A DNA stretch of 64,000 nucleotides from Pseudomonas fluorescens (GTDB taxonomy: Bacteria; Pseudomonadota; Gammaproteobacteria; Pseudomonadales; Pseudomonadaceae), in NCBI RefSeq assembly GCF_902497775.2, contig NZ_OZ024668.1, positions 5,006,326 to 5,070,325 of the forward strand. Reading direction: 5' to 3'. This document shows, one piece after another, positions 1 through 64,000 of the stretch (positions are counted from its first letter, which is position 1; every line of letters starts with the position of its first letter). The translations under genes were made by a program, and so were the position numbers. The notes under the pieces are model-generated. The model was not told the DNA's origin, ran no database searches, and worked only from the letters and a program-made list of their open reading frames with translations.

Positions 1-1058
1 AGGTAGTTGAGCACCACACCGCCGAGCAGCGCTGCGCCCATGACCAGCACGGTCATCCACGGCACGCCGTGCCGGGAGATCTTGGCAAAGCCTTTAGGCG
101 CCTGCCCTTGCTGGGCCAGGCCGTACATCATGCGACCGGCGCCGAAGATGTCGCTGTTGATCGCCGAAACCGCGGCGGAAATCACCACGATGTTCAGTAC
201 GGTCGCCGCCGAACCAATGCCCAGGTTGCTGAAGATCTGCACGAACGGGCTGCCCTGGCTGCCGATTTGCGGCCATGGGTACAGGCACATCAATACGAAC
301 AGGGTCAGCACATAGAACAGCAGGATGCGCATCGGCACGGCGTTGATGGCCTTGGGGATGACGCGCTGCGGGTCTTTGGCTTCACCGGCGGTGATGCCGA
401 TGATTTCGATACCGCCGAAAGCGAACATGACCACGGCGAACGAGGCGATCAGGCCGCCAATGCCATTGGGCATGAAGCCGCCATGCTCGAACAGGTTGCT
501 GATGCCCACGGCGTTATCGGCAGCGGCATTGCTCAGGCCGAAAGCCATGATGCCGAAGCCGGCAAGGATCATCGCGACGATGGCGCCGACCTTGAGCAAC
601 GACAGCCAGAATTCCATCTCGCCGAATACCTTGACGTTACAGAGGTTCAGGCCGCCGATCAGGAAAACGATGCCCAGCACCCAGATCCAGCGGGCCACCT
701 CCGGAAACCAGAAGCCCATATAGATGCCGAAGGCGGTGACGTCGGCGAGGCAGACGATGATCATTTCAAAGGCATAGGTCCAGCCGAGGATGAACCCCGA
801 CATCGGCCCCAGGTAGGTGCTGGCATAGTGACCGAAGGAGCCGGACACCGGGTTGTGCACGGCCATTTCACCCAGCGCGCGCATGACCATGAATACCGCT
901 GCACCACCAATCAGATAAGCCAGCAGTACCGCAGGCCCGGCCATCTGGATGGCCGAGGCGGAACCGTAAAACAATCCGGTACCGATCGCCGAACCCAGCG
1001 CCATGAAACGAATATGTCGCGCGGTGAGCCCACGCTTGAGACCTTGAGCTTCTTGCAT
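1..1058 (-). CDS. hutT: HutT-type amino acid permease (probable histidine/urocanate transporter), C-terminus cut by window edge
   Basis: Inner-membrane transporter of the amino acid permease (APC/AAT) family, expected to import histidine with protons. About 352 N-terminal residues are visible. The first residues are hydrophilic, followed by the family signature [11 protein letters not shown] in helix 1 and repeated hydrophobic helices. The ATG has AAGGA six bases upstream. It lies 112 bp downstream of hutH on the same strand, where pseudomonads carry a permease variously called hutT or proY. Substrate is inferred from this position; the sequence alone only shows an amino acid permease. The rest of the gene, and probably hutI and hutG, lie left of the window. 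Confidence 0.85.
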
Positions 1059-1107
1059 GTCACGTCCTTATTCTTGTTCTGGTCGTGAAAATGAACGGGC
1101 GCGCCAA

Positions 1108-1154
1108 TCGCGGGGCAAGCCCGCTCCCATGGTGGGAGCGGGCTTGCCCCGCGA
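1108..1154. repeat. REP palindrome between hutH and hutT
   Basis: Two perfect 22-base inverted arms (1108-1129 and 1133-1154) are separated by three bases. The arm carries the Pseudomonas REP core GGGAGCGGGCTTGCCCC. As RNA it would form a very stable hairpin just after hutH, so it may stabilise the hutUH message or damp read-through into hutT. The same element recurs elsewhere in this window. Confidence 0.9.
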
Positions 1155-1170
1155 AGGGTCCCGGGAGCAA

Positions 1171-2703
1171 TTACAGGCTAGGCAGGACCTTGGCCGGCAG
1201 CAGGCCGGTCAGGCGCCCTTCGGCCAGCAAGGCGATGGCCGCCTCGATGTCCGGGGCGAAGAAGCGGTCTTTGTCGTAGTAGGCGACTTTGCTGCGCAGG
1301 GTTTGCCGCGCCTGTTCCAGCTTCGGCGAGGTCTTCAGGCCTTCGCGCAGGTCCAGGCCCTGGCAGGCGGCCAGCCATTCGACGGCGAGGATACCGCGCA
1401 CGTTGTCGCTCATTTCCCACAGACGCTTGCCGGCAGCCGGCGCCATCGACACATGGTCTTCCTGGTTGGCCGAGGTTGGCAGGCTGTCGACGCTGTGCGG
1501 GTGCGCCAGCGCCTTGTTTTCACTGGCCAGGGCGGCGGCGGTGACCTGGGCGATCATGAAGCCGGAGTTGACCCCGCCATTGGCCACCAGGAACGGCGGC
1601 AGCTGGGACATGTGCTTATCCATCATCAGCGAGATGCGGCGCTCGCTCAGCGAACCGATTTCGGCGATGGCCAGGGCCATGTTGTCGGCAGCCATGGCCA
1701 CCGGCTCCGCGTGGAAGTTGCCACCGGAGATCACGTCGCCTTCGGCGGCGAACACCAACGGGTTGTCGGACACGGCGTTGGCTTCGATCACCAGCACTTC
1801 TGCGGCCTGGCGGAACTGGGTCAGGCAGGCGCCCATGACCTGTGGCTGGCAGCGCAGCGAGTACGGGTCCTGGACCTTGCCGCAGTTCTCGTGGGAGGCG
1901 CAGACTTCGCTGCCGTCACCCAGCAGGTCGCGGTACACCGCAGCAGCGTCGATCTGGCCGCGCTGGCCGCGGGCTTCGTGAATGCGCGCATCGAACGGCG
2001 AACGCGAACCCAGTACCGCTTCGACGGTCAGGCCACCGACCGACATGGCGGCGGCGAACAGGTCTTCACCTTCGAACAGGCCGCGCAGGGCAAAGGCGGT
2101 GGACGCCTGAGTGCCGTTGAGCAGTGCCAGGCCTTCTTTGGCCGCCAGGGTCAGCGGTTCCAGGCCGGCAACCGCCAGGGCTTCGGTGGCCGACAGCCAT
2201 TGGCCGTTATGGCGCGCCTTGCCTTCACCCAGCAGCACCAGCGACATATGCGCCAGCGGGGCGAGGTCGCCGGAAGCGCCGACCGAACCTTTGAGCGGAA
2301 TGTGCGGATAGACTTCGGCGTTGATCAGCGCGATCAGGGCGTTGATTACCTTGCGGCGGATCCCGGAGAAACCACGGCTCAGGCTGTTGACCTTGAGCAC
2401 CATGATCAGGCGCACCAGGGCATCGTCGATCGGCTGGCCGACGCCTGCGGCGTGGGACAGCACCAGCGAACGCTGGAGGTTTTCCAGGTCGTGGCTGGCA
2501 ATACGGGTCGAGGCCAGCAGGCCGAAACCGGTGTTGATGCCGTAGGCGGTGCGGTTTTCCGCGAGAATCTGCTCGACACAGGCGACGCTGGCGTCGATCT
2601 GCTGGTCAGCGCTGGAATCCAGTTTGAGTTTTACCGGCTGCTGGTAGATCGCACGCAGCTGAGCCAAGGTCAGGGTGCCAGGCTTCAGGGTCAATTCAGT
2701 CAC
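1171..2703 (-). CDS. hutH: Histidine ammonia-lyase
   Basis: First step of histidine degradation: L-histidine to trans-urocanate plus ammonia, in the cytoplasm. The product is 510 residues, the usual length. The MIO cofactor triad Ala143-Ser144-Gly145 lies in [12 protein letters not shown], and family motifs [18 protein letters not shown] and NQEDHVSM are present. The start is taken as GTG at 2703 because GGAG lies seven bases upstream and the protein then begins VTELTLKPG as in P. putida HutH; the frame remains open upstream to an ATG at 2760 but without such a site. It follows hutU by 67 bp on the same strand and is probably co-transcribed with it. Confidence 0.97.
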
Positions 2704-2770
2704 GTTAATGCTCCGTACTCGTGAGGCGTATGCGCCTGCATAGATATCAGTATCAACCATTTACCGCAGA

Positions 2771-4450
2771 TCAGCCCGTGATCATCGGCAGGTTCAAGCC
2801 TTGTTCTTTGGCGCAGTCGATGGCGATCTGATAACCGGCATCGGCGTGACGCATGACACCGGTACCCGGGTCGTTGGTCAGTACGCGGGCGATCCGCTCG
2901 GCAGCCTCGTCGGTACCGTCGCAGACGATGACCATGCCCGAGTGCTGGGAGAAGCCCATGCCCACGCCACCACCGTGGTGCAAAGACACCCAGGTCGCGC
3001 CGCTGGCGGTGTTGAGCAGGGCGTTGAGCAGCGGCCAGTCGGAGACGGCATCGGAGCCATCCTGCATCGATTCGGTTTCACGGTTCGGGCTGGATACCGA
3101 GCCGGAGTCCAGGTGGTCGCGGCCGATAACGATCGGCGCCGACAGCTCGCCGCGGCGGACCATTTCGTTGAACGCCAGGCCCAGCTTGGCACGCTGGCCC
3201 AGGCCGACCCAGCAGATACGTGCAGGCAGGCCCTGGAAGCTGATACGCTCGCGGGCCATGTCCAGCCAGTTGTGCAGGTGGGCGTCGTCCGGGATCAGTT
3301 CCTTGACCTTGGCGTCGGTCTTGTAGATGTCTTCGGCGTTACCCGACAGCGCAGCCCAGCGGAACGGACCGATACCGCGGCAGAACAGCGGACGGATGTA
3401 GGCCGGTACGAAGCCCGGGAAGTCGAAGGCATTGGCAACGCCCTCTTCCTTGGCCATCTGGCGGATGTTGTTGCCGTAGTCGAAAGTCGGGATGCCCTGC
3501 TTCTGGAAGTCGAGCATGGCCTGTACGTGCACGGCCATCGATTGCTTGGCGGCCTTGACCACGGCAGCAGGTTCGGTCTGTGCACGGTCGCGGTACTGCT
3601 CCCAGGTCCAGCCGGCAGGCAGGTAGCCGTTGAGCGGGTCGTGGGCGCTGGTCTGGTCGGTGACCATGTCCGGGCGCACGCCACGCTTGACCAGCTCAGG
3701 CAGGATTTCGGCGGCGTTGCCCAGCAGGGCGATGGAGATGGCCTTGCCTTCGGCGGTGTACTTGGCGATGCGCGCCAGTGCGTCATCCAGGTCCTTGGCT
3801 TGCTCGTCGACGTAGCGGCTGCTCAGGCGGAAGTCGATGCGGCTCTGCTGGCATTCGATGTTCAGCGAGCAGGCACCGGCCAGGGTCGCCGCCAGTGGCT
3901 GGGCACCGCCCATGCCGCCCAGGCCCGCGGTCAGTACCCACTTGCCCTTGAGGCTGCCGTTGTAGTGCTGGCGGCCGGCTTCGACGAAGGTTTCGTAGGT
4001 GCCCTGGACGATGCCCTGGCTGCCGATGTAGATCCAGCTGCCGGCGGTCATCTGGCCGTACATGGCCAGGCCCTTGGCATCCAGCTCGTTGAAGTGTTCC
4101 CAGTTGGCCCAGTGCGGTACCAGGTTGGAGTTGGCGATCAGTACGCGCGGGGCGTTGCTGTGGGTCTTGAACACGCCGACCGGCTTGCCGGACTGCACCA
4201 GCAGGGTCTCGTCGTCGTTCAGGTTGGTCAGGCTCTCGACGATCTTGTCGTAGCACTCCCAGTTACGCGCGGCACGGCCGATACCGCCGTAAACCACCAG
4301 TTCTTTCGGGTTCTCGGCGACTTCCGGGTCGAGGTTGTTCATCAGCATGCGCAACGGCGCTTCGGTCAGCCAGCTTTTGGCGGTCAGCTTGTTGCCGCGC
4401 GCTGCGCGGATTTCGACGTCACGGAATTTCTTGAAGTTGTTGTCAGTCAC
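2771..4450 (-). CDS. hutU: Urocanate hydratase (urocanase)
   Basis: Second step: urocanate plus water to imidazolonepropionate, using tightly bound NAD+ as electrophile. The product has 559 residues. The Gly-rich NAD loop ([16 protein letters not shown]) is present, as is [12 protein letters not shown], whose Cys413 corresponds to the active-site Cys410 of the P. putida enzyme. The start is GTG at 4450, preceded by AGGAG eight bases upstream; an in-frame ATG at 4504 is less likely. Just after the start the RNA reads ACAACAAC (4436-4443), resembling the CA motif bound by Hfq/Crc, so catabolite repression of translation is plausible (inference). It leads the hutUHT transcription unit. Confidence 0.97.
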
Positions 4451-4530
4451 GGAAATGGCTCCTAAGCGATCGGTCCAGAGCAACCCAGGCATTGGGTGGG
4501 TCATGGCACTTATACAAACACATCTTTACT

Positions 4531-4540
4531 TGTATGTACA
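4531..4540. promoter_or_regulatory. HutC operator (Phut-type) at hutU promoter
   Basis: TGTATGTACA fits the TGTA-N2-TACA dyad described for HutC in Pseudomonas; it is extended symmetrically by CT and AG on the flanks (4529-4542). The predicted sigma54 start site (about 4536) falls inside it, so bound HutC would block initiation or early elongation directly. Urocanate is the known inducer that releases HutC. Confidence 0.75.
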
Positions 4541-4547
4541 AGCATAG

Positions 4548-4562
4548 GCAATTGAAGTGCCA
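4548..4562 (-). promoter_or_regulatory. Sigma54 (-24/-12) promoter of hutU
   Basis: On the minus strand the sequence reads TGGCACTTCAATTGC, with GG and GC exactly 12 bases apart as sigma54 requires. Predicted start is near 4536, about 86 bases before the GTG. Upstream lies an A-tract (about 4634-4648) that could bend DNA, and a half-matching NtrC-like element (GCAC-N7-GGTC, 4687-4701) centred near -158. Sigma54 control by CbrB/NtrC is known for hut in P. fluorescens SBW25; the sites here are read from sequence only. Confidence 0.75.
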
Positions 4563-4748
4563 ACTCCTCGCCAGGACGCTTTTCCAGGTACCAACGCAGG
4601 CGCTAGAGCGCCGCAGTGCGGGAGCTGTGGCGAAATAAAAAAAATTTGAGGAGATGAGTGGTCAAGCAAATCGAATCAGTGGCGTTGCACCACTTTGGGT
4701 CAATCGGTAACAGCCCCGGCCGAGATACCCGGCCGAGGCGTAACAAAC

Positions 4749-5318
4749 TCAGCGAGGACTCAACTCGATCAGGCAGCAGCGCCCCTGAATGTTCAAGGTC
4801 TGCAGGCCGTGATTGCCGTCCAGTTGCAAGCAGTCATAGCGCCCGAGCAGTTGCTCACCGGCATCCAGCCTCACCTCGACCTGGGAGGCCACGGCGAACA
4901 ACAGCAGGGTCGCGGCAGAACTGAACACCCGCTGGCTGCCATCGAGCCACTGCAGGCGCGCGCGGTAACGCTCGGGGGAATAGATCAGGTTGAAATCGCG
5001 AATCGAACCGCCGAGCAGGCTGCAACTGACCTGGCTCTCGCCACTGAAGGCAAAGGCATCGAACGGCAGCAACGGGCGCGTCGGCTGGCCGTCGACCTGC
5101 AGGCGCATGCCCTCGCCTTCAAGCACGGTGATGATCCGCTGATAACCGGCAAAGCTGGAAAAGCCCCCGGACTCGCTGATATCGGCAATCGACAGGCGCC
5201 AGCCGAAGCCGTCCAGGCCGACGCCGGCATCGCGGGTGATTTCTTCGGTACTGCCGCCGCCGTTTTTCCACGGCATGCGGGGGTAGTCTTTGGCGCGTAA
5301 TACCTGCAACTGGCTCAT
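4749..5318 (-). CDS. hutD: HutD, modulator of histidine utilisation (cupin fold)
   Basis: HutD limits hut expression in P. fluorescens and is thought to bind a pathway compound; it is not a catabolic enzyme. The product has 189 residues and the family N-terminus with MPWKNGGGSTEEI, and hydrophobic/Gly alternation typical of a cupin barrel. The ATG at 5318 overlaps the hutC stop codon (ATGA, 5315-5318), which fixes the start and implies translational coupling to hutC; the frame runs open upstream only inside hutC. The 298 bp between its stop and hutU hold the hutU promoter and operator. Confidence 0.93.
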   Translation of the reverse strand: MSQLQVLRAKDYPRMPWKNGGGSTEEITRDAGVGLDGFGWRLSIADISESGGFSSFAGYQRIITVLEGEGMRLQVDGQPTRPLLPFDAFAFSGESQVSCSLLGGSIRDFNLIYSPERYRARLQWLDGSQRVFSSAATLLLFAVASQVEVRLDAGEQLLGRYDCLQLDGNHGLQTLNIQGRCCLIELSPR

Positions 5319-6061
5319 TTGCTGAAGCGTCCTTCCAGACGATGACGGGATCCGGGATGAATCAGACGAGCGGCAGTCACTGGCTGGCGCCCCGACCAGG
5401 TGCGGCGGCGGATCAGCAGGCACGGCTCGCCCTGTTCGATTTGCAGCAAGCGGCATTCTTCCGGCTCGGCGAGGATCGCTTCGACCACGTGCTCGCCTTC
5501 GGTCAAGGGTGCGACCTGGGACAGGTAGGCGTAGGGCGTCTGCCGGGTGAAGTCCTGCAGGAGGTAGTCAGGCGCCACTGCGGCGTTGACGAAGCGGTCT
5601 TCGATCTGCACGGCGACGCCATTCTCGTAGTGCACGATCAGCGAGTGGAACACCCGCTGGCCTTCGCGCATGTCCAGGGCCAGGGCGCGCTCGGAACCGG
5701 CGGCCTCTTCGGCGAGGATGATCACCTGGCAGGTGTGTTCATGGCCGCGGGCGGCGATCTCGTCGGCAATGTTGTTGACCTCGAACAGCGCCGAGCGGGT
5801 CTTGGGCTCGGCGACAAAGGTGCCGACGCCCTGCATGCGCACCAGCAAACCTTCGGCGGTCAGCTCGCGCAACGCGCGGTTGATGGTCATGCGGCTGAAG
5901 CCCAACTGGTTGACCAGCTCGCTTTCAGACGGCACCCGGTGATGCGGCGGCCAGCTGCCATTCTGGATCTGCTGGGCGATCATCTGTTTGACCCGGGCGT
6001 ACAGCGGCGCCGGACCCTCGCCCATCTGGGCAACCAGCGCGGAGACAGGAGGTGTCGGCAC
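5315..6061 (-). CDS. hutC: Histidine utilisation repressor, GntR family
   Basis: Cytoplasmic repressor of hut; urocanate relieves it. The product has 248 residues: an N-terminal GntR winged helix (about residues 20-85, with RVPSESELVNQLGFSRMTIN) and a C-terminal UTRA/chorismate-lyase-like effector domain. The start is GTG at 6061 with AGGA eight bases upstream. It is divergent from hutF and overlaps hutD by four bases. Two operators of the expected sequence lie in this window (4531-4540 and 6133-6142), the second 72 bp upstream of hutC itself, so autoregulation is likely. Confidence 0.95.
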   Translation of the reverse strand: MPTPPVSALVAQMGEGPAPLYARVKQMIAQQIQNGSWPPHHRVPSESELVNQLGFSRMTINRALRELTAEGLLVRMQGVGTFVAEPKTRSALFEVNNIADEIAARGHEHTCQVIILAEEAAGSERALALDMREGQRVFHSLIVHYENGVAVQIEDRFVNAAVAPDYLLQDFTRQTPYAYLSQVAPLTEGEHVVEAILAEPEECRLLQIEQGEPCLLIRRRTWSGRQPVTAARLIHPGSRHRLEGRFSK

Positions 6062-6105
6062 GGAAGATATCCTTGTTCGGTTGAATGAACGGTAGCTTGC
6101 CGGAG

Positions 6106-6134
6106 TTTACCCAGCAGGCAAACGTCTGTATATG
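6106..6134 (+). promoter_or_regulatory. Possible sigma70 promoter of hutF
   Basis: TTTACC (6106-6111) and TATATG (6129-6134) are spaced by 17 bases. The -10 box runs into the HutC operator at 6133-6142, which would explain repression. Both hexamers are only moderate matches (about 4 of 6). Confidence 0.4.
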
Positions 6135-6142
6135 TATATACA
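6133..6142. promoter_or_regulatory. HutC operator between hutC and hutF
   Basis: TGTATATACA is a perfect TGTA-TA-TACA dyad, the same pattern as at 4531-4540. It lies 27 bp before hutF and 72 bp before hutC. Between it and the hutF ribosome site is AATAATCA (6143-6150), a 7/8 match to the AAnAAnAA Hfq/Crc target, which suggests catabolite repression of hutF translation (inference). Confidence 0.75.
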
Positions 6143-6168
6143 AATAATCACAATGAGGTGCCGTGCCG

Positions 6169-7533
6169 ATGTCCGTCTTCTTTGCCGAACGTGCTTTGCT
6201 GCCTACGGGCTGGGCCGAAAACGTCCGAATCGAGGTCGGCGCCGACGGCCTGCTGACCAGCATCCAGGCCAATGCTTCGGCCGCAGGCGCCGAACGCCTG
6301 GCCGGTCCGCTGCTGCCGGGCATGCCCAACCTGCACTCGCACGCCTTCCAGCGCGCCATGGCCGGGCTTGCGGAAGTGGCCGGCAACCCCAACGACAGCT
6401 TCTGGACCTGGCGTGAGCTGATGTATCGCCTGGTCGGCAAGATCAGCCCTGAACAGCTGCAGGTCATCGCCCGCCAGCTGTATATCGAAATGCTCAAGGC
6501 CGGTTATACCTCGGTTGCCGAATTCCACTACGTTCACCACGACACCCAGGGCCAGGCCTATGCCGACCCGGCGGAGCTGTCCTTGCGCATCAGCGCCGCA
6601 GCACGCGCCAGCGGCATCGGCCTGACCCTGCTGCCGGTGCTGTACAGCCACTCGGGCTTTGGCGGGCAAACGCCGAACGAAGGCCAGCGGCGCTTCATCA
6701 ACAGCACTGAACAGTATCTGGACCTACAGGCGCGCCTGGCGCCACTGCTCGCCGAGCAGCCCGCACAAGCGCTGGGCCTGTGCTTTCACTCCCTGCGCGC
6801 GGTTACTCCGGAGCAGATCGCCCAGGTCCTGGCCGCCAGCGACAAGGCCTGCCCGGTGCACATCCATATCGCCGAGCAACAAAAGGAAGTCGATGACTGC
6901 CTGGCCTGGAGCGGTCGCCGGCCGCTGCAGTGGCTGTATGAGAACACCGAAGTGGATCAGCGCTGGTGCCTGGTCCATGCCACCCATGCCGAGCCTGACG
7001 AAGTCGAGCTGATGGCCCGCAGCGGCGCGGTCGCCGGCCTGTGCCTGAGCACCGAAGCGAACCTGGGCGACGGCATCTTCCCGGCTGTGGACTACCTGGC
7101 CCGCGGCGGACGCCTGGGGATCGGTTCGGACAGCCATGTGTCATTGAGCGTGGTCGAAGAACTGCGCTGGCTGGAGTATGGCCAGCGCCTGCGCGACCAG
7201 CGCCGTAACCGCCTGTACCGTGGCGATCAGCCGATGGTCGGGCGTACCCTGTTCGATGCCGCCCTGAGCGGCGGCGCCCAGGCTCTGGGGCAGCCGATTG
7301 GCGAGCTGGCGGTGGGCAAACGCGCAGACTGGCTGGTACTCGACGGCAACGACCCATACCTGGCGACGGCCAGTGAAGACGGCATTCTCAACCGCTGGCT
7401 GTTTGCGGGCGGCGACCGTCAGGTGCGCGATGTGATGGTCAACGGCCAATGGGTCGTGCGCCAGGGGCGCCATGCCCAGGAAGAAGACAGTGCGCGGGAA
7501 TTTGCCGGGGTGCTGCGCAGCCTGTTGGGCTGA
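6169..7533 (+). CDS. hutF: Formimidoylglutamate deiminase
   Basis: Hydrolyses N-formimino-L-glutamate to N-formyl-L-glutamate and ammonia, the branch that, with HutG, makes the five-step histidine pathway of pseudomonads. The product has 454 residues and is a zinc amidohydrolase: metal ligands are seen in NLHSHAFQRAM (HxH), HIHIAEQ and the C-terminal Asp in GIGSDSHVSLS. The start is taken at ATG 6169, ten bases after GAGG; the in-frame GTG at 6163 has only a four-base gap. It is transcribed divergently from hutC. Confidence 0.95.
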   Translation: MSVFFAERALLPTGWAENVRIEVGADGLLTSIQANASAAGAERLAGPLLPGMPNLHSHAFQRAMAGLAEVAGNPNDSFWTWRELMYRLVGKISPEQLQVIARQLYIEMLKAGYTSVAEFHYVHHDTQGQAYADPAELSLRISAAARASGIGLTLLPVLYSHSGFGGQTPNEGQRRFINSTEQYLDLQARLAPLLAEQPAQALGLCFHSLRAVTPEQIAQVLAASDKACPVHIHIAEQQKEVDDCLAWSGRRPLQWLYENTEVDQRWCLVHATHAEPDEVELMARSGAVAGLCLSTEANLGDGIFPAVDYLARGGRLGIGSDSHVSLSVVEELRWLEYGQRLRDQRRNRLYRGDQPMVGRTLFDAALSGGAQALGQPIGELAVGKRADWLVLDGNDPYLATASEDGILNRWLFAGGDRQVRDVMVNGQWVVRQGRHAQEEDSAREFAGVLRSLLG

Positions 7534-7540
7534 TGGCGCC

Positions 7541-7594
7541 ATCGCGGGTCAAGCCCGCTCCCAGAACTATGTAGGAGCGGGCTTGACCCGCGAT
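7541..7594. repeat. REP palindrome after hutF
   Basis: Inverted arms of 21 bases (7541-7561 and 7574-7594) with the core GGAGCGGGCTTGACCCGCG. It lies between the convergent hutF and the lipocalin gene and may act as a bidirectional transcript end. Confidence 0.88.
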
Positions 7595-7601
7595 GAGGGT
7601 A

Positions 7602-8177
7602 TCAAGGCTTGTGCGCAGCCATGTCCTTGTCCGTCACCCGCCAGATCAGCCGCTGAGTGTCATACCCTTGCTGGCGCGCCTTGGCCAGCAGGCTTTCGCG
7701 CTGCAACGCCGGCACGCTCGGGGTGCGGGAAAGTATCCACAGGTACTTGCGATCCGGGTTGCCGACCAGCGCGGTCTGGTACTTGTCGTCGACGTAGAGG
7801 ATCCAGTAGTCCCCCTTGGCGACTCCCGGCAGCAGCGTCGAGAACCAGTTGTCGAACTCCACCCAGAGCTTGTCGGTCTTGCCCGGCACCTGCACGGTGG
7901 CCGTGCCACTGGCTTCCTGCCATTCCCCTTCAAGGGTCAGGCAACGATTGAGCACGCCGACATTGCCGTCCGGCTTGAGGTTGTAGTGGGCCTCGGACTG
8001 GGCGCAATCGCGCTGGAAGAACATCGGCAAACGCGCCAGTTCATACCACTTGCCCTGGTAACGCTTGAGGTCGACGCTGGCGGCGGTCTTCGGCTCAAGC
8101 GAGCCTGCGCCGGGGCTGGCGCAGCCGCCGAGAATCAACCCGGCGCACAGCGCCAACAGCAGGTGCAACCGCTTCAT
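7602..8177 (-). CDS. Blc-type outer-membrane lipocalin (lipoprotein)
   Basis: Bacterial lipocalin, expected on the periplasmic face of the outer membrane and binding fatty acids or lysophospholipids. The product has 191 residues. It has a lipoprotein signal with lipobox LGGC (Cys19), then the lipocalin signature YQGKWYELAR and a later YWILYVDDKYQTALVG strand segment typical of the Blc subfamily. Its ATG overlaps the stop of the upstream small lipoprotein gene (TCAT at 8174-8177), so the two are translationally coupled. The pairing of Blc with this small lipoprotein is seen in the sequence; a joint role in envelope stress is inference. Confidence 0.88.
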   Translation of the reverse strand: MKRLHLLLALCAGLILGGCASPGAGSLEPKTAASVDLKRYQGKWYELARLPMFFQRDCAQSEAHYNLKPDGNVGVLNRCLTLEGEWQEASGTATVQVPGKTDKLWVEFDNWFSTLLPGVAKGDYWILYVDDKYQTALVGNPDRKYLWILSRTPSVPALQRESLLAKARQQGYDTQRLIWRVTDKDMAAHKP

Positions 8178-8428
8178 TTGAGGCCCTGCCCGGAGTACAT
8201 CAGCACCTTGTCACCGGCGTACTGGACGCTGATAAAGGTCTTCTCGTCGCCCCAGGTGCAGCTGGACATGCCCAATGCGCCCGAGCAATCGGTCGGTGCG
8301 CCGAGCAGTTTTTCGACCTCGACCTTGGTCATCCCGGACTTTAGCTGTGAATAGTTTTCCTGGTTGATCTTGTTGCACGCAGTGAGGAACACGCACAAGG
8401 ACAGCAGGGCGAGGGAACGCAACGACAT
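8174..8428 (-). CDS. Small lipoprotein with BamE/SmpA-like fold
   Basis: An 84-residue predicted lipoprotein: hydrophobic signal followed by lipobox LTAC (Cys18). The mature part has the short pattern SGMTKVEVEKLLG, which is the hallmark of BamE/SmpA-like and DUF3862 proteins (a helix-helix-strand unit that packs on envelope machines). It is too short to be BamE itself. First gene of a two-gene unit with the lipocalin, overlapping it by four bases. Partner and function unknown. Confidence 0.75.
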   Translation of the reverse strand: MSLRSLALLSLCVFLTACNKINQENYSQLKSGMTKVEVEKLLGAPTDCSGALGMSSCTWGDEKTFISVQYAGDKVLMYSGQGLK

Positions 8429-8662
8429 GAAGGGTCACTCCTGGACATGAGGGTGCAGGCGCGATGGCCTACCGACAGCTTAGAAGGGAAAAAGCCCATC
8501 CGGTTCCCCAGTGCCCAGGTTTTGTTGGCGTCAAAGCCCCGCCATTGGTCGACTGGTGAGTTCTGCAATTAATCTTTTGCCCAGAACGGACGACACAGGA
8601 AGGCGCTGCGACCGATTGCCGCGCCCCACCCGTTGACCCGCCTTGTGCAGACAGACCTCGCA

Positions 8663-10555
8663 ATGACAAAAAACCTGAAGTTCAGCCACAAGATTCTGCT
8701 CGCCGCCGCCCTGGTGGTTGCTGTCGCCTTCACCTGTTTCATCCTGTTCAACGACTATCGCCAGCGCCAGACCCTGCGCAGCAACACCGAAGCCTCGATG
8801 CAGGAACTCGGCAGCCTGACCAGCAGCAACATCCAGACCTGGCTGCAAAGCCGCATGCAGCTGCTGCAGTCGCTGTCCCAGCAGGTCGCTATCGATGGCG
8901 CCAGCAAAGACAGCCTGACCCGCAGCCTGAACCTGCCGGTGTATGGCAGCAACTTCCTGCTGACCTACTTCGGCGGCCAGGACGGCTACATGCAATCGGT
9001 ACCGCTGGGCAACCGCGCCGCTGACTACGACCCGCGGGTGCGCGGCTGGTATAAGGCCGCCACCGGCGCCGGCCAGGCCATCATCACCGAGCCGTACATC
9101 TCCGCCTCGGCCAACAAGCTGGTGATCACCCTGGCTACCCCGGTGCAGCATCAAGGCCAGCTGATCGGCGTCAACGGCGTCGACACCGACCTGAACAGCA
9201 TCAGCGCAATCATCAACGCCCTGAACTTCGACGGTCACGGTCAGGCCTTCATCGTTAACGGCGCGGGCAAGATCCTCGTCCACCCGAAAGCCGACCTGGT
9301 GCTGAAAAACCTCAGCGACGCCTACCCGCAAGACACCCTGCAGGTCGGCAGCGGCCTGAAGGAGACCGAGCGCGACGGGCACAAGCAGTTCGTCACCTTC
9401 ACCAAGGTCAACGGCGTAGCGTCGGCGGACTGGTACGTGGCGCTGGAGCTCGACCAGGACTTCGCCTTTGCCATGCTCAGCGAACTGCGCACCTCGGCGG
9501 TAGTGGCCACGGTGATCGCGGTACTGATCATCATCGCCCTGCTCGGCGTGCTGATTCGCGTACTGATGGAGCCGCTGCACGTGATGGGCCGGGCCATGCA
9601 TGACATCGCCGAAGGCGAAGGCGACCTGACCCGGCGCCTGCGCATCCATGGCCAGGACGAGTTCGGCAGCCTCGCCCAGTCGTTCAACCGTTTTGTCGAG
9701 CGCATCCACGAGTCGATCCGCGAAGTGGCCTCGGCCACCGGGCAGGTCAACGAAGTGGCGCTGCGCGTGGTCAGTGCCTCGAACGCCTCGATCCACAATG
9801 CCGACCAGCAATCGAGCCGCACCAGCAGCGTCGCCGCTGCGATCAACCAACTGGGTGCCGCCGCTCAGGAAATCGCCCAGAACGCCGCCCTCGCCTCGCA
9901 GCATTCCAGCGACGCGCGCAATATGGCCGCACAGGGCCAACAGGTGGTCGAGCAGACCATCGAGGTGATGAACCAGTTGTCAGCCAAGATCAGCGACTCG
10001 TGTGGCAACATCGAGACACTCAACGCCAACACGGTGAACATCGGCCAGATTCTTGAAGTGATCAGCGGCATCTCCCAGCAGACCAACCTGCTGGCGCTCA
10101 ACGCCGCGATTGAAGCGGCCCGCGCCGGTGAGGCCGGACGTGGTTTTGCCGTGGTGGCCGACGAGGTACGCAACCTCGCCCACCGCACCCAGGATTCGGC
10201 GCAGCAGGTTCAGCGCATCATCGAAGAATTGCAGGCTGGCGCCCAGGTGGCGGTCAGCACCATGACCGAAAGCCAGAGCCACAGCCAGCACAGCGTCGGC
10301 ATCGCCAACCAGGCCGGCGAACGGCTGGGCGGCGTGACCCAGCGTATCGGCGAGATCGACGGCATGAACCAGTCGGTGGCCACCGCCACCGAAGAGCAGA
10401 CAGCCGTGGTCGAGTCGATCAATGTCGACATCACCGAGATCAATACGCTGAATCAGGAAGGGGTTGAGAACCTGCAGGCAACCTTGCGCGCCTGCAATGA
10501 CCTGGAGAATCAGGCCAATCGCTTGAAGCAACTGGTGGGCAGTTTCCGGATCTGA
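8663..10555 (+). CDS. Methyl-accepting chemotaxis protein with dCache_1 sensor, PctA-like
   Basis: Transmembrane chemoreceptor of 630 residues. Residues about 10-30 form TM1; about 35-275 a periplasmic dCache_1 sensor; about 285-305 TM2; then HAMP ([24 protein letters not shown]) and a cytoplasmic signalling domain with the hairpin tip [17 protein letters not shown]. The N-terminus resembles the amino acid receptors PctA/B/C. The amino-acid-binding motif is only partly kept: YDPRVRGWY supplies the Arg and Trp-Tyr and GVDTDL the distal Asp, but the Y-x-D aspartate is Ser (EPYISAS). The start is ATG 8663; the frame is open from a TTG at 8633. Ligand unknown; the location next to hut suggests but does not prove a histidine-related ligand. 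The 234 bp upstream show no feature I can name. Confidence 0.88.
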
Positions 10556-10565
10556 TCTGAAGCTG

Positions 10566-10620
10566 ATCGCGGGTCAAGCCTGCTCCTACAGAGTCTGTGG
10601 GAGCGGGCTTGCCCCGCGAT
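10566..10620. repeat. REP palindrome after the chemoreceptor gene
   Basis: Imperfect inverted arms of 25 bases (10566-10590 and 10596-10620) with the REP core. It lies between the convergent chemoreceptor and DUF924 genes. Confidence 0.87.
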
Positions 10621-10630
10621 TGAATTCAAC

Positions 10631-11227
10631 TCAAAACCTTGAGCCCGGCTCCAGCAGAAAATCCATCTCTTCATCGGTACTCGGCCGATTCAGCAGCAGA
10701 TTACGATGCGGGAAGCGGCCAAAACGGGCAATCACCCGCTGGTGCTGCTCGGCGTAGTCGAGGAACCCCTCGAACAAACGCCGATCGGTATCCGGCTGGG
10801 CATCGAGCAGCAACTGGTAACGCTCGACGCTGATGTTCTGCCAGTCCAGCACTTCGGCATGCTCCAGCACCAGCAGGATGAACACCCGCTGGATCGGCAG
10901 CAGCTGGTAATCCCAGGCCTTGTCCAGGCCCTGCATCACCAGCACCTGGGCACGTCGGTCGCCATCAAAAGCGCGCGGCGTGTCGCGGTGGATCATGCGT
11001 GGCAGCTGGTCGAGCAGCAACACCAGGCCCAGCCAGCCCTGCGGGCTTTGCAGCCACTCATCGAGGCCACCGGCCAGCGCCTGCTCGACCAGGTCGCCGA
11101 AGCGCTCGCGCGCTTCGTCGTCGTGGTGCTTGCCGAACCACAAGGTGCTCTTCTCGTCAGCCACATCCTGGGGGCTGGTGCCCCAGCCAAACCACCACTC
11201 CAGCAACGGCTGCCAAGGTGCGAGCAT
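10631..11227 (-). CDS. DUF924 family protein
   Basis: A 198-residue cytoplasmic protein with the DUF924 pattern: LLEWWFG near the N-terminus, LGLVLLLDQLPRMIHRDTPRAF in the middle (the DQ-x-PRN/M-x-R-x-T/S-x-x-AF signature) and RFGRFPHRN near the C-terminus. The family is all-helical and TPR-like; its biochemical role is not established. It is separated from fbp upstream by three bases on the same strand, so it is likely co-transcribed with it. Confidence 0.85.
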   Translation of the reverse strand: MLAPWQPLLEWWFGWGTSPQDVADEKSTLWFGKHHDDEARERFGDLVEQALAGGLDEWLQSPQGWLGLVLLLDQLPRMIHRDTPRAFDGDRRAQVLVMQGLDKAWDYQLLPIQRVFILLVLEHAEVLDWQNISVERYQLLLDAQPDTDRRLFEGFLDYAEQHQRVIARFGRFPHRNLLLNRPSTDEEMDFLLEPGSRF

Positions 11228-11230
11228 GAT

Positions 11231-12241
11231 TTACTCCTTGTGATAACCGGTAACGCGCTCGACTTCCTGCTTGGAGCCGAGGAACACTGCCACGCGCTGG
11301 TGCAGGCTCTCTGGCTGGATGTCGAGAATGCGCTGTTTGCCGTCGGTGGAGGCACCGCCGGCCTGTTCGATGATGAAGGACATCGGGTTGGCTTCGTACA
11401 TCAGACGCAGCTTGCCCGGCTTGGACGGCTCACGCGCATCGCGCGGGTACATGAACAGGCCGCCACGGGTCAGGATGCGGTGCACGTCGGCAACCATCGA
11501 GGCAATCCAGCGCATGTTGTAGTTCTTTTTCAGCGGACCGGTCTCACCGGCCAGCAGCTCGCCCACGTAGCGGGTCACCGGCTCTTCCCAGTGGCGCTGG
11601 TTGGACATGTTGATGGCGAACTCGGCGGTGGTTTCCGGCACCTGGATGTTCTCGTGGGTCAGTACGAAGCTGCCCAGCTCGCGGTCCAGGGTGAAGCCCT
11701 TGACGCCGTTGCCCAGGGTCAGGATCAGCATGGTCTGCGGGCCGTAGATCGCGTAACCGGCGGCGACCTGCTTGGTGCCTGGCTGCAGGAAGGCCTGCTC
11801 GTTGAGGCTTTCGTTCTGGCTCAGGTATTCGTTCGGGCAGCGCAGTACCGAGAAGATGGTGCCGACCGAAACGTTGACGTCGATGTTCGACGAACCGTCC
11901 AGCGGGTCGAAGACCAGCAAGTAGGCGCCTTTCGGGTATTTACCCGGGATCTGGTAGGCATTGTCCATCTCTTCGGAGGCCATGCCGGCCAGGTGACCGC
12001 CCCACTCGTTGGCTTCGAGCAGGATGTCGTTGGAGATCACGTCGAGTTTCTTCTGGACTTCGCCCTGCACGTTTTCGGTGCCCATGCTGCCCAGAACACC
12101 ACCCAGCGCGCCTTTGGAGACGTTGTGGCTGATTTCCTTGCACGCACGCGCCACCACTTCGATCAGGAAGCGCAGATCGGCAGGGGTACTGTTGCTGCGG
12201 GTCTGCTCAATCAAATAGCGACTCAGGGTAACGCGGGACAT
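11231..12241 (-). CDS. fbp: Class I fructose-1,6-bisphosphatase
   Basis: Gluconeogenic step: fructose 1,6-bisphosphate to fructose 6-phosphate, Mg2+-dependent, cytoplasmic. The product has 336 residues, the normal length. The metal/substrate motif [12 protein letters not shown] is present, as are the C-terminal [20 protein letters not shown] signature. The start is ATG 12241, six bases after GGAG; the frame extends upstream to 12277 without a ribosome site. Pseudomonads lack phosphofructokinase, so this enzyme matters for sugar phosphate supply. DUF924 follows immediately. Confidence 0.96.
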
Positions 12242-12383
12242 GTAAGGCTCCGAAGGAAGGGGGTAATAAAAACCCACGCAGTTTACAGGGAGAGTGAAGC
12301 GCTAGCGAGCAATCAGACACGCTTGGCCGATCAGACGGCACTTCGGCCCGAGAGTTCACCGCCCCCGGGCCGGCCATTGCAGC

Positions 12384-14834
12384 TTAGTCGAGGGCTTTCC
12401 AGATATCCGTGGCGTACTCGCGGATGGTCCGGTCCGATGAGAACCAGCCCATGCGCGCGGTGTTGAGCACCGCCATGCGCCACCACTGCCTGGGTTCATG
12501 CCAGAGCCCTTCGACGCGCAACTGCGCTTCCCAGTAGGCGTCGAAGTCGGCGCATACCAGAAAGCGGTCATAGGCCACCAGCGAGTCGACCAGGCCGACA
12601 TAGCGGGCCGGGTCATCCGGTGAAAACACCCCGCCGCGAATGGCCTGGAGCACGTCGTTGAGCCGATGGGAGGCACCGATCGCGGCACTGGCGCCAAAGT
12701 CGCCGCTGCGCTTACGCGCCTCCACCTGCTGGGCAGTCAGGCCGAAGATGAACATGTTCTCGACACCGACCTGCTCGCACATCTCGACGTTGGCACCGTC
12801 CAGGGTGCCGATGGTCAACGCGCCATTGAGGCCGAACTTCATGTTGCTGGTGCCGGAGGCCTCGTAGCCGGCGGTGGAAATCTGCTCGGAGAGGTCAGCC
12901 GCCGGGATGATGCTCTCGGCCAGGCTGACGTTGTAGTTGGGCAGAAACACCACTTTGAGCAGGCCGCGCACGGTCGGGTCGTTGTTGACCACCTTGGCGA
13001 TGTCATTGGTCAGCTTGATGATCAGCTTGGCCTGGTGATAGCTGGCGGCAGCCTTGCCGGCGAAGATTTTCACCCGCGGCGCCCAGCCGGTGCCGGGCTC
13101 GGCGCGGATGGCCTGGTACAGGGCCACGGTGTGCAACAGGTTGAGCAACTGGCGCTTGTACTCGTGGATACGTTTGACCTGCACGTCGAACATCGCCTCG
13201 GGGTTGAGGGTGATGCCCAGGCGCTCCTGGATCAGGCCGGCCAGGGCCTTCTTGCTGTGCAGGCGCTGGGCGGCGAACTGCTTGCAGAACGACGCCTTGT
13301 CGGCAAACGGGTCAAGGTCGCGCAGGCGCCCTTGCGGGTCATCGAGCACGTCGGCGCCGAGGGCCTCGACCAGCATGCCGGTCAGTTGCGGGTTGGCCTG
13401 GAACAGCCAGCGACGGAAGGTGATGCCGTTGGTCTTGTTGTTGATTCGCTCCGGGTAGAGCTTGTGCAGTTCGGCGAACACCGTGCTGCGCATCAGTTTG
13501 CTGTGCAGCGCCGACACACCGTTGACGCTGTGCGAGCCGAGAAACGCCAGGTTGCCCATGCGCACCCGGCGGCCGTTGTCTTCCTCGATCAGCGACACCG
13601 CGCGCAGCACGTCGAAATCGTGGATGCCCTTGGCGCGCAAGGCGTCGATATGGAAAGCGTTGATCAAGTAGATGATCTGCATGTGCCGCGGCAGCATGCG
13701 CTCCATCAGGCCCACCGGCCAGGTTTCCAGGGCTTCGGGCAGCAAGGTGTGGTTGGTGTAGGCCAGGGTTTCGACGGTCAATTGCCAGGCCGTATCCCAC
13801 GGCACTTCGTGCTGGTCGACCAGCAGGCGCATCAGCTCGGCGACCGCAATCGAGGGGTGGGTATCGTTGAGCTGGATCGCCGCCTGCTGCGGCAGGTTGA
13901 GCAGGCTGTCGTGCATGTTCAGGTGCCGGCGCAGCAGGTCCTGCAGCGAGGCGGAAACAAAGAAGTACTCCTGGCGCAGGCGCAGTTCCTGGCCGGCTTC
14001 GGTACTGTCGGCCGGGTACAGCACCCGCGAGATGCTCTCGGCCCGCGCCACTTCCGCCACGGCGCCAAGGTGATCGCCGGCGTTGAAGCGCTCCAGGTGC
14101 AGCTCTTCCAGCGCCCGCGCCCGCCACAGGCGCAAGGTGTTGACGCTGGCGCCGCGCCAGCCGACCACCGGTGTGTCATAGGCCACCGCCCGCACTGTCT
14201 CGGCCGGCCACCACACCTGGCGCTGCTGACCACCGGCGTCGTGCACGGTTTCGACGCTACCGCCAAAGCTGATCGGGTAGATCACCTCGGCCCGCTCGAA
14301 CTCCCAGGGGTTGCCGAAATCCAGCCAGTTCTCGGTCTGCTCCTGCTGCCAGCCATCGACCACCGCCTGGCGGAACAGGCCATGCTCGTAACGTATGCCG
14401 TAGCCATGGGCGGCGATGCCAAGGGTCGACATGCTCTCCATGAAACAGGCCGCCAGGCGCCCGAGACCGCCGTTGCCCAGGGCCGCGTCGGGCTCCAGCA
14501 GGCGAATCCGCTCAAGGTCGACGTTGAGCCCGTCCAGCGCCTCACGGGCGACATCCAGCAGGCCCAGGTTGCTCAGGCTGTCGTACAGCAGGCGGCCGAT
14601 CAGAAACTCCAGCGACAGGTAGTACACCCGCTTCTGGCTCTTGCGGTAGATCTGCCGGGTATGGTCCATCCAGTGATCGACCATGTGATCCCGGGCAGCC
14701 AGGGCAATGGCTTCGAACCAGTCGTGGTCGAAGGCGTGCTCCGGGTCCTTGCCGACCGCGTAGGTCAATTTATCCAGCACAGCGGTGCGAAAAGCGGCCA
14801 CCTCTGCGTCACGAGCGAGCGGTTCCTGAGACAT
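12384..14834 (-). CDS. glgP: Glycogen/maltodextrin phosphorylase
   Basis: Phosphorolysis of alpha-1,4-glucan to glucose 1-phosphate with pyridoxal phosphate. The product has 816 residues, standard for the bacterial enzyme. The PLP-lysine region EASGTSNMKFGLNGALTIGTLDGAN is intact (split here: EASGTSNMKF and NGALTIGTLDG), as are ALGNGGLGRLAACF and the NHTLLPEALE region. ATG at 14834 has AGGA upstream. It is a single gene, separated from fbp by 142 bp. A 739-residue antisense frame across it is a codon-bias shadow. Confidence 0.96.
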   Translation of the reverse strand: MSQEPLARDAEVAAFRTAVLDKLTYAVGKDPEHAFDHDWFEAIALAARDHMVDHWMDHTRQIYRKSQKRVYYLSLEFLIGRLLYDSLSNLGLLDVAREALDGLNVDLERIRLLEPDAALGNGGLGRLAACFMESMSTLGIAAHGYGIRYEHGLFRQAVVDGWQQEQTENWLDFGNPWEFERAEVIYPISFGGSVETVHDAGGQQRQVWWPAETVRAVAYDTPVVGWRGASVNTLRLWRARALEELHLERFNAGDHLGAVAEVARAESISRVLYPADSTEAGQELRLRQEYFFVSASLQDLLRRHLNMHDSLLNLPQQAAIQLNDTHPSIAVAELMRLLVDQHEVPWDTAWQLTVETLAYTNHTLLPEALETWPVGLMERMLPRHMQIIYLINAFHIDALRAKGIHDFDVLRAVSLIEEDNGRRVRMGNLAFLGSHSVNGVSALHSKLMRSTVFAELHKLYPERINNKTNGITFRRWLFQANPQLTGMLVEALGADVLDDPQGRLRDLDPFADKASFCKQFAAQRLHSKKALAGLIQERLGITLNPEAMFDVQVKRIHEYKRQLLNLLHTVALYQAIRAEPGTGWAPRVKIFAGKAAASYHQAKLIIKLTNDIAKVVNNDPTVRGLLKVVFLPNYNVSLAESIIPAADLSEQISTAGYEASGTSNMKFGLNGALTIGTLDGANVEMCEQVGVENMFIFGLTAQQVEARKRSGDFGASAAIGASHRLNDVLQAIRGGVFSPDDPARYVGLVDSLVAYDRFLVCADFDAYWEAQLRVEGLWHEPRQWWRMAVLNTARMGWFSSDRTIREYATDIWKALD

Positions 14835-14971
14835 ACGACGTCCTCGGGCAAGTTGACGAATGCGGATGGAGATTTCTCAGCCTAGACCGTTCGACACAGA
14901 GGGGAAGCTCTGGTTCGCGACTTTCTTGTCGCAAGCGGCAAACAAACCCGGAATAAAGCGGCAAATGGTTG

Positions 14972-14999
14972 TTCACATTTTGATCAACTCCGGTATGAT
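14972..14999 (+). promoter_or_regulatory. Sigma70-type promoter of the Cys-cluster gene
   Basis: TTCACA (14972-14977), a 16-base spacer and TATGAT (14994-14999) match the -35 and -10 hexamers at 5 of 6 positions each. The predicted start is near 15006, leaving a leader of about 30 bases before the ATG at 15035. Confidence 0.55.
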
Positions 15000-15034
15000 C
15001 GCGCGCCCACTAAAACATCTAAAACCTGAGCCTG

Positions 15035-15445
15035 ATGAAACCGACCCTGATCGCCGCCGCCGAAGTCGACCGACTGGAAACCTGGCAGAAGTACCAAAGC
15101 CATATGTGCGGAGGCTGCAACTCCACCTGCTGCACCTTGCCGACGGAAGTGAAAATCAAAGACCTGATCCGCATGGGCGTGGTGGATGAGTTCGAGGTGG
15201 GTGAGCCGCCGAAGAACATTGCCAAGCGTTTGCAGAAGGACGGGATCATCCAGCGATTCAACCAGAAGTCGGGAATTTTCACCCTGGCGCAGATGAGCAA
15301 CGACGATTGCCTGTACCTGGATCGTAAAAGTCGCATGTGCACCATTTATGACAAGCGCCCGGACACCTGTCGCAACCATCCGCGGATCGGTCCGCGACCG
15401 GGGTATTGCGCGTACATCCCCAAGCCTGCGGCGCGCTCGCGCTAA
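15035..15445 (+). CDS. YkgJ-type cysteine-cluster protein
   Basis: A 136-residue protein of the YkgJ/UPF0153 family, thought to bind zinc or iron through clustered cysteines. It shows CGGCNSTCC near residue 25, a single Cys in DDCLYLD, and C-T-I-Y-x-x-R-P-x-x-C-R, followed by GYCAYIP, the complete family pattern. No signal peptide. It stands alone behind its own promoter. The actual substrate or metal is not known for this branch. Confidence 0.85.
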   Translation: MKPTLIAAAEVDRLETWQKYQSHMCGGCNSTCCTLPTEVKIKDLIRMGVVDEFEVGEPPKNIAKRLQKDGIIQRFNQKSGIFTLAQMSNDDCLYLDRKSRMCTIYDKRPDTCRNHPRIGPRPGYCAYIPKPAARSR

Positions 15446-15534
15446 GCGAGAACCACTGATCGGCACGCCCGACTGAAGCGAACTGGGCGTTTGACGATGG
15501 CGCCATGTTATGTTTACCTGACATTAGTCAATTA

Positions 15535-15554
15535 ATGTTATGGATACGTAACAT
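15535..15554. promoter_or_regulatory. Putative HipB-type operator
   Basis: ATGTTA (15535-15540) and TAACAT (15549-15554) form an inverted repeat with an eight-base spacer, the same 8-base geometry as E. coli hip operators, though with different half-site bases. The right arm includes the first bases of the start codon. A further ATGTTA half-site lies at 15505-15510. A possible promoter (TTTACC 15513-15518, 17 bases, TGTTAT 15536-15541) overlaps it, consistent with autorepression. Confidence 0.5.
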
Positions 15555-15804
15555 GGAGACCACACTGATTTCCCTGCGCATCGGCCACAGCATCGAACAG
15601 ATGAGAAAGCGCCGTGGCTTGACCAAAGTACAACTGGCGGAACGTATCGGCATCACTCGGCAGAAGCTCAGTGAGATCGAGCAGGGCTCAAGCACCGTCG
15701 CCATTTCGTTTTACAGCAGGGCACTGGATGCCCTGGGCTGTGAAGTCAAGGTCGTGGCAAAGTCCCTACCCACCCTGGATGAGCTTGAGGACGTGTTCCG
15801 ATGA
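15553..15804 (+). CDS. HipB-like antitoxin, XRE-family DNA-binding protein
   Basis: An 83-residue helix-turn-helix protein (about residues 8-62: SIEQMRKRRGLTKVQLAERIG then ITRQKLSEIEQGSSTV) with the C-terminal strand GCEVKVV seen in HipB-type antitoxins. ATG 15553 is chosen because the N-terminus then matches this family; the frame is open from 15505. Its stop overlaps the ATG of the following hipA-like remnant (ATGA, 15801-15804). It should bind the inverted repeat over its own start. With the toxin gene broken, it is now an orphan antitoxin or regulator. Confidence 0.75.
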   Translation: METTLISLRIGHSIEQMRKRRGLTKVQLAERIGITRQKLSEIEQGSSTVAISFYSRALDALGCEVKVVAKSLPTLDELEDVFR

Positions 15805-16119
15805 GCGCGGCAGACGAGCTGTCTTGTAGCAACGCCGCAAGGCGTCAGCGGCCAGATTTTCCAGCACCCAAACGGCGACTACGCCTTTCGCTACGCCGAC
15901 ACCGCTTCGGCCTCCATTGCGGTGAGCATGACCATGCCTCCTCGCCGCGAGGAGTACGTGTCCAGGGACCTTCATCCGATCTTCCAGATGAACCTTCCCG
16001 AAGGCTATGTACTGGAACAACTGCGCAATCGCCTGGCCAAAGTGGCAACCGTCAACCCTATGCTGCTGGCCATCTCCGGCAGCAACTCGCCGGCTGATTC
16101 AAACTTTCCACGCACAAAC
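15801..16119 (+). pseudogene. hipA-like toxin gene, N-terminal remnant (frameshifted and truncated)
   Basis: The ATG overlapping the antitoxin stop opens a frame (MSAADELSC) that quickly loses similarity. In the next frame, which is that of the antitoxin, the region 15835-16085 encodes a good HipA N-terminal domain: GQIFQHPNGDYAFRY, then SMTMPPRREEY, HPIFQMNLPEGYVLEQLRNRL and MLLAISG. So one small indel near the start breaks the frame, and similarity stops after about 85 residues; a complete HipA kinase has over 400, and no kinase domain is present. The remnant ends against the typA terminator. Recognition is from motif memory, not a search. Confidence 0.7.
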
Positions 16120-16120
16120 A

Positions 16121-16154
16121 AAAACGCCCCCGGCCTTGCGACCGGGGGCGTTTT
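16121..16154. terminator. Bidirectional Rho-independent terminator, mainly of typA
   Basis: Thirteen-base perfect stem (AAAACGCCCCCGG at 16121-16133 with its complement at 16142-16154), eight-base loop. On the minus strand the stem ends in a T run, correct for typA ending at 16175; the plus strand also has TTTT. Confidence 0.88.
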
Positions 16155-16174
16155 CATTCAGCCGGAACTAAGAC

Positions 16175-17995
16175 TCAGTTCTTGGCTTTCTTGGCAGCGC
16201 GGGTACGCTCGCCTTCGTCGAGGATCTTCTTGCGCAGACGGATCGACTTAGGAGTGACTTCGCACAGCTCGTCGTCCTGGATGAATTCCAGAGCCTGTTC
16301 CAGGGTGAAGCGAACAGGTGGAACCAGGGCGATGGTTTCGTCTTTACCCGAAGCACGCATGTTGTCGAGCTTCTTGCCCTTGGTAGGGTTGACGCCCAGG
16401 TCGTTGTCGCGGCTGTTCAGACCAACGATCTGACCGTTGTAGATCTCCTGGCCGTGCTCGACGAACAGCTTGCCGCGCGCCTGCAGAGTTTCCAGGGAGT
16501 AGGTCAGGGCCTTGCCGGTTTCAACCGAAACCAGTACGCCGTTCTGACGGCCGGACATGTGGCCGGACTTCATCGGAGCGTAACGGTCGAAGATCGAGGT
16601 CAGGATGCCTGCACCGTTGGTCAGGGTCAGGAACTGGTTACGGAAACCGATCAGACCACGGGCTGGAATGTTGTATTCCAGACGTACACGGCCCTTGCCA
16701 TCCGGAACCATGTTGGTCAGGTCGCCTTTACGCAGACCCATTTCTTCCATGACCTTGCCCTGGGAATCTTCAGGGATGTCGATGGTGACGTTTTCGAACG
16801 GCTCGTGCTTGGCGCCGTCGACTTCACGGATGATCACTTCCGGACGACCAACACCCATTTCGAAGCCTTCGCGACGCATGGTTTCGATCAGAACCGACAG
16901 GTGCAGCTCGCCACGGCCGGAAACCTTGAACTTGTCAGCCGAGTCGCCTTCTTCAACGCGCAGTGCAACGTTGTACAGCAGCTCTTTGTCCAGACGTTCC
17001 TTGATGTTGCGGGAAGTCACGAACTTGCCTTCTTTACCGCAGAACGGCGAGTCGTTGACCTGGAAGGTCATCGAAACGGTTGGTTCGTCAACGGTCAGCG
17101 GCTTCATCGCTTCAACTGCGTCCGGGGAGCACAGGGTGTCGGAGATGAACAGCTCGTCGAAACCGCTGATGCAGACGATGTCGCCAGCCTGGGCTTCTTC
17201 AACGTCGATGCGGTGCAGGCCGTGGTGGCCCATCAGCTTGAGGATACGACCGTTGCGCTTCTTGCCGTCGGTGTCGATGGCGACAACCGGGGTGTTTGGC
17301 TTGACGCGGCCACGGGCGATACGGCCAACGCCGATAACACCGAGGAAGCTGTTGTAGTCCAGAGCCGAGATCTGCATCTGGAACGGACCGTCACGGTCAA
17401 CAGCCGGCGCTGGTACGTTGTCGATGATCGACTGGTACAGCGGGGTCATGTCTTCGGCCATTTCGGTGTGGTCCAGACCGGCAATGCCGTTCAGGGCCGA
17501 GGCGTAGACGACTTTGAAGTCCAGCTGTTCTTCGGTGGCACCGAGGTTGTCGAACAGATCGAAGATCTGGTCCAGAACCCAGTCAGGACGCGCGCCCGGA
17601 CGGTCGACCTTGTTGATCACCACGATTGGACGCAGGCCGGCTTCGAAAGCCTTCTTGGTCACGAAACGGGTTTGCGGCATAGGGCCGTCTTGGGCGTCGA
17701 CCAGCAGCAGCACGGAGTCAACCATCGACATTACACGCTCAACCTCGCCACCGAAGTCGGCGTGGCCGGGGGTGTCGACGATGTTGATGTGGTAGCCGTT
17801 CCAGTTGATGGCGGTGTTTTTCGCCAGAATGGTAATACCGCGCTCTTTTTCCTGGTCGTTGGAGTCCATGACGCGCTCGTCGTTGAGCTCGTTACGCTCC
17901 AAAGTGCCGGACTGACGCAGGAGTTTGTCGACCAGGGTGGTTTTACCATGGTCAACGTGGGCGATGATGGCGATGTTACGCAGATTTTCGATCAC
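16175..17995 (-). CDS. typA: Ribosome-associated translational GTPase TypA/BipA
   Basis: GTPase of the EF-G class that binds ribosomes and helps 50S assembly and stress translation. The product has 606 residues. The G1 loop [13 protein letters not shown] lies at residues 12-24, followed by [10 protein letters not shown] (switch I), [15 protein letters not shown] (G3) and [10 protein letters not shown] (G4), then the BipA-specific C-terminal domain ([10 protein letters not shown]). The start is GTG at 17995, with a GAG element about eight bases before. Single gene with its own strong terminator. Confidence 0.97.
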
Positions 17996-18123
17996 GTGTG
18001 TATCTCGATCAGAGGATTCGGGTTGCCGCCCAGTCTAGGCGGCGAATATGAATGAATGGCGCTCAAACGGCCCGGTGGTCGGGAGGGCGATGGCGGATGC
18101 TCCCGCCATATAGCCCCGGCGTC

Positions 18124-19578
18124 TTATGTCGGACGATAAACGCGCACATTGGCATGTCCCTCACTGAGCAGATGGTGGGCATGCAGGCGACTCATTACTC
18201 CCTTGTCGCAATACAGCAAGTACTGGCGCGCGGCATCCAGCTCCTTGAAGCGACTGTTCAGGGCGTAGAACGGCAAGGCCTGGACCTCGATGCCGTCCAG
18301 TTCCAGGGGCTGGTCTTCCTGGGCATCAGGGTGGCGAATGTCGATCACCACCTGCCCGGCCAGCGCCTGGCTGACTTCTTCGATCTGGATATCTTCGCTG
18401 AGTTCATCGATCACATGGTCGATGGAGATCAGGCGGGCACGCTCCAGGGCACGCTCGAGCACGGCCATGTCGAACTGCTTTTCTTCGTAGTCGACACGAT
18501 GACGCTTGGCGCAGGTGGTCGGGTTCACCGAGATCACGCCGCAGTATTCAGGCATGTGCTTGGCGAACTCGGCGGTACCGATCTGCTGGGCCTGGTCGAT
18601 GATGTCCTGCTTGTGGCTGGCCAGCAAGGGGCGCAACACCAGTTTCTCGGTGGCCGAGTCGATCACCGAAAGGTTAGGCAGCGTCTGGCTCGACACCTGG
18701 GAGATGGCTTCACCGGTCACCAGGGCGTCGATCTGCAGGCGGTCGGCGATATTGGTCGCCGCGCGCAGCATCATGCGCTTGAGGGTCACACCCATGTAGC
18801 TGTTGTCGACCTTGCCGAGGATCTCGCCGACCACTTCTTCGAACGGCACGCTGACGAACAGCACGCGCTGGCTGCTGCCGTATTTCTTCCACAGGTAGTG
18901 GGCGACTTCCATCACCCCCAGTTCGTGGGCGCGGCCGCCAAGGTTGAAGAAGCAGAAGTGGGTCATCAGGCCACGGCGCATCATCTGGTAGGCGGCGACG
19001 GTGGAGTCGAAACCGCCGGACATCAGCACCAGGGTCTGCTCCAGCGCGCCCAGCGGGTAACCGCCGATGCCTTTGTGCTGGCTGTGGATGACGTACAGGC
19101 GCTTGTCGCGCACCTCGATGCGCACCTCGACTTCCGGCGTACGCAGGTCGATACCGGCGGCGCCGCACTGCTGGCGCAGCTGGCTGCCGACGTATCGGTC
19201 GACGTCCATCGAGCTGAAGTCGTGGTGGCCGCCGCGCTTGCAGCGTACGGCGAAGCGCTTGCCGGCCAGCAGGTGACCGAAGTGCTGCTTGCACTTGGCG
19301 ACGATGTCGTCGAAATCACCCAGCGGGTATTCGTCGACCTGCAGGAAGTGGGCAATGCCCGGCATGCAGGTCAGACGCTCGGTCATCTCGCGCAGGACTT
19401 TCTCGTCCTCGATGTGAGTGATCACTTCGAGGTTATCCCAGACACCGTTAACCGCGAGCGCAGGATCAAGGTCCTTGAGCACGTTGCGGATGTTGCGGGC
19501 CAGTTGGCGGATGAAGCGCTTGCGAACCGGCCGGCTCTTGATGGTGATCTCTGGGAAGACTTTTACGATTAGTTTCAT
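18124..19578 (-). CDS. thiI: tRNA 4-thiouridine synthase ThiI
   Basis: Activates and thiolates U8 of tRNA, and supplies sulfur for thiazole formation. The product has 484 residues: N-terminal ferredoxin-like and THUMP domains (to about 165), PP-loop ATPase with [13 protein letters not shown] (about 181-193), a Cys in PEYCGVIS equivalent to E. coli Cys344, and a C-terminal rhodanese domain with the persulfide Cys457 in [13 protein letters not shown] at 19578. It is divergent from glnA, with 330 bp between the two that hold the glnA control region. Confidence 0.96.
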
Positions 19579-19676
19579 GAAAAACAGCGCGCGAGGTGCC
19601 GACTAAAAAAGTGGGGCGCGGATTATAGCGGAAATTGCTCAAGCTTTGAGCAACTTTTGTACAGAAGGTTTTCTTC

Positions 19677-19691
19677 GCACCAAAATGATGC
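19677..19691. promoter_or_regulatory. NtrC-binding site 1 upstream of glnA
   Basis: GCAC-CAAAATG-ATGC fits GCAC-N7-GTGC with one half-site change and closely resembles the E. coli glnA enhancer (GCACTAAAATGGTGC). Its centre is near -138 from the predicted sigma54 start. Confidence 0.75.
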
Positions 19692-19707
19692 ACCATGCTC
19701 GCTCAGC

Positions 19708-19722
19708 GCATCTTTAGAGTGC
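19708..19722. promoter_or_regulatory. NtrC-binding site 2 upstream of glnA
   Basis: GCAT-CTTTAGA-GTGC is a weaker NtrC dyad (one mismatch in the left half). Its centre is near -107, 31 bp (three helical turns) from site 1, reproducing the -140/-108 pair known at enterobacterial glnAp2. Confidence 0.6.
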
Positions 19723-19795
19723 AGAAAAAAGCCGTGGATTTGCCAAATCGGTCGAAAACGCTTGGGTTTGGGGCAAAAATCCCAACTCGGGGCAC

Positions 19796-19811
19796 TGGCA
19801 TGCAATTTGCT
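19796..19811 (+). promoter_or_regulatory. Sigma54 promoter of glnA
   Basis: TGGCATGCAATTTGCT has GG and GC 12 bases apart and matches the -24/-12 consensus TGGCAC-N5-TTGCW. The predicted start is near 19822, 87 bases before the ATG. Confidence 0.82.
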
Positions 19812-19908
19812 CCCTTGTGAGGCAGGTTGCCTTGGCCGACTATTCGCGCCCGGCATCACCCAAATTAAAGGGCTGCACAGGCAAGCTCTACCCCACCCGG
19901 AGGACACT

Positions 19909-21315
19909 ATGTCGAAGTCGGTTCAACTCATCAAAGATCATGACGTTAAATGGATTGATCTGCGCTTCACTGACACCAAAGGCACTCAGCACCACGTGAC
20001 CATGCCAGCTCGTGATGCGCTGGATGAAGATTTCTTCGAAGCCGGCAAGATGTTCGACGGTTCCTCCATCGCTGGCTGGAAAGGCATCGAAGCTTCCGAC
20101 ATGATCCTGATGCCGGACGATTCCTCCGCCGTGCTCGACCCGTTCACCGAAGAGCCGACTCTGATCCTGGTCTGCGACATCATCGAACCGTCGACCATGC
20201 AAGGCTACGACCGCGACCCACGCGCCATCGCCCGCCGCGCCGAAGAGTACCTGAAGACCACCGGTATCGGTGACACCGTCTTCGTCGGTCCAGAGCCTGA
20301 ATTCTTCATCTTCGACGAAGTGAAGTTCAAGTCCGATATCTCCGGCTCGATGTTCAAGATCTACTCCGAACAAGGCTCGTGGATGTCCGACCAGGACGTA
20401 GAAGGCGGCAACAAAGGCCACCGTCCAGGCGTCAAAGGCGGCTACTTCCCAGTACCTCCGTTCGACCACGACCACGAAATCCGTACTGCCATGTGCAACG
20501 CCATGGAAGAAATGGGCCTGGTCATCGAAGTACACCACCACGAAGTGGCAACTGCCGGCCAGAACGAAATCGGCGTGCAGTTCAACACCCTGGTGAAGAA
20601 GGCTGACGAAGTTCAGACCCTCAAGTACTGCGTGCACAACGTTGCCGACGCCTACGGCCGCACCGCTACCTTCATGCCTAAGCCACTGTACGGCGACAAC
20701 GGCTCGGGCATGCACGTGCACATGTCCATCTCCAAAGATGGCAAGAACACCTTCTCTGGCGAAGGCTATGCCGGCCTGTCCGACACCGCCCTGTATTTCA
20801 TCGGCGGTATCATCAAGCACGGTAAGGCCCTGAACGGCTTCACCAACCCGGCTACCAACTCCTACAAGCGTCTGGTACCAGGCTTCGAAGCACCGGTAAT
20901 GCTGGCCTACTCGGCGCGCAACCGTTCCGCCTCGATCCGCATCCCGTACGTTTCCAGCCCGAAAGCCCGCCGTATCGAAGCGCGCTTCCCGGACCCGGCT
21001 GCCAACCCGTACCTGTGCTTCGCCGCACTGATGATGGCCGGCCTGGACGGTATCCAGAACAAGATCCACCCAGGCGATGCCGCCGACAAGAACCTGTACG
21101 ACCTGCCGCCTGAAGAGGCGAAAGAGATCCCACAGGTGTGTGGCAGCCTGAAAGAAGCCCTGGAAGAGCTGGACAAGGGCCGTGCGTTCCTGACCAAGGG
21201 TGGCGTGTTCTCCGACGACTTCATCGATGCCTACATCGCGCTGAAAAGCGAAGAAGAAATCAAGGTCCGCACCTTCGTACACCCACTGGAATACGAGCTG
21301 TACTACAGCTGCTAA
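19909..21315 (+). CDS. glnA: Glutamine synthetase type I
   Basis: Glutamate plus ammonia plus ATP to glutamine, main ammonia assimilation step under nitrogen limitation; dodecamer in the cytoplasm. The product has 468 residues. Family motifs are [13 protein letters not shown] (residues about 48-60), the [19 protein letters not shown]/metal region and the NLYDLPPEE segment carrying the adenylylated Tyr. The ATG at 19909 follows GGAGGACACT, a strong ribosome site; the frame stays open upstream to 19657 but no start there has such a site. Expression is governed by the sigma54 promoter and two NtrC sites upstream. Confidence 0.98.
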
Positions 21316-21352
21316 GCCAGTGCCGCTCGCGCAAGCGGCGTAACCAGACAAG

Positions 21353-21380
21353 AGGCCTCCTTCGGGAGGCCTTTTGTTTT
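21353..21380 (+). terminator. Rho-independent terminator of glnA
   Basis: AGGCCTCC (21353-21360), loop TTCG, GGAGGCCT (21365-21372) and then TTTTGTTTT. The UUCG tetraloop makes it especially stable. Confidence 0.9.
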
Positions 21381-21465
21381 TCCGACGCTATTGTGCGTAT
21401 CTGCCGACAGGCAAATGTCTCAGGAATATGCACACTGATCCCCTTACCTGCGGTGGATCACTGAC

Positions 21466-22011
21466 ATGCGCACACGTCTTTCAGCCTTGCTGCTTGCCCC
21501 CGCCCTGCTGCTACAAGGCTGCACCCCGATTGCTCCGCCCAGCCCCTTGTCGCAACTGCTCGACAGCGTCGACCGGCGACTGGACCTCGCCACGGCCGTC
21601 GCCCTGAGCAAATGGGACTCCGGCCAAGCGGTACAGGCCACTGACCGCGAACAGCAAGTCATTGCCAAGGCCCAAAGCCAGGCCGACCGCTTTGGCCTGA
21701 GCGAGCAGCGGGCCGGCGACTTCTTTGCCGACCAGATCGAAGCCAACAAGCTGCTCCAGTACAGCGCGCTGTCACGCTGGCAGGCGCAGGGCTATGCCCC
21801 GCCAACGCCACGTACCGATCTGCAGACTCAGCTGCGCCCGCAACTCGACCGCCTGCAACACGTATTGCTGAGCCAACTGGCCGAATTCGACCGAAGCCGA
21901 CCGCAAGACTGCCGGACACTACTGGCCCAGGCGATCACCCATCGCACGCAAAACCCGCCTCGCACCCTGGCGCTGATCCGCGCTACCGGCCAATTGTGCC
22001 GCGCCGACTGA
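21466..22011 (+). CDS. Exported chorismate mutase, AroQ-gamma type, with lipoprotein signal
   Basis: Chorismate to prephenate. The product has 181 residues with a signal ending in the lipobox LLQGC (Cys18), so it should be a lipoprotein or periplasmic. The mature part matches the gamma-class AroQ helices: LLDSVDRRLDLATAVALSKW, then TDREQQVIAKAQ, and FFADQIEANKLLQY, which carry the Arg, Lys, Asp/Glu and Gln active-site positions. A possible ribosome site (GGTGG) precedes ATG 21466. It sits between glnA (behind its terminator) and ntrB. Why an envelope chorismate mutase is needed is unknown for this class. Confidence 0.82.
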   Translation: MRTRLSALLLAPALLLQGCTPIAPPSPLSQLLDSVDRRLDLATAVALSKWDSGQAVQATDREQQVIAKAQSQADRFGLSEQRAGDFFADQIEANKLLQYSALSRWQAQGYAPPTPRTDLQTQLRPQLDRLQHVLLSQLAEFDRSRPQDCRTLLAQAITHRTQNPPRTLALIRATGQLCRAD

Positions 22012-22022
22012 TACTTGCTCTA

Positions 22023-22039
22023 TGCTCTATATTGGTGCA
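22023..22039. promoter_or_regulatory. NtrC-binding site upstream of ntrBC
   Basis: TGCTC-TATATTG-GTGCA differs by one base in the left half-site from the enterobacterial element TGCACTATATTGGTGCA. It is centred near -162 from the sigma54 start predicted for ntrB. A very weak second dyad (AACC-N7-GTTC, 22066-22080) lies 42 bp downstream. Confidence 0.7.
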
Positions 22040-22166
22040 CGTCAGCGCGTACAGCTGAGCAACTCAACCCATTTTGGTTCATGAAAAGCACCGACTCAGG
22101 ACTTTCCAGGCCTTTTTCGTGCAAATACAGGTCTTAATCCGGAAATTCCGCTTCTTTTCGGAGCCT

Positions 22167-22182
22167 TGGTTTGTTTTTTGCA
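22167..22182 (+). promoter_or_regulatory. Sigma54 promoter of ntrBC
   Basis: TGGTTTGTTTTTTGCA keeps the essential GG and GC at 12-base spacing and the TTTGCA -12 element. Predicted start is near 22193, 76 bases before the ntrB ATG. With the NtrC dyad upstream this implies autoactivation. Confidence 0.68.
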
Positions 22183-22268
22183 TTTTCATTTGTACCAGCG
22201 GATTACCAGCGCCCGCGATCTTGCCCTGCGCCAAGGTTGTATGAGCCAAAAGAGGTCAACGACGCCCC

Positions 22269-23354
22269 ATGACCATCAGCGATGCACTGCACCGACTGCT
22301 ACTGGACAACCTGACCACCGCCACCATCCTGCTCGACGCCGAACTGCGCCTTGAGTACATGAACCCGGCGGCGGAGATGCTCCTGGCCATCAGCGGCCAG
22401 CGCAGCCATGGGCAATTCATCAGCGAGCTGTTCACCGAATCGCCCGAGGCATTGAACTCCCTGCGCCAGGCGGTAGAACACGCGCACCCGTTTACCAAGC
22501 GTGAGGCCCAACTGACCTCGCTGACCGGCCAGACCCAGACCGTCGACTACGCGGTGACACCGATCCTCAGCAAGGGCGCGACCCTGCTGCTGCTTGAAGT
22601 GCATCCGCGCGACCGCTTGCTGCGCATCACCAAGGAAGAAGCGCAGCTGTCCAAGCAGGAAACTACCAAGATGCTGGTGCGCGGCCTGGCCCACGAGATC
22701 AAGAACCCGCTCGGTGGCATTCGCGGCGCCGCCCAGTTGTTGGCCCGTGAGCTGCCGGAAGAAGGCCTGAAGGATTACACCAATGTGATCATTGAAGAGG
22801 CCGACCGCCTGCGCAACCTGGTCGACCGCATGCTCGGCTCGAACAAGCTGCCATCGCTGGCCCTGACCAACATTCACGAAGTACTGGAGCGGGTCTGCAG
22901 CCTGGTCGAGGCCGAAAGCCAGGGCGGCATCACCCTGGTGCGCGATTACGACCCGAGCCTGCCGGACGTACTGATCGACCGCGAACAGATGATCCAGGCG
23001 GTACTGAACATCGTGCGCAATGCCATGCAGGCCATCAGCGGCCAGAACGAACTGCGCCTGGGCCGCATCAGCCTGCGCACCCGGGCCATGCGCCAGTTCA
23101 CCATTGGCCACACCCGACATCGCCTGGTGGCCCGCATCGAAATCATCGACAACGGCCCCGGCATTCCTGCCGAGCTGCAGGAAACCATCTTCTACCCCAT
23201 GGTCAGCGGCCGCCCCGACGGTACCGGGCTGGGCCTGGCCATTACCCAGAACATCATCAGCCAGCACCAGGGCCTGATCGAATGTGACAGCCACCCTGGC
23301 CACACCACCTTCTCGATCTTCCTGCCGCTGGAACAAGGAGCCACCGCCTCATGA
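22269..23354 (+). CDS. ntrB: Nitrogen regulation sensor kinase NtrB
   Basis: Cytoplasmic histidine kinase/phosphatase, controlled by the PII protein, that phosphorylates NtrC when nitrogen is short. The product has 361 residues: PAS domain (about 8-115), dimerisation/phosphotransfer helix with His142 in LAHEIKNPLGG, and ATPase domain with N-box NIVRNAMQA, DNGPGIP and GTGLGLAI. It has no membrane segment. Its stop overlaps the ntrC start (ATGA, 23351-23354). It is preceded by its own sigma54 promoter and NtrC dyad. Confidence 0.97.
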   Translation: MTISDALHRLLLDNLTTATILLDAELRLEYMNPAAEMLLAISGQRSHGQFISELFTESPEALNSLRQAVEHAHPFTKREAQLTSLTGQTQTVDYAVTPILSKGATLLLLEVHPRDRLLRITKEEAQLSKQETTKMLVRGLAHEIKNPLGGIRGAAQLLARELPEEGLKDYTNVIIEEADRLRNLVDRMLGSNKLPSLALTNIHEVLERVCSLVEAESQGGITLVRDYDPSLPDVLIDREQMIQAVLNIVRNAMQAISGQNELRLGRISLRTRAMRQFTIGHTRHRLVARIEIIDNGPGIPAELQETIFYPMVSGRPDGTGLGLAITQNIISQHQGLIECDSHPGHTTFSIFLPLEQGATAS

Positions 23355-24787
23355 GCCGAAGTGAAACTGTCTGGATCGTCGACGATGATCGTTCCATCCG
23401 CTGGGTGCTGGAAAAGGCCCTGCAACAGGAAGGCATGACCACCCAGAGCTTCGACAGCGCCGACGGGGTCATGAGCCGCCTGGCCCGGCAACAGCCGGAC
23501 GTGATCATTTCCGATATCCGCATGCCCGGTGCCAGTGGCCTGGATCTGCTTGCGCAGATCCGCGAGCAGCACCCGCGCCTGCCGGTGATCATCATGACCG
23601 CCCATTCCGACCTGGACAGCGCGGTGGCGTCCTATCAGGGTGGCGCCTTCGAATACCTGCCCAAGCCGTTCGACGTCGACGAAGCGGTATCGTTGGTCAA
23701 GCGCGCCAACCAGCACGCCCAGGAGCAGCAAGGCCTGGACGTCGCACCCAGCCTGACCCGCACTCCGGAAATCATCGGCGAAGCGCCAGCGATGCAGGAG
23801 GTGTTCCGCGCCATCGGCCGCCTGAGCCACTCCAACATCACCGTGCTGATCAACGGCGAGTCCGGTACTGGTAAAGAACTGGTCGCCCACGCCCTGCACC
23901 GCCACAGCCCGCGGGCGGCGTCGCCGTTCATCGCCTTGAACATGGCGGCGATTCCCAAGGACCTGATGGAATCGGAACTGTTCGGCCACGAGAAAGGTGC
24001 CTTCACCGGCGCCGCCAACCTGCGCCGCGGCCGCTTCGAGCAGGCCGATGGTGGCACGCTGTTCCTCGACGAGATTGGCGACATGCCAGCCGACACCCAG
24101 ACCCGCTTGCTGCGGGTGCTGGCCGATGGCGAGTTCTATCGGGTGGGCGGCCATGTGCCGGTCAAGGTCGATGTGCGGATCATCGCCGCCACCCACCAGA
24201 ACCTGGAAACCCTGGTGCAGGCCGGCAAGTTCCGCGAAGACCTGTTCCATCGCCTGAACGTGATCCGCATCCACATCCCGCGCCTGGCCGATCGTCGCGA
24301 AGACATTCCGACCCTGGCCCGGCACTTTCTCGGCCGCGCCGCCCAGGAGCTGGCGGTAGAGCCCAAACTGCTCAAGGCCGAAACCGAGGAGTTCATCCGC
24401 AACCTGCCATGGCCGGGCAACGTGCGCCAACTGGAGAACACCTGCCGCTGGATCACGGTGATGGCCTCGGGGCGCGAAGTGCATATCGGCGACTTGCCGC
24501 CGGAGTTGCTCAACCTGCCGCAAGACGCAGCGCCAGTGACCAACTGGGAACAGGCCCTGCGCCAATGGGCCGACCAGGCCCTGGCTCGTGGCCAGTCGAA
24601 CCTGCTCGACAGCGCCGTACCGAGCTTCGAGCGGATCATGATCGAGACCGCCCTCAAGCACACCGCTGGCCGCCGCCGCGATGCCGCTGTGCTACTGGGC
24701 TGGGGCCGCAACACCCTGACGCGCAAGATCAAGGAGCTGGGGATGAAGGTCGATGGCGGTGATGAGGACGGCGACGACGAGGCCTGA
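23351..24787 (+). CDS. ntrC: Nitrogen regulation response regulator NtrC
   Basis: Sigma54-dependent enhancer-binding activator of nitrogen genes. The product has 478 residues: receiver domain (1-120) with phospho-Asp55 in VIISDIRMPG, AAA+ domain (about 140-380) with Walker A GESGTGKELV, GAFTGA loop for sigma54 contact and Walker B GGTLFLDEIGDM, and a C-terminal Fis-type helix-turn-helix (AAVLLGWGRNTLTRKIKEL). It overlaps ntrB by four bases. Three dyads of its known type are found upstream of glnA, ntrB and the putative sRNA in this window. Confidence 0.97.
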   Translation: MSRSETVWIVDDDRSIRWVLEKALQQEGMTTQSFDSADGVMSRLARQQPDVIISDIRMPGASGLDLLAQIREQHPRLPVIIMTAHSDLDSAVASYQGGAFEYLPKPFDVDEAVSLVKRANQHAQEQQGLDVAPSLTRTPEIIGEAPAMQEVFRAIGRLSHSNITVLINGESGTGKELVAHALHRHSPRAASPFIALNMAAIPKDLMESELFGHEKGAFTGAANLRRGRFEQADGGTLFLDEIGDMPADTQTRLLRVLADGEFYRVGGHVPVKVDVRIIAATHQNLETLVQAGKFREDLFHRLNVIRIHIPRLADRREDIPTLARHFLGRAAQELAVEPKLLKAETEEFIRNLPWPGNVRQLENTCRWITVMASGREVHIGDLPPELLNLPQDAAPVTNWEQALRQWADQALARGQSNLLDSAVPSFERIMIETALKHTAGRRRDAAVLLGWGRNTLTRKIKELGMKVDGGDEDGDDEA

Positions 24788-24793
24788 GCATTG

Positions 24794-24837
24794 GCCCGCC
24801 CCTACAGATCGATGTAGGAGCGGGCTTGCCCCACGAT
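24794..24837. repeat. REP-like palindrome after ntrC
   Basis: The right part (24813-24837) is a REP arm; the left arm is shortened (24794-24806). Together they form a hairpin that may end the ntrBC transcript. Confidence 0.75.
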
Positions 24838-24844
24838 GCTTTTT

Positions 24845-24859
24845 GCACCGAACCTGTGC
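24845..24859. promoter_or_regulatory. NtrC-binding site upstream of the putative NrsZ sRNA
   Basis: GCAC-CGAACCT-GTGC is a perfect GCAC-N7-GTGC dyad, centred near -119 of the predicted sigma54 start. A second, half-matching copy (GCAC-N7-AAGC) starts at 24865, 20 bp further on. Confidence 0.75.
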
Positions 24860-24944
24860 CCTGTGCACCGCAGCAAAGCACAAATCCCCCGCAAACCCCT
24901 GCCTAACCCCTCAAAACCCGCCATTTTCCGCCCTGAAACAAAAC

Positions 24945-24960
24945 TGGCACACACTCTGCA
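24945..24960 (+). promoter_or_regulatory. Sigma54 promoter without a following coding gene
   Basis: TGGCACACACTCTGCA matches the -24/-12 consensus with GG and GC 12 bases apart. It points into the gap before a convergent gene, so its product must be a non-coding or antisense RNA. Predicted start is near 24971. Confidence 0.75.
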
Positions 24961-24970
24961 TTAGTATCAG

Positions 24971-25026
24971 TACTTCCAGTTTTGGGGGCCTTGGTACAGG
25001 CAGGCCGGGGAATCCCCTCTTTTATT
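24971..25026 (+). ncRNA. nrsZ: Putative NrsZ-type nitrogen-regulated small RNA
   Basis: NrsZ of P. aeruginosa is an NtrC- and sigma54-dependent sRNA located directly downstream of ntrC. Here, in the same place, a sigma54 promoter with an NtrC dyad faces a short non-coding stretch. It contains a GGCCT...AGGCC hairpin (24987-25006) and then GGGG-AAT-CCCC followed by TCTTTTATT (25007-25026), a short but plausible terminator. The predicted transcript is about 55 nt, much shorter than the 226 nt reported for P. aeruginosa, so it may be a single structural module. The end overlaps the stop codon of the convergent gene; a longer read-through RNA would be antisense to it. Confidence 0.55.
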
Positions 25027-25459
25027 CGCGCAGCTTCACCTGCACCCGCCAGCGTCCGCCCTCCTCTGTACCGGCCCATTCGCCGTGCAGGGGGCGGGCC
25101 GCGACCAGGGTCACGAGCAAGCCACCATCACTGTGCTGCACCCGCCAGCTCACCGGCTTACCCTGCAACTGCAACTGACCGCGCACAGCCTTGCCCTCGG
25201 CCTCGAACAGCAGGGCCAGGGTGCCTTCGACCTCTTCGCCGTGCAGCTTGGGTTCTTCGTTGAACCACAGGTTCAAGCCCGCCTCGACGACCTCGACCTG
25301 CTCCAGTACCCGTGGCTCGGGCGCGGTCAGGCGACCGATCATCAGCCCCACCAGCATGCCGAACAGTGCCAGGGAAAACAGCACACGCGGCCATAGCTGC
25401 GAACGCGGGTCCGGTTCAGGAGTAGAATGCTCGCCATCTTTATGTTCGGAGCCGTGCAT
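25022..25459 (-). CDS. Hypothetical membrane-anchored protein
   Basis: A 145-residue protein I do not recognise. It has a charged N-terminal tail (about 20 residues), one membrane helix (about 25-45, VLFSLALFGMLVGLMIG), and a soluble C-terminal domain rich in beta-type alternation (RGQLQLQGKPVSWRVQ, GRWRVQVKL), probably periplasmic. The start ATG at 25459 has AGAGGA ten bases upstream, and no other good start follows before the membrane helix. That start codon overlaps the divergent trmL start codon in CATG (25457-25460), so the two 5' ends cover each other's ribosome sites. Confidence 0.7.
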   Translation of the reverse strand: MHGSEHKDGEHSTPEPDPRSQLWPRVLFSLALFGMLVGLMIGRLTAPEPRVLEQVEVVEAGLNLWFNEEPKLHGEEVEGTLALLFEAEGKAVRGQLQLQGKPVSWRVQHSDGGLLVTLVAARPLHGEWAGTEEGGRWRVQVKLRE

Positions 25460-25913
25460 GTTTCACGTCATCCTCTTTCAACCAGAGATTCCGCCGAATA
25501 CCGGCAATATCATCAGACTGTGCGCCAACAGCGGCTGCCACCTGCACCTGATCGAGCCGATCGGCTTCGAACTGGACGACAAGCGCTTGCGCCGGGCCGG
25601 TCTGGACTACCACGAGTATGCCACGCTCAAGCGCCACGCAGACCTGCCCAGCTGCCTGGAAAGCCTTGGCCAGCCGCGACTGTTCGCATTCACCACGAAA
25701 GCCTCGCACCCGTACCACGAAACCGCGTTCCAGCCGGGTGACGCCTTCCTGTTCGGCCCGGAAAGCCGTGGCCTGCCGGCCGAGGTACTGGACAGCCTGC
25801 CCGCCGAGCAACGCCTGCGTCTGCCGATGCGTCCGGGATGCCGCAGCCTGAACCTGTCCAACACGGTAGCGGTGACGGTGTACGAAGCCTGGCGCCAGCA
25901 AGGTTTTGCCTGA
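25458..25913 (+). CDS. trmL: tRNA (cytidine(34)-2'-O)-methyltransferase TrmL
   Basis: 2'-O-methylates the wobble base of the two tRNALeu isoacceptors, SAM-dependent. The product has 151 residues, a minimal SPOUT enzyme. It has the three SPOUT motifs: PEIPPNTGNIIRLCA, LFGPESRGLP and LNLSNTVAV, which form the trefoil-knot SAM site. The ATG at 25458 has GGAG six bases upstream. The gene is convergent with secB, with a shared terminator between them. Confidence 0.95.
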   Translation: MFHVILFQPEIPPNTGNIIRLCANSGCHLHLIEPIGFELDDKRLRRAGLDYHEYATLKRHADLPSCLESLGQPRLFAFTTKASHPYHETAFQPGDAFLFGPESRGLPAEVLDSLPAEQRLRLPMRPGCRSLNLSNTVAVTVYEAWRQQGFA

Positions 25914-25922
25914 GAGATCCTT

Positions 25923-25946
25923 TCGCGGGGCAAGCCCGCTCCCACA
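25923..25946. repeat. Solitary REP half (single arm)
   Basis: One REP arm (TCGCGGGGCAAGCCCGCTCC onward) without a proper partner; only a short TTCGCGA remains on the right. It lies between trmL and the trmL/secB terminator. Confidence 0.75.
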
Positions 25947-25972
25947 GTGTTCGCGATAAACCCCAAGAAAAA

Positions 25973-25990
25973 AGCGCCCCTCAGGGCGCT
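25973..25990. terminator. Bidirectional terminator between trmL and secB
   Basis: AGCGCCC (25973-25979), loop CTCA, GGGCGCT (25984-25990), flanked by an A run on the left and TTTTT on the right, so it can end both converging transcripts. Confidence 0.88.
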
Positions 25991-26011
25991 TTTTGCTACA
26001 TCGCAACAGGC

Positions 26012-26503
26012 TTATTGCAGCGAAGGGGCTTCGCCAGCTTCCTGCATGCGTTGCATTTCCTGAGCGTACAGGGCGTCGAAGTTGACCGGCGAGAGCATCA
26101 GTGCCGGGAACGAACCACGGGTCACCAAGCTGTCCAGCGCTTCACGGGCGTACGGGAACAGGATGTTCGGGCAGAACGCGCCCAGGGTGTGGCTCATCGA
26201 CGCTGGGTCGAGGTTCTTGATCAGGAAGATACCGGCTTGCTGCACTTCAGCGATGAAGGCCACTTCGTCGCCGTTCTTCACGGTCACCGACAGGGTCAGC
26301 ACGACTTCGTGGAAGTCGCCTTCCAGGCCTTTCTGCTTGGTGTTCAGGTCCAGGGCAACGCTTGGTTCCCACTGCTGACGGAAGATCGCCGGGCTTTTTG
26401 GCGCTTCGAACGACAGGTCGCGCACATAGATGCGCTGCAGGGAGAATTGCGGAGTGTTGTCGTCGGCTGCGGCTGCGGCGTCGTTGTTCTGTTGATCAGT
26501 CAT
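26012..26503 (-). CDS. secB: Protein-export chaperone SecB
   Basis: Tetrameric cytoplasmic chaperone that keeps preproteins unfolded and hands them to SecA. The product has 163 residues with the conserved core [26 protein letters not shown] and [11 protein letters not shown]. The N-terminus is a low-complexity Asn/Ala/Asp tail. It is the last gene of the rhodanese-grxC-secB unit, 40 bp after grxC, as in many gamma-proteobacteria. Confidence 0.97.
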
Positions 26504-26543
26504 GACAGATCCTTCTTTCCAGAGTCTTTAATGGGTTTCTGAT

Positions 26544-26798
26544 TCAGGCCTTGAGCAGCGCGTCGAGCTTGCCGGCGCGCTCCAGGGCATACAGGTCGTC
26601 GCAACCGCCGACGTGGGTGGAGCCGATCCAGATCTGCGGCACCGAGGTACGCCCGGCCTTGTGGCTCATTTCGGCGCGCACCTGAGGCTTGCCATCGACC
26701 TTGATCTCTTCGAAGGCCACGCCTTTGCTGGCCAGCAGGTGCTTGGCCCGCGAACAGTAAGGGCAGTAATCGCTGGAGTAGACGATGACGTTGCTCAT
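26544..26798 (-). CDS. grxC: Glutaredoxin 3
   Basis: Dithiol glutaredoxin of 84 residues with active site Cys12-Pro-Tyr-Cys15, the TSVPQIWIG cis-Pro loop and GGCDDL glutathione-binding motif. It reduces disulfides with glutathione in the cytoplasm. It follows the rhodanese-like gene by one base and precedes secB, so the three are almost certainly one operon. Confidence 0.97.
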   Translation of the reverse strand: MSNVIVYSSDYCPYCSRAKHLLASKGVAFEEIKVDGKPQVRAEMSHKAGRTSVPQIWIGSTHVGGCDDLYALERAGKLDALLKA

Positions 26799-26799
26799 A

Positions 26800-27216
26800 T
26801 CACTTCACCAGCGGCAGGTTATCAGCCTTCCAGCTCGACACGCCGCCCGACAGTTTGGCAGCGGTGAAGCCGGCCTTGAGCAGTTCGCGAGCGGTGGTGC
26901 CAGCGTGCTGGCCCATGGCGTCGACGATGATCAGGGTCTTGTTGGCCTTGTGCTTTTCCAGCTCGCCGATGCGCGCGGCGACCTTGTCCTGGGGAATGTT
27001 CACGGCGCCAACGATATGGCCGGCGGCGTAGTCCTTGCTCGAACGAATGTCGATCACCAGGCCTTTGTCGGCATTGACCAGCGCGGTCAGTTCGCCAGTG
27101 CTCAGGCTGCGGCCGCCTTTACGTGCCTCGGTAACGATCAGCAGAATCAGCAGAACGACGAAGATACCGACCAGCAGATAGTGATTTGTTGCGAATTCAA
27201 TCAGGTGAGCAACCAT
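26800..27216 (-). CDS. Membrane-anchored rhodanese-like protein lacking the catalytic cysteine (YibN type)
   Basis: A 138-residue protein: N-terminal membrane helix (about residues 12-29) and a cytoplasmic rhodanese fold with VIDIRSSKDYAAGHIVGAVNIP. At the position where active rhodaneses carry Cys, the loop reads VDAMGQHAG, and the whole protein has no cysteine, so sulfur transfer by the usual persulfide is impossible. E. coli YibN, in the same grxC-secB context, also has an altered loop. Role is probably structural or regulatory at the membrane. Confidence 0.85.
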   Translation of the reverse strand: MVAHLIEFATNHYLLVGIFVVLLILLIVTEARKGGRSLSTGELTALVNADKGLVIDIRSSKDYAAGHIVGAVNIPQDKVAARIGELEKHKANKTLIIVDAMGQHAGTTARELLKAGFTAAKLSGGVSSWKADNLPLVK

Positions 27217-27433
27217 CGGAGGGTGTTCCAGGCCATTAAAAATGTTGGCCAGTATACACAGCCCCCAAGGTCGGCCAAAGCCCGCAGGGCAGGGTTATCG
27301 ACAGTAATTCTCATTGCCGGGCTACAGCCCGTCGGCCCGCGCCGCCGGGTCTGCAAGGTTAATTCGTCATTCGTGGCCAATTTGCCCTAAAATGCGTGTC
27401 TTTATCATCTGAACAACCGTGAGTGTGGGATTG

Positions 27434-28969
27434 ATGACGAGCACGCCAAAACCCTTGGTCCTGATCATCCTGGATGGTTTCGGTCACAGCGAAAGCCACG
27501 AATACAACGCCATCTATTCGGCCAACACGCCGGTCTACGATCGACTGCGCGCCACCCAGCCGCACGGCTTGATCTCCGGCTCCGGCATGGATGTCGGCCT
27601 GCCGGACGGGCAAATGGGCAACTCCGAGGTCGGTCACATGAACCTCGGCGCTGGCCGCGTGGTGTACCAGGACTTCACCCGGGTGACCAAGGCGATCAAG
27701 GACGGCGAGTTCTTCGACAACCCGGTGCTGTGTGACGCGGTCGACAAGGCCGTCGGTGCCGGCAAGGCCGTGCACATCCTTGGCCTGCTCTCCGATGGTG
27801 GCGTACACAGCCACCAGGACCATCTGGTGGCCATGGCCGAGCTTGCCGCCAAGCGCGGTGCCGAGAAAATCTACCTGCACGCCTTCCTCGACGGCCGCGA
27901 TACCCCGCCAAAAAGCGCGCAGTCATCGATCGAGCTGCTCGACGCCACCTTCGCCAGGCTCGGCAAGGGCCGTATCGCCAGCCTGATCGGCCGTTACTAC
28001 GCCATGGACCGCGACAACCGCTGGGACCGCGTATCGGCTGCCTACAACCTGATCGTCGACAGCAGCGCCGAATTCAGCGCCGACACCGCCCAGGCCGGCC
28101 TGGAAGCGGCCTACGCCCGTGACGAGAGCGACGAATTCGTCAAAGCCACGCGCATTGGCGAGGCGGTCAAGGTCGAAGACGGCGACGCGGTGATCTTCAT
28201 GAACTTCCGCGCCGACCGCGCCCGCGAGCTGTCGCGGGTGTTCGTCGAGCCGCAGTTCAACGAGTTCGCCCGTGCACGCCTGCCAAAACTGGCCGCTTAC
28301 ATCGGCCTGACCCAGTACTCGGCAAAAATCCCGGCCCCGGCCGCCTTTGCCCCGGGCAGCCTGAACAACGTGCTCGGCGAGTACCTGGCGAAAAACGGCA
28401 AGACCCAGTTGCGCATCGCCGAAACCGAGAAATACGCCCACGTCACGTTCTTCTTCTCTGGCGGCCGCGAAGAGCCGTTCGAAGGCGAAGAGCGCATCCT
28501 CATCCCGTCGCCGAAGGTCGCCACCTATGACCTGCAGCCGGAAATGAGCGCGCCGGAAGTCACCGACCGCATCGTCGAAGCCATCGAGCAGCAGCGCTAC
28601 GACGTGATCGTGGTCAACTACGCCAACGGCGACATGGTCGGCCACAGCGGCGTGTTCGAGGCCGCAGTCAAGGCCGTCGAGGCGCTGGACCTGTGTGTCG
28701 GGCGCATTGTCGAGGCGCTGGACAAGGTCGGCGGCGAAGCGCTGATCACTGCCGACCACGGCAACGTCGAGCAAATGGAAGACGAATGCACCGGCCAGGC
28801 GCATACCGCGCATACCACCGAGCCGGTACCGTTCATCTATGTCGGCAAGCGTAACGTGAAGGTGCGCCAAGGCGGCGTACTGGCCGACGTGGCGCCAACC
28901 ATGCTCCAGCTGCTGGGCCTGGAAAAACCGGCAGAAATGACCGGCTCGTCGATTCTGATCGACGGCTAA
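27434..28969 (+). CDS. gpmI: 2,3-bisphosphoglycerate-independent phosphoglycerate mutase
   Basis: Interconverts 3- and 2-phosphoglycerate, Mn2+-dependent. The product has 511 residues. The first metal site is [14 protein letters not shown], the phosphorylated Ser lies in [14 protein letters not shown], and the C-terminal metal site includes [11 protein letters not shown] and [13 protein letters not shown] 27434 is chosen because the protein then starts as in its family; a GTG at 27419 is in frame. It leads the gpmI-envC-ctpA-yibQ group. Confidence 0.97.
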
Positions 28970-28972
28970 AGC

Positions 28973-29056
28973 CGCTAGCGACAAGCTGCAAGCCGCAAGA
29001 AAGAGCCCATTCGCCCACTTTTCTTGCCGCTTGTAGCTTGCCGCTTGCCGCTAAAG
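28973..29056. repeat. Second type of intergenic palindrome, with T-run (possible gpmI terminator)
   Basis: An imperfect inverted repeat of about 35-base arms built from units like AAGCTGCAAGCCGCAAG and CTTGCCGCTTGTAGCTTG, centred near 29010 and followed by TTTTTTTT at 29058-29065. It differs from the REP family. It may be a repeat element that also works as the gpmI terminator. Confidence 0.65.
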
Positions 29057-29121
29057 CCGTTTTTTTTGCAGGCCATGGCGGGCATACTAGGCCAGTCTCT
29101 ATGCCTGGTGCCGCCCACCCC

Positions 29122-30408
29122 ATGTTTCGCGCCCTGATCGTACTCGCCCTGTCTTGCCTGCTCAGCCCGGCTTTTGCCGATGAGCGCGCGCAAACCCAGC
29201 AACAACTGGACGCCACGCGCCAGGACATTGCCGAGCTGAAAAAGATGCTTGGCAAGTTGCAGGAAGAAAAATCCGGCGTGCAGAAAGACCTGCGCTCAAC
29301 CGAAACCGACATCGGCAAGCTGGAGAAGCAGGTGGAGGCCCTGCAACACGAACTAAAAAAGACGGAAGGCGAACTGGAGCGCCTTGATACCGAGAAAAAA
29401 AAACTCCAGAGCGCCCGCATTGAGCAGCAACGACTGATCGCCATCCAGGCCCGATCGGCCTATCAGAATGGCCGCGAGGAATACCTGAAACTGCTGCTCA
29501 ACCAGCAGAATCCGGAAAAATTCGCCCGCACCCTGACCTATTACGATTACCTGAGCCAGGCCCGCCTGACCCAGTTGCGCAATTTCAACGAGACCTTGCG
29601 CCAATTGGCCAATGTCGAGAAGGACATCAGCCTGCAGCAAGCCCAGTTGCTGACCCAGCAAGGCACCCTCGACTCGCAGCGCCAGGAGCTGGAAAAAGTC
29701 CGCACCGAGCGTAAAGAAGTACTGGCCAAGCTCAACAAGGACGTCAAGGCCCGCGACCAGAAGCTGCAAGCCCGTGAGCAGGACCAGGCTGACCTGAGCA
29801 AGGTGCTCAAGACCATCGAGGAAACCCTCGCCCGCCAGGCCCGTGAAGCCGAAGAAGCGCGGCAAAAGGCCCTGCTCGCTGCCCAGGAAGCGGAAAAGCA
29901 ACGCCAGCGTGAAGCCCTGGCCGCCAACAACAGCGACGCGCCGAAGAAGCCCAAGAGCCTTCCCGGCCCGCTGGTTTCCAACAATGGCGAAACCTTCGGC
30001 GGGGCTTTTTCTGCCGCCCGGGGAAAACTTCCATGGCCCGTCAATGGTCGATTGCTGGCACGCTTTGGCGAAACCCGTGGCGATGACTCGCGGGCCAAGT
30101 GGGACGGGGTGATGATCAGTGCCTCACCGGGCAGCCAGGTGCGCGCCGTGCATGGCGGCCGGGTAGTGTTTGCCGACTGGTTGCGCGGCGCTGGACTTCT
30201 GGTCATTCTCGACCATGGTAATGGTTACCTGAGCCTGTACGGCCATAACCAGAGCCTGCTCAAGAGCGCCGGCGATGTGGTCAAGGCCGGTGAGGCCATC
30301 TCCACCGTCGGCGACAGCGGCGGCCAGGACAGCTCGGGGCTGTATTTCGCCATCCGCCAGCAGGGCCGCCCCAGCGACCCCACACAATGGTGCCGTGCCC
30401 AGGGATAA
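29122..30408 (+). CDS. EnvC-type murein hydrolase activator (degenerate LytM/M23)
   Basis: Periplasmic activator of the amidases that split septal peptidoglycan. The product has 428 residues: signal peptide ending SPAFA, a long coiled coil (about 22-250, rich in Gln/Lys/Glu heptads) and a C-terminal LytM domain. The LytM catalytic residues are missing: KWDGVMIS replaces the first His-Asp site and LYFAIRQQG the HxH, as in EnvC, so it is an activator and not an enzyme. The start ATG 29122 gives an ideal signal peptide; ATG 29101 is possible. Between gpmI and ctpA. Confidence 0.9.
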   Translation: MFRALIVLALSCLLSPAFADERAQTQQQLDATRQDIAELKKMLGKLQEEKSGVQKDLRSTETDIGKLEKQVEALQHELKKTEGELERLDTEKKKLQSARIEQQRLIAIQARSAYQNGREEYLKLLLNQQNPEKFARTLTYYDYLSQARLTQLRNFNETLRQLANVEKDISLQQAQLLTQQGTLDSQRQELEKVRTERKEVLAKLNKDVKARDQKLQAREQDQADLSKVLKTIEETLARQAREAEEARQKALLAAQEAEKQRQREALAANNSDAPKKPKSLPGPLVSNNGETFGGAFSAARGKLPWPVNGRLLARFGETRGDDSRAKWDGVMISASPGSQVRAVHGGRVVFADWLRGAGLLVILDHGNGYLSLYGHNQSLLKSAGDVVKAGEAISTVGDSGGQDSSGLYFAIRQQGRPSDPTQWCRAQG

Positions 30409-30496
30409 GGCAACACCCCCTATTTGACGGCGTAGCGCAACTTCGGGCTGCGCCGATGCTCTACGGAGCGCTACCAGGATCAGGAGTTCGTTCGAC

Positions 30497-31825
30497 ATGC
30501 TGCAATCGCCTCGCCTCACCTCGCTGGCCCTGACCATCGCCATGGTCCTCGGCGCGTCCCTGGCCCGCGCGGCCGAGCCGGCCAAGCCCGCCGCGATTCC
30601 AGCGACGACGGTCTCGGCACCCTCGGCCAAGGCACCGTTGCCGCTGGAAGAGCTGCGCACCTTCGCCGAGGTCATGGACCGCATCAAGGCCGCCTATGTC
30701 GAACCGGTAGACGACAAGACCCTGCTGGAAAACGCCATCAAGGGCATGCTCAGCAACCTTGATCCGCACTCCGCCTACCTCGGCCCGGAAGATTTCCTCG
30801 AGCTGCAAGAGAGCACCAGCGGCGAGTTCGGCGGCCTGGGCATCGAAGTGGGCATGGAAGACGGCTTCATCAAGGTGGTCTCACCGATCGACGAGACCCC
30901 GGCCTCGCGCGCTGGCATCGAAGCTGGCGACCTGATCGTCAAGATCAACGGCCAGCCGACCCGCGGCCAGACCATGACCGAAGCGGTCGACAAGATGCGC
31001 GGCAAAGTCGGCGAGAAAATCACCCTGACCCTGGTGCGCGACGGCGGCAACCCGTTCGATGTCACCCTTGCGCGCGCGGTCATCCAGGTCAAGAGCGTCA
31101 AGAGCCAGATGCTCGAAGACGGCTACGGCTACATCCGCATCACCCAGTTCCAGGTCAAGACCGGCGAAGAAGTCGGCAAGGCCCTGGCCAAGCTGCGCAA
31201 GGACAACGGCAAGAAAATGCGCGGCCTGGTCCTGGACCTGCGCAACAACCCGGGCGGCGTGCTGCAATCGGCCGTGGAAGTGGCCGACCACTTCCTGACC
31301 AAAGGCCTGATTGTCTATACCAAGGGCCGTATCGCCAACTCCGAGCTGCGCTTCTCTGCCGACCCGGCCGACGCCAGCGAAGGCGTGCCATTGGTAGTGC
31401 TGATCAACGGCGGCAGCGCCTCGGCTTCAGAAATTGTCGCCGGCGCCTTGCAAGACCAGAAACGCGGCGTGTTGATGGGCACCGACAGCTTCGGCAAAGG
31501 CTCGGTGCAAACCGTATTGCCGCTGAACAACGACCGCGCGCTGAAGATCACCACCGCGCTGTACTTCACCCCCAACGGCCGCTCGATCCAGGCCCAGGGC
31601 ATCGTCCCGGACATCGAGGTGCGCCGCGCCAAGATCACCGCCGAGCAGGACGGCGAAAACTTCAAGGAAGCCGACCTGCAAGGCCACCTGGGCAACGGCA
31701 ACGGCGGCGCCGACCGGCCATCGGGCAAAGGCGCCAGTGCCAAGCCACGCCCACAGGATGATGATTACCAGCTCAGCCAGGCTCTGAGCCTGCTCAAGGG
31801 CCTGAGCATCACCCAGGGTAAATAA
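30497..31825 (+). CDS. ctpA: Carboxy-terminal processing protease CtpA (S41)
   Basis: Periplasmic Ser-Lys protease. The product has 442 residues: signal peptide (ending ARA), an N-terminal helical part, PDZ domain (about 100-180, EFGGLGIEVG and GLGIEAGDLIVKING-like), and S41 domain with the dyad Ser309 in GGSASASE and Lys334 in FGKGSVQ, 25 residues apart as in E. coli Prc. In P. aeruginosa CtpA, with its adaptor LbcA, degrades peptidoglycan cross-link hydrolases, and EnvC-type genes lie next to it as here. ATG 30497. Confidence 0.94.
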   Translation: MLQSPRLTSLALTIAMVLGASLARAAEPAKPAAIPATTVSAPSAKAPLPLEELRTFAEVMDRIKAAYVEPVDDKTLLENAIKGMLSNLDPHSAYLGPEDFLELQESTSGEFGGLGIEVGMEDGFIKVVSPIDETPASRAGIEAGDLIVKINGQPTRGQTMTEAVDKMRGKVGEKITLTLVRDGGNPFDVTLARAVIQVKSVKSQMLEDGYGYIRITQFQVKTGEEVGKALAKLRKDNGKKMRGLVLDLRNNPGGVLQSAVEVADHFLTKGLIVYTKGRIANSELRFSADPADASEGVPLVVLINGGSASASEIVAGALQDQKRGVLMGTDSFGKGSVQTVLPLNNDRALKITTALYFTPNGRSIQAQGIVPDIEVRRAKITAEQDGENFKEADLQGHLGNGNGGADRPSGKGASAKPRPQDDDYQLSQALSLLKGLSITQGK

Positions 31826-31834
31826 GGCCAGTTG

Positions 31835-32620
31835 ATGCGTTACCTGCTGTTGGCCCTGTTGTACCTGATGAGCGGCGTCGCCCTGGCGGCGCCGGCTCAA
31901 ACGGGCAAGGCGTACCTGACACTGATCATCGACGACTTGGGACAGAACCCTGCGCGTGACTCACGCACCCTGGCCCTGCCCGGCCCGGTGACCCTGGCGA
32001 TCATGCCCGACACACCCCATGCCACCGACTTCGCCCGCCAAGCCCATCGCGCCGGCAAGACGGTGATCCTGCACATGCCCATGGACCCGGCCACCGGCCC
32101 TTACGCCTGGCATCCCGGCACGCCACTGCCGGAGCTGGAGCGCCGGCTCAACGCGGCGCTCGACAAAGTCCCCTACGCCGCCGGCATCAACAACCACATG
32201 GGCAGCCGCATGACCGCCGAGCCCGCGGCCATGGCCTGGTTGATGGGCGAACTGCAGCGCCGCGGCCTGTTCTTCGTCGACAGCCGCACCAGCGCCGCCA
32301 CGGTAGCCGCCAAATCCGCGCAGAACATCAGCCTGGCCAGCGTGTCGCGGGATGTTTTTCTCGATGACGTGCGCACCACCGAAGCCATCGCCGGCCAACT
32401 GCAACAGGGCATCGCCCTGGCGCGCAAGCAGGGCACGGCGGTACTGATCGGCCATCCGTATCCACAGACCCTGGAAGTGCTTGAGCGCGAACTGCCCAGG
32501 CTCAAGGCCCAAGGTATCGAATGGATAGAGATTCACCAGATGATCGCCGAGCGCAGCAACCGCGCCATGCCAGCGCATGGCAAGCAGGGCCTCTACACCC
32601 CTGCTCGCACACACCCATAA
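31835..32620 (+). CDS. Divergent polysaccharide deacetylase family protein (YibQ/DUF610)
   Basis: A 261-residue periplasmic protein: signal peptide ending in VALAAP, then the YibQ pattern LIIDDLGQNPARD (first Asp-Asp), VILHMPMDP, NNHMGSRMT and VDSRTSA, an NodB-like barrel. It starts ten bases after ctpA; AAGG precedes ATG 31835 (an in-frame TTG lies three bases earlier). Fourth gene of gpmI-envC-ctpA-yibQ, a conserved envelope group; substrate is not established. Confidence 0.88.
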   Translation: MRYLLLALLYLMSGVALAAPAQTGKAYLTLIIDDLGQNPARDSRTLALPGPVTLAIMPDTPHATDFARQAHRAGKTVILHMPMDPATGPYAWHPGTPLPELERRLNAALDKVPYAAGINNHMGSRMTAEPAAMAWLMGELQRRGLFFVDSRTSAATVAAKSAQNISLASVSRDVFLDDVRTTEAIAGQLQQGIALARKQGTAVLIGHPYPQTLEVLERELPRLKAQGIEWIEIHQMIAERSNRAMPAHGKQGLYTPARTHP

Positions 32621-32628
32621 AGCTGCCA

Positions 32629-35600
32629 TTAATCGAAGGGCAGCACCCTTGCGACTTGTGCCAATTGAACGTCACCCCGGTAGATTTCCAGGAATCGTTG
32701 CTCGGTCAAAGCGGCGTGCAGTTGGGCCTCCCTGCCCAGCTTGCGCTCTGACCAGATTTTTATATGCCCTTTCTGGAATTGCCGACGGTCATCGTTTGCC
32801 GCGCGATAGTGCAGGTGCACCTCCCACAAGCCATCTTCCTTGCCTGTGCCTTGTACGCCCCTGACCTGGTAAATATCCAGGTAATCGTTGTCCCCCAACT
32901 TTCTTCGCTCCAGGCTTCTGTTGATGGTGATCTTCCGTTCCTGGTACAGGTAGGCAAGGCTTTCTGCCGTTGGGCGACTCGTCGTCAGATGCAGGTTCAC
33001 CAGCAAGTCACGCTTGACATTGGTCAAGCGTAGGATGCCTTCCTCGATGGTCTCGATCAACTGACTGTCGGCAAGGGGTAATGTCGCTGCGGAACGCTCC
33101 AGGGTGCTGCTAGCCGATTGCAGCTTCTCAATATGACGCTCAATGACGAAAGCCAGATTACGCGGTTCATTCGAGGCAATGTAACGCCTGGCCAATGTCA
33201 GCACGGGTTCGATTTCAGTCGTTAACTGTCGAGCGCTTTGTCGCGCCGCGATCAATTGACTCGATGTGACGGAAAGCGGACGGGCCTCAGGTTTGGCTTC
33301 GACCACCTCTACCCACCTATCGCCATGCTGGTGATAGGTACTCAACACTGCATTGGAGACTGGATCATGCTGGCGAACCACCTCCTCACCATCAAGCTCC
33401 GATTGCTCGCCAATCAGAGTCTTGCCGTCACCAGTGCGCACTACCCGCCGCGTACCTGGCCGCGCTTTGTAGGGCAGGGGCTTGAACAACGGCGCCGACG
33501 CCCATTCACTTTCCTTGATCGCCGCGGCCAGTTTGTGTTCGGCCTGAGTTTTAACCAGACCCAGCTCCACCTTGTAGCGACTCAGTGTGGCCTGGTTTAC
33601 CGCAACACCGCCAAAGCGCTCAAGATAGTCAACCATGGTCAAGGCATTGGCGTACTCTGCCTGCGCGGTCTGAAAACCGTCGATGGTTTCCGTCAAGGTG
33701 AACGTACCGATCGTCAATTCATTATGGGTACTACTCGCACTGCTAATGTCCTTGTTGCTCAAGTAACCCTTGAATGACTCCAAGGTTTCTTCATCAGCGC
33801 CCCCCGTGCGCTCAAGGGCAAGTTCGGCCAGATCCTCGATATATCCAATCCGCATTTTCAACGTGGAAGTGGTGCGTATCTCGAAAATGTACTGGACTGT
33901 ATTGTCCCTTAACTCGAAAGCGATATTGTTGTTTCCCCACGTATCGATCAACAGTGTATCCAGCTGTTCCCGCCGGCGCACCATCTGTTCCTGCACATCT
34001 ACGGATCTAGCCAGTGCTGTCCGGTAGCGCTGATACTGGACGACTTCATCATTTGTGATGGGCAATTTCTTGATGTGTTTTGCCCGCTCAGCCAACTCGT
34101 TGAAATCGACCGAGTCGAACAACTGCTCATTCAACTTGGAAAGATTAAAAATCAGGTTTCTACGGACTATACCTCGCTGCGTTTTGAAGGTGCTTTCAAT
34201 CTGGGAGCTTTCAGCCCGGATTCGGAAAAATTCCGGAGCGGACATCCTCATGTACAGCTTCTCCACCGCCTCATCCCGAGCAATACTTTCCTCCAAGCCT
34301 GCGATCACCGCTTGCCTGGCGGCATCCGTCGCGGTGGTCTGCGTCGCAATCTTCTCACTGGTCTGCAGGATCAGTGCTGTTAGCGGCTCTGGATCCGCAC
34401 TGATCTCTTGCCTTTCGACAAAACCGTCACGCAATTGAGTCAATCTTTCCAGCGCCTTGTTCTGCGTTTCGAGGTCACCCCAACGGCTTCTCATCTGCAG
34501 GGCAAAATCGTTGTATTGCGCGTTAATGCCGTCTATTTCATGTTGCATGGCTACCAACTTTTTTTTATTGGCTTTTTTCAGTAGCTCCACCTGCGATTTG
34601 GGCGCTCCCCCCGCGAGCTGCAGGCCCGCCAAGTGCCACTGGCCATTCACAGCCTGCAGCCGAGGGCCCTGACCACCGGATGGATCGACTACTCTGATTC
34701 CCTCTGCGTCTGCCCGGACCTTGAACGCATGGTTGTCGAGTAACGTGTAATACTCCTCTGCGACCTGGTAAAGACCGCGAAATGCCCCCTGCCTTAGTGG
34801 AACAATGCCGGCCAGCGAGACGTTAGAGCGCATGGCCGCCAAGGCTTGACGCTGCGAGGCACCAAGCCTGTTCAGCCCCTGTGCGCCGTACCAGGCAAAG
34901 TCCAGTGTGAACTCGGACTTCTGACTCAGTTCATTGGGCAGGTATACCTTGCCTTCCTTGACAGCCACGTTGGCAGAGACAGGCAGCATTCGACGGGGCG
35001 GGCCATACACGGGAAGCTGCCCCTGTGTTTTAGCCGGGACTTGAGCGTTCTGCAGGCTGCCATGCAACAACACCATCGCAAGGTTGAGCAGAAGGTCCAC
35101 CACCGCTTGCGATTTTTCAAACTGATTGCCGTTGGCGAGCGCGCGCAAATCGCTGTTCAGCGTCTGTGCGCCCTGGAGCAGCCAGGCCAGTACCGCTGCC
35201 GGCCCGCGCAGAAACGGCGCAGCCAGCCCGAACAACAGATTGACCATCAGGCTCCCGCCTTCAACCAAAATGGCCCAACGACTTTGCGCGTTGGACACTG
35301 TGTCGCGCTTTGCCAGATCCACCAGCATCTGCGTATGGGTCATGTACAGGTGGGCATCAATACCCGATCGCCAGCTCTGCAGGTCAAGATGCACGGGGCT
35401 GACCGGCGTAGGCCAGGTTTGCGTGTCGAGGATGGGTCGAGGCAGATGGGGCTCTTTGAACCCCCCATTGCCATATACAGTTTGCGCCTCTGAGCTCATC
35501 CACGACAGGATGCTGGCATTGAGGCTGTCATCGTTGACCACTGCGCTGTGCAACGCCGTCTGGCTGGCAAACTCCTGCAAGGGTTTACTCGCCTCAAACG

Positions 35601-37380
35601 GCCGAAACAACACCACTACCCCTGACGCCTGGCCCGGTAGAAAGACAAACATGTTGGTCACCAGGTCTACCTCGCTGGCATCAGCCTCGCGCTTGAATGC
35701 CAAAGGCGCCAGCAGGCTTTGCGCTTGCTCAGTATTTGCACTGCCTTGAAAGAACCCTAGAACGCGCTGATAGCCCGCTTGCGTGAGGTCACCGTCGATC
35801 TTGGCTTTAAGCGCGATCAATGGCAGCTGACTGGCGAACTCTGCACCAAACCGTTCCACCCGCTCGGCCTTGCTGCCTGGGTCCAGGAGCTTTTTGCTCA
35901 CATAGTCGGGATAGGTACGGCCGATATCCGCACGCTGCACCAGGGCCTTGAGATAAGCCTCGGTCAACCAAGACCAGATCTGCTGGTCAGTCTTGTGCGT
36001 GATGTACTTGAGCTCCCCCTGGTGCACTGAACTCAGATTGCCGATTGCAAATTCGGTCAAGGAGATCCGCTGGATTTCCACCGCCCCTGACGAAGTTCCC
36101 GGAACGCCACGTGCAACCCAGAACTCAAGGATCAGATCGTCAGCGTCATAGTTGGCGTCTGCCAGGTGATCGAGACGCATCAAGTCAAGCAGGGCCTTGC
36201 GCGTGTAGGCCCGCAGGTCGAGCAGGTCATCCATTGAAGATTTACCCTTGGATCGCGCCTGCGCAATCTGCAAATCAAGCAAGCGGGCCCGGTATTCCAG
36301 ACGGTCCGCTAACGATGCATCCGCAAGCCACTGCGGCAATGTCACGTCAACCGGCCTTGGTGCGGAGCGCCAGACAGGTTGGCTACTCAGTGCGTTTGAA
36401 GGATCAGTGAGTGCTGCATACCCCAGCTCCAGGTCCGGCACCGTGGCAAATCGACGCTCACTCACTGGCACCAGGGATTCAAGCATACCGTTGAGCACCA
36501 CCGCCCCTTGCACGGCAAACACATCATCGGTGATCTGGTAGCGATCCCAGGAAAATGAATCAAACCTGAACCTACGCGCCAGGCTATCCCGCACCCCCTT
36601 CGCCATGCTCTCTAGCGAGTCAAAGGCATCGATGTGTCCCGATGGATTGCACAGCAGTACCACCGTTTTACCCAGCAAGGTCCGCGTCACCAACAGATAC
36701 GGGAGCAACTGCTGGTAGGTTTGCCCCGAAGAAGCCACCGTGACGTCCACAATGAATACCCGCGGCACACGGGTCGCATCCCCTCGGGCCACACCAGTGG
36801 TAGCGGACAACATGGCGTAGAGGCAGTCTCGCTGATCCTCGTCCAACCCTTGAACTTCAACGTCGCTGGCCAAGGCTGCCTTGAGTATCTGGCAAAAACC
36901 CTGCAGACGTGTGGCACCTTGATTTGCAGCTTGGTTCCAGTAGTCGAGTTGAGCCTGTTGCAGGTAAGGATGGAAATTCGACAACAACTGGTTGAACGCG
37001 TCGGTAACCAACGTCAGGTCCATCAGCTGGCTCAAGCCGCTGACCGGGTCACGGTCGTAAATTCGCCGGGGAATTGAGCTCAAGCTTAGAAAGCAGTCGC
37101 TCATCGGCAGCCCGGTGAAATCGAAACTGGTGTGCGAAACAAGTTTCTCGAGGAACACTTCAGCCAATGGCTGAGCTGTCCAGTTGTTCGGCGCCTGCGC
37201 CTCTCGAAGCCAGAGATACAGCTCCGGTGCCGTGCGCAGCTCAGGGTAACTTGCATCAACTTGTGGATACTGGTCCGCGACAATTTGCGCTAGCGCTTTG
37301 TGTATCGTTTCGCGCAAGGTAGGCCGCGATGCAAAGGCCAGGCTGACAGCGTGCTGATAAGAGCCCAGGGAAGTGTTCAT
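32629..37380 (-). CDS. Giant DUF6543 (dermonecrotic-toxin-like) protein, 1583 residues
   Basis: A huge protein without a signal peptide. Residues about 1-330 match the pattern I associate with the DUF6543/dermonecrotic-toxin N-terminal family of Pseudomonas: QQAQLDYWNQAANQGATR, then VFIVDVTV, LLCNPSGHIDAFDSLESM and VFAVQGAVVLNGMLES. Residues about 585-650 repeat typical middle motifs (VVLFRPFEASKPLQEF, VYGNGGFKEPHLP). Around 700-735 is a hydrophobic stretch (LMVNLLFGLAAPFLRGPAAV) that could insert in a membrane; about 930-990 is coiled coil; the C-terminus ends WEVHLHYRAANDDRR...FLEIYRGDVQ as in full-length members. No LRR or NEL ligase domain. Base composition is less GC-rich than neighbours. 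Effector or toxin role is inferred. Confidence 0.75.
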   Translation of the reverse strand: MNTSLGSYQHAVSLAFASRPTLRETIHKALAQIVADQYPQVDASYPELRTAPELYLWLREAQAPNNWTAQPLAEVFLEKLVSHTSFDFTGLPMSDCFLSLSSIPRRIYDRDPVSGLSQLMDLTLVTDAFNQLLSNFHPYLQQAQLDYWNQAANQGATRLQGFCQILKAALASDVEVQGLDEDQRDCLYAMLSATTGVARGDATRVPRVFIVDVTVASSGQTYQQLLPYLLVTRTLLGKTVVLLCNPSGHIDAFDSLESMAKGVRDSLARRFRFDSFSWDRYQITDDVFAVQGAVVLNGMLESLVPVSERRFATVPDLELGYAALTDPSNALSSQPVWRSAPRPVDVTLPQWLADASLADRLEYRARLLDLQIAQARSKGKSSMDDLLDLRAYTRKALLDLMRLDHLADANYDADDLILEFWVARGVPGTSSGAVEIQRISLTEFAIGNLSSVHQGELKYITHKTDQQIWSWLTEAYLKALVQRADIGRTYPDYVSKKLLDPGSKAERVERFGAEFASQLPLIALKAKIDGDLTQAGYQRVLGFFQGSANTEQAQSLLAPLAFKREADASEVDLVTNMFVFLPGQASGVVVLFRPFEASKPLQEFASQTALHSAVVNDDSLNASILSWMSSEAQTVYGNGGFKEPHLPRPILDTQTWPTPVSPVHLDLQSWRSGIDAHLYMTHTQMLVDLAKRDTVSNAQSRWAILVEGGSLMVNLLFGLAAPFLRGPAAVLAWLLQGAQTLNSDLRALANGNQFEKSQAVVDLLLNLAMVLLHGSLQNAQVPAKTQGQLPVYGPPRRMLPVSANVAVKEGKVYLPNELSQKSEFTLDFAWYGAQGLNRLGASQRQALAAMRSNVSLAGIVPLRQGAFRGLYQVAEEYYTLLDNHAFKVRADAEGIRVVDPSGGQGPRLQAVNGQWHLAGLQLAGGAPKSQVELLKKANKKKLVAMQHEIDGINAQYNDFALQMRSRWGDLETQNKALERLTQLRDGFVERQEISADPEPLTALILQTSEKIATQTTATDAARQAVIAGLEESIARDEAVEKLYMRMSAPEFFRIRAESSQIESTFKTQRGIVRRNLIFNLSKLNEQLFDSVDFNELAERAKHIKKLPITNDEVVQYQRYRTALARSVDVQEQMVRRREQLDTLLIDTWGNNNIAFELRDNTVQYIFEIRTTSTLKMRIGYIEDLAELALERTGGADEETLESFKGYLSNKDISSASSTHNELTIGTFTLTETIDGFQTAQAEYANALTMVDYLERFGGVAVNQATLSRYKVELGLVKTQAEHKLAAAIKESEWASAPLFKPLPYKARPGTRRVVRTGDGKTLIGEQSELDGEEVVRQHDPVSNAVLSTYHQHGDRWVEVVEAKPEARPLSVTSSQLIAARQSARQLTTEIEPVLTLARRYIASNEPRNLAFVIERHIEKLQSASSTLERSAATLPLADSQLIETIEEGILRLTNVKRDLLVNLHLTTSRPTAESLAYLYQERKITINRSLERRKLGDNDYLDIYQVRGVQGTGKEDGLWEVHLHYRAANDDRRQFQKGHIKIWSERKLGREAQLHAALTEQRFLEIYRGDVQLAQVARVLPFD

Positions 37381-37457
37381 TGCCGTTATCTCAGGATTGT
37401 TGGCCCCTGACGATAACCATGTGCATGTACCGGCCTGCGGTACTTAATTAAGGCCTT

Positions 37458-38198
37458 TTACAAGTAACGGGCGAAAGTCGCCTCGACAAAGCCGTCGCTG
37501 CGCATCTGCTCCAGCGCTTGTTGCAGCTTGTTAACCACCTCGTCCGGCACTGCACGGTTGAGCGCCAGGTACAGCTCGGCGCCATGGAAGCGCAACACCG
37601 TCCTGAGGTTGCTCACCCCCACCTGGCGCGCCAGGTAGCGCCCGGCCGGGTCGCCGCTGGCCCACAGGTCGATTTCACCGTTTATCAGCTTTTTCGCGTT
37701 GTCGCGGTCGCGCAGTACCAGCACCGGGTTCAAACCTTGCCTGGCCAGGTATTCGGCAATCGCATCACCTTTATAAGCCCCGATACGATAACGCTTGGCG
37801 TCCTGCAGGCTGGCCACGGCAATCGGGCTACCCTGCGGAGCCAGTAAAATCCAGTCATCCGGCCCCAGCGGCCCGACCCACTTGAACAGTTTTTCCCGCT
37901 CGGGCTGGCGCGCCATGACAAAAACGCCGTAGCCGGGGGTTTGCAGAGCCTGCTCGTAGATCCGCTGCCAGGGGAAACGCAGGGTCATGCTGTAAGGCAC
38001 CCCCGCACGCTTGAACATCTCGCGTACCAGGTCGGCGGCAATGCCATTGATGCCATCGTCGCGGGCAAAGCTCTTGCCGCTGATGGCCATGTTGTAGGGT
38101 GGGAAGTTTTCGGTGAGCAGCACCACAGGCTCGCTCGCACGGGCCAGATGGCTGAACGAAAGGCAGCTGCACAGCAACAGGACAAGACGCTTGAACAT
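37458..38198 (-). CDS. Periplasmic substrate-binding protein, SBP_bac_3 family
   Basis: A 246-residue type-3 solute-binding protein: signal peptide (ends ARA), then LLTENFPPYNM at the start of the mature part, DGINGIAADLVREMFKRAG, and DLWASGDPAGRYLARQ in lobe 2. Such proteins bind polar amino acids or related compounds. There is no permease or ATPase gene beside it, so it may serve a remote ABC transporter or a sensor. It lies 77 bp from the DUF6543 gene on the same strand, upstream of it. Confidence 0.85.
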   Translation of the reverse strand: MFKRLVLLLCSCLSFSHLARASEPVVLLTENFPPYNMAISGKSFARDDGINGIAADLVREMFKRAGVPYSMTLRFPWQRIYEQALQTPGYGVFVMARQPEREKLFKWVGPLGPDDWILLAPQGSPIAVASLQDAKRYRIGAYKGDAIAEYLARQGLNPVLVLRDRDNAKKLINGEIDLWASGDPAGRYLARQVGVSNLRTVLRFHGAELYLALNRAVPDEVVNKLQQALEQMRSDGFVEATFARYL

Positions 38199-38337
38199 GA
38201 TGGCACCGGGCTCCTTGGCAACGCCAAGAGTGCCGGGGCCAGCAGTGACTGTCCAGCACGGTACTCACTATCTATGTACCACGCGGCGATGCCGCGCCTT
38301 GTGAACACTTGCGCAGGCATACACAAGGAGGTTCACC

Positions 38338-39792
38338 ATGCGCACGTTTCCCCGTCACTACCTGGCTACCGCACTGGCCTGTTTAGCCTTGCAGGCAACC
38401 GCTGCAGATTATGGCCAGGGCCTGGCAACCCAGGCAGGCCCCACCCCCCTGAACAACGCCAACAAGGAAAACGCCCACTGGAGCGGTATCGGCAGGCTCG
38501 AGGCGAGCAAGCAGTGCATCGCCACACTGATCGATACCCGTGACCCATGGCTGGACAACAGCGGGCCGGCATACGTCATCACCAACGGGCATTGCATCGG
38601 TGCGAAAAATGGCGTGATTGCTCATGACCTGCCACTGACCGGCAACATTGCCTTCAACTATTTCACCGATACCGCCGGGCAGCGCCAGACCTTTGCACTC
38701 AAGCGCCTGATCTGGAGCAGCATCCAGGGTATTGACCTTGCCCTGCTGGAACTCGACTCAACGCTCAAGGCAGTCATGGACACGGGCATCGTGCCGCTGA
38801 GAATAAACAGCCCGCCGCCCATTGGCAGCCCGGTCCTGGTGGTTGGCGATCCCAGCACCCCCGGCCTTGGCCTGCGTTTGAGCACTTGCACCTTGCACAG
38901 GGCTGACGTTGTTGTAGAGCAGGCCTGGGTGTGGCGCAATGCCCTGAGCAACCAGTGCGCCGGGATAGCTGAAGGTGCCTCTGGCAGCCCTATCATCAAC
39001 CGGACCAACAACAATATCGTCGGCTTGATAAACAGCACGTCCTTCGGATCAGCCGCTGCACCCGCATCTGAAATGCAAAACTATGGCCTGGCAATTGACC
39101 GCCTGTTCCGCTGCGGCCGGGGCGGACGAGCGGACCTGACTCTGGATGGCTGCAACCTGCTCCCCGGTTTCGCCCTTGAACAGCAACAGGCCCACACGTT
39201 CCTGACGGTAAACAAGACTGCGACAACCGCAGACGGCAGCCCGCAATTGCCCACCTGGAATTATGAGTTCGTGATCGACAAACCGATGTACCGTTACAAG
39301 ACCACCCGGGATGCACTGCAGTGCGAAAACCCGGTTAGCTACAGCGAAGCCCTACCAGGGCCTGGCGCCAAGATCGATGATGTTCTTGGTCCGGAGCCCG
39401 GACGACATTTCTTATGTATTGTCGGCGTTCAGTCAGCGGAGCAACGACCCTCTCACGCGTTGATGGGTAACAGCCTGAGCGTCGCCGTAGAGTTGTTCGA
39501 GCAAGCTCCCGTACCAGATCCTGACGTTCTGATCGAATCCCGCAACTCCGGTGATATCAAAGTCACCTGGACCCTGGCCCCGCCCCACCTGCACAGCTAC
39601 CGGACAAAACGCGGCCCGCTTGCCAGCACCGATTGCACCGATGAACGTGGCTATACAACCTTCCGCGCGGACCGCAGTATCGTGTTCAAGGTAGACAAAC
39701 TACCGCTGAAGCTCTGTACCTATTCGCAAGACGTCATCAAGCAGCGCTCGCCGGTGCGCACCGACCTGCTGACATCCCGCGCAGCCGGCTGA
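38338..39792 (+). CDS. Secreted trypsin-like serine protease with C-terminal duplicated modules
   Basis: A 484-residue exported protease. Signal peptide (about 1-22, ends ATA), then a chymotrypsin-fold domain with the full triad His85 (TNGHCIG), Asp133 (GIDLALLEL) and Ser215 (EGASGSPI). The His is paired to a Cys, as in disulfide-stabilised trypsins. After about residue 285 follow two similar modules, one with YRYKTTRDALQCEN and HFLCIVG, the other with YRTKRGPLASTDC and LKLCTYS, each with a Cys pair. The ribosome site AAGGAGG is excellent. Codon use is slightly off its neighbours. Substrate unknown; probably extracellular or periplasmic. Confidence 0.82.
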   Translation: MRTFPRHYLATALACLALQATAADYGQGLATQAGPTPLNNANKENAHWSGIGRLEASKQCIATLIDTRDPWLDNSGPAYVITNGHCIGAKNGVIAHDLPLTGNIAFNYFTDTAGQRQTFALKRLIWSSIQGIDLALLELDSTLKAVMDTGIVPLRINSPPPIGSPVLVVGDPSTPGLGLRLSTCTLHRADVVVEQAWVWRNALSNQCAGIAEGASGSPIINRTNNNIVGLINSTSFGSAAAPASEMQNYGLAIDRLFRCGRGGRADLTLDGCNLLPGFALEQQQAHTFLTVNKTATTADGSPQLPTWNYEFVIDKPMYRYKTTRDALQCENPVSYSEALPGPGAKIDDVLGPEPGRHFLCIVGVQSAEQRPSHALMGNSLSVAVELFEQAPVPDPDVLIESRNSGDIKVTWTLAPPHLHSYRTKRGPLASTDCTDERGYTTFRADRSIVFKVDKLPLKLCTYSQDVIKQRSPVRTDLLTSRAAG

Positions 39793-39802
39793 GCGGCGCC
39801 CA

Positions 39803-39835
39803 CAAAAAAGGGCCCTGTCCTTGCGAACAGAGCCC
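39803..39835 (-). terminator. Rho-independent terminator of betT
   Basis: On the minus strand an imperfect stem GGGCTCTGT...ACAGGGCCC is followed by TTTTTT (A run at 39804-39809 on the plus strand), 21 bp after the betT stop. Confidence 0.7.
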
Positions 39836-39855
39836 TTCGGGTCCATCAGCCGTTA

Positions 39856-41859
39856 TCAGCTATAGACACGCCCCAGCAACTGGCGGTGACTTTCGAACTG
39901 ATCGAGCACATCACGGGTGATTTGCTCCGGCGTAAAGCCCATCAGGTCGTACTCCTGGCTGCCGTTGTGCAGGTACACCTCGGCGCGGTAGAAGCGCTGG
40001 CGCACTTCCGACTCACCTTCCACCGGTGCCTCGCTCGGCGCGGCCAGGTAGCCGTCCAGGCTCACTTCATAGACGAACGGATTGCCTTCTTCCATGTCGA
40101 TGCGCAGGCCCATGGCCGAACGCGACTGGCCGACCCGGGTCTGCACCTGGAAGCCCAGGGTCTGCAGCTGTTCGGCTGCTTCCTTGAGCGCCGGGCTGAC
40201 GCGTTTATCCATGAAGCGCTGAACGATCGCCTGGGTCGGCTGCAGGTCCAGCTGGCTCAGGCGCTCGCTGAAACCGCGACGGCCACGGGCAGCCAGTTCA
40301 GCCTGCTCCTGCTCGACCTGGCTGTCCTGTTTCATGGCCTTGTACAGGCCGAACATGAACAGCACCAGCACCACCGAGAACGGCAGCCCCGCCAGCACCA
40401 CCATGGTTTGCATGGCTTGGAAGTTACCGGCCAATAGCAAGCCGATAGTGACTACCGTGATAATTGCCGACCAGAGGATACGCAACCAGTTTGGCGCATC
40501 TTCGTCGACATGACCGCCTTTGCACGACAGGTTGGCCATCATCACCGCACCGGAGTCGGCCGGGGTCAGGAACAGCACGAAGCCAACGAAGATCGCGACA
40601 CCGACAACGATCTTGGCGAACGGATAGTGCTCAAGCAGCTGGTAGATCGACATTGCCGGCTGCTCCACCGCCGTTCGTCCCAGCTCCACCGCGCCCTGGT
40701 TCATCACCAGATCCAGTGCCGAGTTGCCGAAGATCGACAGCCAGGCCAGGGTGAAGCCCAGCGGGATCAGCAGTACGCCGGCGACCAGCTCGCGCACGGT
40801 ACGACCGCGGGAGATGCGGGCAATGAACATGCCGACGAACGGGCCCCAGGAAATCCACCAGGCCCAGTAGAACACGGTCCACAGGCCCAACCAGCGCTCG
40901 GACTTGGCGTTGTCGCCTTCATAGACGTACAGGTCGAACGTCTTCAGCACCATACCGTTGAGGTAGTCGCCGATGTTCTGCACGAAGCTGTTGAGCAGGT
41001 GCAGGGTCGGGCCATTGAGCAGGACGAACAGCAGCAGGCCGCTGAACAGGATGATGTTCAGGTTGGACAGGCGACGGATGCCGTTCTCCACACCCGAGAC
41101 AGCGGCGATGGTCGCCACAGTGCTCATCACCAGGATCACGATCAGCAGGTTGGTATTGCTGTGCTCCATGCCGAACAGGTACTCCAGGCCCGAAGACACC
41201 TGCATCGAACCGATACCCAGGTTGGTCACCAGGCCCAGCAGGGTCACGAACATGCCGAAGATGTCGACAGTGTGCCCCGCGGCCCCCTTGACCCAACGCT
41301 CACCGACCAGCGGGTACAGCGCCGAGCGCAGGGCCAGCGGCTGGTTATGGCGGTAGGCGAAGTAGGCCACGGCCAGGCCGACCAGGGCATAGATCGCCCA
41401 GCCATGCAGGCCCCAGTGCAAGAAGGTCAGTTGCAGGCCTTCACGGGCCGATTGCAGGCTGGCCGGTGCGCCTTCAGGCGGATTGAAGTAGTGATCCAGC
41501 GGCTCGGACGCGCCAAAGTACAGCAGCGAGATACCGATACCGGAGGAGAACAGCATCCCGGCCCAGGCACCGTAGCTGAAGTCCGGCTTGTCATCCTTGC
41601 CGCCAAGCTTGAGCTTGCCGAAATTGGAGAAGGCCAAAACGATGACGAACAGCAGGTAGCCGCCGATCACCAGCATGTAGTACCAGCCGAAGCTGCGCGA
41701 CAACCAGGCCTGGGCCTCGTTCAGCACGCGGCCGGCGGTTTCGGGAACTGCGATCAGCAAGGCAGTCAACAACAGGATCAGCAACGTCGAGGTGAAGAAC
41801 ACCACGCTATTGACCCGGACCCTCTCGGCAGGGGTCTTGATTAGGGAGGCAGAACTCAT
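39856..41859 (-). CDS. betT: High-affinity choline transporter BetT (BCCT family)
   Basis: Proton-coupled choline uptake for betaine synthesis. The product has 667 residues: about 12 membrane helices with the BCCT signature GWAWWISWGPFVGMFIARIS-type segment (here FYWAWWISWGPFVGMF) and GMLFSSGIGISLLYFG, then a C-terminal cytoplasmic tail of about 150 residues (after AMKQDSQVEQEQAE) that in BetT senses osmolarity. Start ATG 41859 has GGAG ten bases upstream; the frame continues open to 42087 without a likely start. It is divergent from betIBA across 422 bp. Confidence 0.95.
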   Translation of the reverse strand: MSSASLIKTPAERVRVNSVVFFTSTLLILLLTALLIAVPETAGRVLNEAQAWLSRSFGWYYMLVIGGYLLFVIVLAFSNFGKLKLGGKDDKPDFSYGAWAGMLFSSGIGISLLYFGASEPLDHYFNPPEGAPASLQSAREGLQLTFLHWGLHGWAIYALVGLAVAYFAYRHNQPLALRSALYPLVGERWVKGAAGHTVDIFGMFVTLLGLVTNLGIGSMQVSSGLEYLFGMEHSNTNLLIVILVMSTVATIAAVSGVENGIRRLSNLNIILFSGLLLFVLLNGPTLHLLNSFVQNIGDYLNGMVLKTFDLYVYEGDNAKSERWLGLWTVFYWAWWISWGPFVGMFIARISRGRTVRELVAGVLLIPLGFTLAWLSIFGNSALDLVMNQGAVELGRTAVEQPAMSIYQLLEHYPFAKIVVGVAIFVGFVLFLTPADSGAVMMANLSCKGGHVDEDAPNWLRILWSAIITVVTIGLLLAGNFQAMQTMVVLAGLPFSVVLVLFMFGLYKAMKQDSQVEQEQAELAARGRRGFSERLSQLDLQPTQAIVQRFMDKRVSPALKEAAEQLQTLGFQVQTRVGQSRSAMGLRIDMEEGNPFVYEVSLDGYLAAPSEAPVEGESEVRQRFYRAEVYLHNGSQEYDLMGFTPEQITRDVLDQFESHRQLLGRVYS

Positions 41860-42160
41860 TGCACATATGCTCCGGGCAGTGCGAGAGAAACACGAAACAA
41901 CCGTTACCCGAGCAAATGGTGCAATAGCCCCACTGCTCCAGGTGTTATAAAAGCACCTTGAAAAAACCGTGATCCCGAATCGATTGCGTTGAAAAAAACA
42001 GGCCGAAAACCCCGTCCCGAGGGTTGGCCGCGCGGTGCTAGACCGCTCGGCAGATCTGTTCAACGCGCCGTTTACACCCGTCAACACCTTGTATTCCGGG
42101 GGTTACACGTCTTTTTGGGGTGCCAATTTGGGCAAATAGCAGGTAGGAAAAACCTGTCAA

Positions 42161-42188
42161 TTGCACAGATTGTCGCAGAGCTTATTCT
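42161..42188 (+). promoter_or_regulatory. Possible promoter of betIBA
   Basis: TTGCAC (42161-42166), 16 bases, TATTCT (42183-42188). The hexamers are moderate (3 and 4 of 6), but the predicted start near 42195 falls inside the BetI palindrome, which supports it. Confidence 0.4.
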
Positions 42189-42191
42189 TTG

Positions 42192-42211
42192 TTGATTGAA
42201 CGTTCAATCAA
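42192..42211. promoter_or_regulatory. BetI operator
   Basis: A perfect 20-base palindrome with arm TTGATTGAAC, the same core as the E. coli BetI binding site between betT and betI. It lies 70 bp before betI. BetI releases it when choline (or betaine aldehyde) is present. The remaining 42 to 42191 gap toward betT (41860-42160) shows a small dyad AGGTG-N9-CACCT (41941-41959) and a TATAAC that could serve as a betT -10 on the minus strand, but nothing firmer. Confidence 0.85.
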
Positions 42212-42281
42212 AACAAAATAGACTGGCCTTCGCCGAGGCAGCCGCTCGTCGACTGCTCGCAGGCCTGAGGAGATTTGCAAG

Positions 42282-42947
42282 ATGCCCAAGGTCGGTATGC
42301 AACCCATCCGCCGTCAGCAGTTGATCGAAGCCACATTGCTGGCCATCGACCAGGTCGGCATGGGTGACGCCAGCATTGCGCTGATCGCCCGTTTGGCCGG
42401 TGTGTCGAATGGCATCATCAGTCACTACTTTCAGGACAAGAACGGCCTGATCGCAGCGACCATGCGGTACTTGATGAGCGTGCTGAGCGAGAACGTCGTC
42501 GCCAACCGGCAGGCGCTCAAGGACAACAGCCCGCGTGCCCACCTGCAGGTGATCATCGAAGGCAACTTCGACGCCAGCCAGGTCAACGGCCCGGCAATGA
42601 AAACCTGGTTGGCCTTCTGGGCCTCCAGCATGCACCAGCCGTCTTTGCACAGGTTGCAGCGGATCAACGATCACCGCTTGTATTCCAACCTGTGCTGCCA
42701 GTTCCGCCGCGTCCTGCCGTTGCCTGAGGCACGCACCGCGGCCCGGGGACTGGCAGCGTTGATCGACGGTCTGTGGCTGCGCGGAGCGCTGTCCGGAGAC
42801 GCTTTCGACACCGACCAGGCGAAACAAATCGCTTACGAATACATGGATCTACAACTGGCGAAACAGACGAGCCCGGACATGCAAAACCAGGCCTCTGAAC
42901 CACCGCGCGCCGCGATTGCCAAACAAGCAGGAGCGCTGCACGGATAG
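42282..42947 (+). CDS. betI: BetI, TetR-family repressor of betaine synthesis
   Basis: Choline-responsive repressor. The product has 221 residues: TetR helix-turn-helix (about 8-55, [20 protein letters not shown] and [14 protein letters not shown]) and a ligand-binding C-terminal domain with the BetI segment [12 protein letters not shown]. It is about 25 residues longer than the usual 195-197 because of a tail after LAKQ ([20 protein letters not shown]), a low-complexity extension. AGGAG precedes ATG 42282. It is followed after 31 bp by betB. Confidence 0.96.
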
Positions 42948-42978
42948 CCAAACACACATATGCACTTGCGAGGACACT

Positions 42979-44451
42979 ATGGCCCGTTTCGAACTGCAAA
43001 AACTCTACATTGATGGTGGTTATGTCGACGCTTCCAGCGACGCTACCTTCGACGCCATCAACCCGGCCAACGGCGAAGTCCTCGCCCAGGTGCAACGCGC
43101 TACCGAAGCCGACGTCGAGCGCGCTGTAGAAAGCGCCGAACGTGGCCAGAAAGTCTGGGCTGCGATGACCGCCATGCAGCGTTCGCGCATCCTGCGCCGC
43201 GCTGTCGATATCCTGCGCGAACGCAACGATGAGCTGGCTGCCCTGGAAACCCTGGATACCGGCAAGTCCTACTCCGAAACCCGCTACGTCGATATCGTCA
43301 CCGGCGCCGACGTGCTGGAATACTACGCAGGCCTGGTACCGGCCATCGAAGGCGAGCAGATCCCGCTGCGCGACAGCTCGTTCGTCTACACCCGCCGCGA
43401 GCCGCTGGGCGTGACCGTCGGTATCGGCGCCTGGAACTACCCGATCCAGATCGCCCTGTGGAAATCCGCACCTGCCCTGGCGGCCGGTAACGCGATGATC
43501 TTCAAGCCGAGCGAAGTCACCTCGCTGACCACCCTGAAACTGGCCGAGATCTACACCGAAGCCGGCCTGCCGGACGGCGTGTTCAACGTCCTGACCGGCA
43601 GCGGCCGCGAAGTCGGCACCTGGCTGACCGAGCATCCGCGCATCGAGAAAATCTCCTTCACCGGCGGCACCACCACCGGCAAGAAGGTCATGGCCAGCGC
43701 CTCGAGCTCGACGCTCAAGGAAGTCACCATGGAACTGGGCGGCAAGTCGCCGCTGATCATCTGCGAAGACGCCGACCTCGATCGCGCCGCCGACATCGCC
43801 ATGATGGCCAACTTCTACAGCTCGGGTCAGGTCTGCACCAACGGTACCCGCGTATTTGTCCCTGCCTCGATGAAAGCGGCTTTCGAAGCCAAGATCGCCG
43901 AGCGCGTTGCCCGCATCCGCGTTGGCAACCCTGAAGACGAAAACACCAACTTCGGCCCGCTGGTCAGCTTCGCTCACCTGGAAAGCGTGCTGGGCTACAT
44001 CGCCAAGGGCAAGGAAGAAGGCGCACGCGTTCTGTGCGGCGGCGAGCGTCTGACCGAAGGCGAATTCGCCAAGGGCGCGTTCGTGGCTCCGACTGTGTTC
44101 ACCGACTGCCGTGACGACATGACCATCGTCAAGGAAGAAATCTTCGGCCCAGTGATGAGCATCCTCTCCTACGAGACCGAGGAAGAAGTCATCCGCCGTG
44201 CCAACGACACCGAGTACGGCCTGGCCGCTGGCGTGTGCACCAACGACATCAGCCGCGCCCACCGCATCATCCACCAGCTGGAAGCCGGTATCTGCTGGAT
44301 CAACGCCTGGGGCGAGTCGCCAGCCGAAATGCCGGTCGGCGGTTACAAGCAATCCGGTGTCGGCCGTGAAAACGGCGTGAGCTCGCTGGCTCAGTACACT
44401 CGCATCAAGTCGGTACAGGTCGAGCTGGGCAACTACAACTCGGTGTTCTAA
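42979..44451 (+). CDS. betB: Betaine aldehyde dehydrogenase
   Basis: Oxidises betaine aldehyde to glycine betaine with NAD(P)+. The product has 490 residues, standard length. The catalytic Glu is in [11 protein letters not shown] and the Cys in [12 protein letters not shown], with a Rossmann segment [20 protein letters not shown]. The ATG 42979 follows GAGGACACT; the frame is open into betI but that overlap is not used. K+-binding residues typical of BADH were not checked one by one. Middle gene of betIBA. Confidence 0.97.
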
Positions 44452-44532
44452 GCCCCCCTTGTAGCCGCGCCCGGACCGCAAGGCCCGGGCGCTCCCCGCT
44501 TTTCCTGCCTACTGCCAATGAGGGAACAGAAC

Positions 44533-46230
44533 ATGTCCCATGAATTCGATTACATCATCGTCGGTGCCGGCTCTGCCGGTAACACCCTGGCGACCCGCCT
44601 GACCGAAGACGAAGGCGTTACTGTCCTGCTGCTGGAAGCCGGTGGTCCTGACTACCGCATGGACTTCCGCACCCAGATGCCAGCCGCGCTGGCCTTCCCG
44701 CTGCAAGGCCGTCGCTACAACTGGGCCTACGAGACCGACCCGGAGCCGCACATGGACGGCCGCCGGATGGAATGCGGTCGCGGCAAGGGCCTGGGTGGCT
44801 CGTCGCTGATCAACGGTATGTGCTATATCCGTGGCAACGCCATGGACTTCGACGGCTGGGCCAAACTGCCAGGCCTGGAAGACTGGAGCTACCTGGACTG
44901 CCTGCCGTATTTCCGCAAGGCGGAAACCCGCGACATCGGCGCCAACGATTACCACGGCGGTGAAGGCCCGGTCAGCGTGACCACGCCCAAAGCCGGCAAC
45001 AACCCGCTGTTCCACGCCATGGTCGAAGCCGGCGTGCAAGCCGGTTACCCGCGTACCGAAGACCTGAACGGCTACCAGCAGGAAGGTTTCGGTCCGATGG
45101 ACCGTACCGTAACGCCTAAAGGCCGTCGCTCCAGTACCGCCCGCGGCTACCTGGACATCGCCAAGAAGCGTTCGACCCTGACCATCGTCACCCACGCCCT
45201 GAGCGATCGCGTGCTGTTCGACGGCAAGCGCGCTGTTGGCGTGAGCTACCTGGTCGGCGCCAGCGAAGAGCGCGTCGAAGCCCGCGCGCGCAAGGAAGTG
45301 ATCGTCTGCTCCGGCGCCATCGCTTCGCCGCAACTGCTGCAACGCTCCGGCGTTGGCCCACGCGCCCTGCTGGAAAGCCTCAACGTGCCGGTGGTTCACG
45401 ACCTGCCGGGCGTTGGCGAGAACCTGCAGGACCACCTTGAGCTGTACCTGCAGTACGCGTGCACCCAGCCAGTGTCGCTGTACCCGTCGCTGCTCTGGTA
45501 CAACCAGCCGGCCATCGGTGCCGAATGGCTGTTCAAGGGTACCGGTATCGGCGCCAGCAACCAGTTCGAAGCCGGTGGCTTCATCCGTACTCGCGAAGAG
45601 TTCGAATGGCCGAACATCCAGTACCACTTCCTGCCGGTGGCGATCAACTACAACGGCAGCAACGGCGTACAGGAACACGGCTTCCAGGCCCACATGGGTT
45701 CGATGCGCTCGCCTAGCCGCGGCCGTATCCAGCTCAAGTCCAAAGACCCGCGCCAGCACCCAAGCATCCTGTTCAACTACATGGCTACCGAGCAGGACTG
45801 GCAGGAGTTCCGTGACGGCATCCGCCTGACCCGCGAAATCATGGCCCAGCCTGCGCTGGACGCCTACCGTGGCCGCGAAATCAGCCCGGGCGCCGACGTG
45901 CAGACTGACGAGGAACTGGACAAGTTCATCCGCGAACACGCCGAAACCGCCTTCCACCCATCCTGCTCGTGCAAGATGGGCGACGACGACATGGCCGTGG
46001 TCGACGGCCAGGGCCGCGTGCATGGCATGCAAGGTCTGCGTGTAGTTGATGCCTCGATCATGCCGATCATCATCACCGGCAACCTCAATGCCACCACGAT
46101 CATGATCGCCGAGAAAATCGCCGACAAGATCCGCAACCGCCAGTCGCTGCCGCGCAGCACCGCCAAGTACTACGTCGCCAATGGCACGCCGGTCAAAGGC
46201 AAGGCGATGCGTGAGGTCAAGCAGGCCTAA
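44533..46230 (+). CDS. betA: Choline dehydrogenase (GMC flavoprotein)
   Basis: Membrane-associated FAD enzyme, choline to betaine aldehyde (and on to betaine). The product has 565 residues: N-terminal FAD loop [31 protein letters not shown] (GMC signature 1), [16 protein letters not shown] (GMC signature 2), HPSCSCKMG with the active-site His, and [16 protein letters not shown] at the C-terminus. ATG 44533 has AGGGA seven bases upstream; ATG 44518 is in frame but has no site. Last gene of betIBA, followed by a REP and a terminator. Confidence 0.97.
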
Positions 46231-46237
46231 GCTTTTT

Positions 46238-46285
46238 TCGCGGGGCAAGCCCGCTCCTACCTGTGGGAGCGGGCTTGCCCCGCGA
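46238..46285. repeat. REP palindrome after betA
   Basis: Two inverted 23-base arms (46238-46260 and 46263-46285) separated by two bases, with the full REP core. Confidence 0.9.
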
Positions 46286-46312
46286 TGAGGCCCGCAAAAG
46301 GCAACACAATAA

Positions 46313-46336
46313 GGCACTCCAGGGAGTGTCTTTTTT
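46313..46336 (+). terminator. Rho-independent terminator of betIBA
   Basis: GGCACTCC (46313-46320), AG, GGAGTGTC (46323-46330; one G-T pair) then TTTTTT. Confidence 0.8.
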
Positions 46337-46456
46337 GTACCCGCGATTAACCCTTTACAGCCCGCCAACCCCTCAGGTTAGAATCCTTGGCACGCGACCT
46401 GCTTGAAATTCAAAGCAAACTGCCCCTCCTTCCTGCTTTTCCCCGGAGTACTGCCT

Positions 46457-48199
46457 TTGGATGCGTCCACCATCAATAGCCTGTTCTTGATCGGCGCATT
46501 GCTGGTGGGTGCAAGTATTCTGGTCAGCTCACTGTCATCACGCCTGGGCATCCCGATCCTGGTCATCATCCTCGCGGTCGGCATGATCGCCGGGGTCGAC
46601 GGTGGCGGCATCATCTTCAACAACTACCCGACCGCCTACCTGGTGGGCAACCTGGCACTGGCGGTGATCCTCCTCGACGGCGGCCTGCGCACGCGGGTGG
46701 CGAGTTTCCGCGTGGCCCTGTGGCCGGCGCTGTCGCTGGCCACGGTCGGGGTGCTGATCACCACCGGCCTGACCGGCATGGTCGCCGCCTGGCTGTTCGA
46801 CCTGAGCCTGATCCAGGGCCTGCTGATCGGCGCCATCGTTGGCTCCACCGATGCTGCGGCGGTGTTCTCGCTGCTCGGCGGCAAGGGCCTGAACGAGCGG
46901 GTGACGGCAACCCTGGAGATCGAATCGGGCAGCAACGACCCAATGGCGGTGTTCCTCACCGTGACCCTGATCGACATGATCGCCAGCGGCCAGACCGGCC
47001 TGCACTGGAGCCTGCTCACGCACCTGCTGCGCGAATTCGGCATCGGCGGCCTGCTGGGCCTGGGTGGCGGTTGGTTGCTGCTGCAACTGGTCAATCGCAT
47101 CAACCTGGCCGGCGGCCTGTACCCGATCCTGGTGGTGGCTGGCGGCCTGGTGGTGTTCTCGCTGACCAACGCCCTGCACGGCAGCGGCTTTCTCGCCGTG
47201 TACCTGTGCGGCCTGGTGCTGGGCAACCGGCCGATCCGCAGCCGCCACGGTATCCTGCACATGCTCGATGGCATGGCCTGGCTGGCACAGATCGGCATGT
47301 TCCTGGTTCTCGGCCTGCTGGTCACGCCGCACGACCTGCTACCCATCGCCCTGCCGGCGCTGGGCCTGGCGCTGTGGATGATCGTCTTCGCCCGACCGCT
47401 GTCGGTGATCGCCGCCCTGCTGCCGTTCAAGGCCTTCCATGGCCGCGAAAAAGCCTTTATTTCCTGGGTCGGCCTGCGCGGCGCGGTACCGATCATTCTC
47501 GCCGTGTTCCCGTTGATGGCTGGCCTTCCCGATGCCCAGTTGTTCTTCAACCTGGCGTTCTTCATCGTCCTGGTCTCACTGTTGGTGCAAGGCACCAGCC
47601 TGCCGTGGGTGGCCAAGCTGCTGAAAGTGACGGTACCGCCAGACCCTGCCCCCATCTCCCGTTCAGCCCTGGAAGTGCACATCACCAGCGAGTGGGAGCT
47701 GTTCGTCTACCGCCTGGGCGCAGAAAAATGGTGCATCGGCGCCGCCCTGCGGGAACTGAAAATGCCCGAAGGCACCCGTATCGCGGCGCTGTTTCGCGGC
47801 CAGCAACTGCTCCATCCGTCGGGAAGTACCACCCTGGAAGTCGGCGACCTGCTCTGCGTGATCGGCCACGAACACAACCTGCCGGCCCTCGGCAAGCTGT
47901 TCAGCCAGGCGCCGCAGCGTGGCCTGGACCTGCGTTTCTTTGGTGACTTCGTACTCGAAGGTGACGCAGAACTGGGGGCTGTGGCGGCGTTGTACGGTTT
48001 GAAGCTCGACGGCCAGGACCCGCATATGCCGCTCAGCCGCTTCATCGCACAGAAGGTTGGCGGCGCGCCAGTGGTCGGCGACCAGATCGAATGGAACAGC
48101 ACCTTGTGGACGGTTGCAGTGATGGAAGGGAACAAGATCCTCAAAGTGGGCGTCAAATTCCCCGAAGGTACTCGACCCGGCCCTGGGTTGTTCCTTTAA
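46457..48199 (+). CDS. K+/H+ antiporter of the NhaP2/CvrA type
   Basis: CPA1 cation/proton antiporter, inner membrane. The product has 580 residues: about 12 helices (1-400) with the CPA1 segment [17 protein letters not shown], the ion-binding region [22 protein letters not shown] and [12 protein letters not shown], then TrkA-C-like/CorC-type cytoplasmic domains (about 405-580, [30 protein letters not shown]). The start is TTG at 46457, eight bases after GGAG, giving the expected [17 protein letters not shown]-terminus; the frame opens at 46403. It is 39 bp from the MscK-type gene. Confidence 0.88.
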
Positions 48200-48238
48200 A
48201 CTCCGTTCTTCGCCTCTGCCTGTACGAATTTTCTGCCT

Positions 48239-53108
<4,870 letters not shown>

Positions 53109-53128
53109 GGCCTCAGCGTCCCTGATCT

Positions 53129-53530
53129 TTAGAAGAACACGTCCGCGGGCACCGAAAAGCGTCTAGCCAGTTCACGCACCTGACGCAGATTGAGTTGACG
53201 CTTGCCCGCCAGTACCTCCGACACTACCGACTGCGAACCTACCTCCGGCAGATCGCTTTGTTTGAGGCCATGTTCCCGCATCAGGTAACGCAACGTATCG
53301 ACGCCACTGGCCCGGGATAAAGGGCGATGAGCATGGTCATAGGCCTGCAACATATCCCCCAGATGTACGGCGAGGCTTGCCAGCGGATGGCTTTCATCCT
53401 CGCCGACCAAACCCAGCAGTTCATCCAGCGACTCGACCAGTGCATCGTAGTCTGCTTCGCTGGCCGGCTTGCGCAGCAGCGGCGAAACGAACTGCCAATG
53501 CGCTGCTGCCTGCTTGATCAGTGGGCTCAT
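53129..53530 (-). CDS. higA: HigA-type antitoxin
   Basis: A 133-residue antitoxin: an N-terminal half that should bind the toxin (MSPLIKQAAAHW, DYDALVESLDELL) and a C-terminal XRE helix-turn-helix (about 65-125, LRYLMREHGLKQSDLPEVGS and RQLNLRQVRELARRF). It starts five bases after the toxin gene stop, with GGAGTGAAG as ribosome site, so it is translated second. It should bind the palindrome at 53876-53898. The gene ends 20 bp from the converging selO stop. Confidence 0.85.
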   Translation of the reverse strand: MSPLIKQAAAHWQFVSPLLRKPASEADYDALVESLDELLGLVGEDESHPLASLAVHLGDMLQAYDHAHRPLSRASGVDTLRYLMREHGLKQSDLPEVGSQSVVSEVLAGKRQLNLRQVRELARRFSVPADVFF

Positions 53531-53535
53531 CGCCT

Positions 53536-53823
53536 TCACTCCTTCCACTTGCCTTTGTCGTACTCGCCATGATCGAGCACATGCTTGATATACAGGCGCT
53601 GCGTCTTGTAGTGCACAATCGCGATCAGCCGCAATTTGTTGCCGCCGATATCGAATACATGCAACGCCCCTACCTTGTCAGTGGCAGGAAATGTCGCTTT
53701 CATCGCCGCAAAGTCTGTCGGATGGCAGGCCTTTACCAGTCGATACCAAGCGTCCAGCGCCGAGGCCGTTCGCGGCCATTTCGCCTTTGCCTCCCAGATG
53801 CGTTTTTCCGTTATCACATGCAT
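53536..53823 (-). CDS. higB: HigB-type mRNA interferase toxin
   Basis: A 95-residue RelE-superfamily toxin that cleaves mRNA on the ribosome. The HigB pattern MHVITEKRIWEAKAKWPRTA, LDAWYRLVKACHPTDFAAMKATFP, VFDIGGNKLRLIAIV and IKHVLDHGEYDKG is complete, including basic residues near the active site. ATG 53823 is chosen since the N-terminus then fits the family; the frame is open to 53928. Toxin-first order is typical of HigBA. The five bases between toxin stop and antitoxin start indicate coupling. Confidence 0.87.
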   Translation of the reverse strand: MHVITEKRIWEAKAKWPRTASALDAWYRLVKACHPTDFAAMKATFPATDKVGALHVFDIGGNKLRLIAIVHYKTQRLYIKHVLDHGEYDKGKWKE

Positions 53824-53874
53824 GCCACACCCGAATCGCAAAGTGCTTCCAGGGATGAGCTTGGGAGTACCGCA

Positions 53875-53903
53875 CAAATATCGCAATCTGCGATATTTAT
53901 CAA
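53875..53903 (-). promoter_or_regulatory. Promoter of higBA
   Basis: On the minus strand TTGATA (53898-53903), 17 bases and TATTTG (53875-53880). The palindromic operator fills the spacer, so repression by HigA(B) would block RNA polymerase. Confidence 0.5.
53876..53898. promoter_or_regulatory. Palindromic higBA operator
   Basis: A perfect inverted repeat with arms AAATATCGCA and TGCGATATTT, three-base centre. It lies 53 bp before the toxin start and inside the predicted promoter. The A/T-rich arms differ clearly from surrounding DNA. Confidence 0.72.
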
Positions 53904-54001
53904 AACATTCCGGATGATCGGCAAGCAAGCAGCGGCGGTATTTGTGTTTGCCCGATAATGTTCTTAGTGTTTCAACAATATCACCCTTCTCAGGAACTCA
54001 A

Positions 54002-54436
54002 ATGAGCGACCCACTACTCATCCCCTGCCCCCACTGCAACGGCCTCAACCGCATCCCCGGCGAGCGCCTTGGCGACAGCCCGAAATGCGGCCGCTGCAAG
54101 AGCCCGGTCCTGCTGAGCACGCCGTTCGAATTGAAACAGGGGGATTACGCCAGCCAGATCAAGGGCGATCTGCCGCTGCTGATCGATGTCTGGGCCGACT
54201 GGTGCGGGCCGTGCAAGTCGTTTGCGCCGATCTTCGCCCAGGCGGCCAGCCAACTGAGCGGGCGCTGCCGCCTGGCCAAGCTGGACAGCGAGGCCAACCA
54301 GCAACTGGCCGGGCAATTGGCGATTCGTTCGATTCCCAGCCTGATCCTGTTCAAAAACGGCCGGGAAGTGGCGCGCCAGAGCGGTGCATTCCCACTCCAG
54401 CAATTGCTGGAGTGGCTGCGCAGCCAGGGGATTTAA
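54002..54436 (+). CDS. trxC: Thioredoxin 2 (TrxC)
   Basis: Cytoplasmic disulfide reductase with a zinc module. The product has 144 residues: N-terminal Zn motif Cys9-x2-Cys12 ... Cys29-x2-Cys32, and thioredoxin domain with active site WCGPC (Cys68, Cys71) and cis-Pro loop IRSIPSL. AGGA precedes ATG 54002. Its TAA overlaps the parA TAA on the other strand (TTAA, 54433-54436), so the two genes converge without any gap. Confidence 0.95.
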   Translation: MSDPLLIPCPHCNGLNRIPGERLGDSPKCGRCKSPVLLSTPFELKQGDYASQIKGDLPLLIDVWADWCGPCKSFAPIFAQAASQLSGRCRLAKLDSEANQQLAGQLAIRSIPSLILFKNGREVARQSGAFPLQQLLEWLRSQGI

Positions 54437-55206
54437 GCGTTTTCTTCGAGCAGGGCGTGCAGTTCGACAAACTGCTGGGTCAGCTTGTGCCGCGGCTCCA
54501 GGTGAATCAGCGGCAGGCTGGCCTGGTGTGATTCACGCATTTTCACCGAGCTGTTGAGGTACACCGGCAGTACCGGCAGGCCCTCGGCGATCAACTCGTC
54601 GAGCATCTGCTGGGGCAGGCTGGCACGGGCCTGGAACTGGTTGACGACGATGCCTTCGACCTGCAGCTCTTCGTTGTGATCGTCCTTGAGCTCTTCGATT
54701 TCGGCCAGCAGGCCATACAGAGCCTGGCGGGAAAAACTGTCGCAATCAAAGGGTATCAGCACACGATCAGCGGCGATCAACGCCGAAACCGCATAAAAGT
54801 TAAGCGCTGGCGGCGTATCCAGGTAGATCCGGTCGTAGTCTTCGTCCAGCTCATCCAGCAGTTTGCGCAGCTTGTTGATCTTGTGCTTGGCCTCAAGCTT
54901 GGGCTGTAGGTCAGCAAGCTCGGCGGTGGCAGTCACCACATGCAGGTTGTCGAAGGGCGTTTCGTAGATATCGACCTTGTTCTTCTTGGCAAACGGCCCC
55001 GACGACAGGGTCTGCTTGAAGAAGTCGGCAATGCCCATGGGAATGTCCTCGCCAGTCAACCCGGTGAGGTACTGGGTCGAGTTGGCCTGGGCATCCAGGT
55101 CGATCAGCAGGGTCCGATAGCCTTCATTGGCACTCACCGCCGCCAGGTTGCAGGCAATGCTCGACTTGCCAACGCCACCTTTCTGATTGAACACCACGCG
55201 CCGCAT
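54433..55206 (-). CDS. Orphan ParA-family ATPase
   Basis: A 257-residue MinD/ParA-type ATPase with deviant Walker A KGGVGKSS (residues 9-16, signature Lys9), switch LIDLDAQANSTQYL and YLDTPPALNFYAVSAL. No ParB gene or parS is beside it, so it is not the chromosomal partition protein. Comparable orphan ParAs position other complexes. It is divergent from the APE operon, separated by 317 bp. Its cargo is unknown. Confidence 0.9.
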   Translation of the reverse strand: MRRVVFNQKGGVGKSSIACNLAAVSANEGYRTLLIDLDAQANSTQYLTGLTGEDIPMGIADFFKQTLSSGPFAKKNKVDIYETPFDNLHVVTATAELADLQPKLEAKHKINKLRKLLDELDEDYDRIYLDTPPALNFYAVSALIAADRVLIPFDCDSFSRQALYGLLAEIEELKDDHNEELQVEGIVVNQFQARASLPQQMLDELIAEGLPVLPVYLNSSVKMRESHQASLPLIHLEPRHKLTQQFVELHALLEENA

Positions 55207-55523
55207 GGAATGACCTCCGTGTGTCTGGGGATGAGCGAGTATGTGCGGCCAATGCCGGCTTGACCAGCCGCCAATGGCTCAAGTTTTCGGCGATCCGACC
55301 GAATAAACATGACCGCCATTGGTCGGGAAACCTCGGATCGGTCCGACGAATCTTCAGGACCGCTGTCTGTTGCACACGACAATCCGTACAACCATTATTT
55401 GCTACACACCAACTCCACCGGGATAATGCGCGCCACTCGGCGATTGCGCCACACCCCTGTCAGGTCGTTGTTCCGAGTTACTCCCTCGGCAAGGAAGTCC
55501 CTCAGGGCGGGAAGTACAGCAAA
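55207..55523. other. Intergenic region between parA and the APE operon
   Basis: 317 bp with no credible coding frame of its own. It holds a short dyad TCGGA-TCGG-TCCGA (55333-55346), a weak CCGACC/GGTCGG pair around it, and a weak sigma70 candidate TTGCAC (55370-55375), 17 bases, CATTAT (55393-55398). This should contain the APE promoter and the parA promoter, but I cannot assign an operator with confidence. Confidence 0.5.
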
Positions 55524-56240
55524 GTGATCACATTCAATATCAGCCAGTGGCGCGCGTGGGCACCAGGCCTGCAGACGGCTGCCGATTGGCAGGCCTGGAG
55601 CCAGGCAAAGCACGTGCCGGCAGTGGCTGAACAGGCACCGGATGTGTCGTTTTTGCCGGCCATGCAGCGCCGGCGCCTGAGCCACCTGGCGCGCATGGCC
55701 TTCGCCGTGGGCTGGCCACTGGCCGAAAGTTGTAAGGATTTGCCGCTGGTGTTCGTTTCCCGGCATGGCGAAACCCCACGCACCTTCGAGATCCTCAGCG
55801 ACCTGGCCAACGAGCAGCCGCTGTCGCCAACCCAGTTCAGCCTGTCGGTACACAACGCGGTCATCGGCCTATGGTCGATCATGCGTGGCGAAACCAGTGA
55901 AATGACCGCCCTGGCTGCTGCCGGTGACGGTTTTGAACAAGGCGTGATGGAAGCCGCCTGCCTGCTGCGCGAAGGCGCGCCGGCGGTGCTGCTGATTGTG
56001 ACTGAAGAACAACCGCCTGCGGCCTACGGCCCATGGATTGCTGACGTGCCCTTCGCCTATGCCCTGGGCCTGCTGTTGACTCCTGGCGATGACTGGCAGT
56101 TGACCCTTGGCGAGAACAGCGCTGGCGCACCTGCGAGCGAACCTCATGCCTTGAGCTGGTTGCGTTGCCTGCTCAAGAGCGACAGCACCTGTACCCACAC
56201 CTGGAAGAGCCGCACATGGAACTGGCAACGCAAGCTATAA
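55524..56240 (+). CDS. Beta-ketoacyl synthase-like chain-length factor (APE cluster)
   Basis: Resembles the PF13723 (Ketoacyl-synt_2) proteins that act as chain-length partner of the polyene ketosynthase (ApeC in E. coli). The product has 238 residues, half a normal ketosynthase, with ITFNISQWRAWAPG, FLPAMQRRRLSHLARMAF, VFVSRHGETPRTFEIL and LSPTQFSLSVHNAVIGL; the usual catalytic Cys position has no cysteine in an SxC nucleophile motif. The start is GTG at 55524 with GGGAAG about ten bases before; the frame opens at 55221. First gene of the operon; it overlaps the next by 25 bp. Confidence 0.82.
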   Translation: MITFNISQWRAWAPGLQTAADWQAWSQAKHVPAVAEQAPDVSFLPAMQRRRLSHLARMAFAVGWPLAESCKDLPLVFVSRHGETPRTFEILSDLANEQPLSPTQFSLSVHNAVIGLWSIMRGETSEMTALAAAGDGFEQGVMEAACLLREGAPAVLLIVTEEQPPAAYGPWIADVPFAYALGLLLTPGDDWQLTLGENSAGAPASEPHALSWLRCLLKSDSTCTHTWKSRTWNWQRKL

Positions 56241-57028
56241 GCAGACCGCGCGACGCCTATTACTGGCGCCTGCTCGCCACCGCCGTCAGCTTCCTGCTGT
56301 TCGGCGTCGGCGGCCTGTGCCTGCGCCTGCTGGTCTTCCCGTTGCTGGCCTGCCTGCCCGGCGATGCCGCCCGCCAGCGCCAACGCGCCCGGCACACCAT
56401 CAGCTGGCTGTTCTGGCGCTTCATCCGTTTCATGGTCGCCAGCGGCGTGCTCACTTATGAGGTCAAGGGTGCCGAAAAGCTCGGCCGCCCAGGGCAGATG
56501 ATCATCGCCAACCACCCGTCGCTGATCGACGTGGTGTTCCTCATCGGGCTGGTGCGCCAGGCCAACTGCGTGGTCAAGCAGAGCCTCTGGCACAACCCCT
56601 GCACCCGTGGCCCGGTGCGTTCGGCCGAATACATCAGCAACGACGGCAGCATGGACATGCTCGACAGCGCCGTGGCGGCGCTGCAAGGCGGCCAGACCCT
56701 GATCATCTTCCCCGAAGGCACCCGCACCCAGCCAGGCCAGCCGCCGACCTTTCATCGCGGCGCGGCAGCCATTGCCCTGCGCGGTGCGAAGATCATCACC
56801 CCGGTCACCATCAAGGTCGCCCCCAGCACCCTGACCAAGGCCGAACCCTGGTACCGCATTCCCCAGCGCCGGGTGCATTTCAGCTTGCAGGTCGGTGCCG
56901 ACATCGACCCGCAGACCTTCGCCGCCCAAGGCCCCGCCCCACAGGCCTCGCGCAAACTCAATGATCACCTGCATCAGCACTTCACCAAGGAGCTCGCCGA
57001 AGATGAGCGATCCACAGAACACCCTTAA
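56216..57028 (+). CDS. 1-acyl-glycerol-3-phosphate-type acyltransferase (APE cluster)
   Basis: Membrane acyltransferase of the PlsC class, 270 residues. An N-terminal helix pair (about 15-50) is followed by the NHPSLIDVVFL motif (NH-x4-D), SLWHNPCTRGPVRSAEYI and FPEGTR in the catalytic domain. It probably transfers an acyl or polyenoyl chain during assembly of the membrane-bound APE lipid. ATG 56216, with GGAAGAG upstream. It overlaps the upstream gene by 25 bp and the first ACP gene by 26 bp, which signals translational coupling. Confidence 0.88.
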   Translation: MELATQAISRPRDAYYWRLLATAVSFLLFGVGGLCLRLLVFPLLACLPGDAARQRQRARHTISWLFWRFIRFMVASGVLTYEVKGAEKLGRPGQMIIANHPSLIDVVFLIGLVRQANCVVKQSLWHNPCTRGPVRSAEYISNDGSMDMLDSAVAALQGGQTLIIFPEGTRTQPGQPPTFHRGAAAIALRGAKIITPVTIKVAPSTLTKAEPWYRIPQRRVHFSLQVGADIDPQTFAAQGPAPQASRKLNDHLHQHFTKELAEDERSTEHP

Positions 57029-57275
57029 CCACGACATCAAGCTGTTGATCATCGACGCCCTGGGCCTGGAAGACATCAGCGCCCAGGACATCGGCGACGA
57101 GCAGACCCTGTTCGGCGAAGGCCTGGGCCTGGATTCGGTGGACGCCCTCGAACTCGGCCTGGCGATCCAGAAGAAGTACGGCATCAAGATCGACGCCGAC
57201 GCCAAGGACACCCGTAATCATTTCACCAGCGTGGCCAGCCTTGCGGCTTTCGTCACCGCCAAACAGGCAGCCTGA
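57003..57275 (+). CDS. Acyl carrier protein 1 (APE cluster)
   Basis: A 90-residue ACP with phosphopantetheine Ser in GLGLDSVDALELG. Helix II and III patterns are typical. One of two ACPs of the operon (ApeE/ApeF in E. coli). It starts inside the acyltransferase gene (overlap 26 bp) and ends nine bases before the next ACP. Confidence 0.93.
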   Translation: MSDPQNTLNHDIKLLIIDALGLEDISAQDIGDEQTLFGEGLGLDSVDALELGLAIQKKYGIKIDADAKDTRNHFTSVASLAAFVTAKQAA

Positions 57276-57284
57276 GACAGCACC

Positions 57285-57539
57285 ATGCAAACCCGCGAAG
57301 ACATCTTCAACACCCTGCGCGACGCCCTGGTCGAACTGTTCGAACTCGACCCGGCCAGCATCAGCCTGGACTCGAACCTGTATCAGGACCTGGAAATCGA
57401 CAGCATCGACGCCGTCGACCTGATCGATCACATCAAACGCCAGACCGGCAAGAAAATCGCCGCCGACGAGTTCAAGGCCGTGCGTACGGTCAATGACGTG
57501 GTCGAGGCGGTATACCGCCTGGTCAACACCGCGGCATGA
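57285..57539 (+). CDS. Acyl carrier protein 2 (APE cluster)
   Basis: An 84-residue ACP with Ser in LEIDSIDAVDL. It is clearly different in sequence from the first ACP, so starter loading and chain extension may be divided between them. The stop overlaps the start of the next gene (ATGA at 57536-57539). Confidence 0.93.
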   Translation: MQTREDIFNTLRDALVELFELDPASISLDSNLYQDLEIDSIDAVDLIDHIKRQTGKKIAADEFKAVRTVNDVVEAVYRLVNTAA

Positions 57540-58081
57540 AACGCCTGATCGGCCTCGGCCTGCTGCTGGCCGGTCTGCTGTACCCCTTTGCGGTGTATTT
57601 TGGCATGGCTCACTTTGCCCCCTGGCAATTCGGCCTGCTGCTCGGCGGCCTGTGGCTGGCGCGTGCCTTGAGCGAACCGAGGCGACCCGGCGGGCACTGG
57701 ATGGCCGTAGCGGCGATCGCCTTCTGCGCATTGCTGGCGCTATTCAACAGCCCGCAGCTGTTGCGTTGGTACCCGGTGCTGATCAGTACTTTCATGCTTG
57801 GCCTGTTCGGCCTGAGCCTCAAGTTCGGTCCACCGGTGGCCGAGCGTCTGGCGCGGCTGCGTGAGCCGGAGCTACCTGCCGTGGCGATCCACTACACGCG
57901 CCAGGTGACCAAGGTCTGGAGCCTGTTCTTCCTGGCCAACGGCCTGGTCGCCGCGGCCCTGACCCTGTGGGCGCCGCTGAGCTGGTGGACCCTGTACAAC
58001 GGCCTGATCGCCTACGGGCTGATAGGCCTGCTGTTTGCCATTGAATGGCTGATAAGACAACGCGTGCGAGGACGCTCATGA
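57536..58081 (+). CDS. Small membrane protein (COG4648 type, APE cluster)
   Basis: A 181-residue integral membrane protein with about five helices (LIGLGLLLAGLLYPFAVYFG at the start) and a central basic part with RLREPELPAVAIHYTRQVTKVWSLFF. Proteins of this type are a fixed part of aryl-polyene clusters (ApeG position) and are of unknown mechanism. It overlaps both neighbours by four bases (57536-57539 and 58078-58081). Confidence 0.82.
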   Translation: MKRLIGLGLLLAGLLYPFAVYFGMAHFAPWQFGLLLGGLWLARALSEPRRPGGHWMAVAAIAFCALLALFNSPQLLRWYPVLISTFMLGLFGLSLKFGPPVAERLARLREPELPAVAIHYTRQVTKVWSLFFLANGLVAAALTLWAPLSWWTLYNGLIAYGLIGLLFAIEWLIRQRVRGRS

Positions 58082-59757
58082 AATGGATTGCCCTTGAGCA
58101 ACTGCTGCACCCAAGCGATACGCCACGGCCGGTGAGCATCGCCCCGGAACTGGATCACGCTACCTTGTGCCAGCAAGCCCTGCAACTGGCCGCAGGCCTG
58201 CAGCGGCGGGGTGTTAAACGCATGGCCGTACACCTGGAAGACGCCGCGCAACTGGCCGTGGCCCTGCTTGGCGCCTGGCGGGCCGGCGTGCAGGTACTGC
58301 TGCCGGCCGACCTGCAAGCCCAGACCCGCCAGCGCTGGCTCGGCGAGGTCGAGCTGTGGCTGAGCGACCAGGCCCAAGACACGGCGCTGGACGCCCTGTT
58401 CGAAGCACCCCTGGCCGCCGCAGACCTGGACCTGGACACCTGCCAACTGAGCCTGTGCACCTCCGGCTCCAGCGGCGAACCCAAGCGCATCGACAAGAGC
58501 CTGCGCCAGCTGGCCAACGAAGTGCAAGCCCTGGAGCAGCTGTGGGGCAAGGACCTGGGCGCTGCCTGCATCATCGGCAGCGTCGCCACCCAGCACATCT
58601 ACGGCCTGCTGTTTCGTGTGCTCTGGCCGCTGTGCGCCGGGCGCTCGTTCGTGCGTCGCCAACTGCCCTTCCCCGAAGACCTGCAGCGCGCCAGCCGCGA
58701 GCACCCGGCCTTTGCCTGGGTGGCCAGCCCGGCGCTGCTCAAGCGCATGGGCGACAACCTCGATTGGCCAGCGTTGAGCACGGTACGCCGGGTATTTTCC
58801 TCCGGCGGCGAACTGCCGGCCAGCGCCGCCCAGGCCTTGCACCAGCGCCTGCAGCAATGGCCGACAGAAATTCTCGGCAGCTCGGAAACCGGCGGTATCG
58901 CCTGGCGCCAGGGCGATAGCCTGTGGCAACCCTTTGCCGACGTGCGCCTGAGCCAGAACCAACAAGGCGCACTGTGCATCGAGTCGGCTTACCTGCCGCC
59001 CGGTCATATCGAGCAGAGCGCCGATGCCGTCGAGTTCGCCGCTGACGGTCGCTTCCGCCTGCTTGGGCGCCTGGACCGAATCGTCAAACTGGAAGAAAAA
59101 CGCATCTCCCTGCCGATGCTCGAACAGGCCCTGGTCGCCCATGGCTGGGTCGAGGAAGCGCGCCTGGCGGTGATCCAGGAAAACCGCGCCAGCCTCGGCG
59201 CCCTGCTGGTGCTCAGCGCCGCGGGCCTGTACGCCTTGCGCAACCAGGGCCGGCGCGCGCTCACCGAGGGCCTGCGCCAACACCTCAGCCAGCACTGCGA
59301 AGCCCTGGCTCTGCCACGGCGCTGGCGCCTGCTGCGGCAATTGCCATTCAACGCCCAAGGCAAACTGCCCCAGGCCGAACTCGAAGCCCTGCTGCTGGCA
59401 CCACGGCCCAAAGACCCGGAAGTGCTGAGCCAGGCCAAGGTCGACGGCGAGTTGCAGCTGCAACTGGCGGTATCGGCGGATCTCGCCTACTTCAACGGCC
59501 ACTTCCCACAAACTCCGGTACTGCCGGGCGTGGTCCAGGTCGACTGGGCACTGGCCCTGGGGCAACCGCTGCTCGACCGGCCGCGCCGGTTCGCCGGCAT
59601 GGAAGTGCTGAAATTCCAGCAACTGGTACGCCCCGGCGACCCGCTGCAACTGACCCTGCGTTTCGATGCCGAGCGCGGCAAATTGTACTTTGCCTACAGC
59701 AACGCCGGGGTGCCCTGCTCCAGCGGCCGTATCGTGCTGGAGGCCGTCGGTGAATAA
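58078..59757 (+). CDS. AMP-dependent acyl ligase fused to a hotdog dehydratase (APE cluster)
   Basis: A 559-residue two-domain protein. Residues about 1-440 are an adenylate-forming ligase: [17 protein letters not shown] (the P-loop), [11 protein letters not shown] and [17 protein letters not shown], expected to load an aryl acid on ACP (ApeH role). Residues about 450-559 are a hotdog fold with [21 protein letters not shown], the FabA/FabZ-like dehydratase (ApeI role), which in E. coli is a separate gene. The fusion is seen directly. ATG 58078 overlaps the preceding stop; the frame opens at 58045. Confidence 0.88.
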
Positions 59758-60484
59758 GCCCTGTGCGGTGATCCCGGTGTACAACCACGAACGGGCGGTG
59801 CCGGCGGTGGTTGCCGACCTGCTCGCAGCCGGTCTGCCCTGCGTGCTGGTCGATGACGCCAGCAGCCCGGCCTGCGCCACCGTGCTGGGCCAGCTGGCCG
59901 AACAGCAGCAGGTGTTTCTGGTGACGTTGCAGGTCAACCAGGGCAAGGGCGGCGCGGTCATGACCGGCCTGCGCGCAGCCGCGCGCCTGGGTTTCAGCCA
60001 TGCCTTGCAGGTGGATGCCGACGGCCAGCATGACCTGGCCGATGTCAGCCGCTTTCTCGAACAGTCGCAGGCTTATCCACAGGCGCTGATTTGCGGTTAT
60101 CCACAATACGACGCCAGCGTGCCCAAGGGCCGTCTGTATGCGCGTTACCTGACCCACGTGTGGGTGTGGATCAACAGCCTGTCGCTGCAGATTCCCGACT
60201 CCATGTGCGGCTTTCGCGTGTACCCGCTGCCGCCGACCCTGGCACTGATCGACGCGGTGAGCCTCGGCAAGCGCATGGACTTCGACCCGGAGATCCTCGT
60301 GCGCCTGGCCTGGCGCAACCAGCCGATGCGTTGGCTGCCGACCAAGGTGCATTACCCTGCCGATGGCCTCTCGCACTTTCGCCTGTTCCACGACAACGCG
60401 CTGATCTCGAAGATGCACACCAAGTTGTTCTTCGGCATGTTGCTGCGCGCCCCGGCCATTCTCTGGCGGCGGTGGCAGGCATGA
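59750..60484 (+). CDS. Family 2 glycosyltransferase (APE cluster)
   Basis: A 244-residue GT2 enzyme: AVIPVYNHERAV at the N-terminus, VDDASSP, the metal-binding QVDADGQHD (DxD variant) and SMCGFRVYPL acceptor loop. It should sugar-modify the polyene or its lipid anchor. The start is GTG 59750, with GGAGG six bases upstream; it overlaps the ligase by eight bases. The stop overlaps the next start (60481-60484). Confidence 0.88.
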   Translation: MNKPCAVIPVYNHERAVPAVVADLLAAGLPCVLVDDASSPACATVLGQLAEQQQVFLVTLQVNQGKGGAVMTGLRAAARLGFSHALQVDADGQHDLADVSRFLEQSQAYPQALICGYPQYDASVPKGRLYARYLTHVWVWINSLSLQIPDSMCGFRVYPLPPTLALIDAVSLGKRMDFDPEILVRLAWRNQPMRWLPTKVHYPADGLSHFRLFHDNALISKMHTKLFFGMLLRAPAILWRRWQA

Positions 60485-61419
60485 GCAACGGCGAACAACA
60501 CTGGGCCCAACACCAGGAGCGTGGCAGTTTCTGGCTGATGAAGCTGACTGCCGTGGGCATCAAGCTGCTCGGCCGGCGCCTGCTCAGCCCGGTGCTGTAT
60601 GGCATCGTCCTGTACTTCTTTGTGTTTGGCCGCCGAGCCCGGCAGAGCATCTGGCAATACCAGCAGCACCTGGCCGACTGGAGCGGCCAAGCCAGCCTAC
60701 GCCCCAGTCAGCGACGGGTGTTCGGCCAGTTCATGGCCTTCGCCGATGCCCTGCTGGACAAGCTTGATGTGTGGAACGGCAAGTTGCGCCTGGAACAGAT
60801 CGAGATCGTCGACCCCGGCAAGCTGCACACCCAGTTGCGCGCCGAACGCGGGCAGATGCTGGTGGGCGCGCACCTGGGCAATCTTGAAGTCTGCCGCGCC
60901 CTGGCCGAGCTTGGCGAGCAGGTGACCATGAACGTGCTGGTGCACACCAAGCACGCCGAACAGTTCAATCGCCTGCTCGGTGAATCCGGGGCGAACAACT
61001 TGCGGCTGATCCAGGTCAGCGAGCTGGACCCGGCAATCATGCTGCAACTGAGCCAGCGCCTGGATCGCGGCGAGTGGCTGGCGATTGCTGGCGACCGCGT
61101 GCCGCTGCACGGTGCGCGCACGGTCGAGGCGGATTTTCTCGGCCAGCGCGCCGCCTTCCCGCAAGGCCCGTGGCTACTGGCCGGGCTGCTCAAGTGCCGG
61201 CTCAACCTGTTCTTCTGCCTCAAGCAGCAAGGCCGCTACCAGGTGATCCTCGAACCCTTCGCCGAGGCCATCGAATGGCGCCGCGGCCAGCGCGATCAGG
61301 TGATCGCCGACTGGGCCGGGCGCTATGCCGAACGCCTGGGCCACTATTGCCTGCAAGCGCCGCAGCAATGGTTCAATTTCTACCCTTTCTGGAAGACCGA
61401 TGACGATGCATCCGCATAA
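60481..61419 (+). CDS. LpxL/HtrB-type lysophospholipid acyltransferase (APE cluster)
   Basis: A 312-residue membrane acyltransferase of the lipid A LPLAT family: N-terminal helix (LLSPVLYGIVLYFFVFG), then LVGAHLGNLEVCRAL (the H-x4-E/D position is replaced by HLGNLE), IAGDRVPLHGARTVEADFLGQ and PWLLAGLLKCRLNLFF. It belongs to the APE set and may attach the polyenoyl group to a lipid. It overlaps the GT gene by four bases and the lyase gene by about 20. Confidence 0.85.
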   Translation: MSNGEQHWAQHQERGSFWLMKLTAVGIKLLGRRLLSPVLYGIVLYFFVFGRRARQSIWQYQQHLADWSGQASLRPSQRRVFGQFMAFADALLDKLDVWNGKLRLEQIEIVDPGKLHTQLRAERGQMLVGAHLGNLEVCRALAELGEQVTMNVLVHTKHAEQFNRLLGESGANNLRLIQVSELDPAIMLQLSQRLDRGEWLAIAGDRVPLHGARTVEADFLGQRAAFPQGPWLLAGLLKCRLNLFFCLKQQGRYQVILEPFAEAIEWRRGQRDQVIADWAGRYAERLGHYCLQAPQQWFNFYPFWKTDDDASA

Positions 61420-62944
61420 GCCCGTGACCTTCGGCGCGCTGCCGCTGGCAATCGAAGACGTCCTCGCCCTGGCCAACCGCCAGGCCGAAACCCGCCTGCA
61501 GGACGACGCCGAATACCGCGCGCGGATTGCCCGTGGCGCGCAGTTCCTCGACTCGCTGCTGGACAAGGAAGGGGTGATCTACGGCGTGACCACCGGCTAC
61601 GGCGACTCGTGCGTGGTGGCGGTGCCGCTGGAGCATGTCGAAGCGCTGCCCAAGCACCTGTACACCTTCCATGGCTGTGGCCTCGGCCAGTTGCTCGATG
61701 CGCCGGCCACCCGTGCGGTGCTGGCCGCCCGCTTGCAGTCGCTGTGCCATGGCGTCTCTGGTGTGCGCGTCGAGTTGCTGGAGCGCCTGCAGGCGTTTCT
61801 TGCCCACGACATCCTGCCGCTGATTCCCCAGGAAGGCTCGGTGGGTGCCAGCGGCGACCTGACGCCGCTGTCCTACGTGGCCGCGACCCTGTCGGGCGAG
61901 CGCGGGGTCATGTACCACGGCGAACGCCGCAGCGCCGCCGATGTACACCGCGAGCTGGGCTGGCAGCCGCTGGTACTGCGGCCCAAGGAAGCCCTGGCGT
62001 TGATGAACGGCACCGCGGTGATGACCGGCCTGGCCTGCCTGGCATTCGCCCGCGCCGATTACCTGCTCAAGCTCGCTACACGGATCACCGCGCTGAACGT
62101 GGTCGCCCTGCAAGGTAACCCGGAGCACTTCGACGAGCGCCTGTTCGCCGCCAAGCCGCACCCGGGGCAAATGCAGGTGGCTGCCTGGTTGCGCCAAGAC
62201 CTCGCTATCGACGCACCGACCGCGCCGCTGCACCGCCTGCAGGACCGTTACTCGCTACGCTGTGCGCCGCATGTGCTGGGTGTGCTGGCCGACAGCCTGG
62301 GCTGGCTGCGCGGCTTTATCGAAACCGAACTGAACAGCGCCAACGACAACCCGATCATCGACGCCGAAGCCGAACGCGTACTGCACGGCGGGCACTTCTA
62401 CGGCGGCCATATCGCATTTGCCATGGACAGCCTGAAGAACCTGGTGGCCAACGTCGCCGACCTGCTCGACCGCCAGCTCGCCTTGCTGGTCGACGTGCGC
62501 TACAACCACGGCCTGCCGAGCAACCTGTCGGGCGCCAGCGCCGAGCGGGCGATGCTCAACCATGGCTTCAAGGCCGTGCAGATCGGCGCCAGCGCCTGGA
62601 CCGCCGAAGCCCTGAAAAACACCATGCCGGCCAGCGTGTTCTCACGCTCCACCGAGTGCCACAACCAGGACAAGGTGAGCATGGGCACCATCGCCGCCCG
62701 CGATGCCCTGCGGGTGCTGGAGCTGACCGAACAGGTCGCCGCCGCCGCCTTGCTGGCCGCCAACCAGGGCGTCTGGCTGCGCAGCCGCGAAGCCGATGCC
62801 CGCGACCTGCCGCCAGCCTTGGCCGAAATGCACGCGGCGCTGCTTGAAGAGTTCGCCCCGGTGATCGAAGACCGCGCCCTGGAAAGCGACCTGCGCCTGT
62901 GCCTGAGCCGAATTGCCGAACAACACTGGAGGCTGCATGCGTAG
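61400..62944 (+). CDS. MIO-type aromatic amino acid ammonia-lyase (HAL/TAL family, APE cluster)
   Basis: A 514-residue ammonia-lyase homologous to HutH but clearly distinct. The MIO triad is Ala150-Ser151-Gly152 in [13 protein letters not shown]; also YGVTTGYGDS, KEALALMNGTAVMTG, LNSANDNPIID and NQDKVSMGT. It should make an aryl acid starter (for example 4-coumarate from Tyr) for the polyene. The selectivity loop reads LYTFHGCGLG, against [10 protein letters not shown] in HutH and LVHHLASGVG in tyrosine lyase, so substrate is open. Starts are ATG 61400 or 61406. Confidence 0.88.
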   Translation: MTMHPHKPVTFGALPLAIEDVLALANRQAETRLQDDAEYRARIARGAQFLDSLLDKEGVIYGVTTGYGDSCVVAVPLEHVEALPKHLYTFHGCGLGQLLDAPATRAVLAARLQSLCHGVSGVRVELLERLQAFLAHDILPLIPQEGSVGASGDLTPLSYVAATLSGERGVMYHGERRSAADVHRELGWQPLVLRPKEALALMNGTAVMTGLACLAFARADYLLKLATRITALNVVALQGNPEHFDERLFAAKPHPGQMQVAAWLRQDLAIDAPTAPLHRLQDRYSLRCAPHVLGVLADSLGWLRGFIETELNSANDNPIIDAEAERVLHGGHFYGGHIAFAMDSLKNLVANVADLLDRQLALLVDVRYNHGLPSNLSGASAERAMLNHGFKAVQIGASAWTAEALKNTMPASVFSRSTECHNQDKVSMGTIAARDALRVLELTEQVAAAALLAANQGVWLRSREADARDLPPALAEMHAALLEEFAPVIEDRALESDLRLCLSRIAEQHWRLHA

Positions 62945-63362
62945 TCAGGGAGTACTGCACGTCGATACCGAAGTGCTGGTGCCGTTCTTCGATGTCGACA
63001 GCATGCTGGTGGTCTGGCACGGGCACTACGTCAAATACCTCGAGGTAGCGCGCTGCGCGCTGCTCGACCACCTCGATCACAACTACCTGCAGATGCAGGC
63101 CTCGGGCTTCGCCTGGCCGGTGATCGACCTGCAACTGCGCTACATGCGTGGCGCCACTTTCGGCCAGCGCCTGAGCGTGCGCGCCAGCCTGGTGGAGTGG
63201 GAGAACCGTCTGAAGATCAACTACCTGATCAGCGATGCCGCCACCGGCGAGCGCATGACCCGCGCCAGCTCCGTGCAGGTCGCGGTCGAAATCGCCAGCG
63301 GCGAGATGCAACTGGCTTCGCCGCAGGTGATGCTCGACGCCGTGAACAAGGTGCTGCCATGA
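62937..63362 (+). CDS. Hotdog-fold acyl-CoA/ACP thioesterase (APE cluster)
   Basis: A 141-residue 4HBT-type thioesterase: VPFFDVDSMLVVWHGHYVKYLEVAR carries the catalytic Asp/Glu and the typical WHGxY motif. It probably releases or edits the polyene or aryl thioester. GGAGG lies five bases upstream of ATG 62937. It overlaps the lyase by eight bases and the next gene by four. Confidence 0.9.
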   Translation: MRSQGVLHVDTEVLVPFFDVDSMLVVWHGHYVKYLEVARCALLDHLDHNYLQMQASGFAWPVIDLQLRYMRGATFGQRLSVRASLVEWENRLKINYLISDAATGERMTRASSVQVAVEIASGEMQLASPQVMLDAVNKVLP

Positions 63363-63958
63363 AGACGCTGCTGCGTGGCCTGCTGTGCCTCGGCCTGCTG
63401 GCCAGTTGCCCCCTGGCCCAGGCCTTTGGCCTCGATGATCTGAGCAAGCAACTGGGCGAACCTGCGGTCATCAAGGGCCCGTTCATCCAGGAAAAACACC
63501 TGCGCGCCCTCCCGCAGCCGCTGGTGAGCAAAGGCCAGTTCGTGCTAGCCCGTGACCATGGCTTGCTCTGGCTGCTACAAACGCCGCTCAGGCAGGACTA
63601 CCGCCTCAATGCCCAGGGCATCGCCCGCCGCGATCCGTCCGGCTGGCAGATGCTGCCGGGCAAGAGCGCCGGCGCCGAGCAGAACCGCCTGTTCTTCGCC
63701 GTGCTGCAAGGCGACAGCAGTGGCCTGCAGCGTGACTTCGAGCTGAGCCTGCAAGGCGACGCCGCGCACTGGCAACTGCGCCTGACGCCGCGTTCGCTGC
63801 TGCTCAAGCAGGTGTTCAGCCAGATCGATATCGATGGCGGGCGCTACGTCGAACGCATCCAACTGCTGGAAACCCAGGGCGACAGCACCGTATTGCGCAT
63901 GCCATCGAGCAGCAGCGCCAGCCTGACCGACACGGAGCGCCGCGATTTTGCCGAGTGA
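63359..63958 (+). CDS. LolA-like periplasmic lipid carrier (APE cluster)
   Basis: A 199-residue exported protein: signal peptide (ends AQA), then a LolA-type fold with KGPFIQEKHLRALPQPLVSKGQFV and LLWLLQTPLRQDYRLN, LKQVFSQIDIDGGRYVERIQL. It should carry the hydrophobic product across the periplasm to the outer membrane. It follows the thioesterase with an ATGA overlap and precedes the exporter. Confidence 0.85.
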   Translation: MKTLLRGLLCLGLLASCPLAQAFGLDDLSKQLGEPAVIKGPFIQEKHLRALPQPLVSKGQFVLARDHGLLWLLQTPLRQDYRLNAQGIARRDPSGWQMLPGKSAGAEQNRLFFAVLQGDSSGLQRDFELSLQGDAAHWQLRLTPRSLLLKQVFSQIDIDGGRYVERIQLLETQGDSTVLRMPSSSSASLTDTERRDFAE

Positions 63959-64000
63959 GCGCCTGTTACCACGGCTGTTTTTGCTGCTGCTGATCGCTGT
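63948..64000 (+). CDS. Start of a probable MMPL-family exporter, cut by window end
   Basis: Only about 17 residues are visible: a TTG start, PSERLLPRLFLLLLIA, basic then hydrophobic as at an N-terminal membrane helix. It overlaps the LolA-like gene by 11 bases. In APE clusters this place is taken by an MMPL (RND-like) exporter. The assignment rests on position plus a hydrophobic N-terminus. Confidence 0.45.
   Translation, partial: MPSERLLPRLFLLLLIA

Follow-up and report, generated by a model that had tools for sequence, protein, structure and literature searches.

A predicted aryl polyene cluster in Pseudomonas fluorescens with an aromatic amino acid lyase whose presence is tracked by residues of the starter ligase

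A co-directional cluster with an embedded ammonia-lyase

The window, a 64-kb stretch of a Pseudomonas fluorescens genome, holds 11 complete genes of a 20-gene co-directional cluster, together with the beginning of a 12th, all of them on the + strand. The first encodes an ApeC-like chain-length factor (CLF) (55524..56240; PF13723 Ketoacyl-synt_2, 1.8e-77), whose GTG start at 55524 is uncertain, and the second an ApeD-like lysophospholipid acyltransferase (LPLAT) (56216..57028; PF01553, 5.5e-15) with a counterpart at the E. coli locus. Profile matches identify the next two as acyl carrier proteins, the ApeE-like ACP1 (57003..57275) and the ApeF-like ACP2 (57285..57539). ACP1 is the presumed starter carrier, a role described in the available portions of two reports (PMC8358021, PMC8253772). 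An ApeG-like (COG4648) membrane protein (57536..58081), which is homologous to E. coli ApeG, gave no match in Pfam and NCBIfam searches. It precedes a fusion of the ApeH starter ligase, at about residues 1-445, with the ApeI dehydratase (58078..59757; PF00501 and PF22818). A GT2 glycosyltransferase (59750..60484) and an LpxL/LPLAT-type acyltransferase (60481..61419), both recognized by Pfam, match the first and second parts of E. coli ApeJ, respectively. Then come a MIO aromatic amino acid lyase (61406..62944; Lyase_aromatic, 4e-159), an ApeK-like 4HBT thioesterase (62937..63362) and ApeL, a LolA-like periplasmic carrier (63359..63958), the latter two assigned by profile matches, and finally the first bases of an ApeM-like MMPL exporter (63948..64000) that continues right of the window.

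The first-pass annotation had described an aryl polyene (APE)-type operon, and its gene positions and strand agreed with the gene calls and Pfam matches. The overlaps of 4 to 26 bp that it gave for most genes were likewise found, together with a single 9-bp gap, and 18 of the 19 junctions of the whole cluster overlap. Its count of twelve genes includes the exporter, of which the window holds only 53 bases, so that 11 are complete. The two acyltransferases that it listed do exist (56216 and 60481), but the LPLAT named on top of them is the same gene counted twice.

In the contiguous genome, the exporter and eight further genes lie right of the window (L003 9949-19463, corresponding to genome C1 5070273-5079787). 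Their order is exporter, NapA-fold membrane protein, flavin halogenase-like protein, methyltransferase (L003 14649-15383), lipoprotein, and then the ketosynthase ApeO, the dehydratase ApeP, the ketoreductase ApeQ and a second ketosynthase, ApeR (L003 15862-19463). The lipoprotein, without a match in Pfam and NCBIfam, was assigned to the ApeN place by position. Ketosynthases and a ketoreductase had been predicted for this side of the window, and that prediction held.

Assignment to the aryl polyene family

The CLF-type protein lacks the ACTS-type motif and is accompanied by two ketosynthases, ApeO included, that have the ACTS-type cysteine; the ketoreductase and the second ketosynthase expected of an APE cluster are present. 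PF00501 (ApeH), PF22818 (ApeI) and PF22817 (ApeP) all scored over their cut-offs, and the Ketoacyl-synt_2, Lyase_aromatic and ApeI-like (6e-18) matches lay far above theirs. On the export side we found the MMPL and LolA-like proteins, and a lipoprotein without a profile match in the LolB-like (DUF3261) place. An ammonia-lyase inside the cluster is the mark of the APE_Vf subtype, and no chorismatase was matched by Pfam or NCBIfam among the 20 cluster proteins (best 25 matches where the NCBIfam lists were long). Of the earlier label "APE/xanthomonadin-like," the first half stands and the second is less apt, since no chorismatase was matched and, of the types described so far, APE_Vf comes nearest.

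Taken together, the locus is a complete APE cluster that bears the lyase and resembles APE_Vf, and the lyase product is probably the starter loaded by ApeH. As predicted from the genes, its product would belong to a well-known class of yellow membrane pigments. The kind of cluster is itself already known, lyase-bearing APE clusters in Pseudomonas being reported in the accessible parts of two papers (PMC5851621, PMC8719888); the new element is the test of what the lyase does in them.

The lyase gene occupies one fixed slot in the cluster. Among 36 same-genus genomes surveyed, our own included, the lyase lay on the CLF contig and beside the CLF in all 30 that bear a CLF, and a lyase of this type was found in none of the 6 without one. 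In 45 of the 46 lyase-bearing loci fetched, the thioesterase began within 300 bp after the lyase; in the last one the distance was 417 bp (all measured on stop-to-stop frames). A search of E. coli genomes with the lyase DNA gave no match. Because the Pfam scores are far over the cut-offs and lyase and CLF occur together within the genus, the gene set is not a chance match. The lyase retains the Ala-Ser-Gly triad as well as Tyr59, Tyr282 and Arg285, and we propose that it makes the starter acid.

Residues of the ApeH ligase track the lyase

There were 86 CLF-positive genomes, our own included, and only the 24 that scored above 140 bits were classed as APE type. From the other 85 CLF-positive genomes 80 were taken, and five weak ones (G323, G337, G130, G162 and G282) were dropped. 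Two of the 24 APE-type genomes yielded no ligase, G421 because of a contig end and G387 with no cluster around the match. A further set of 79 genomes supplied 60 that were fetched, after removal of 8 already in hand, 8 of the same genus (our own among them) and 3 weak ones; three of the 60 (L123, L146 and L160) had no usable ligase. L112 was omitted from the discovery scan as a near duplicate, and the relatives considered were the best 80 of 573.

The ApeH of this cluster carries the signature I174 L178 F240 S242 G273. Gly273 was present in 15/15 lyase-bearing and 1/9 lyase-free clusters of the discovery set, and in a held-out set of 57 clusters it was present in 31/31 and 5/26, respectively (Fisher 3e-11, uncorrected for kinship). 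Over all 82 clusters, the counts were 47/47 with the lyase and 6/35 without. The lyase-bearing clusters uniformly (47/47) fit the pattern [ILV][LI][FVL]SG at positions 174/178/240/242/273, and lyase-free ApeH proteins mostly have Thr178, Ala242 and Val, Ile or Ala at 273.

The link was checked in further ways. With one entry for each state within a family, and E. coli entered as its own family, the 38 families gave 23 lyase-bearing entries with Gly and none with another residue, and 5 lyase-free entries with Gly and 14 with another residue. In 60 shuffles of the labels phi did not exceed 0.46, against an observed 0.86. Independent contrasts on a tree built without ApeH gave about 6.5 in the same direction and 0 in the opposite one (p 0.03), under which the Gly273-lyase link survives, at a level only just significant; for Ser242 the contrasts stood at 5 to 0 (p 0.06) and were not significant. 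The flavoprotein served as a control, scored within the fetched stretches, and its contrasts (2.2 versus 0.9, p 1) revealed no coupling with the lyase.

A scan of 12 other cluster proteins found 11 without any column over phi 0.6. The exception was ACP1, in which I55 and T70 track the presence of the lyase (phi 0.64 and 0.65) more weakly than the ApeH columns do. Many stretches end before the methyltransferase, the lipoprotein, ApeP, ApeQ and ApeR, so the scan stops short of these five, and such tracking may extend beyond ApeH and ACP1. Nine further ApeH columns on the discovery list (156, 157, 183, 189, 215, 315, 339, 376 and 396) lost strength or failed altogether among the held-out clusters and were dropped.

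Columns 240 and 242 align with what we take to be positions 299 and 301 of the adenylation-domain specificity code, and column 273, three residues beyond the A5-motif Glu, presumably corresponds by motif to position 330. On this assumed numbering, three of the five columns that track best coincide with specificity positions, and columns 174 and 178 would adjoin such positions without being on them. The assignment as starter ligase draws also on an AF2 model and on the folds of aryl-acid ligases, and the pocket is predicted from the sequence columns. The NCBIfam 4-coumarate-CoA ligase profile was rejected as evidence for coumarate, because it was also the best match for four lyase-free ApeH proteins without Gly273; it scored 95 bits here and 75 to 96 bits in those four, all below the cut-off.

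The starter-loading ligase thus has a characteristic predicted pocket whenever the lyase gene is present, which suggests that the pigment chain starts from an amino-acid-derived acid. The first-pass annotation had reached such a starter as an inference without evidence of its own; the covariation lends it support and falls short of proof. Within the sections available of the open-licence literature on APE ApeH and the lyase, we found no link between lyase and ligase, and our search of that literature returned no paper joining an aryl polyene with a coumaric acid starter unit.

Exceptions and other sources of the starter

Five lyase-free genomes (G131, G613, G575, G709 and G774) carry a ligase of the Gly type although no lyase of this type was found anywhere in them. 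They may represent recent losses of the lyase, promiscuous ligases or strains that take up environmental coumarate, or the rule may be incomplete. In G656, also an exception, the cluster lacks the lyase and a 76% identical one is encoded elsewhere in the genome; no other among the 34 lyase-free genomes searched had such a lyase.

These five clusters, with the same ligase type as the lyase-bearing ones, would fit a starter that is chorismate-derived 4-hydroxybenzoate made by UbiC, with the lyase serving some other job, a side activity or an anchor acid. With UbiC encoded in this genome, the cell has 4-hydroxybenzoate available. This acid is the predicted starter in E. coli, was shown in vitro to be used by a Xenorhabdus ligase and, as far as the consulted parts of the sources extend, is assigned to the lyase-free E. 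coli cluster (PMC8253772) and to the Xenorhabdus and Acinetobacter clusters (PMC8253772, PMC8358021). However, the ligase columns track the lyase in the discovery set, the held-out set and the independent contrasts, and 11 of the 12 other scanned proteins have no such column, which makes a lyase unconnected with the starter unlikely.

A variant of our preferred reading, in which the lyase product still primes the chain, makes the enzyme a phenylalanine lyase. Cinnamate would then be the starter, and the head would at first be an unsubstituted phenyl ring, hydroxylated later, perhaps by the flavoprotein. Motif 1 of our lyase is Phe-His, and its first residue is Phe in 36 and Tyr in 11 of the 47 lyases; in the part of the literature consulted, this residue is Phe or His in phenylalanine lyases and His in tyrosine lyases (PMC3992019). 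Ligase residue 178, Leu or Ile in lyase-bearing clusters and Thr in most lyase-free ones, points the same way. On the other side, the second residue of motif 1 is His, as in histidine ammonia-lyase (HAL) and an aligned tyrosine aminomutase. Published APE heads are hydroxylated, and the flavoprotein, absent from one lyase-bearing cluster (G025), shows no coupling with the lyase. We regard cinnamate as a doubtful starter. Reading selectivity from the motif residues was abandoned: tyrosine versus phenylalanine cannot be told from sequence, because motif 1 is the mixed Phe-His and a true tyrosine lyase has a HAL-like motif 1 in the excerpted source (PMC3992019). Named tyrosine lyase profiles gave 404 of 1000 bits (BagA/FevW) and 310 of 700 bits (FlxA), and no paper matching the selectivity question was found in the open-licence literature.

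A different type II lipid pathway with no aryl polyene is very improbable given the curated ApeI- and ApeP-like families, the ordered match with a cluster of known product and the downstream ketosynthase, ketoreductase and methyltransferase genes, whose absence had been set beforehand as the sign of such a pathway. Least credible of all is a second histidine ammonia-lyase here by accident: the protein belongs to the same Pfam family and is so named by several sources, but it scores 380 bits against the hutH cut-off of 539, has Gln in motif 2 like all 47 lyases of this type where the HutH of this genome has Glu, occupies its fixed slot, and shares the genome with a true HutH encoded elsewhere (window 1219-2643), which at 740 bits does exceed the cut-off.

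Proposed pathway and its implications

We propose a route from the observed gene content, order and neighbors, the intact catalytic residues and the ligase-lyase covariation, with every catalytic step inferred from characterized homologues. The lyase would deaminate L-tyrosine, or less likely L-phenylalanine, to p-coumarate (or cinnamate), which the ApeH half of the fusion would adenylate and load onto ACP1. ApeO/ApeC and ApeR would extend the chain with malonyl units from ACP2, and reduction by ApeQ and dehydration by ApeI/ApeP would yield the conjugated acid of an aryl polyene. Compared with 4-hydroxybenzoate, this starter would save one malonyl round, because it already has the first double bond. 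The methyltransferase and the halogenase-like flavoprotein may decorate the head, the GT2 enzyme and the two acyltransferases would make the acid lipid linked, and the MMPL, LolA and lipoprotein components presumably carry it to the outer membrane.

The best reading of the lyase-free clusters is that they mostly load 4-hydroxybenzoate. We lean toward the view that APE clusters come in two starter types, interchanged many times, with at least 12 switches on the tree of 82 clusters, and that a short ApeH residue code would predict the starter. If so, a lyase with [ILV][LI][FVL]SG would indicate p-coumarate or cinnamate, and a missing lyase, mostly with Thr178/Ala242/Val-Ile-Ala273, would indicate 4-hydroxybenzoate; lyase-free clusters with a coumarate-type ligase would have to obtain the acid elsewhere, for instance from plants or, as in G656, from a lyase encoded outside the cluster. 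In the parts of the cited literature at hand, the Vf-type lyase serves as a marker, and no test of its role is described. The covariation would turn that marker into a sharp and cheap test, and the head-group supply of many clusters would become predictable from sequence.

Comparison with known systems

Xanthomonadin and arcuflavin are likewise type II aryl polyenes with a halogenase gene, and the Azoarcus cluster has a putative Na/H antiporter gene, according to the available part of the report (PMC3949708). Those pathways use a XanB2-type chorismatase, of which there was no match among our 20 proteins. Flexirubin biosynthesis (flx) resembles our proposal in that a MIO lyase (FlxA, tyrosine) and an aryl ligase (FlxY, coumarate) start an aryl polyene (PMC3992019, in part), although our lyase, at 310 bits, stays well below the 700-bit cut-off of the FlxA profile.

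Fifteen genes match E. coli APE_Ec (apeA-R) in the same order, apeC, D, E, F, G, H, I, J, K, L, M, O, P, Q and R (gene table in PMC8253772), all of them recovered by sequence match. The lyase, the halogenase-like flavoprotein and the antiporter-like membrane protein are present here and absent from APE_Ec. ApeH and ApeI are separate in E. coli and fused here, whereas E. coli ApeJ combines in one gene the GT2 and acyltransferase that are two genes here. The methyltransferase, ApeB, lies upstream in E. coli and in a different place here, and the ligase signature is LTLAV there and ILFSG here.

The closest system, set alongside by its description, is APE_Vf, from Aliivibrio fischeri ES114 (MIBiG BGC0000837) and also from Pseudomonas donghuensis SVBP6 and other pseudomonads. 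The halogenase-like and antiporter-like genes of our cluster go unmentioned in the part of that description available. The lyase is named as a feature of Pseudomonas APE clusters in the sections seen of PMC5851621 and PMC8719888, and APE_Vf and the present cluster have in common the ketosynthase/reductase set, the acyl- and glycosyltransferases and the ammonia-lyase.

Organization of the cluster

The window comes from a complete genome of 5.97 Mb (G000, contig C1, 5006326 to 5070325). Within its last 8.5 kb, 11 genes are complete and a 12th is represented by its first 53 bases, all on the plus strand, the same-strand set that the first-pass annotation had seen at the right end. In the next 30 kb, the aryl polyene (APE) cluster was found to extend 9.5 kb past the window, with genes in the order MMPL exporter, membrane protein, flavoprotein, methyltransferase, small lipoprotein, ketosynthase, ApeP dehydratase, ketoreductase, and second ketosynthase; the ketosynthases and ketoreductase thus lie where that annotation expected them, and the methyltransferase, whose absence would have counted against its reading, is there too. 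The 20 genes form 19 junctions, 18 overlapping by 1 to 26 bp and one with a 9-bp gap. Both ketosynthases have the ACTS-type cysteine, and inspection of the chain-length factor sequence found no such motif. A weak promoter-like site (one found versus 0.2 expected by chance) lies upstream at 55399-55427. The cluster is adjoined on the left by a thioredoxin-2-like gene (53942-54436, plus strand) and a ParA-type ATPase gene (54433-55206, minus strand), which overlap tail to tail; also to the left are a HigB-type toxin gene and a helix-turn-helix partner that scores under its Pfam cut-off (53129-53928, minus strand).

Covariation of the starter ligase with the lyase

Clusters were sampled by the chain-length factor rather than by the aromatic amino acid lyase (61406-62944, plus strand). 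PF13723 occurred in 86 of 370 genomes, and 24 strong ones (our own and 23 fetched) were used; with Escherichia coli and two relatives (G025 and G054), this first set came to 25 clusters whose ligase was usable, of which 16 had the lyase and 9 did not. Lyase presence changed at least six times on a tree of five proteins that included the ligase, ApeH. A column scan of ApeH covered 24 of the 25 clusters, and glycine at residue 273 was present in 15 of 15 lyase-bearing clusters versus 1 of 9 lacking the lyase, a result reached by 0 of 40 label shuffles. A held-out second set (60 loci fetched, 57 usable, 31 with the lyase and 26 without) gave Gly273 in 31/31 versus 5/26 (Fisher test, 3e-11), Leu or Ile178 in 31/31 versus 5/26, and Ser242 in 31/31 versus 6/26. 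Across all 82 clusters, Gly273 was found in 47/47 versus 6/35. Counting one cell per family and state in 38 families, there were 23 with lyase and Gly, 0 with lyase and another residue, 5 with Gly and no lyase, and 14 with neither. Within one family (f24), two lyase-bearing clusters have ILFSG at columns 174, 178, 240, 242, and 273, versus TTFAA in three clusters lacking the lyase, although two further clusters lacking it have ILHSG and ILYSG.

Sixty label shuffles gave a best column phi of at most 0.46, versus 0.86 observed. Twelve further cluster proteins were scanned alike (ApeP, ApeQ, ApeR, and tailoring proteins were left out, many fetched stretches ending earlier), and 11 had no column above 0.6; the ApeE-like acyl carrier protein, ACP1, had two (0.65 and 0.64). 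ACP1 is the presumed starter carrier (PMC8358021). In ACP1 (57003-57275), I55, D64, and T70 follow lyase presence (phi 0.64, 0.56, and 0.65), perhaps because they contact the ligase.

Shared ancestry was weighed on an 82-row tree made by a quick method from four proteins, ApeH not among them, on which lyase presence changed at least 12 times. Independent pairs gave about 6.5 for Gly273 with the lyase and 0 against (P = 0.03), likewise for Leu178, and 5 to 0 for Ser242 (P = 0.06); the flavoprotein, a control trait scored within fetched stretches, gave 2.2 to 0.9 (P = 1). Lyase distances among lyase-bearing clusters correlate with core distances (r = 0.88, 0 of 500 permutations), which indicates that the lyase is mostly passed down together with the cluster and that many of the changes are probably losses. 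The amino acid-derived starter proposed in the first-pass annotation is supported by this covariation in two sets and by the contrasts, a replicated, lineage-controlled test on sequences.

Aligned to adenylation domains of solved structures, ApeH 240 and 242 lie three and one before conserved Gly243 and presumably correspond to PheA specificity-code positions 299 and 301. The structure alignments do not include residue 273; placed by motif, it lies three past the Glu of SETG (A5), which we take to be position 330. Three of the best five columns thus fall on nine code positions among 404 columns (chance 8e-5). Columns 174 and 178 stand next to code positions in the alignment. The closest folds to an AF2 model of the ApeH-ApeI fusion (pLDDT 87) are aryl-acid ligases, e.g., benzoate-CoA ligase, the salicylate/benzoate ligase CahJ, and feruloyl-CoA synthetase. 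Most enzymes from clusters lacking the lyase have Val, Ile, or Ala at 273, and replacement by Gly is what a longer acid would be expected to need.

Six clusters have Gly273 despite having no lyase. One genome, G656, has a 76% identical APE-type lyase elsewhere (C22:169453-170967), the sole case among 34 lyase-negative genomes searched; its APE cluster has a ligase of the lyase type, and the distant lyase could possibly supply the starter acid in trans. In the same search, G131, G613, G575, G709, and G774 had no lyase of this type. That the lyase never occurs without Gly, and Gly sometimes without the lyase, fits a lyase that needs Gly; it also fits a promiscuous ligase. UbiC is encoded in the source genome, making 4-hydroxybenzoate available. 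In another genome, G784, the APE cluster is rearranged, with no ligase match in the fetched stretch, and the only lyase matches are two pieces of 39 to 41% identity.

The lyase

The active-site Ala-Ser-Gly, two Tyr, one Arg, and the Gln of motif 2 are kept in all 47 lyases of this type; motif 1 is Phe-His in 36 and Tyr-His in 11. A true histidine ammonia-lyase, HutH, is encoded separately (1219-2643, minus strand; 740 bits versus a cut-off of 524) and, unlike the cluster lyase, has Ser-His in motif 1 and Glu in motif 2. Given these kept residues and the separate HutH, histidine catabolism is an unlikely role for the cluster lyase. On the same evidence, the substrate may be either tyrosine or phenylalanine. 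Of the 46 loci with the lyase that were fetched for both sets, 45 have the thioesterase start within 300 bp past it; in the remaining one the distance is 417 bp.

Flavoprotein and membrane protein

The flavoprotein (67404-68651 in window numbering; 13405-14652 of L003, the stretch continuing to the right) resembles flavin-dependent halogenases. Its Lys76 and WxWxIP, which we take to be flavin halogenase motifs, are kept in 76/76 Pseudomonas loci with a copy longer than 350 amino acids and in 15/15 other copies, so that many Pseudomonas APEs may have a halogenated head. Flavoprotein presence changed at least 14 times on the 82-row cluster tree, where no coupling with the lyase was found. The membrane protein (66257-67417; L003 12258-13418) had no match in a Pfam search. 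A model of the Pseudomonas wadenswilerensis copy (pLDDT 85) best matched the Na+/H+ antiporter NapA (TM 0.65), and an antiporter fold of this type is predicted.

Comparison with relatives and known clusters

Among 57 relatives surveyed, 36 were of the same genus (our own included), and 30 of these had the chain-length factor. The lyase was on its contig in 30/30 (82 to 100% identity), and their clusters had a close flavoprotein in 29/30, a close methyltransferase in 29/30, and the membrane protein in 20/30. Among the best 80 of 573 relatives (named Pseudomonas loci, drawn by lyase), the lyase ranked first by median identity (90.2%) among the cluster's 20 proteins. The nearest named lyase records among the matches listed, from which near-identical records may be left out, are from Pseudomonas, the first being P. 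wadenswilerensis at 97%.

The APE-type assignment of the first-pass annotation is upheld by comparison with an E. coli ape cluster, of which 15 genes (apeC, D, E, F, G, H, I, J, K, L, M, O, P, Q, and R) have sequence counterparts here, with their order unchanged. Unlike in E. coli, ApeH and ApeI are fused, the single ApeJ gene has a two-gene counterpart, the methyltransferase gene lies between those for the exporter and ApeO, and the lyase, flavoprotein, and membrane protein are extra. With its predicted antiporter fold, the membrane protein is reminiscent of arcG, a putative antiporter gene of the Azoarcus arcuflavin cluster (PMC3949708). Clusters of this kind are already known from two reports: an APE cluster of P. 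donghuensis with an ammonia lyase was likened to APE_Vf (PMC5851621), and an ammonia lyase was given as characteristic of Pseudomonas APE clusters (PMC8719888).
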